Shown here: positions 1-26,390 of the stretch, piece after piece | Numbering within the stretch: position 1 is the stretch's first letter | Layout of the letters: the number at the start of each line of letters is the position of its first letter | The notes under the pieces: model-generated | Database searches by the model: none | What the model saw: only the letters and a program-made list of their open reading frames with translations | Told to the model about the DNA's origin: nothing | Origin: a virus | Length of the DNA stretch: 26,390 nt | Virus record (IMG/VR): IMGVR_UViG_3300024358_000053 | Span: 1 to 26,390 of that record | Strand: one strand, 5' to 3' | Position numbers and translations under genes: made by a program

Positions 1-70
1 GACTTGCTCTCTCCCTGCACTTTTGCATGATCGGCCTAAAACTGCGCTTTACTAAGCAAAACTGTCAGAT

Positions 71-85
71 TTGATACAATGCCGC
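71..85 (+). repeat. TTGATACAAT-RCCGC repeat, copy 1
   Basis: This 15-base word overlaps the start codon of the small terminase gene. It matches 14 of 15 bases at 1605-1619, the first codons of the large terminase. It also reads as an extended -10 element (TGnTACAAT), but a transcript from it would begin inside the gene. Function is unknown. Confidence 0.4.
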
Positions 86-672
86 GATACTGCACAACAT
101 GGCAAAAACTGGCTCAGGAGCTTGGCGTTACCAGCCAAGCGATGAAGTATTGGAGGAAAAAATACGCCGACTCGCCAGCCAAGCTCGCGGATGGTTTGCA
201 CGACGCGAACCTGTGGCGCGAGTTCATGCGGAAGCGGAACCTCGCGAAGTGCAACGACGAACTCCCGCCCGACAACGCCGACCCGGAGGACGAGCTACAA
301 TCAAAAGACGACTTAAACCGTGCGCTGATTCGCGAAAAGGTCCGGCGCGAACGCATCAAAGCGGATCTCGAAAGCGACAAAGCCGTCCTCGTGGCCGACA
401 TAGAGGTTCCGCTTGGCGCGTTGCTTGCGAGCATTCAGAACGGAGTGGACTCATTTCCAGACAGAGCGGCACCTATGGTGCAGGGATTTACGGACGTGCC
501 GGAAATCTCGAGGATACTTCACGGTGAAATGCAGGCGACCGTTGGACAGCTTGCAATATTCGACTTTGAGCGTGCGCTTGAAGGCACGCCGGAACACTTA
601 CGCGCAGAGGTAGAAGCCGCGCTGCGGAGGATTGGCAATTTCAGGACAGAGCAAACAAAACAAACAACATGA
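79..672 (+). CDS. Terminase small subunit, Nu1-like (putative)
   Basis: The 197-residue protein begins with a helix-turn-helix-like segment at about residues 8-30 (QELGVTSQAMKYWRKKY), the typical N-terminal DNA-recognition fold of Nu1-type small terminases. A long charged helical stretch follows at about residues 70-105. In lambda-type phages this subunit binds the packaging site and recruits the large subunit. Position supports the call: it is the first gene of the late cluster and lies about 0.9 kb before a clear GpA-family large terminase. The length is close to that of lambda Nu1 (181 residues). No Shine-Dalgarno sequence is visible before the ATG. The stop overlaps the start of a tiny ORF by ATGA. 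The role rests on the HTH and position, not on a specific family motif. Confidence 0.72.
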   Translation: MPRYCTTWQKLAQELGVTSQAMKYWRKKYADSPAKLADGLHDANLWREFMRKRNLAKCNDELPPDNADPEDELQSKDDLNRALIREKVRRERIKADLESDKAVLVADIEVPLGALLASIQNGVDSFPDRAAPMVQGFTDVPEISRILHGEMQATVGQLAIFDFERALEGTPEHLRAEVEAALRRIGNFRTEQTKQTT

Positions 673-725
673 AAACAGAAAAAACACGCGGCGACATTCT
701 CGCCGCGAGAAAGGAGAACAAATGA
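669..725 (+). CDS. Possible 18-residue small ORF or leader peptide
   Basis: The reading frame MKTEKTRGDILAARKENK is joined by ATGA overlaps at both ends: its ATG overlaps the stop of the small terminase gene (669-672), and its TGA overlaps the ATG of the next gene (722-725). It therefore bridges two genes without a gap, as expected for translational coupling. Its codons contain a perfect 8-bp hairpin (687-707) and end in the AAGGAG ribosome binding site of the next gene. The peptide is basic and has no recognisable family. It could act only by carrying ribosomes through the hairpin and onto the next start. It could also be fortuitous. Confidence 0.4.
   Translation: MKTEKTRGDILAARKENK
687..707 (+). 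promoter_or_regulatory. Hairpin upstream of the ribosome binding site at 711-716
   Basis: CGCGGCGA (687-694) pairs perfectly with TCGCCGCG (700-707) across a five-base loop. No T-run follows, so it is not a normal intrinsic terminator. It sits three bases before the AAGGAG ribosome binding site of the gene at 722. It may control that start, or protect or cleave the mRNA; this is inference. Confidence 0.45.
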
Positions 726-1276
726 ACGACCGACCAACACCGGAGACGACTAATGAAGTAAATAGAGGAGTTGCAACCGGAGAAACGCATTCAGGGCGGC
801 TTCTTTCAATGAATACGCTTGCCCGCAAGCTCGAACGCGAACGCGACGAACTGAAAGAGAAAATCAAAATCCTTACATCGCCATCAATCGAAGGCGTATT
901 GACGCGAATGAAGGGCAATCTCGAAATCGTTGACCGGATAAAAACCGAACGCGATGAAGCGATTCGCGAAGTAGCGGAATTGCGCGGACAGCTTGCGGTC
1001 TGTGAAGAGCACGCCGGAACAATGGCTAAAGATTTCGATGGCATTGTTGAAGCAATCAAAGGCCAACGCGACGAACTCCGCGCCGAAGTCGAAAGGCTGA
1101 AAGCTGAAAACGTCACATTTCGAAACGCGCAAATGTGCTGCGAGAGTTGCGACGACACCATCACCACGGAATCGCTTCGCGAACTCAGAGCCGACAAGGC
1201 GCGGCTGGAATACATCCTAATCGGGGCCGGAATCACACGTGAAATGATCGACAAACAAATGAAAGGGGACGCATGA
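722..1276 (+). CDS. Hypothetical coiled-coil protein
   Basis: This 184-residue protein is not recognised as a known family. The ATG at 722 is chosen because AAGGAG lies five bases upstream (711-716) and because it overlaps the preceding stop by ATGA; an in-frame start further upstream at 632 would run through the end of the terminase gene. Residues 20-110 are rich in Glu, Lys, Arg and Leu and look like a long coiled coil. A Cys-Cys-x-x-Cys cluster (MCCESC) lies near residue 138. The stop overlaps the next gene by ATGA. It lies between the two terminase subunits, so a role near packaging is possible, but accessory genes are often inserted here. Confidence 0.7.
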   Translation: MNDRPTPETTNEVNRGVATGETHSGRLLSMNTLARKLERERDELKEKIKILTSPSIEGVLTRMKGNLEIVDRIKTERDEAIREVAELRGQLAVCEEHAGTMAKDFDGIVEAIKGQRDELRAEVERLKAENVTFRNAQMCCESCDDTITTESLRELRADKARLEYILIGAGITREMIDKQMKGDA

Positions 1277-1608
1277 AACTCACCGACCTAACCCCCGAAC
1301 AAAAACGAATCGCCATTGCGGAGGCGTGTCCAAAACTGTTTAAAGTTCTTAACAATGAGTGTCACTGGCGTTTTAGTTGTGAAGGAGAAGAATCACGAGT
1401 TGACCCGCTCTCCGACCTGAACGCCATTCACGAGGCTGTCATGTCTCTGGATATTGTGAGTAAACGAGTTTTCGCGGAAACATTGCGCAAAGTTTGCGAC
1501 GATGAATTACCAGGCAACGTGCTAGGTGACGAGTTTGTGATTCAGAACGCCACCGCCGAACAACGCGCAGACGCCTTTTTGCTGGCGACGGGGAGGGCGG
1601 AACCTTGA
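1273..1608 (+). CDS. Hypothetical phage protein, ABA-sandwich-like
   Basis: The 111-residue protein starts with MKLTDLTPEQKRIAIAEAC, carries DPLSDLNAIHEAV in the middle (about residues 44-56), and ends with ATAEQRADAFLLATGR (about residues 93-108). These three blocks resemble a common family of small phage proteins of unknown function, sometimes assigned to the phage ABA-sandwich domain; I recall the pattern and could not search it. The start has AAAGGGG a few bases upstream and overlaps the previous stop by ATGA. Its own stop lies within the proposed TTG start of the large terminase, giving a TTGA overlap. Confidence 0.7.
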   Translation: MKLTDLTPEQKRIAIAEACPKLFKVLNNECHWRFSCEGEESRVDPLSDLNAIHEAVMSLDIVSKRVFAETLRKVCDDELPGNVLGDEFVIQNATAEQRADAFLLATGRAEP

Positions 1609-1619
1609 TACAATACCGC
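1605..1619 (+). repeat. TTGATACAAT-RCCGC repeat, copy 2
   Basis: This is the second copy of the 15-base word at 71-85, with one difference. It forms the first five codons of the large terminase gene, beginning with its TTG start. Confidence 0.4.
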
Positions 1620-3689
1620 AACGCAGGGGAAGTATTAAAGCGTATCGTGCGCGGAATCATCCGCCCGCGCCCGCTTGTGAAGTATTGGGAATGGGCCGAC
1701 AAGCACGTCACAATCCCGCCCGATGCAAGCGGACCGATTCCCGGCAGACTCAACACCGGACGGCTGCCAATCTTTCGCGGACTGTTCGACCTCGCGCAGC
1801 AATCGCACATTCACTTCGTCACGCTTTGCGCGTCAATTCGCGTCGGGAAAACCCTGTTTTCCATCGTCCTGATGCTCTATTGGCTCGCCGAAAAAGCAGG
1901 CAGCATCGTTTGGCTGGACCCGTCGGGAGCAAGCGCGAAGAAAGTCAGCAAAGCGGAAATCGACCCGTTCATCCTCGCCTGTGAACCGGCAGCGAAGCTC
2001 GCAGTTTTCGGGCGCACGACTTGGACGAGCCTCTGGAAAACCTTCCGTGGCAAAATCCTTCGCTTCGTCGGCAGCGGCGAGGAGGCAAACTTGCACGGAT
2101 TCAACGCGGAGTTGGCAATCATCAACGAGTTTGACCGATGCAAAGAGGCGGTTGTAAAGTCGAAGGGCAACCGCGAAGCAAAAGAGGATTCGTCCTCTGC
2201 CGACAAAATCATCGGGCGCACGCAGCTATTTCCGTTCACGCGAAAGATTATTGAGAACTCATCGCCCGGCATGGCAGGCGAGTTTTCTCCGATATGGCAG
2301 TCATTCCTTCGCGGTTCTCAACACCATTGCTACTTGCCTTGTCCGCACTGTTCGCAGGCCGCGAAGGAAAAAGGCGAGACGTTCCCGCAGCCGGACAAGT
2401 GGCCGGTCGGATGGAGCGACGAAAGCCGCGACCCGCATTTGACCGGATGGCAACGGCTTTCATTCTCGCACAAGACGGCGCAGGTGCCGTTTGACGAACA
2501 CCTGATGCCGATTGAAGGAACGAGGGAAGAAAAGACAGGGCAAATCAGTTTCGAGACAGCAGCAATATGGATAGACGCTGTAGCGCAATGGGATGCAACG
2601 CAGATGACGCGCATCAAAACCGGCTACGACTTCGACATCATCGAGACCTCGACCACGTATCAATGCGCCTACTGCGAAAAGCACATCGAGCAGCAAAGCC
2701 TCCGATGGATGCTAAACCGTTACCGTTGGGTAGCTCACAACCCGAAAGCCGCAAAAGACCGCATCAGCGCACACCTTTGGCGAGCGTATGCACCGCCCGA
2801 ACTCGGCGGTGGATTCGCAGCGATTGCAAAGCAATTCCTCGAAAGTAAAGGTGACGTGGGCAAGCTCATCACGTTTCACAATTTCACGTGCGGACTCCCG
2901 TTCATCCGCACCGGAGCCGCCGTGAACATTGGCGACATCGACCGCGTGATGGCGCGGACGCCAATTCGCTACGTAAAAGGACAGCTCCCGCGACTCCCGC
3001 AGCTTCTCACAATCACCGCAGACAAACAAAAAGACCACTTGTGGTATCTCATCCGGGCGTGGGGCATCCTCGAAGAACACCCAGACAAGCCGACGTGGAG
3101 TGCATTGGTTGATTGGGGCGTTGCAATGAGCATGGAAGAGCTTTGCGTGCTCGCAGGCGAGAAACCAGACGCAAGCGGGCGCATTCGTCATTTCACTTTT
3201 ACCGACCCGGCAGGAAAAGAGCACAAGTTCACCGCAAGCGCAGGACTCATTGACTCAGGCGATGACGCAGACCGCGTTTACGAGTTTTGCCTCAAACGCA
3301 CGCGCATTTTCGACCCTTACAAGGGCGCAGGCCCGGCGCAGACGCGATGGAACAAAATCCGCATGGGCAAGGTTTACGATGACCAGCTCGACCTTTGGCT
3401 TTGCTGGTCAAACCACTACGCCGCCCGTCTCTACTACGATTGCGTGAAGCACGGGCAAGCGGGAGGCGAGGCGATTCATTGGTGGTTGCCGGTCGATGCC
3501 GATGACGAATACAAAGCGCAACTCACCGACGAGTATCAGGAAAACGGCGAGTGGCTTTCGAGAAAGAGCAATAACCACCTTGGCGACTGCGAGAAAATGC
3601 AACTCGTCATATCGGAACTCGTCGAAGCCCGCTTGCAAACGCTCAGGGACGCTGATAAAGGAGCGGCGAAACAGAAAACAGAAACATGA
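1605..3689 (+). CDS. Terminase large subunit, GpA family
   Basis: The 694-residue protein is the ATP-driven packaging motor and DNA-cutting nuclease. The N-terminal block ITIPPDASGPIPGRL-like (residues 35-50) is typical of lambda gpA relatives. A Walker-A-type loop SIRVGKT lies at 77-83, and a Walker-B-like strand LAIINEFDR at 170-178, with Glu175. Paired cysteines at 246/249 and 354/357 fit the zinc-binding insert of GpA proteins. The C-terminal nuclease shows candidate metal ligands Asp473 (TADKQ), Asp550 (GLIDSG) and Asp661 (NHLGDCE). Length fits the family (lambda gpA is 641). The start is TTG: it follows a GGGAGG Shine-Dalgarno about eight bases upstream and overlaps the previous stop as TTGA. 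Confidence 0.95.
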   Translation: MIQYRNAGEVLKRIVRGIIRPRPLVKYWEWADKHVTIPPDASGPIPGRLNTGRLPIFRGLFDLAQQSHIHFVTLCASIRVGKTLFSIVLMLYWLAEKAGSIVWLDPSGASAKKVSKAEIDPFILACEPAAKLAVFGRTTWTSLWKTFRGKILRFVGSGEEANLHGFNAELAIINEFDRCKEAVVKSKGNREAKEDSSSADKIIGRTQLFPFTRKIIENSSPGMAGEFSPIWQSFLRGSQHHCYLPCPHCSQAAKEKGETFPQPDKWPVGWSDESRDPHLTGWQRLSFSHKTAQVPFDEHLMPIEGTREEKTGQISFETAAIWIDAVAQWDATQMTRIKTGYDFDIIETSTTYQCAYCEKHIEQQSLRWMLNRYRWVAHNPKAAKDRISAHLWRAYAPPELGGGFAAIAKQFLESKGDVGKLITFHNFTCGLPFIRTGAAVNIGDIDRVMARTPIRYVKGQLPRLPQLLTITADKQKDHLWYLIRAWGILEEHPDKPTWSALVDWGVAMSMEELCVLAGEKPDASGRIRHFTFTDPAGKEHKFTASAGLIDSGDDADRVYEFCLKRTRIFDPYKGAGPAQTRWNKIRMGKVYDDQLDLWLCWSNHYAARLYYDCVKHGQAGGEAIHWWLPVDADDEYKAQLTDEYQENGEWLSRKSNNHLGDCEKMQLVISELVEARLQTLRDADKGAAKQKTET

Positions 3690-3913
3690 AGAAAAGAACG
3701 CCCGTATTTAAAACGAGAAAAATGACCCCTTCCGAGATGCTTGACGAAATCAAAACGCATCGCCCTTTGATTCACAGGCTGATTGCAGCGGAAAGAATAC
3801 TTGCCGACCTATCAACCGGGCACTGGATTCACGTGCTTAACGAAAACGATGCGCCAGTAAAAAAGAAGATGGGGCAACGTGTTATTGAATACTGGAAAAC
3901 ATACAGCGTATAA
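3686..3913 (+). CDS. Hypothetical small basic protein
   Basis: This 75-residue protein is not recognised. It is Lys/Arg-rich (MKKRTPVFKTRKM at the start), largely helical, and ends in a Trp/Tyr-containing tail. Its ATG overlaps the terminase stop by ATGA, and its TAA overlaps the next ATG by one base (TAATG), so it is embedded in a translationally coupled run. An A-rich AACAGAAAACAGAAAC leader lies before the start, and no Shine-Dalgarno is visible. Confidence 0.65.
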   Translation: MKKRTPVFKTRKMTPSEMLDEIKTHRPLIHRLIAAERILADLSTGHWIHVLNENDAPVKKKMGQRVIEYWKTYSV

Positions 3914-4443
3914 TGCGTAACCACGACGCCGCAACCGACCCGCACGCGAGCTATTCGCCGCGCATGAACCTCGACACTCCAGCAGACCTCATCCACGAGC
4001 CGTTCGCGGAATACTCAGGCCCATTGCCGGCAACCCGGCAGCAATGGCACGCGCTCACAAGGGAGCTTGTCGAGCAGGGTGTTGAGCAGACCGACCTCGG
4101 CGACGGCTCACAATCAGACGCTCGCCGCGTCGCGTGCGAAATGCTCAGGCTCATTTCAGCCGACGACGATAAACGCTTCGCTATTCGTGCGACGCTTTAC
4201 GGCAGGCTACTCGGCATCGAAGGACGGAGCGTGCAGGAAATCGGGGAGGCGTTTGGACTGACTCGCGCAAGCGTTTCGCACACGTATCGGCAAATCAAAG
4301 CACTCCATCCGGGCATCAGTAACCCGGCAGACAAAGCGGAAGACTACTGCCAAGAGGCCGCAGAACGGCGACGCGGAAAGCGGAAGGAACGGGACGGAAC
4401 CGACCGGAGATTTGTCCGCAGACTCAACTTTTTTACACCATGA
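3913..4443 (+). CDS. HTH-domain protein, sigma-70 region-4-like
   Basis: The 176-residue protein has a helix-turn-helix at about residues 106-129 (RSVQEIGEAFGLTRASVSHTYRQI), the pattern of sigma-70 region 4 or similar DNA-binding domains in which a second helix recognises DNA. The C-terminal 35 residues are strongly basic (ERRRGKRKER) and could add non-specific DNA contacts. The N-terminal 100 residues have no recognised motif. It is joined to its neighbours by TAATG and ATGA overlaps. It lies between terminase and portal, where lambda has only gpW, so it may regulate late genes or packaging; this is inference. A full sigma factor is unlikely because no region 2 is visible. Confidence 0.72.
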   Translation: MRNHDAATDPHASYSPRMNLDTPADLIHEPFAEYSGPLPATRQQWHALTRELVEQGVEQTDLGDGSQSDARRVACEMLRLISADDDKRFAIRATLYGRLLGIEGRSVQEIGEAFGLTRASVSHTYRQIKALHPGISNPADKAEDYCQEAAERRRGKRKERDGTDRRFVRRLNFFTP

Positions 4444-5003
4444 ACACCAACACAAACCAACAACTCACCCTCGGCTTCTACGACGACAAAGAGCTTCGTG
4501 GACTCCAGGAAACCGAAGTCATCAACATCATCCTCGCGAAGCTCCCGAAGCACGAAAGCGAAGTGATGCCGGCGGCAATGGCGAGCATTGCAATGGCATT
4601 AAAATCCTCCGCGCAACTCGGGCAGCTTCTCGAAGAGATCCACAACCGGCACAAGGGCACGTCGTGGCCGGAAGTATTCGCCAAGCTCAACCTTGGAATC
4701 TCACAATCGACGGCAGACCGATACCGGCAACAGTGGATTAACCGGGACAGGGTTTTCTTCACGGAGGACCAAACACCGCTTGCGCTCACGAACGCCTACC
4801 GTCACGCGGAACTTCTCCCGCAACCGGAGCCGACCGTGAAGCCGGACCTCCCGCCGCCGCCGTTCAAACTCACATTCACCATCAGCGAAAAGCCCGTCGC
4901 GGAGTGGGGCAGGGAATACATCATCGACTTTCTCACGCGGACAGAAAAGGTGGAGAAGTTGAGAGTTGAGGCAAAGGCGTTTATTGCGGCGGGGATGAAG
5001 TAA
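4440..5003 (+). CDS. DUF3102-like DNA-binding protein (putative)
   Basis: In this 187-residue protein, residues 54-102 (LKSSAQLGQLLEEIHNRHKGTSWPEV and GISQSTADRYRQQW) match the pattern of DUF3102-like proteins, in which a helical 'G-x-L-L-x-E' segment precedes an HTH that follows a Trp-x-x-(W/F) block. Such proteins occur on plasmids and phages and are thought to bind DNA. A proline-rich linker (PDLPPPPF, residues 136-142) joins this to a C-terminal domain of about 45 residues. It overlaps the preceding HTH gene by ATGA, so the two are probably made together. The family assignment is from memory of the motif. Confidence 0.65.
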   Translation: MNTNTNQQLTLGFYDDKELRGLQETEVINIILAKLPKHESEVMPAAMASIAMALKSSAQLGQLLEEIHNRHKGTSWPEVFAKLNLGISQSTADRYRQQWINRDRVFFTEDQTPLALTNAYRHAELLPQPEPTVKPDLPPPPFKLTFTISEKPVAEWGREYIIDFLTRTEKVEKLRVEAKAFIAAGMK

Positions 5004-5027
5004 CCTTTTGACAAGAGCACGCCAGAA

Positions 5028-5330
5028 ATGGCGACGCTATCTCTGGCAGAGTTTACCAGCTTTCTCATCGACGAAATTGACGACGGAAACGAGTCATTCG
5101 TCACGGATTTACTCGCGTCCGCAAAGGCGAAAATCGTGGCAGGCGGCGGAGTCATCGACTCAATGACAAGCGGATCTCGAAACGGCAAGAGCTACACCAT
5201 GCAAATCGGCATGGACGCGGCGACCGTCGCGAAGGCTTGCCGGGACGCGCTCAGGACTACCGATGACACGGACGGAAATCCGGTGTTCACGGTGCCGTCG
5301 TTTCAAAACATCGTCGCGTCAAATCAATGA
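5028..5330 (+). CDS. Putative gpW-like head-tail joining protein
   Basis: The 100-residue protein sits immediately before the portal gene, the slot of lambda gene W, and overlaps it by ATGA. Its N-terminal helix (SLAEFTSFLIDEIDDG) and central loop-strand (SGSRNGKSYTMQIGM, residues 47-61), followed by a helix, fit the short alpha-beta layout of gpW-like proteins that stabilise the filled head and accept the tail. Similarity is positional and structural only. The start is preceded by TTTTGACA (5006-5013), a motif that recurs before other late genes, and by no Shine-Dalgarno. Confidence 0.5.
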   Translation: MATLSLAEFTSFLIDEIDDGNESFVTDLLASAKAKIVAGGGVIDSMTSGSRNGKSYTMQIGMDAATVAKACRDALRTTDDTDGNPVFTVPSFQNIVASNQ

Positions 5331-7114
5331 ATCCGAAGAAGAAACCAGCCAAACTCGGGAACGGGACGCGCAGCTACGCGGAGACTGTCACCGCGAGCAT
5401 CGACCGAAGCAACGTGCTATTCGTCGCGCCGGACGACTCCCGCCTTTATTTGTCAGCGTTCACGCGAAAGCGCATCGTCGAGAAAGTGCAATGGTGCCGG
5501 CAAAACTTCGGCATCGTGCAGGAGTGGGGAAAAGGCATTGCCCGGCACACCGTAGGGAAGGGTATCATTCCGGCGTTCAACACGCCCGACAAAGAATGGA
5601 ATCGAGCGGCAACGCTCGCAGCGGAGCACTACCTACTCTCGCCGTCTCAATGCGACGTGGCCGGACGGCGGAACGCATACGAAATGCAGGCGCACATCGC
5701 GGAGCAGCTTGTAATCGTCGGCGAGGCGTTCGTTCTGCATTCGGAAAACCCTGACTTCCCGTCGCCGAAAAATGGCGTTGGAGAGTGCCCCGCATTTTAC
5801 GCAATCGACCCGAATGACGTTGCGACTCCGCCGACCGCAAAAGTGCCCGTTCACGACGGAATTGAAATCGGCGACTTTGGCCGCGCAGTCCGCTACTTCG
5901 TGAAGCTCTCGGCTGACAATTACGCGCCATACGACGCCCGCGACGTGGCGCATATTTTCGAAGCGCACGGCACAAATCAATCGCGTGGCGTTTCGCCGCT
6001 CGCGCCGGGCGTCAACAACCTCGTGGACATCCACGAACTCAAACGGCTCGAAACCAAGACAGCCAAAACGCAACGGCTGATTTCTCTCGTGCTCAAAGGA
6101 ACGAAGGCACGCGCAGGACGCGGCGCATTCGCAAAACTCTCCAATGATGGCGAGGCAGATGCGGCAGACACGCAGGCCGTCGAAAACCTCTACCAAGGTG
6201 CGGGAGCAGCAATCGCCCGACTCGGCGCAGACGGTGACGTTCAACTGATTTCCGGCAACACTCCATCGCCGCTCGTGAACGAATACGTCACCGACCTTTT
6301 GCTTCGTGACGCGGCAGCGGCAACCGGCGTGCCAATCGAGTTTTTCTGGAGCCGCGACAAGCTAGGCGGAGCAAACGCACGCGGTATCTTCGCGCAGGCG
6401 GATGCAGCTTTCTCGCTTCTAGCGGACAAAGTGATTTACGGCTGGTTCGAGAAGCTCATCATCCGATTCATCGAGTGGCGCGTTGCAAGCGGACTCCTGC
6501 CCGCACCGCCCGAAGGCTGGCGCGATGCAATAAGCTACCGTCGCCCGCGGCGCGTGACGCTCGACAACGGACGGGACGCGAAAGCGCGCATCGAGGAAAT
6601 CAACAACGGGCTGGCGAATATGCGCTCAGTCTATGACGAACAAGGCGAGGACTATCGCCCGCACATGGAGCAGTGGATCGAGGAGCCGATTGAGTTTCTC
6701 GAGCACCTGAAAAGGCGAGCGCAGGAAAAAGGATTGTCCGAATCGGAAACGATTTGGATTCGCTCCATGTGGCGACCGCTCCCGCCAGGCAGCGGAGCAA
6801 TGGACGCACAAGGCACGCAAACGGAATCCTCGCCAAGTCAGCACGAAGAAGATATGGCGAACTCGCAAGCCGTGAAACAAAAGGCGGACGCATACGGAGT
6901 GGCAGTTCGCGCAGGAGCCATCACTCCGCAGGAGGACGATGAGGACACATTCCGCGATGCTCTTAAACTGCCGAAGAAATCTCAGCCGGTTTCAAATGCT
7001 TGGCAGAAAGACGGCGGTGTCCGCAGGCCCATCACGTTGCAAATTGCCGGTCAAACAACTCAACAACCACCGGCGCAAACTGACCCCGAAGAAAACGACG
7101 CAACCGAACCATGA
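5327..7114 (+). CDS. Portal protein, lambda gpB family
   Basis: The 595-residue protein forms the dodecameric ring at the single head vertex through which DNA enters and leaves. Family hallmarks seen are the basic N-terminal region with a 'QEWGKGIARHTVGKG' block (residues 65-79), the conserved stretch DVAHIFEAHGTNQSRGVSPLAP (about 206-226), which corresponds to the H-x-F...Q-x-RGVSP motif of gpB, and a stem-like segment VPIEFFWSRDKLGGANARG (335-353). The C-terminal 110 residues are polar and low in structure, as in other gpB portals, where this tail is cut by the protease. It overlaps gpW-like and protease genes by ATGA on both sides. Confidence 0.93.
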   Translation: MNPKKKPAKLGNGTRSYAETVTASIDRSNVLFVAPDDSRLYLSAFTRKRIVEKVQWCRQNFGIVQEWGKGIARHTVGKGIIPAFNTPDKEWNRAATLAAEHYLLSPSQCDVAGRRNAYEMQAHIAEQLVIVGEAFVLHSENPDFPSPKNGVGECPAFYAIDPNDVATPPTAKVPVHDGIEIGDFGRAVRYFVKLSADNYAPYDARDVAHIFEAHGTNQSRGVSPLAPGVNNLVDIHELKRLETKTAKTQRLISLVLKGTKARAGRGAFAKLSNDGEADAADTQAVENLYQGAGAAIARLGADGDVQLISGNTPSPLVNEYVTDLLLRDAAAATGVPIEFFWSRDKLGGANARGIFAQADAAFSLLADKVIYGWFEKLIIRFIEWRVASGLLPAPPEGWRDAISYRRPRRVTLDNGRDAKARIEEINNGLANMRSVYDEQGEDYRPHMEQWIEEPIEFLEHLKRRAQEKGLSESETIWIRSMWRPLPPGSGAMDAQGTQTESSPSQHEEDMANSQAVKQKADAYGVAVRAGAITPQEDDEDTFRDALKLPKKSQPVSNAWQKDGGVRRPITLQIAGQTTQQPPAQTDPEENDATEP

Positions 7115-7962
7115 TTAATATTCCCGAATCCATTTTCTCGCAGCCGTTGGCGATGCTGCCGACGGCAATTCCGGCATTCGTGCAACGCTTTGCAAACCTT
7201 CGTGCGAAGGCGGAAGCGATGCCGAAAAATCTCACCATCGGCGACTTCGTGAACCAGCGCAAAGATTACGCCGTGTCCGACGGAATCGCAACCATCCACG
7301 TCAACGACGTGCTCGCTCAAAACACAACCGGAATCGACCGGATGCTTGGCATGACTGATTACGGGCAGGTGACGGAAGAGATTGGCCGCGCAATGTCCGA
7401 CCCGAATGTTTCCGCCGTCGTGCTCGAAATCAACTCGCCCGGCGGCAGCGCAATCGGAGCACCGGAAGCAGCGCAGGCTGTGAAAGAGGCTCGCAACATC
7501 AAGCCCGTCGTGGCGCACGTTGGCGAAGTCGGAGCGAGCGCAGCGTATTACATCGCGGCAGGTGCATCGGCTATCGTGACGCAAGGCAGCGGCATGATTG
7601 GCAGCATCGGCACGCGCATTCAATTCCTCGACTTCGCTGGAGCACTTTCCGCGATGGGAATCACGCCTCACATTTTCACGCCGGCGCAATCCGACTTGAA
7701 AGCGGCGGGAAATGAATTACGCTCACCTACGCCAGCGGAAACGGCATGGTTTCAGGAGCACATCGAGTCCATCAACGCAGCGTTCACCGGCTTCGTGAAA
7801 GAGAATCGCCCGCAAGTGAAGGACAGCGCGATGCGTGGGCAAGTCGTTACCGGCTATCAAAGCATAGAAGCGGGACTAGCAGACTTCATCGGCAGCATGA
7901 GCATGGCCCGCGAAGTTGCGAAGTACATGGCAAACTATTTGACAACGCGAAAAAGCAAATGA
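7111..7962 (+). CDS. Head maturation protease, S49 family (gpC-like)
   Basis: The 283-residue protein has the S49/SppA ClpP-like fold signatures: LEINSPGGS (105-113) supplies the oxyanion region, Ser143 in GASAAYY is the expected nucleophile, GMIGSIGTR (161-169) follows, and Lys197 in SDLKAAGNE is the expected general base. In lambda-type phages gpC cuts portal, scaffold and itself during head maturation. It follows the portal with an ATGA overlap, and the scaffold candidate overlaps its end. In lambda the scaffold Nu3 is nested inside C in the same frame; here the Ala-rich coiled coil is a separate coupled gene. Confidence 0.93.
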   Translation: MINIPESIFSQPLAMLPTAIPAFVQRFANLRAKAEAMPKNLTIGDFVNQRKDYAVSDGIATIHVNDVLAQNTTGIDRMLGMTDYGQVTEEIGRAMSDPNVSAVVLEINSPGGSAIGAPEAAQAVKEARNIKPVVAHVGEVGASAAYYIAAGASAIVTQGSGMIGSIGTRIQFLDFAGALSAMGITPHIFTPAQSDLKAAGNELRSPTPAETAWFQEHIESINAAFTGFVKENRPQVKDSAMRGQVVTGYQSIEAGLADFIGSMSMAREVAKYMANYLTTRKSK

Positions 7963-8393
7963 GCATTTCCGAACTCGCTTCTGACATTGACGCAAAGGCC
8001 GCGCAAATCGTGAGCCTGACAAATGAACTCGACGCTGCAAAGGCTATCATCGCCGGGACGCAAAAGGACATCGAAGCCGCGAACACCGCGACGAACGAAG
8101 CAAACGCAAAGCTCGCAACTGCCGAAGCTGCAAACGCGGACCTCGCCGCGAAGCTCGAATCCGCCGAAGCCGCGAAGCTCGAAGCAGAAAAAGCACGCGA
8201 CGACGCAAAGCTCGAAGCGGCGAAGGCGCGCGAAACCGGCGCACGATTCGGCGCGAAAGCACCAATCAAACAGGACTCGACCGGCGCGACCGAACTCAAT
8301 ACGCCGACGCAAATCAAGGCGCACTATGCGACACTGGAAGGCGAAGACCGCTTCGCATTTTTCCAGAAGCACAAAAACACTTTGCTCTCCTAA
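7959..8393 (+). CDS. Scaffold-like coiled-coil protein
   Basis: This 144-residue protein starts at the ATG overlapping the protease stop. Residues 1-105 are almost entirely Ala, Glu, Lys, Asp and Leu (ELDAAKAIIAGTQKDIEAAN, then repeated AEAAKLE units) and form a long coiled coil. A short C-terminal domain (QIKAHYATLEGEDRFAFFQKHKNTLL) ends it. Long soluble coiled coil, a distinct C-terminal helix and position between protease and capsid are the pattern of phage scaffolds, which organise capsid assembly and are then removed. The same frame is open further upstream but would overlap the protease. There is no direct family match. Confidence 0.75.
   Translation: MSISELASDIDAKAAQIVSLTNELDAAKAIIAGTQKDIEAANTATNEANAKLATAEAANADLAAKLESAEAAKLEAEKARDDAKLEAAKARETGARFGAKAPIKQDSTGATELNTPTQIKAHYATLEGEDRFAFFQKHKNTLLS
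8151..8216 (+). repeat. In-frame AAGCTCGAA repeats in the scaffold gene
   Basis: AAGCTCGAA occurs at 8151, 8175 and 8208, spaced 24 and 33 bases apart and all in frame, encoding Lys-Leu-Glu within Ala/Glu coiled-coil units. This looks like local duplication that lengthens the coiled coil. Confidence 0.6.
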
Positions 8394-8442
8394 AAAGGGA
8401 CGCAGAACCAAAAACAACAACAACCAATAACCAAAATAAGAT

Positions 8443-9279
8443 ATGGCAAATACACTCGCATCTGACCTCGTGGTTGACGTCGCTCGCGACCGGGTTCTCA
8501 CCGTCCTCGGCAGCAAGCTCGCCTTCCTCAACGCATACTCCACCGACTTCTCGACCGATGAACTCGCGCCGAAGAAAGTCGTCCAAGTCCCGAAAGCTAC
8601 CGCAGGCGCAACGGTTCAAACGGACCCGAGCAACTACGAAAGCGGCGACAGCACGCTCGCGAACATCGCGGTGACTCCCTCGGAGTATTCCGCTTCGTTC
8701 CATCTGACCTCGGCGCAGCTCCAGCAGGGATTCAAGCTCCAGCAGATTTTCGACATCAATCTGCGTCAGCTCGCTTACAAAATCGCCGACATTGCGCTCG
8801 CTCCCGTCACCGGCTCGGCGACCGCAACCGTGGCCGCAGCCGACTGGGGAACGGACGACCTCATCACCATGTATGCCGCTGGAAAGAACCTCGACATGAA
8901 GCACCTTGTGCTCGACGGCTCTTACATCGCACGCATCCTGCCGACTGACCGGAACTCGTTCCAGCTCGGCGAATCGGGCGCATACGGCTTTGACCGCATC
9001 ATCGAAAATAACCGATGGGACGGCGCACAGGCAAACGTCACCGGATTCCTTTGCGACCCTCAGGCAATCGCCGCAGCCGCAGGCCTTCCGGTCCTCGACC
9101 CGACAGTGGCAGCGCAGATGGGAACGAACGAAATCATCACAATCCCGTCGCTCGGCTTGTCCGTTCGCTTCTCCACGTGGGGCAGCACCTCGACCCGCGC
9201 AGCATGGGCTTCGTTCAACGTCATGTTTGGCGCAGCCGCCGGCGACGCCACCCGTCTGAAAATCATCAAGTCAGCCTAA
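8443..9279 (+). CDS. Major capsid protein (putative)
   Basis: The 278-residue protein occupies the capsid position after protease and scaffold. It has the make-up of HK97-fold capsids: an N-terminal helix, a Ser/Thr/Ala-rich beta region (KVVQVPKATAGATVQTDPSNYESGDS, residues 45-70), a long helix (LTSAQLQQGFKLQQIFDINLRQLA, 88-111), a central domain ending in strands with GLSVRFSTWGSTSTR, and no transmembrane segment. Its start is preceded by a 49-base A/C-rich leader with no Shine-Dalgarno. A strong terminator lies shortly downstream, as expected for a highly expressed gene. I could not match it to a specific capsid family. Confidence 0.78.
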   Translation: MANTLASDLVVDVARDRVLTVLGSKLAFLNAYSTDFSTDELAPKKVVQVPKATAGATVQTDPSNYESGDSTLANIAVTPSEYSASFHLTSAQLQQGFKLQQIFDINLRQLAYKIADIALAPVTGSATATVAAADWGTDDLITMYAAGKNLDMKHLVLDGSYIARILPTDRNSFQLGESGAYGFDRIIENNRWDGAQANVTGFLCDPQAIAAAAGLPVLDPTVAAQMGTNEIITIPSLGLSVRFSTWGSTSTRAAWASFNVMFGAAAGDATRLKIIKSA

Positions 9280-9282
9280 TCC

Positions 9283-9513
9283 ATGAAGTTCATCACGCTC
9301 AAGACAAACGCACGCGGCGAATCCGACATCCTAGTTGGTCCGGACAAGCCCGGCGCAATTCACCGCAAGACCGTCATCGACGCACGCGGAAGCGTGAAGG
9401 CTGGCGAGCGCGTGGCGTGCTTCTCTCTCACGCCAGTCTTGGCAGCAACCGGATCCACTCCAGCAACGGACGGCGAACCGGAGACGCCGAAGAAAAAGGC
9501 GGCAAAGGAATAA
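9283..9513 (+). CDS. Small head protein, unknown
   Basis: The 76-residue protein follows the capsid gene by three bases. Its N-terminal 50 residues are a compact beta-rich stretch (KFITLKTNARGESDILVG). The C-terminal tail is Pro/Thr-rich and ends in KKKAAKE. It occupies the position of lambda FI or a decoration protein but resembles neither by motif. It is the last gene before the terminator at 9541. Confidence 0.6.
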   Translation: MKFITLKTNARGESDILVGPDKPGAIHRKTVIDARGSVKAGERVACFSLTPVLAATGSTPATDGEPETPKKKAAKE

Positions 9514-9540
9514 AGTTCAGGTTTGGGGGAAACATCAGGG

Positions 9541-9575
9541 GAGGCTCGCTGGAAACGGCGAGCCTCTTTCTTTTT
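9541..9575 (+). terminator. Strong intrinsic terminator after the capsid genes
   Basis: GAGGCTCGC (9541-9549) pairs perfectly with GCGAGCCTC (9558-9566) around an eight-base loop, followed by TTTCTTTTT. It lies 28 bases after the stop of the small head gene and 21 bases before the next start. Confidence 0.9.
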
Positions 9576-9595
9576 GACTACTCCGCGCTTTTACA

Positions 9596-9919
9596 ATGGC
9601 ACGATTCGACGACTTTATGACCCGTAGCTGGGATACCACGACGGAAGTTTTCGGCACCGTCAATTTCACCTTTCCGGGCGTTGGTGGAAACGTGCCGTGC
9701 GATTTCAACTCCCTCGGCTACACACAGGAGCTTGAAGTTCACGGCGTGATGGAAAGCATCACCGCGACCATCGAAGTCGCCGTGGCAGACCTCGCAACCG
9801 CACCGACGCACGGCGCACTGATTACGCGAGTGAGCGACGGAAAAGTTTTTCGTGTCATCGGCCAGACTCAGACCGACGGCGACACGCATCAAATCAACCT
9901 CGACACACGGAACTCGTAA
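9596..9919 (+). CDS. Putative head-tail connector (gpFII-like)
   Basis: This 107-residue protein lies directly after the capsid block and begins the connector and tail genes. The N-terminus (MARFDDFMTRSWDTTTEVFG) is a helix, and the second half reads as a beta domain (LITRVSDGKVFRVIGQTQTDGDTHQINL, residues 74-101). The pattern 'short N-terminal helix, then beta barrel with a conserved Gly-Asp turn' is that of lambda gpFII, which joins the head to the tail. Start: ATG, preceded by TTTTTGAC within the terminator T-run; no Shine-Dalgarno. Confidence 0.5.
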   Translation: MARFDDFMTRSWDTTTEVFGTVNFTFPGVGGNVPCDFNSLGYTQELEVHGVMESITATIEVAVADLATAPTHGALITRVSDGKVFRVIGQTQTDGDTHQINLDTRNS

Positions 9920-9922
9920 CCT

Positions 9923-10627
9923 ATGGCATTCCAGCGACTCGGCAGGAGACTCGAAGACGGCATTGCCGCTTACATCACCGCGACAAAGGCAAACATGCTT
10001 TCCGGCGTGGACATCATCACGCCGAAGCGGGCAGGTGCAGCGAACGCGCCGTGGCTTGCAATTTACTCGGGCTCATCCGTGCCGTGGAGCGACGGCGACC
10101 GACGCGGAGAGATTCGCGGACCAATGCGGACAACGCTTCGTGTGACCATCGCGGAGCACATGAAAGGAACGGCAATCGACCAGTATTGCGGCGAGTTTGT
10201 GGATATCATTTCACAAAGCCTCCGCATCGGAACCATCGTGAACAACACGACCGCAAGCGCAGTTTTCCGGCTCACTTATTTGTTGCTCGATGACCCTGCA
10301 CCGCAGCCCGGCGATCTGCTACGCATCAACGGGAACGAATACACCATCGCTAGCGTCGCAATAGTTCCACTGCCTGCGATCTCACAATACGACATCACGC
10401 TCACGACGACGGCGACATTCACGGCAGGTACACCCGTCTTCATGGAGACAGCCGACCGCAGGCAGACAGCCGACTTCGCAGACCTCATCGACTACCTCAA
10501 CGACCTTGGCACAATCAGCGTGTGGCGCATCGCATTCGTGAGCGAGTCGGCAAACGTGTCGGGCGACCTCCGCACACAAGACTTCGAATTCGAAATCGAC
10601 GGCGTAAACTCGCCGAACCTCACTTGA
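9923..10627 (+). CDS. Tail terminator or minor tail protein candidate
   Basis: The 234-residue protein is not recognised directly. The N-terminal helix (LGRRLEDGIAAYITATKANM) and the sequence APWLAIYSGSS fit the start of tail-terminator or tail-completion proteins. Residues 60-175 are beta-rich (TLRVTIAEHM, VFRLTYLLLDDPAPQPGD). The last 60 residues return to helix and strand (DLIDYLNDLGTISVWRIAF). It starts three bases after the previous stop. Its slot matches lambda Z/U, which finish the tail tube end. Its length is greater than gpU (131) and close to gpZ (192), so gpZ-like is also possible. Confidence 0.45.
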   Translation: MAFQRLGRRLEDGIAAYITATKANMLSGVDIITPKRAGAANAPWLAIYSGSSVPWSDGDRRGEIRGPMRTTLRVTIAEHMKGTAIDQYCGEFVDIISQSLRIGTIVNNTTASAVFRLTYLLLDDPAPQPGDLLRINGNEYTIASVAIVPLPAISQYDITLTTTATFTAGTPVFMETADRRQTADFADLIDYLNDLGTISVWRIAFVSESANVSGDLRTQDFEFEIDGVNSPNLT

Positions 10628-10654
10628 TTTTGACAACGTGAAATAATCAAACCT

Positions 10655-11083
10655 ATGGCTGATACTACACACGGATGGGCATTTCTAAAAGGGCTTCCAA
10701 TCACGGGAGCCGACGTAACGCTTGATAGCGAAGGCGCGGCAATCGGCTCGACGTGCCGCATCGTCGGGCCAGTCAGTTACAAGCCTGACTATCGCAAAAA
10801 GAACGAGGACGAAAACGAGTCCGGCGTGCTAGTCGGCGAGCGCAGTTTTGACCTCGTGGAAACGCTTTCTTTTTCGCTCAAACTTCCGACAGGATTCACA
10901 GACCGCGCAAGACTCGTGAAGGGCGCAATCGTGACGATTGCAACCTCGGACGACGCGAAGCTCGATGGCGTTTGGCAAATCGACGAAGCTGGGCGCGAAT
11001 ACGTCAACGACGACGCGACGATGTTTCCGCTCACGCTTCGCCGGAACGCAGGCATGACGCTCTCCGCGCAGAATCCTAGCTAA
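10655..11083 (+). CDS. Major tail (tube) protein candidate
   Basis: The 142-residue protein occupies the gpV position before the tail chaperone. It is beta-rich (TLDSEGAAIGSTCRIVGPV, SFSLKLPTGF) with a loop of Lys/Asp/Glu (KKNEDENESG, residues 48-57). The strands and the small size fit a tail-tube subunit. A strong terminator follows it, as with the capsid gene, and a major structural gene is the best reason for that. Start ATG; TTTTGACA lies 20 bases upstream. The call is by position, since no family motif is seen. Confidence 0.5.
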   Translation: MADTTHGWAFLKGLPITGADVTLDSEGAAIGSTCRIVGPVSYKPDYRKKNEDENESGVLVGERSFDLVETLSFSLKLPTGFTDRARLVKGAIVTIATSDDAKLDGVWQIDEAGREYVNDDATMFPLTLRRNAGMTLSAQNPS

Positions 11084-11134
11084 TCATCTTCTCGTGTTGG
11101 GCGCGGGGTTTTCATGTTCTCCGCGTTCTGTTCA

Positions 11135-11175
11135 GGGCGGCATCGGTTTCTGTTTCCGGTGCCGCCCACTTTTTT
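11135..11175 (+). terminator. Strong intrinsic terminator after the tail-tube candidate
   Basis: GGGCGGCATCGG (11135-11146) pairs with CCGGTGCCGCCC (11156-11167), a 12-bp stem with one G-T pair and a nine-base loop, followed by ACTTTTTT. Its T-run ends three bases before the next start codon at 11178. Confidence 0.9.
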
Positions 11176-11177
11176 AG

Positions 11178-11933
11178 ATGCTCACCAAGTTCACCAGATA
11201 CGCAAACGCACACACCGCTGAAGCCCGGGCAGACGCTGGCGAGTTTGTTTGCATGGGGCGGTTACTTCGCCCGCTATCGCTTTTTCATCGGGAGCTATTG
11301 GAGGAAACGCTTGGCGACGAAATCGTGATGCTCGAAGACCTCGGCGACTTCGCTTTGCTTGAAGTGGTAACGAAGATTTGCAGCCAGCAATTTCCATCGC
11401 TCGACATCGGCGTTCCGGAAACGGAAAAGGAGATGGATGAGTTTACCGCCCGATGTGCGACGCTCGACGTGGACACGGAGAGCACGCGATTTGGCGAATA
11501 CGTTCGCGCCTGCTACGGGAGCAGCCCGCGCCTCGTGAAGTTTCTGGACAACGGAGGACCAACAAAGGAACTCCGCTCGACCTACGCGCACATCGTCATC
11601 GCGCAGATTTTGACCACATGCACAACCGGGATCACATTCGACGAATTGTTTTACCGATGGCCCGTTGCAAAAGTCATGTGGCTCTATTGGAGCTTGCGCG
11701 AACTGCGCGACGAGCAAAGCCACATCGCGCTCACCGACGAGCCGGTTGAGCGCACGCAGGAGGAAATCGACGCGGAGGAACGGACACGCGCACTCGTGGC
11801 TAAAGCAATGGTGCGACGGGAAAAGAAAGCCGCTGGCATCGTTTGCCCGGATATGCTCGCGGAGATCCAAAAAGAGACATCGGACATCGTGCGGCGCATC
11901 GAAGCCGGAGAACTTGCGGAGGTGCCGGAATGA
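11178..11933 (+). CDS. Putative tail assembly chaperone
   Basis: The 251-residue protein precedes a gene overlapping it and the tape measure, the position of lambda gpG. It is acidic and helical (HRELLEETLGDEIVMLEDLGDFALLEVV, residues 38-65; EMDEFTARCATLDVDTES), and the last 60 residues form a charged helix (ERTQEEIDAEERTRALVAKAMVRREKK). Tail chaperones wrap the tape measure during tube assembly. The chosen ATG directly abuts a terminator T-run, which leaves no room for a ribosome binding site; an internal Met at residue 26 (11253) is an alternative start. No canonical slippery heptamer for a G/GT frameshift is seen. Confidence 0.5.
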   Translation: MLTKFTRYANAHTAEARADAGEFVCMGRLLRPLSLFHRELLEETLGDEIVMLEDLGDFALLEVVTKICSQQFPSLDIGVPETEKEMDEFTARCATLDVDTESTRFGEYVRACYGSSPRLVKFLDNGGPTKELRSTYAHIVIAQILTTCTTGITFDELFYRWPVAKVMWLYWSLRELRDEQSHIALTDEPVERTQEEIDAEERTRALVAKAMVRREKKAAGIVCPDMLAEIQKETSDIVRRIEAGELAEVPE

Positions 11934-12745
11934 GTGACCTGCAAATCAGAGGCGACGTTTACGCGGACGACATCAAGCGCAGTTTGAACGAGCTTGCAAA
12001 GGCTACGAACAAAACAGCCGCGCAAATAATCCAAGACCGCGCACCGATGATGGCGCGATACTTGGCGGAATGGACGATGCCGGTTGCAGGAATCAAAACA
12101 GGCCAGCCGGACGGCGGCGGGATTGATGCAAAGCGTCTAGGCGAGTCCGCCGTGCTTCGTGACATCAATCGTGTTTACCTCGACGCCCGTAAAATCATCA
12201 ACAGCCTAAAGCAAATGCACGCCGGAAAGACCGGCGAAAGCATGGCGCGTGCATTTACAAAAGCAGCGAAAGCCGGAGACGTTCCGCAGGCTCAACAGAT
12301 ACTCAGGCGAACAAGTAAATTTGCAGGGCTGGAAGTTATGCTTTTCGATGACGGCAAAAAGCACGAAGCGGCAAAGCGAAACGGGCGCGTGACAAAAGGC
12401 AATAAGCCTGACGTGGTTTTGAATCCAAAAGAATTGCAGGCATACATCACGAAAAAGCGGAAGCTAGTCGGATGGACAAAAGCCGCGTGGATTAACGCCG
12501 GAAAGCAAGTATCCGGAAAAACCGGACGAGTCGGAAAGTGGATAACTCGACACACGGATGCACCGGCAAACGGGCAATTCATCAAAACACTAACAAGCGC
12601 AGAGTCGAAACTTACAAGCGGCGTTCCGTGGGTGTCTCAGAAAATTGACGACAGGCGAGCAATGGAAGCATTCGACCAAAGCATGAGGCAGTCTCTCACG
12701 AAGGCACTCGACTACATCGCGCAGAAGCAACAGCGGAAACAATAA
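11930..12745 (+). CDS. Hypothetical basic protein before the tape measure
   Basis: The 271-residue protein starts at an ATGA overlap with the previous gene; an earlier in-frame TTG at 11843 is less likely. It is rich in Lys, Arg, Gln and Ala and largely helical (KRSLNELAKATNKTAAQIIQ; ARKIINSLKQMHAGK). The middle contains a short Lys/Arg stretch (KHEAAKRNGRVTKGNK) and later the WTKAAWINAGKQ motif. It is followed by the tape measure gene one base after its stop. It could be a tail completion protein or the chaperone partner (T-like); neither is supported by motif. Confidence 0.6.
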   Translation: MSDLQIRGDVYADDIKRSLNELAKATNKTAAQIIQDRAPMMARYLAEWTMPVAGIKTGQPDGGGIDAKRLGESAVLRDINRVYLDARKIINSLKQMHAGKTGESMARAFTKAAKAGDVPQAQQILRRTSKFAGLEVMLFDDGKKHEAAKRNGRVTKGNKPDVVLNPKELQAYITKKRKLVGWTKAAWINAGKQVSGKTGRVGKWITRHTDAPANGQFIKTLTSAESKLTSGVPWVSQKIDDRRAMEAFDQSMRQSLTKALDYIAQKQQRKQ

Positions 12746-12746
12746 A

Positions 12747-14180
12747 ATGCCGGGATTAACTTACACACTCAAAGCGGATTCACGCGGGATTGAAAAAGGA
12801 ATGCAGACAGCGCGACAGGCTGTCGAAAAGTTCCGTGCAGATGTTCAAAGGCCAATGCAAGTCGGAGGGCCAAAGGGCATTTTCGGCGATGTTCTCGGCG
12901 GCAATTTAGCAGCGGAAGGAATTAAACGGCTAGGCGGCGCAATGGCAGACGCGGCAGGCAAGGCAGGGCAGCTTGTTGACGCGGAGGACCAAATCGGAAT
13001 CACGGCTGAAGAACTAAGCAGGCTTGAAAAGGTTTTCATGGGAAGCGGCGTTTCCGTTGAGACGTTGCGGAAATCAATGTTGAACCTAGTGCAAGCGCAA
13101 GCGGCAGTGCGCGGCGGAAGCGAGGACGCTGCGAAGAAATTCGCGGAGCTTGGAATCACAACGTCAGAAGTGATTAACAGCAACACGCTTGACCTTTTCT
13201 TCAAGCTGTCAGATGGCGTTCGTGAACTTGGAGGGGGAACACAACAAACGGCGGCGGCAATGGATATCCTAGGCGTTAAAAACGCCAAGCTAGTCGGCGG
13301 AATGAAAGCCGGTTCCGAAGAAATCAAGTCCGCAATGAAGGAAGTAAGCGGAGTTATTGAGCAGGATAACGCAAAGGCACTTGATAATCTCACTGACAAA
13401 ATCGAAGAAGTTGGAACGGCGGCAAAGGACGGATTGATTAACCGTGTCGGTGCATTTCTTTCGGGAGCTTCAAAAGGATGGCAGGCTTACAAATCCGATG
13501 TTGAGGCTGCGAAAAAAGCAACGGATGAAATCGCTGAAAAAATCGATGCTAGCAAATCCCCGCAGGATTTAGCAGACGCAAAAAAGGCATCAGACGCAGA
13601 AAAGAAAGCAGCATGGGAACGGCGCAAAAATGCGCTTGATGAAATTGCGGCTAAAAAGGCTGCGATTGAGGATGAGAAGATACGCACCGAGGCGGCGGAA
13701 AGGACAACTAAAGCATATCAAAAACAGCGCGAAAAGCTGGAAGAGACACTTTCACTTGATCAGCGCATGGCATTGGCTCGCGAGCGCGTAAGAAAAGCGC
13801 AGGACGAAAAGAACAAAGCCAGCGAGGGAACAGCACAAAGGCAAGTTGCGGAGGCAGACCTAGCGGAAGCACAGTCAGGACTTCAAGACGTGCAGGAGGA
13901 ACAAATACAGCGCATCATGGGAGGCTCTACAAGCGCAGCAGCGGCACAACGCGCAGACCGCAGAGAGCAACGCGCACGGGCACGGGCGCAACGCATTTTG
14001 CAAAAACGGCAGGACATTAGAGACATGGACGCGAAGGCACGCGGAGAGTGGGCAAAACCGGCTGAGATGAACCTGCAAGGACCGCAGAAGAAAGACCCTG
14101 AACCGGAGAAGCAAACGAAGCTTTTGGATCAAATTGAGAAAGAGCTAACGAAACTCAATCAGCGTTTGACCGTAGCGTAA
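12747..14180 (+). CDS. Tail tape measure protein
   Basis: The 477-residue protein sets tail length and is threaded into the tail tube. Residues 80-135 contain the characteristic tape-measure block (ITAEELSRLEKVFMGSGVSVET followed by MLNLVQAQAAVRGGS and KKFAELGI), also seen in many siphophage tape measures. The rest is a long coiled coil: residues 250-420 are nearly all Ala, Lys, Glu, Asp, Arg. No transmembrane segment is obvious. At about 0.15 nm per residue the length predicts a tail of only about 70 nm, shorter than lambda's. Start ATG at one base after the previous stop; no Shine-Dalgarno. Confidence 0.85.
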   Translation: MPGLTYTLKADSRGIEKGMQTARQAVEKFRADVQRPMQVGGPKGIFGDVLGGNLAAEGIKRLGGAMADAAGKAGQLVDAEDQIGITAEELSRLEKVFMGSGVSVETLRKSMLNLVQAQAAVRGGSEDAAKKFAELGITTSEVINSNTLDLFFKLSDGVRELGGGTQQTAAAMDILGVKNAKLVGGMKAGSEEIKSAMKEVSGVIEQDNAKALDNLTDKIEEVGTAAKDGLINRVGAFLSGASKGWQAYKSDVEAAKKATDEIAEKIDASKSPQDLADAKKASDAEKKAAWERRKNALDEIAAKKAAIEDEKIRTEAAERTTKAYQKQREKLEETLSLDQRMALARERVRKAQDEKNKASEGTAQRQVAEADLAEAQSGLQDVQEEQIQRIMGGSTSAAAAQRADRREQRARARAQRILQKRQDIRDMDAKARGEWAKPAEMNLQGPQKKDPEPEKQTKLLDQIEKELTKLNQRLTVA

Positions 14181-14184
14181 CAAT

Positions 14185-14868
14185 ATGAACATCGCACACG
14201 GAACTTTAACAATTTTACCGCAGTCAGGACCATCATTCACGCGGACAAAAGGCGGCGGGTTTGACGAGGGGCAGCGCGTCTATAAAGTCGCAAGCTCTAA
14301 CGCGAGAACGTATCTCGAAAAGGTATTCAAGCCGGGGAGAAGTGACAGAGACATTGCACAAATAGCCGGACTGATTAACACTTCGCACGGAACGCCACGC
14401 GAGGTTTTTAAATACATGTGCGTTGATAGCGCGGACATTACCTACGATGACGGATCAACCGCGCATATAACCGCGAACTTTCTAGGGCTTCTCGGCACTC
14501 AGCCGAAAGAGCCGACTTGCATTCGCTCGACGACTTACCAGCAAAAGGCGACAATCAAGCCGGGGACCAATTACGTTTCGATAATCAACGAACCAAAACC
14601 CACGCTAAGCTATGTCTTTTGCCTTATCGGGAAACGCCCTAGCCTTGCACAGTCCGGCGAAGAAGTAGTCAATCCGCTAGGCACGCAGGCCGTGGAGAAC
14701 GCAGCGATTGAGACGGCTTTCAATGGATTCTATCCTGCACTCACGCCGCTCTTTCAAGGATGGGTAAGAACTGATTTAAACATCCGCTGCCCAGGCGATA
14801 TTGCGGAAGGGCACGTTTATGAAGTAACCACAAGCCTGCAATGGATTGTAGTGCCAGCCTTGGAGTAA
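14185..14868 (+). CDS. Distal tail protein candidate, unknown
   Basis: The 227-residue protein is not recognised. It follows the tape measure by four bases, the usual place of distal tail or hub proteins. It is beta-rich with a Gly-rich start (TRTKGGGFDEGQRVYKV) and several Cys residues, including RCPGDIA near residue 197. The central region (DSADITYDDGSTAHITANFLG) reads as beta strands. TTTGAC lies 14 bases before the ATG. Confidence 0.6.
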   Translation: MNIAHGTLTILPQSGPSFTRTKGGGFDEGQRVYKVASSNARTYLEKVFKPGRSDRDIAQIAGLINTSHGTPREVFKYMCVDSADITYDDGSTAHITANFLGLLGTQPKEPTCIRSTTYQQKATIKPGTNYVSIINEPKPTLSYVFCLIGKRPSLAQSGEEVVNPLGTQAVENAAIETAFNGFYPALTPLFQGWVRTDLNIRCPGDIAEGHVYEVTTSLQWIVVPALE

Positions 14869-14869
14869 T

Positions 14870-15124
14870 ATGGAAAAACCGCACTGGCAGGATATCGACG
14901 TTAAAAAGACATACGTGCTAAGCGGCGCTAGGTTGAAAGACTTGTTGCGCCGTTCGACTGACGTGAAAGATTTGCAAGGGCAAACCGAAGTCATAGAGAA
15001 CCCCGACGGCAGCGTTTCCATCGGGCTTTCGTCTCAGCGGCTTTGTTACATCATCGCAAACGGCGCAGTTGTGCCAGCGATGATTCCCATCTTAATCACG
15101 GTTGAACCCGACCCGCCAGCATGA
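14870..15124 (+). CDS. Small tail-region protein, unknown
   Basis: This 84-residue protein is not recognised. The N-terminal half is charged and helical (DVKKTYVLSGARLKDLLRRST); the C-terminal half is strands (GSVSIGLSSQRLCYIIANGAVVPAMIPILI), hydrophobic enough to resemble a membrane segment but broken by polar residues. It starts one base after the previous stop and overlaps the next gene by ATGA. Confidence 0.6.
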   Translation: MEKPHWQDIDVKKTYVLSGARLKDLLRRSTDVKDLQGQTEVIENPDGSVSIGLSSQRLCYIIANGAVVPAMIPILITVEPDPPA

Positions 15125-15936
15125 GAGTTCCTCACTTTTTACCTACCGACCCGGCGCAGGCTGTTTCGACAATTCAGCCGCCCGACCCGATGGCGTTACT
15201 CTTCCCGTTTCGGGGAGAATATCAGCCGACGCTTGACGCAGCAACGGGACTCACACGATGGCCGAAAGTTGTCAGCGTGCAGAAATGCGTGCGGTGGTAT
15301 TGGCGAGTTAGGACGTGGAACATGCAAATCACCGGCACCGACCCATCAGACGGTTTCCCGGAGCAGAATATCGAACTCTTCATCGCGGACACGCTACGAC
15401 CAGACACGGATACCGCATACATCGCCGACGAACGCGACCTGTGCGACGGATACGAGCGGGCACCTTACGGGCACATCATCACATCGAACGCTTTCGGGAA
15501 CCAAGTCGAAATAGACATCAGCGGTGATACGCTGCAAATCACGCCGACGCTTTACCTGTTCGGTGCATACGGAGTCTATCCTCCGCAGTATAAGATGACG
15601 GCGACGCAGCCGCCGATTGACGACGCGGAAATGATTCCGCAGATAGGTTTCTTCATCAATGTCGCTTGGACGAAATCCGGATCACCGCCCGGATTTATGG
15701 ACGGGCAGACCTACGACAGCACGGCGGCGGGAACGTATGGAGATTTGACCATGTCCATCGATGGCGAAGTGATTCCGATCCGTTGGGGAACAGGCGGAAC
15801 GGCAATCGGTGACATCGAAATCTACCTCACGCCGAAGACATGGTGGCCATACGCGCTCGCCGACGGAACTCACCCGATTTACGACGCCGCAACCGGCGCA
15901 CAACTCCGTGACGAAGTAACCGGCGAACTCCTCTGA
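15121..15936 (+). CDS. Distal tail or baseplate protein, unknown
   Basis: The 271-residue protein is not recognised. It is beta-rich with many aromatic residues (WPKVVSVQKCVRWYWRVRTWNMQIT, residues 46-70) and Asp/Gly turns, which is the composition of baseplate or fibre-associated proteins. It overlaps the preceding small gene by ATGA. The next start is preceded by a TTTTTTGAC motif at 15937-15945. Confidence 0.6.
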   Translation: MRVPHFLPTDPAQAVSTIQPPDPMALLFPFRGEYQPTLDAATGLTRWPKVVSVQKCVRWYWRVRTWNMQITGTDPSDGFPEQNIELFIADTLRPDTDTAYIADERDLCDGYERAPYGHIITSNAFGNQVEIDISGDTLQITPTLYLFGAYGVYPPQYKMTATQPPIDDAEMIPQIGFFINVAWTKSGSPPGFMDGQTYDSTAAGTYGDLTMSIDGEVIPIRWGTGGTAIGDIEIYLTPKTWWPYALADGTHPIYDAATGAQLRDEVTGELL

Positions 15937-15963
15937 TTTTTTGACTAACCGAACACAATAGCC

Positions 15964-17115
15964 ATGCCTTTAATCACTTGGGACCTCGACAACAATTTAC
16001 TGGACTTGTCCGGACTTGATACAAGTTTCCAAGACAAGCTCGAATTGCCTGCGCCAAGCGAACAGACCATCCGCATCGGTTTCTATCGGCAGACCTCGGG
16101 CGATGCCCGGCAGTATCTCGACATCGGATCAGACCCGTCGATTGAGTTTTTGATAAAGCAGTCAACGGGCACCGGCAAATATGACGCCGCGCCGGTCGTG
16201 GCGTCGCCGACGTTCACTCGCACGGCTGTCGATGACCTCGGAAACTACTACTACGATGGAAGCCTTTCGCTCTCCGCGCCCGTATTCCTGAAAGACCTCG
16301 GGATCAATACGGACATCGCCCGCGAAATCGTGACCGTTCAATGCGGAGCGAATGAGGATGGATCACTCGGTGGCCGGTATTGGGATTACGCCGGAGTCAG
16401 AAACGGAAACGCTGAGATTTTTCGTATTTGGTATGATTCACAGAGCAGTAGCACGCAGCCGGACAACACAGGAGTCACGCTGATACAAGTTACGCTTTCG
16501 AGCGATGACCTTACAGCCGAACAGGTCGCAGACGAGACGCGAACCGAACTTATGTCCGACGTAAATTTTTACGGAGTCGGCATGAGCGTAGCAACGAACG
16601 GCATCAGCTACACCGGCGACACGCTCGAAATCACAGCGTCGAACTTCACGCGACTCGGGGCTCACAACCCGCGCACGTCGGGATTTTTGATCACCGTCAC
16701 AACTGCGGGCGGATATCCGTCACAAAATACGGACGTGGACTCTGTGTCTTACATGGCGCAGATCGTTTACCTCGACGGGACCGCCCCTCAGCTTTCACCG
16801 CGCTTCACGTTGGAGCTTGAAAACAGCCTCTACCGGGACGGGCAGACGTTCCCGGCGGCGACGATCTCCGCGAACTACCGCACAGGCAGCGTCGTGCTTT
16901 CGGCTTCCGACAGCGCGACCGTTACGTTTTCGAGCCCGATGGCGTCGGCGGATTACAAGCTCGTGGAAAGCGCAGTCCGTTACACGGGCGCCGCAGCACC
17001 GGGGTTAAAGCTCTGCGCCTGCACAATCGATGACAGATCGACCACGGGATTCACGGTCTATTTCAACGGCGACGCGACGAACGATTACACCTACGACTAC
17101 ACGGTGACACTCTAA
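15964..17115 (+). CDS. Tail tip or upper fibre protein, unknown
   Basis: The 383-residue protein begins MPLITWDLDNNLLDLSGLD and consists of beta-rich stretches with Ser/Thr/Asp loops. The C-terminal 100 residues (SANYRTGSVVLSASDSATVTFSSP, then TDYTYDYTVTL-like strands) resemble a beta-sandwich module at a fibre or baseplate surface. No enzymatic motif is seen. It lies three bases before the tail fibre gene, which supports a structural role at the tail tip. A short ATG with AGCC upstream, no strong Shine-Dalgarno. Confidence 0.65.
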   Translation: MPLITWDLDNNLLDLSGLDTSFQDKLELPAPSEQTIRIGFYRQTSGDARQYLDIGSDPSIEFLIKQSTGTGKYDAAPVVASPTFTRTAVDDLGNYYYDGSLSLSAPVFLKDLGINTDIAREIVTVQCGANEDGSLGGRYWDYAGVRNGNAEIFRIWYDSQSSSTQPDNTGVTLIQVTLSSDDLTAEQVADETRTELMSDVNFYGVGMSVATNGISYTGDTLEITASNFTRLGAHNPRTSGFLITVTTAGGYPSQNTDVDSVSYMAQIVYLDGTAPQLSPRFTLELENSLYRDGQTFPAATISANYRTGSVVLSASDSATVTFSSPMASADYKLVESAVRYTGAAAPGLKLCACTIDDRSTTGFTVYFNGDATNDYTYDYTVTL

Positions 17116-17118
17116 GCT

Positions 17119-18126
17119 ATGGCACAATTTCCAATCAAAAACGGACTGTTACAAGGCACTCTCGACGGCACGCCAAGCGGAGGGACGGTCAATCTCGCAT
17201 CGCTCGCGCTCACGCTCCCGAGCGCATTCGTCACGCTCACAGGTTCGCAAACGCTCACCAACAAAACGCTGACTTCGCCGACGCTCACGACGCCAGTTCT
17301 AGGGACGCCATCGAGCGGCAATCTCGCGAATTGCACTGGACTGCCGATTGCATCAGGCGTCTCTGGATTAGGCACCGGAATCGCCACGCTTCTCGCGACG
17401 CCGACAACGGCAAACCTGATTGCATCCGTGACGGATTTGTTCGTCGCGCAGAATGTTGTCGTGCTCGAAGAGGATTTCATCGGCGGCACAAACGCAGACG
17501 GGCAGATTGGTATGCTTGGCTGGAGGCAAGGCGCAATCAGCGGCAGCGGCTCTTACGCTTACATTCAAGGAACGCTCAACAATCCCGGTCAATATCAGAC
17601 CGCTTGTGCTTCCGCATCGGGTAACGCGTCTTCTCTTTATGTCGGAGGAAGCGCACTCGCGCCGTTTATTTTCGTGGATGCCAGCACGCCGATTCAGTTC
17701 GATTTGAGAATCACGTTCAAGCTCAACCAGACCACGCTGACCCGATTCCGAATCGGGATAATGAATGACTACTCCGCAGTCACACCGGGACGAGGGGAGT
17801 ATCTCAGATACGACACGAGCAGCGGTGACACAAATTTCATGGCCGTCGTGAAAGACGGAGGCGCGGAAACGGCTTCCAGCCTTGGCGTAGCAGCCGACAC
17901 AAACTGGCACACGCTACGCATCCGCAACACGGGGACCAACCTCGAATACAAAATGTCGATGAACACAAACGGCGGTGCATTCGGCAACGAAGTGACGGTT
18001 ACAAACACGAACGGAGTCGGTGGAATCACGCGATACATTTGCGGAATCATCGGCAACGACGCAACAGCGGCAGCCAAGTCGTTCATCCTCGACGCCGTAA
18101 AACTTCGCGCAACCGTATCAAGGTAA
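17119..18126 (+). CDS. Tail fibre with lectin-like C-terminus
   Basis: In this 335-residue protein, residues 41-77 (TGSQTLTNKTLTSPTLTTP and VLGTPSSGNLANCTGLP) form the 'TNKTLTSPTL...GTPxSGxLxNCTGLP' module common in phage tail fibres. From about residue 113 to the end, a Gly/Asn/Thr-rich beta domain (residues DLRITFKLNQTT, WHTLRIRNTGTNLEYKM) reads like a concanavalin-type lectin jelly roll, the usual receptor-binding part. It probably recognises the host surface. Its TAA overlaps the following start by one base. Confidence 0.85.
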   Translation: MAQFPIKNGLLQGTLDGTPSGGTVNLASLALTLPSAFVTLTGSQTLTNKTLTSPTLTTPVLGTPSSGNLANCTGLPIASGVSGLGTGIATLLATPTTANLIASVTDLFVAQNVVVLEEDFIGGTNADGQIGMLGWRQGAISGSGSYAYIQGTLNNPGQYQTACASASGNASSLYVGGSALAPFIFVDASTPIQFDLRITFKLNQTTLTRFRIGIMNDYSAVTPGRGEYLRYDTSSGDTNFMAVVKDGGAETASSLGVAADTNWHTLRIRNTGTNLEYKMSMNTNGGAFGNEVTVTNTNGVGGITRYICGIIGNDATAAAKSFILDAVKLRATVSR

Positions 18127-18431
18127 TGGACCCGAACGCACTGAAATCAGCATGGGAATGGGGTGGCTGGCCCGCCGTGTTCCTCGCCGTCGCAATCGCG
18201 TTTGGAAAGTGGTATTGCACAAAAAAGCTGGAGCAAGATGCCAAGTTCCACGACCAGCGACTAAAAGAGCTTCACGCATCACAAGAGGCACTCGGCTGCG
18301 TTGTGGATGCCGTTGTCGCCGTCGTTTACAAGTCAATCAACAACGAGGAGGCTGCGCGTGTGATGGCAGACCTCGCCGCGAAAAGACTGGAAGCCGCCCG
18401 AGCATCTGCCCGAGTAGAGTCGCATCAATGA
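18126..18431 (+). CDS. Small membrane protein, holin or inner-membrane spanin candidate
   Basis: The 101-residue protein starts at an ATG overlapping the fibre stop (TAATG). Residues 13-31 (GGWPAVFLAVAIAFGKWYC) form one transmembrane segment, followed by a charged helix (KKLEQDAKFHDQRLKELHASQ) and a second helical stretch. One N-terminal segment plus a charged tail fits BhlA/UviB-type holins; the same layout also fits an inner-membrane spanin with a periplasmic coiled coil. It is the first gene of the lysis cassette, and the lipoprotein at 18849 could be its outer partner in the spanin case. Confidence 0.65.
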   Translation: MDPNALKSAWEWGGWPAVFLAVAIAFGKWYCTKKLEQDAKFHDQRLKELHASQEALGCVVDAVVAVVYKSINNEEAARVMADLAAKRLEAARASARVESHQ

Positions 18432-18435
18432 CCCG

Positions 18436-18852
18436 ATGAAATCAGCACTACTCATTGACGACGACCAAGGAGTAATTGCGAGCGTATCCACGTCGCTGAT
18501 TGGCTTTGCGAAAAAGCAGACGCACACTGTGACGAAGGCGATTGAGGCTCTGCAAGCGCACGACTTCGACGTTGTGTTTCTCGACTTGAAACTGCCGGAC
18601 TCATCGCCCGAACGAACGCTGGAAATGCTGCCTATGCTTCGCCGTCTCGCCGGGGATGCTGCATTCATCCTCATGACCGGCTACCCGTCCGAGATCGGCA
18701 ACGCGAAGTTCGCCGTGGACTGCATTCTTCAAAAGCCATTTCACTCCGGACACGTGCGCGAGGCGCTCGAAGCCGCCATGCTTACGCAGGCACGTGATTG
18801 TGTGACGGCACGCTGCGAAAGGATGGCAAAAACCCTGCTAGCTTTCACATGA
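18436..18852 (+). CDS. Stand-alone response-regulator receiver (REC) domain protein
   Basis: The 138-residue protein is a complete receiver domain: acidic pocket Asp8-Asp10, phosphoacceptor Asp50 in FLDLKLPD, switch Thr81 in ILMTGYP, and Lys100-Pro101 in LQKPF. All key residues of the CheY-like fold are present, so it should accept phosphate from a histidine kinase or acetyl phosphate. There is no C-terminal output domain beyond about 20 residues. It lies five bases after the membrane protein and overlaps the lipoprotein by ATGA, inside the lysis cassette. Its action could be through protein contact with a lysis protein or a host kinase; this is inference. Confidence 0.93.
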   Translation: MKSALLIDDDQGVIASVSTSLIGFAKKQTHTVTKAIEALQAHDFDVVFLDLKLPDSSPERTLEMLPMLRRLAGDAAFILMTGYPSEIGNAKFAVDCILQKPFHSGHVREALEAAMLTQARDCVTARCERMAKTLLAFT

Positions 18853-18977
18853 AACTCCTCACCGCACTCATCGCACTTTCATCGCTCACCGGGTGCGTCA
18901 CAAAAATCACCGCAGACTCGGTGACAATCACGACCAGCGCACGCACGTCTTTACACGTCCGCGCAACACCGCTATGA
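18849..18977 (+). CDS. 42-residue lipoprotein, possible outer-membrane spanin
   Basis: The frame begins MKLLTALIALSSLTGC, a classic lipoprotein signal with the lipobox LTGC and lipidated Cys16. The mature part is only 26 residues, rich in Thr and Ser. It overlaps the receiver gene and the endolysin gene by ATGA on both sides, so it is translated as part of the lysis cassette. Small lipoproteins in this place are usually outer-membrane spanins (Rz1-like) that fuse the outer membrane in Gram-negative hosts. It is short for Rz1 (60) and lacks the usual proline run, so the role is tentative. Confidence 0.75.
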   Translation: MKLLTALIALSSLTGCVTKITADSVTITTSARTSLHVRATPL

Positions 18978-19537
18978 CGCCCGCACAAATAAAGGCCATG
19001 CAAACCCGCATCGGCGCAGAGCCGGACGGTTTTTGGGGACCGAAATCCATCCGCGCAGTGCAAGCGCATCTTCGTTCACTCATGCCGCAGAGCAACCCGT
19101 GGCCGGACACGTCACAGGAGGCGCTCACGAAGTTCTACGGAAAGGCCGGGGACGAGTCACGGCTTGTGAAAATGCCAGTTCCCGCTGGCGTTATCGTTCA
19201 ATATGACGGGCGCAACGTGGATTCAATCCGCTGCAACGAACGAGTTACCGAAAGCCTCTCGCGCATCCTTGTCGCCGTCTCGAAAGTCGCACCGCTAGTT
19301 CTGCGCGAGTATGCGGGGGTGTATAACAACCGCCCGATGCGAGGCGGTTCGCTTCCGTCTCTCCATGCTCGCGGCGCGGCGATAGACCTTGCGCCGGAGA
19401 CAAACGGGAACCATGCCGCGTGGCCGGTTGCCGCCGATATGCCGCTCGCCGTGATGGAGTGTTTCGCACGCGAGGGATGGGTTTCTGCGGGCGCGTTCTG
19501 GGGGCGCGACGCGATGCATTTTCAGGCGACGCGATGA
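18974..19537 (+). CDS. Endolysin: peptidoglycan-binding plus M15-type peptidase
   Basis: The 187-residue protein starts at an ATGA overlap. Residues 4-34 (AQIKAMQTRIGAEPDGFWGPKS) match a PG_binding_1 repeat. The C-terminal part has the zinc-peptidase pattern of M15 (VanY/L-alanyl-D-glutamate-type) enzymes: SLHARGAAIDL with His131 and Asp138, and RDAMHFQ with His182. Glu167 in AREGW is a candidate general base. It cuts peptide crosslinks in the cell wall at lysis. No signal peptide is visible, so access to the periplasm depends on the holin. A terminator overlaps its stop codon. Confidence 0.92.
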   Translation: MTPAQIKAMQTRIGAEPDGFWGPKSIRAVQAHLRSLMPQSNPWPDTSQEALTKFYGKAGDESRLVKMPVPAGVIVQYDGRNVDSIRCNERVTESLSRILVAVSKVAPLVLREYAGVYNNRPMRGGSLPSLHARGAAIDLAPETNGNHAAWPVAADMPLAVMECFAREGWVSAGAFWGRDAMHFQATR

Positions 19538-19568
19538 CGTAAAAACGGCACTCTTACGTCCGTTTTTT
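19536..19568 (+). terminator. Intrinsic terminator after the endolysin, with alternative pairings
   Basis: GACGTAA (19536-19542) pairs with TTACGTC (19554-19560), followed by CG and TTTTTT. In a second, mutually exclusive pairing, AAAAACGG (19541-19548) pairs with CCGTTTTT (19560-19567). Either would end the late transcript. The first stem begins inside the stop codon of the endolysin gene. Confidence 0.75.
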
Positions 19569-19745
19569 CTCACCCTCGCATTTTTCTTTCGCCCGCAAAC
19601 CCTCATTAATGCTTGATTCCAGCGTGACGTGAAAAGATTTTTGAAAAAAGTTATAGACGCGATGCGGGATTTTTGATTTACTCCAAAACGTCAAAGGGAA
19701 ACCGGAGACGCAAACAGAACAGAAACCAAAAACAGAAACACGAAC
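19569..19745 (+). other. AT-rich gap between late and DNA-metabolism genes
   Basis: About 177 bases without an ORF. The centre (19620-19680) is AT-rich (GATTTTTGAAAAAAGTTATA, then GGATTTTTGATTTACT) and is the best place for a promoter of the following module, but I cannot assign -35 and -10 elements with a correct spacing. The last 50 bases are an A/C-rich leader (ACAGAACAGAAACC repeats) leading to the ATG at 19746. Confidence 0.5.
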
Positions 19746-19922
19746 ATGAAAACAGGCGACAAAGTAAAAATGACATCAGAGAACTCCAACTGGACAGTTG
19801 GGGAAATCGGAATCCTCACATTCGTCGAAACCGACCGCGTTGGAGTTTATTTCCCCGGACGCGGCGACACTGAAGATGAGGACTACACGGCGTTCAAAGA
19901 TGCATTTGAAGTCTTGAATTAA
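19746..19922 (+). CDS. 58-residue SH3-like small protein
   Basis: This ORF begins MKTGDKVKMTSENSNWTVGE and continues with strands ending in an acidic tail. The 'GDKVKM...VGEIGIL' pattern with alternating strands and Gly turns is that of small KOW/SH3-like barrels. The acidic stretch GDTEDEDYTAF (residues 40-50) is surface-like. It is the first gene after the gap, has an ACGAAC leader and no Shine-Dalgarno. Function unknown. Confidence 0.7.
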   Translation: MKTGDKVKMTSENSNWTVGEIGILTFVETDRVGVYFPGRGDTEDEDYTAFKDAFEVLN

Positions 19923-19928
19923 CAATTC

Positions 19929-20138
19929 ATGAACCCGAACGACCCACACACTCCAGACGACCAGCGCATTCAAGAGCGCAACCGCAAAGCACTCGCCTAC
20001 CTCGACGCGCTCCGCGACGAAGAGGAACGCGAGGACCGGCTGAAATGCCGGGCACTCGGTTGTCTCGTTGTCCTCGTATTCAATGCAATCTTTTGGACAG
20101 CCGTCTGGCTGTTTCTTCGCAACCTCGGAGAACTCTAG
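19929..20138 (+). CDS. Small membrane protein, C-terminal anchor
   Basis: The 69-residue protein has a charged, helical N-terminal half (QERNRKALAYLDALRDEEER) and one hydrophobic helix at residues 43-63 (LGCLVVLVFNAIFWTAVWLF). This is a tail-anchored layout with the soluble part probably in the cytoplasm. It starts six bases after the previous stop; the spacer GAATTAACAATTC is a small inverted repeat. No family recognised. It lies at the start of the early module, and might affect host membranes or exclusion; this is speculation. Confidence 0.6.
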   Translation: MNPNDPHTPDDQRIQERNRKALAYLDALRDEEEREDRLKCRALGCLVVLVFNAIFWTAVWLFLRNLGEL

Positions 20139-20162
20139 TCAACCAACACAAAAACAGAAAAC

Positions 20163-21221
20163 ATGAACCTACTCGCAAAAGCAACACGCGGCAAAATTGG
20201 CCGCGCACAGAAACTCACCATCTACGCGCCGGAGGGCTTCGGCAAATCGACGCTCGCCGGTATCATGCCGGACCCGCTATTCTTCGACCTTGAAGGCAGC
20301 ACGGCGCAACTCGACGTCTCGCGCATCGGGCGGGACGTTCTGCCAGACCTCCGCACGGTGGAATCCGCGCTCGGGGAAGTCGTCAAATGCAAACCCTGCC
20401 AGACACTCGTGGTGGATACGATTGACTGGCTCGACGACATGATTTCAGCGGCAGTCGTGGCAGAGGCTGGCAACGATAAAATCAAGGGCATCGAGGACTT
20501 CGGCTACGGAAAAGGCTACATCGCGGTCAAAGAGCGGATGGCCCTTGTGCTCGCACGGTTTGACGCCGTAATTCACGCCGGCATCAACGTCGTGCTGTTG
20601 GCACATTCGAAAGTGGCCAAGTTTGAGCCGCCGGACGGGCAGGGTGCGTTCGACAGATACACGCTCAAACTTTCAAAGCACGTCGAACCGCTCATCAAGG
20701 AGTGGTCGGATGCCGTGCTCTTCGGCAACTACCGGACGCAGATCAAAGAGACTGACTCAGGCAAGCTCAAAGGCATCGGTGGTCGGGAGCGTTTGCTTTA
20801 CGCGACGCGATGCAGCGCATGGGACGCGAAGAACCGGCACGGGCTGGCGGACTCAGAGCCGTGGAGCATCGACACCGTGAGGAAGGCATTTGTAAACGTC
20901 GGCGCACCGTGGGGCGCGGAGCAATTTGTTCGTGTGAGAGACGAGAAGCCGTCTGTTCCGGTTGCAAGTGCGCCGGAGCAGGCGGCAACCTCGCCCGACC
21001 CGATGCCAACGATTGACCCTGACCCGTTGCCAGGTATTGGGAGCAATCCGGACCTCGTGCGCATCGTGCAGTCCATCGGCGAGGACAAGGTGACGTCATA
21101 CCTCCAGAAAAACCGCAAGGTCACAGCGTCGCAGACGTGGCTAGACATGCCTCAGGACTACGCGGATCGCGTGCTTAAAAACCCGGCTGGATTTATCGCA
21201 GCAGTAGGAGGCGCGAAATGA
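20163..21221 (+). CDS. Sak4-like RecA-type ATPase (AAA_24)
   Basis: The 352-residue protein has a P-loop APEGFGKST at residues 22-30 and a Walker B strand TLVVDTIDW at 81-89. The following LAHSKVAKF segment (residues 146-154 region) fits the RecA-like core of AAA_24/Sak4 proteins. These phage proteins work in single-strand annealing and recombination with a partner SSB. The C-terminal 90 residues are Pro-rich, then helical, and likely bind partners. The neighbours agree: a PD-(D/E)XK nuclease overlapping by ATGA, then a DUF669 SSB-like gene. Start has AACAGAAAAC upstream and no Shine-Dalgarno. Confidence 0.88.
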   Translation: MNLLAKATRGKIGRAQKLTIYAPEGFGKSTLAGIMPDPLFFDLEGSTAQLDVSRIGRDVLPDLRTVESALGEVVKCKPCQTLVVDTIDWLDDMISAAVVAEAGNDKIKGIEDFGYGKGYIAVKERMALVLARFDAVIHAGINVVLLAHSKVAKFEPPDGQGAFDRYTLKLSKHVEPLIKEWSDAVLFGNYRTQIKETDSGKLKGIGGRERLLYATRCSAWDAKNRHGLADSEPWSIDTVRKAFVNVGAPWGAEQFVRVRDEKPSVPVASAPEQAATSPDPMPTIDPDPLPGIGSNPDLVRIVQSIGEDKVTSYLQKNRKVTASQTWLDMPQDYADRVLKNPAGFIAAVGGAK

Positions 21222-22231
21222 AGCCCGAACTCCGCGCATCTTCGCTGCCGAAGCTAGCCGCTTGTCCTCGCTACGTCGGAGACAAGGCACCAAGCGATGC
21301 AGCGCAACGCGGCACAAACATCGACGCACTTGTGCGCTCGGCAATTGCCAGCGGCGAAATCCCTCACAACGTGGTTAAGACCTTTGACCAAGGCGACCTG
21401 ATTGCATTCCTGTGGACAATTCAGACTGCAAACGCATTCGCCTTCGGGCAGGCTATCGAATCGCGGGAGGATGAGCTTCGCGTGGAGTGGCAAGGTATCA
21501 CCGGCACGATGGACTTGGCGTGCTGGCGCAACCTTTGGAGCGCAGACATCAAGACCGGGCAAATCCGCGACTACGAGGCGCAACAGGCTCTCTATGCGCT
21601 CGGCTGCATGGATCGTGAGTTTGTGGACGAGTGGACGATGCATCTGTTTTTCGCCGATGCTCAGCAAGTCGTCACTCACAGGTTTAGTCGTGAGAGCGCA
21701 GAGGCTATCGTGCGCGGCATCGTGGCGGCCGTAAAAGAGCAGGCGCCGGCGACGCCATGCGATTACTGCGGATGGTGCGCGCTTCGCTTCGACTGCGACG
21801 CACGTCGGGAACAACTGGCCGTTGTGCCGTTGTCGGGAGTCGTCGAGGAAGCAAAGGCTCAACTTGGAACGTGGACACCGGAGAAGTTGCGGGACTTCGT
21901 TCTTGCGTGCGATACGGTGGACGATTGGCGCGAAGAGGCGCGACGTGTGCTTCTCGACAAGGCGGCGACGGCAAAGGTGCCGGGCGTTTCCGTTGTGAAC
22001 AAGGCAGGCAAATATGTGCTGCCAGCGGAGCGCATGATTGAGATTGCGGAGCACGAAGGCATTCAGGCTGTGGAAGCGGCGAAGCTCATCGGGGCAGTTA
22101 GCGAAGAAAAGGCGAAGCTCTTATTTCCAATCACCGACCTCGACGGGCAATTTGTCCAGACACCGGGCACGTCTTACGTGCGGGTAAGCAGGCCCAAAGT
22201 TTCAACCAAAACAAAAACAACCAACCAATAA
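21218..22231 (+). CDS. PD-(D/E)XK nuclease, Cas4/AddB-like, iron-sulfur type
   Basis: The 337-residue protein has candidate active-site residues Asp99 (GTMDL), Asp110 and Lys112 (SADIKTG) and Gln122 (YEAQQAL), matching the PD-(D/E)XK core. Cys16 (LAACP) together with Cys181, Cys184, Cys187 and Cys193 (CDYCGWCALRFDC) are placed to hold an iron-sulfur cluster as in Cas4 and AddB-type nucleases (DUF2800-like phage family). It should degrade DNA ends to make single strands for the Sak4-like protein. It overlaps the ATPase gene by ATGA. No CRISPR array or other Cas gene is near, so an adaptation role is not supported. Confidence 0.88.
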   Translation: MKPELRASSLPKLAACPRYVGDKAPSDAAQRGTNIDALVRSAIASGEIPHNVVKTFDQGDLIAFLWTIQTANAFAFGQAIESREDELRVEWQGITGTMDLACWRNLWSADIKTGQIRDYEAQQALYALGCMDREFVDEWTMHLFFADAQQVVTHRFSRESAEAIVRGIVAAVKEQAPATPCDYCGWCALRFDCDARREQLAVVPLSGVVEEAKAQLGTWTPEKLRDFVLACDTVDDWREEARRVLLDKAATAKVPGVSVVNKAGKYVLPAERMIEIAEHEGIQAVEAAKLIGAVSEEKAKLLFPITDLDGQFVQTPGTSYVRVSRPKVSTKTKTTNQ

Positions 22232-22236
22232 ACAAC

Positions 22237-22629
22237 ATGGCTATTACATTCACAACAGGAGACGGCAAACAGCAACCCACCTTCGGGCCTTGGCCCGCAG
22301 GGGAATACCTCGTGCGCATTGTCGATGCGAAAGAGAAAACAAGCAGCAACGGCAACCCGATGATCGAGCTTCGCGTTCGCGTAGTGCAGGACGGCGAAGC
22401 AAGGGGCGGCGGAATCTTCGATTACCTTGTCTTTTCGGACGGCGCGAAGTGGAAGGTGGACGCCTTCCTGCAAGCAGCGAACAAATGGCCCGGCGAGAAT
22501 CAGCCGGTTGACATCGATGCATCGGACCTCATCGGGCTCGAAGTCTCGGCAAAGCTCCGAGTCGGCAAAGACAACAAGGGCGACAAGCGGAACGAAGTCG
22601 AAACCTACGTTCTCAACGAAGGCTTTTAA
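22237..22629 (+). CDS. DUF669-like single-strand DNA-binding protein
   Basis: The 130-residue protein has the layout of DUF669 proteins: an N-terminal beta strand block (PAGEYLVRIVDAKEKTSSNG, residues 20-39), then MIELRVRVVQDGEARG and strands ending in a charged C-terminus. These phage proteins usually occur beside Sak4-type recombinases and are thought to act as SSB-like OB-fold proteins. Its place after the ATPase and nuclease agrees. Start ATG lies in an AACCAATAAACAAC leader without Shine-Dalgarno. Confidence 0.8.
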   Translation: MAITFTTGDGKQQPTFGPWPAGEYLVRIVDAKEKTSSNGNPMIELRVRVVQDGEARGGGIFDYLVFSDGAKWKVDAFLQAANKWPGENQPVDIDASDLIGLEVSAKLRVGKDNKGDKRNEVETYVLNEGF

Positions 22630-22630
22630 C

Positions 22631-23263
22631 ATGAGCCAATACGCACGATTCAACACGGACAAGCGGGACCGGCGCATCGCGGAACTTCGGGAATGGATGT
22701 TTCCGGCGGAGTTTCTGGAGCATTGCGCCAAGGTGGACGAAGGAGAACGCTGGCACAAATCAACCGTCGGCGTCACTCCAAAGCACGTATGGGAGTTTCG
22801 CATCGAGAACGGAAAACGCAATGCGGCAGTTCATCGGACACGTCCGGAAGTTTGGGCTGAGCGCATCGAGCGCATCACCGACCCGACCGTTCGCGTCATA
22901 GTTGCGCGGATCGTATGGTGGGACTTCTTCAGCGGGCAGGAAGTTGCGAACCGTTGGAACCATCTTGACGCATACCTCGGCGACGATTGCACGCCGCCAG
23001 CGATGAAGGAAATTGCCGAAGCGGAGAAAGAACTGTCCGCAGCGCAATACCTTTACACGTGTGCGTCTGTCGCCTGCTCGAAGAATCGGAGCTACGCAAA
23101 CCGGAAGCGTTTGCAAGACTGCAAGATGACCCGTGACATTGCGAAGGGCGCATTGGCCCGGGCTAAGGCGAAGTTGCCGGACAAAGAAACCATCATCCTC
23201 GCTCTTTGGAGCGTCGGGTATCCACCGGCTATGGCGAGAAACAGAGTCATCCAAGGAGAATGA
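22631..23263 (+). CDS. Hypothetical protein of the recombination module
   Basis: The 210-residue protein is not recognised. The ATG at 22631 is chosen as the first Met after the previous stop; an earlier in-frame Met would overlap the SSB-like gene. The N-terminal half has many Arg and Trp residues (WWDFFSGQEVANRW). The second half is a helical region with Cys and Lys (YLYTCASVACSKNRSYANRKRLQDCKM, residues 145-171). The end (ILALWSVGYPPAMARNRV) is a hydrophobic helix-turn typical of a small winged-helix-like tail. It overlaps the resolvase gene by ATGA. Confidence 0.65.
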   Translation: MSQYARFNTDKRDRRIAELREWMFPAEFLEHCAKVDEGERWHKSTVGVTPKHVWEFRIENGKRNAAVHRTRPEVWAERIERITDPTVRVIVARIVWWDFFSGQEVANRWNHLDAYLGDDCTPPAMKEIAEAEKELSAAQYLYTCASVACSKNRSYANRKRLQDCKMTRDIAKGALARAKAKLPDKETIILALWSVGYPPAMARNRVIQGE

Positions 23264-23640
23264 AAATCACCCTTCAACTCCCGATTCCCGAAAAGGCACT
23301 TTGGCCGAATGACCGCATCAACGCATTCGTGAAACGCCAAGCCATCCGCCGGGCACGGCACGCGGCGGTTTACGAGGCGATGCGTTGCCTCACGGACCTC
23401 GGCTTGACGCGAGGGCCGAAGTGGGAGCAGGCGAAGTATTACGTCACGCTCTACAAGACGACGGCACGGTTTCCCGATGAGGACAATCTCATTGCCGCGC
23501 TGAAACCCTACATCGACGGAATTCAGGACGCGGGCATTGTCCGCAACGACAAAGGACTTCGCATCGCTGGCACGGGCTTCGTCGTTGTGCCGACGATGCC
23601 AAGGGTTGAAATTGACGTTTGGGAGGATAATCAACCATGA
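23260..23640 (+). CDS. RusA-like Holliday junction resolvase
   Basis: The 126-residue protein has the RusA pattern FPDEDNLIAALKPYIDGIQDAG: Asp73, Asp75, Asn76, Lys82 and, further on, Asp97 in VRNDKGL are the candidate metal and catalytic residues. Length fits RusA (120). It cuts branched DNA intermediates made by the recombination genes upstream. AAGGAG (23253-23258) lies only one base from the ATG, so translational coupling through the ATGA overlap is probably more important than a free ribosome binding site. Its stop overlaps a tiny ORF at 23637. Confidence 0.85.
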   Translation: MKITLQLPIPEKALWPNDRINAFVKRQAIRRARHAAVYEAMRCLTDLGLTRGPKWEQAKYYVTLYKTTARFPDEDNLIAALKPYIDGIQDAGIVRNDKGLRIAGTGFVVVPTMPRVEIDVWEDNQP

Positions 23641-23672
23641 AACACTTTGAGCGCGAAACTGCAACGGCCTAG
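23637..23672 (+). CDS. Possible 11-residue ORF after the resolvase
   Basis: MKHFERETATA starts at an ATGA overlap with the resolvase stop and has GGGAGG ten bases before its ATG. It may be a leader peptide for the structured stretch that follows, or a remnant of a lost gene. There is no family or coding evidence beyond the start context. Confidence 0.3.
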   Translation: MKHFERETATA

Positions 23673-23966
23673 CAGCCCTAATGTAAGGTGCGGTCAGATG
23701 ACGGCGTTAAAACGGTCCGCGTCTAACCCGGAGCAGGTGCCAACCTGCCGCGCTCAACAAATTTGCGGGATTCGGACCACCGAGCAGGCGTATCCTGTGT
23801 GTGAATTTGCTAATCACGTCCCGCAACCACTTTAACAACTTTGCCGGGGCAAAATGCCCGTGGCGTGAGACAAATAATAGCATTACCGGCTGAGATTTGA
23901 AAGAGACTCACGACCATTCGCGGACCTCAAGGCGAGCGACGGCGATACACTTTAACGAACAGAAAA
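23673..23966 (+). ncRNA. Structured non-coding stretch of unknown type
   Basis: This 294-base stretch has no convincing gene; ORFs through it look like shadows. It contains several perfect stems: GCAGGT/ACCTGC (four-base loop, about 23734-23749); TGCGGGA (23764-23770) with TCCCGCA (23819-23825); GCC plus GGGCA (23843-23851) with TGCCC plus GGC (23855-23864); CGTGAG (23864-23869) with CTCACG (23907-23912), enclosing CAAAT/ATTTG. The number of nested stems suggests a folded RNA, or an origin or regulatory site. CACTTTAAC occurs twice, at 23828-23836 and 23948-23956. I cannot assign a known RNA family. Confidence 0.45.
23764..23829 (+). ncRNA. tRNA-like cloverleaf ending in CCA
   Basis: TGCGGGA and TCCCGCA form a seven-base-pair acceptor-like stem, followed by A and CCA (23827-23829). 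Between them lie TT at the tRNA position 8-9, a CGG/CCG stem with a four-base loop, a five-base-pair stem GCAGG/CCTGT with a five-base loop, and a five-base-pair stem TGTGA/TCACG with a nine-base loop directly before the acceptor 3' strand. The D-loop GG, the anticodon loop of seven and the TTC motif of normal tRNAs are absent, and the length of 66 is short. It is not a normal tRNA gene; it may be a tRNA-like structure, a decayed tRNA, or chance. Confidence 0.3.
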
Positions 23967-24212
23967 ATGAACATGACCACAGACCACGAACCACTATTCT
24001 CCGACTTTCCGGAGACAAAACCGAACAGACTCCGTGCCGCACGGCTCGCCGTCGAAAAAGCAGAGGCGGAAGTCACTCGACTTCGCGACACGTCGCCGGA
24101 ATATGACAAGTGTCCGGCACCGCTGAAATGGGAGATCAACGAGGCTCGTATGAAGCTCGAAGAGGCGACGGCGGAACTCGAAGAAGCGGAACTGGAGGAG
24201 TTGAGGAAATGA
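23967..24212 (+). CDS. Small coiled-coil protein, unknown
   Basis: The 81-residue protein is not recognised. After a short polar N-terminus, residues 20-80 form a charged coiled coil (RLRAARLAVEKAEAEVTRLRD; EEATAELEEAELEELRK). Its ATG follows ACGAACAGAAAA, the same A/C-rich leader found before other genes of this module. A second Met at residue 3 is an alternative start. Its stop overlaps the helicase-methyltransferase gene by ATGA, so the two are probably coupled. It could be a partner of that enzyme; this is inference. Confidence 0.65.
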   Translation: MNMTTDHEPLFSDFPETKPNRLRAARLAVEKAEAEVTRLRDTSPEYDKCPAPLKWEINEARMKLEEATAELEEAELEELRK

Positions 24213-26390
24213 ATACCTACGACGAAGTAATCGCCGCGAAGCGTGCAACCATTAAGCATTCGGGATTTGAACCACTGCCATTTACCGCGCCCCTTTTCGA
24301 GTGGCAGAAGCTGATTGTATCATGGGCAATTAAACAGGGGCGGTGCGCCTTGTTCGCTGAATGTGGACTTGGCAAGACTCCAATGCAACTTGAGTGGGCG
24401 GATCAAGTTTGCCGTTACACTGGCGGCAGCGTTTTGATTCTCGCGCCGCTCGCAGTTTCTCCGCAGACCGTGAAAGAAGGCGAGAAGTTTGGAATCAAAG
24501 TGACTCACGTTCGCGAGCAATCGGAAGTTCAGTCCGGAATCAACATCACGAATTACGAACGACTGGACAAGTTCACTCCGGAGTTTTTCGCGGGCGTGGT
24601 TCTGGACGAAAGCTCGATCCTTAAATCATTCCAAGGGAAGACGCGAATCGGACTCACGAACTCATTTGCAAAGACTCCATTCCGACTTTGCTGCACGGCT
24701 ACGCCTGCACCGAACGATTACACGGAGATGGGACAACATGCAGACTTCCTCGGAGTGTGCTCGCCTGCTCAAATGCTCGCAACATACTTCATCAACGACA
24801 CATTCAACACGGGAGATTGGCGTTTGAAAAAGCATGCAAAAACTGCATTCTGGGAGTGGGTGGCAACTTGGGCGGCATGCGTATCCAAACCATCAGACAT
24901 CGGTTTCCCAGATGACGGTTATTTACTGCCATCGCTAAACTTCAAGACGGAGATGGTTCACGTCGAACAAACGGAAGGGCGCGCAGACGGAGAGCTGTTC
25001 AGAAACCCGACGCTTTCAGCTACAAATCTGCATCAGGAAATGCGACTGACAAACGAGTCACGATGCAAACGCGTTGCTGAGATCATCGCTGAAAAACCGG
25101 ATGAGCTATGGACTGTATGGTGCAATACAAACTACGAGGCCGAAGAGTTGAAACGAGTATTGCCGGATGCTGTGGAGATTCGCGGATGTGATAAACCGGA
25201 GACAAAGGAAAAACGGCTCAATCAATTCTCGAACGGAGAGTTTAAAACGCTCATCACGAAACCGGAGATCGCTGGACGAGGACTGAATTGGCAGCATTGC
25301 GCGAATACAATCTTCTGCGGGCTGTCTTACTCGTTCGAGGACTTGTATCAGGCTCTCCGCCGTCATTACCGATTCGGCCAGCATCGCGAAGTAAATGCTT
25401 ACATCGTGCAAGCTGACACGGAAGGCCCGATTCTCGATGCCGTTGTCGAAAAGATGGCGAAGCATGAGGAAATGAAAATCGAAATGCGGCAAGCCGCGCT
25501 GAGTCTCAAAAACAAAACACACACCATAAAAATGAAAACAGACATCAATGAAGCCAACGGAACCGATTGGATGCTTTGCCACGGAGATTGCGTGCGCGTA
25601 GCTCGCGAAAAACTCGCAGATGAATCAATCGACTTCTCAATCTTTTCTCCGCCGTTCGCTGATCTATTCACCTATTCCGACGACGTGGCAGACATGGGCA
25701 ACTGCTCCGGAATGGATGACTTCATGGTTCAATTCGGATTCCTCATCGACGAACTCATGCGCGTGACCGTGCCCGGCAGAGAGTGCGCTGTGCATTGCTG
25801 CGACTTGCTCGCAACGAAATGGAAAGATGGAGATATTGAGTTTAAAGACTTCTCTGGCGCAATCGTCACAGCGTTTCGAGATCGCGGATGGTTGCTTCAC
25901 TCCAAAGTCACGATATGGAAAGACCCTGTGACGGAAATGCAGCGCACAAAGGCTCATGGGCTGCTCTATAAAACGCTGCGGACGGATTCGGCGAACGTCC
26001 GCGTTGGAGCTCCTGATTATCTTCTCGTGTTCAGGAAGCCGGGGCGCAATCCAAAACCAATCACTCACTCGACCGATGACATTCCGCTCGAACGATGGCA
26101 GGAATTGGCGTCGCCAGTATGGATGAACATCGATCAAGGCAACGTCCTCAACGGGCGCGAAGCAAAAGAGGATCGTGATGAACGTCACATCTGCCCTTTG
26201 CAGCTTGACGTGATCAACAACGCTCTCGACCTATGGAGCGCCCCGGGAGACCTTGTTTTTTCGCCTTTCGCTGGCATCGGAAGTGAAGGGTATTGCGCTC
26301 TTCAAAAAGGCAGGCGATTCGTCGGCGCAGAACTCAAAGAGTCCTATTTCAAAACAGCCTGCGAGAATCTGAAGTGCGCGAAATCACAGT
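24209..26390 (+). CDS. SNF2-type helicase fused to an N4/N6 DNA methyltransferase (partial, runs off the right edge)
   Basis: At least 727 codons are open, without a stop, to the window end. Residues 1-430 are an SF2 helicase of the SNF2 type: P-loop ECGLGKT (51-57), Walker B VLDES (131-135), motif III TATP (163-166), and motifs V/VI in PEIAGRGLNWQ (352-362) and QALRRHYRFGQ (381-391). Residues 442-720 are a beta-class methyltransferase: SPPF (480-483) is the catalytic motif IV, and FSPFAGIGSEG (684-694) is the AdoMet-binding motif, so motif IV precedes motif I. It probably modifies phage DNA in an ATP-dependent way, which could protect it from restriction. It overlaps the small coiled-coil gene by ATGA. 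The C-terminus is not seen. Confidence 0.92.
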   Translation, partial: MNTYDEVIAAKRATIKHSGFEPLPFTAPLFEWQKLIVSWAIKQGRCALFAECGLGKTPMQLEWADQVCRYTGGSVLILAPLAVSPQTVKEGEKFGIKVTHVREQSEVQSGINITNYERLDKFTPEFFAGVVLDESSILKSFQGKTRIGLTNSFAKTPFRLCCTATPAPNDYTEMGQHADFLGVCSPAQMLATYFINDTFNTGDWRLKKHAKTAFWEWVATWAACVSKPSDIGFPDDGYLLPSLNFKTEMVHVEQTEGRADGELFRNPTLSATNLHQEMRLTNESRCKRVAEIIAEKPDELWTVWCNTNYEAEELKRVLPDAVEIRGCDKPETKEKRLNQFSNGEFKTLITKPEIAGRGLNWQHCANTIFCGLSYSFEDLYQALRRHYRFGQHREVNAYIVQADTEGPILDAVVEKMAKHEEMKIEMRQAALSLKNKTHTIKMKTDINEANGTDWMLCHGDCVRVAREKLADESIDFSIFSPPFADLFTYSDDVADMGNCSGMDDFMVQFGFLIDELMRVTVPGRECAVHCCDLLATKWKDGDIEFKDFSGAIVTAFRDRGWLLHSKVTIWKDPVTEMQRTKAHGLLYKTLRTDSANVRVGAPDYLLVFRKPGRNPKPITHSTDDIPLERWQELASPVWMNIDQGNVLNGREAKEDRDERHICPLQLDVINNALDLWSAPGDLVFSPFAGIGSEGYCALQKGRRFVGAELKESYFKTACENLKCAKSQ

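Follow-up and report, generated by a model that had tools for sequence, protein, structure and literature searches.

A stand-alone response regulator receiver encoded beside a membrane protein and upstream of the endolysin gene in a group of IMG/VR phages

Gene order at the receiver locus

The DNA analysed here, referred to as the window, comprises positions 1 to 26,390 of the 26,390-base IMG/VR record IMGVR_UViG_3300024358_000053. Its gene order runs from the terminase through portal, protease and tail genes to a group of lysis genes, which is followed by genes of recombination or replication. Within the lysis region, a gene for a complete receiver is located between the gene of a small transmembrane (TM) protein and a lipoprotein gene, and the run is concluded by an M15-type endolysin gene and a hairpin (Table 1). 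The genes are closely packed: TM protein and receiver genes are separated by a 4-nt gap in the window and share an ATGA overlap in relatives, and ATGA overlaps likewise form the receiver/lipoprotein and lipoprotein/endolysin junctions, which agrees with the ATGA coupling of receiver and lipoprotein genes noted originally.

Table 1 Features of the receiver locus in the window
Feature	Position	Strand	Basis
TM protein, 101 aa	18126..18431	+	one weak N-terminal TM segment, charged helical tail
Stand-alone CheY-like receiver, 138 aa, ATG start	18436..18852	+	PF00072, E 9.6e-9
Lipoprotein, 42 aa, lipobox LTGC	18849..18977	+	read from sequence
M15-type endolysin	18974..19537	+	PF13539, E 3.3e-7; phrog_17001 endolysin, E 8e-20
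Terminator-like hairpin followed by T run	19541..19568	+	RNA fold z -3.8 (19530-19580)

The upstream gene had been described as that of a membrane lysis protein. While the position of the receiver between this gene and the lipoprotein gene holds, the label is not backed by any profile, as neither holin nor spanin families in Pfam, PHROGs and NCBIfam match the TM protein, and its relatives likewise match no holin profile. Its presumed late action is probably lysis-related. The lipoprotein, of which a similar gene occurs in all five lineages described below, gives a weak match to an Rz-like spanin family (phrog_456, E 0.039), and its mature part comprises only about 28 aa.

The terminator-like hairpin 3' of the endolysin stop codon is taken as the end of the late gene run. 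Its sequence is not kept in relatives, and a consensus terminator scan did not list it, the loop probably being too long for that scan. Further 3' lies the gene of a 69-aa protein (19929-20138) whose TM segment is C-terminal. It is kept in 5/5 lineages and, being located beyond this hairpin, probably belongs to another operon.

Occurrence in related phages

Relatives of the locus were accessible through the endolysin, which retrieved 80 viral loci. In the four closest of these (87-88% endolysin identity), the receiver occupies the same slot without exception, and a search with an alignment of the receivers added three further contigs. The resulting set of eight contigs, all from uncultured phages, represents five distinct sequences, namely the window, L009, L087 (identical to L089 and L090), L006 and L007 (with L008). 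In all eight, i.e. the window and seven other IMG/VR contigs, the receiver is found in the same slot and downstream of the same TM family. Conservation of the position in related phages, a check raised with the original prediction, is thus borne out, and its counterpart, a receiver carried elsewhere in related phages as random cargo, was not encountered. A search with a conserved tail protein retrieved L125 and L129 as additional group members, both of which stop short of the slot, and no group contig spanning it is devoid of the receiver.

Detection of these receivers depends on the search method. The single receiver sequence gave zero matches in IMG/VR, where the alignment with relatives first obtained through the endolysin was required; the TM protein as query gave zero matches as well, and the L006 receiver revealed no contigs beyond those already found. 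Applied to 50 records, the PF00072 profile gave a signal in this clade only, in a quick scan that missed L006-L008. Among GenBank phages, tblastn with the window receiver returned four weak matches, all in unannotated records, while the L087 receiver and the terminase returned none. The phage receivers form a cluster of their own (90/86) in a small tree, separate from receivers sampled within the phylum of L102, a topology with long branches and with comparison receivers that had been picked using the phage profile.

In the L006/L007/L008 type only, an extra 64-aa protein with one TM segment is encoded between receiver and lipoprotein (L006:9685-9879, L007:9685-9879), ATGA-coupled on both sides and with no convincing family match. 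Among genomes of the phylum of L102, L134, L130, L139, L140 and L143 carry a conserved family of about 190 aa with a C-terminal receiver, the N-terminal part of which resembles an excisionase-like helix-turn-helix as read by eye from the sequence.

Receiver domain and active-site residues

The product of the gene is a complete single-domain receiver of class PF00072 (Response_reg), aligned over residues 5-111 and thus over nearly the whole model with 35.8 bits at a curated cut-off of 30.2 bits. The relatives L009 (40.7 bits), L087 (41.4 bits) and L006 (31.7 bits) also exceed this cut-off, and L007 falls just below it (28.0 bits); searched directly against PF00072, the L006 and L007 receivers reach E-values of 1.8e-7 and 2.5e-6, respectively. 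A phmmer search of the PDB returned exclusively receivers with CtrA as top match (7.4e-7). The C-terminal stretch of about 27 aa matches no domain, leaving a receiver without output domain. Hence, the original prediction of an intact receiver was correct, including the residues D8, D9, D10, D50, T81 and K100 (the latter followed by P101), all of which are present in the window protein. An AlphaFold model built from a five-row alignment is of low confidence (pLDDT 46.6).

Across all five lineages, the acidic pair, the phospho-acceptor Asp, the Thr/Ser and the Lys are kept, the acidic pair reading E-D instead of D-D in L006 and L007. Although receivers of the group can be as little as 31-36% identical, D9, D50, T81 and K100 are all the same, for which the chance is about 1% at that level of identity. 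The receiver is apparently active, and phosphorylation of D50 is predicted.

Selection and linkage of neighboring genes

Comparison of close pairs demonstrates that the receiver is under strong purifying selection, with dN/dS values of 0.07 for L009 and L087 (dS 0.48) and 0.02 for L006 and L007 (dS 0.41). The TM protein is as constrained as the receiver (dN/dS 0.01 at 99% identity between L009 and L087). Since the receiver occurs at the same place in seven other contigs and displays such low dN/dS ratios, its presence is above chance. Recent acquisition as cargo was rejected in view of this selection, of the constant pairing with the TM protein and of a GC content of 0.556 compared to 0.555 for the genome.

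Gene-by-gene comparison further revealed that exchange of genes occurs around a fixed TM-receiver pair. Between L009 and L087, identity is high for the TM protein (99%), the receiver (94%) and the lipoprotein (95%), while their endolysins are unrelated (M15 versus CHAP), a CHAP enzyme replacing the M15 endolysin in L087, L089 and L090. Conversely, L009 and L006 resemble each other in lipoprotein (83%) and endolysin (92%), whereas TM protein and receiver are only 27% and 31% identical. Between L006 and L007, TM protein (93%) and receiver (98%) are well kept, while tail proteins are merely 34% identical, and window and L009 share 66% identity in the TM protein and 67% in the receiver compared to 39% in the lipoprotein. 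Across all loci collected, TM and receiver families occur in identical sets of contigs. This joint inheritance hints at a functional tie but does not prove one, because the two genes adjoin and would travel together with no interaction required.

Possible roles of the receiver

Lysis timing in phages is governed by holin chemistry, and in T4 also by antiholins linked to superinfection. Given an intact receiver next to one membrane-protein family and ahead of the endolysin, the question of whether phosphorylation takes part in lysis becomes directly testable, and the receiver-TM pair at this position may let lysis respond to host phosphate signalling. We tentatively favor, at somewhat less than even odds, that the receiver partners the TM protein from the cytoplasm in a phospho-responsive manner and tunes the late action of the latter. 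According to this proposal, the receiver would be made late, as suggested by its distal place in the run from tail genes to endolysin, and would remain in the cytoplasm. Since the clade contigs encode no recognizable HATPase_c kinase, the phosphoryl donor, if any, would be host-derived or a small molecule, i.e. a host histidine kinase or a compound such as acetyl phosphate. In one of its phosphorylation states, the receiver would bind the TM protein, so that membrane permeabilization, and hence endolysin release, would become dependent on host signalling or energy state. The receiver would then act like the cytoplasmic antiholin RIII of T4, equipped with a phospho-switch.

Several observations support this proposal: the same slot in eight contigs with a kept active site and dN/dS ratios of 0.02-0.07, the persistence of the TM-receiver pair through endolysin exchange (L009 versus L087), the joint divergence of the pair beside similar lipoproteins and endolysins (L009 versus L006), the lack of a kinase in the contigs together with a gene run ending at the terminator-like hairpin, and the precedent of T4 RIII, which binds a holin from the cytoplasmic side (PMC8385771). 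What was observed is the conservation of the receiver, its intact active site, its pairing with the TM protein and its position, whereas we infer that it is phosphorylated, binds its partner and affects lysis. The proposal is weakened by the failure of the TM protein to match any holin profile, and would be weakened further if the helical tail of the TM protein were periplasmic, as the receiver could then not reach it. The most far-reaching version, a host-gated lysis module in which a membrane lysis protein is switched directly by a phage receiver that reports on the status of host kinases or acetyl phosphate, appears rather unlikely.

A strong rival to any role in lysis is that the receiver is a decoy, i.e. 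a sink for phosphoryl groups of host kinases that blunts a host response, for example of an envelope-stress kinase triggered late in infection, and leaves the lysis proteins untouched. An intact phospho-acceptor site without output domain fits this role, as does the absence of a phage kinase, and the constant neighbor is a membrane protein that may hold the receiver near sensor kinases. Host-takeover genes, however, are more often early, while the gene order places the receiver in the final part of the structural and lysis run, and no host kinase partner is known; such a decoy is considered rather unlikely. Position alone does not prove a role in lysis either, because phages with the same endolysin family carry unrelated genes in this stretch, namely those of a dihydrofolate reductase (DHFR), a DUF1353 protein, an α/β-hydrolase-like protein or an HNH endonuclease, which constitutes the strongest counter-evidence to the involvement in lysis. 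In L076, for instance, a DHFR gene is located between a tail gene and the endolysin gene (L076:9102-9584, PF00186 6.1e-37), so the stretch can take metabolic cargo. The receiver could accordingly be an accessory (moron) gene in an insertion-tolerant stretch, with a role in host physiology that involves neither lysis nor the TM protein. This is a somewhat less probable explanation, since the receiver is always present in the phage group and always accompanied by the same TM family, is under purifying selection and equals the genome in GC content. Least probable, and improbable by itself, is that TM protein and lipoprotein constitute a two-component spanin with the receiver merely lodged between them. 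With its short N-terminal TM segment and helical tail, the TM protein, together with the small lipoprotein encoded after it, resembles the Rz/Rz1 anatomy, to which the weak Rz-like match of the lipoprotein adds. Yet, the mature lipoprotein is very short, and TM divergence parallels that of the receiver and not of the lipoprotein (L009 versus L006), for which reason this pairing was disfavored. Even if a role in lysis should not hold, a selectively kept phage protein that is likely to meet host phospho-signalling would remain.

Comparison with known systems

In length, receiver domain, phospho-acceptor residues and lack of an output domain, the protein resembles single-domain response regulators such as CheY, DivK and Spo0F. 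It differs from these in its phage origin, in having a membrane protein and an endolysin as neighbors and in the lack of a kinase from the contigs, as well as in two details of sequence: position 97, three residues before the Lys, is Ile where the switch residue is usually aromatic, and a DSxPExT motif following the phospho-Asp loop is common to most phage receivers of the clade. The hypothetical likeness to T4 RIII lies in a small cytoplasmic protein binding a membrane lysis protein (PMC8385771), but the receiver is another kind of domain, and searches of Pfam, PHROGs and NCBIfam matched it to receiver families only and to no lysis or antiholin family.

Another phage-borne protein with an acidic pocket is the divergent receiver-like cREC domain (PF20274) of jumbo phages (PMC7824862). 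Membership in this family was rejected, as the window receiver gives nothing at E 0.1 and two relatives stay below the cut-off of 27 bits (L087, 15.3 bits; L009, 13.2 bits; E 0.03-0.15), while PF00072 matches the receivers far more strongly (1e-8 to 1e-10). In addition, no NAD or cyclic-nucleotide genes were recognized beside the window receiver, in contrast to the cREC setting. Among PHROGs, the protein matches phrog_731 (2.3e-8) and phrog_5982 (1.7e-5), phage families that share the receiver stretch but are longer (227 and 1030 positions), are listed with unknown function and are matched in their receiver part alone. Phage homologues of Spo0A in gut viromes are without receiver domain (PMC10294663). 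In the PMC papers searched, neither a phage receiver tied to lysis nor a phage with lysis tied to two-component phosphorylation was found, which by itself does not prove novelty.

Possible host and further features of the window

The host is perhaps a member of the Verrucomicrobiota. No more than hints come from endolysin relatives in MAGs of Prosthecobacter and Verrucomicrobiia, among others, and from an Akkermansia phage, and the terminase gave only weak matches among 388 genomes assigned to the same phylum as L102. No phage integrase (PF00589) was found in the clade contigs, which may be fragments.

Elsewhere in the window, three consecutive structured intergenic units resembling tRNA-like cloverleaves were noted (23640-23965; fold z -2.5 to -3.7), the second of which displays a 7-bp acceptor-like stem and a 3' ACCA. 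Neither ARAGORN nor Rfam made a call on these units, and related ones occur in L087 (6629-6736), L006 (12705-12853) and L009 (11129-11240), some of them at other genomic positions. Finally, a 727-aa frame (24209-26390) that runs off the window end combines an SNF2-like/Helicase_C helicase part (PF00271 2e-7) with an N6/N4 DNA methylase part (PF01555 3.8e-10), both parts being recognized in a single search.
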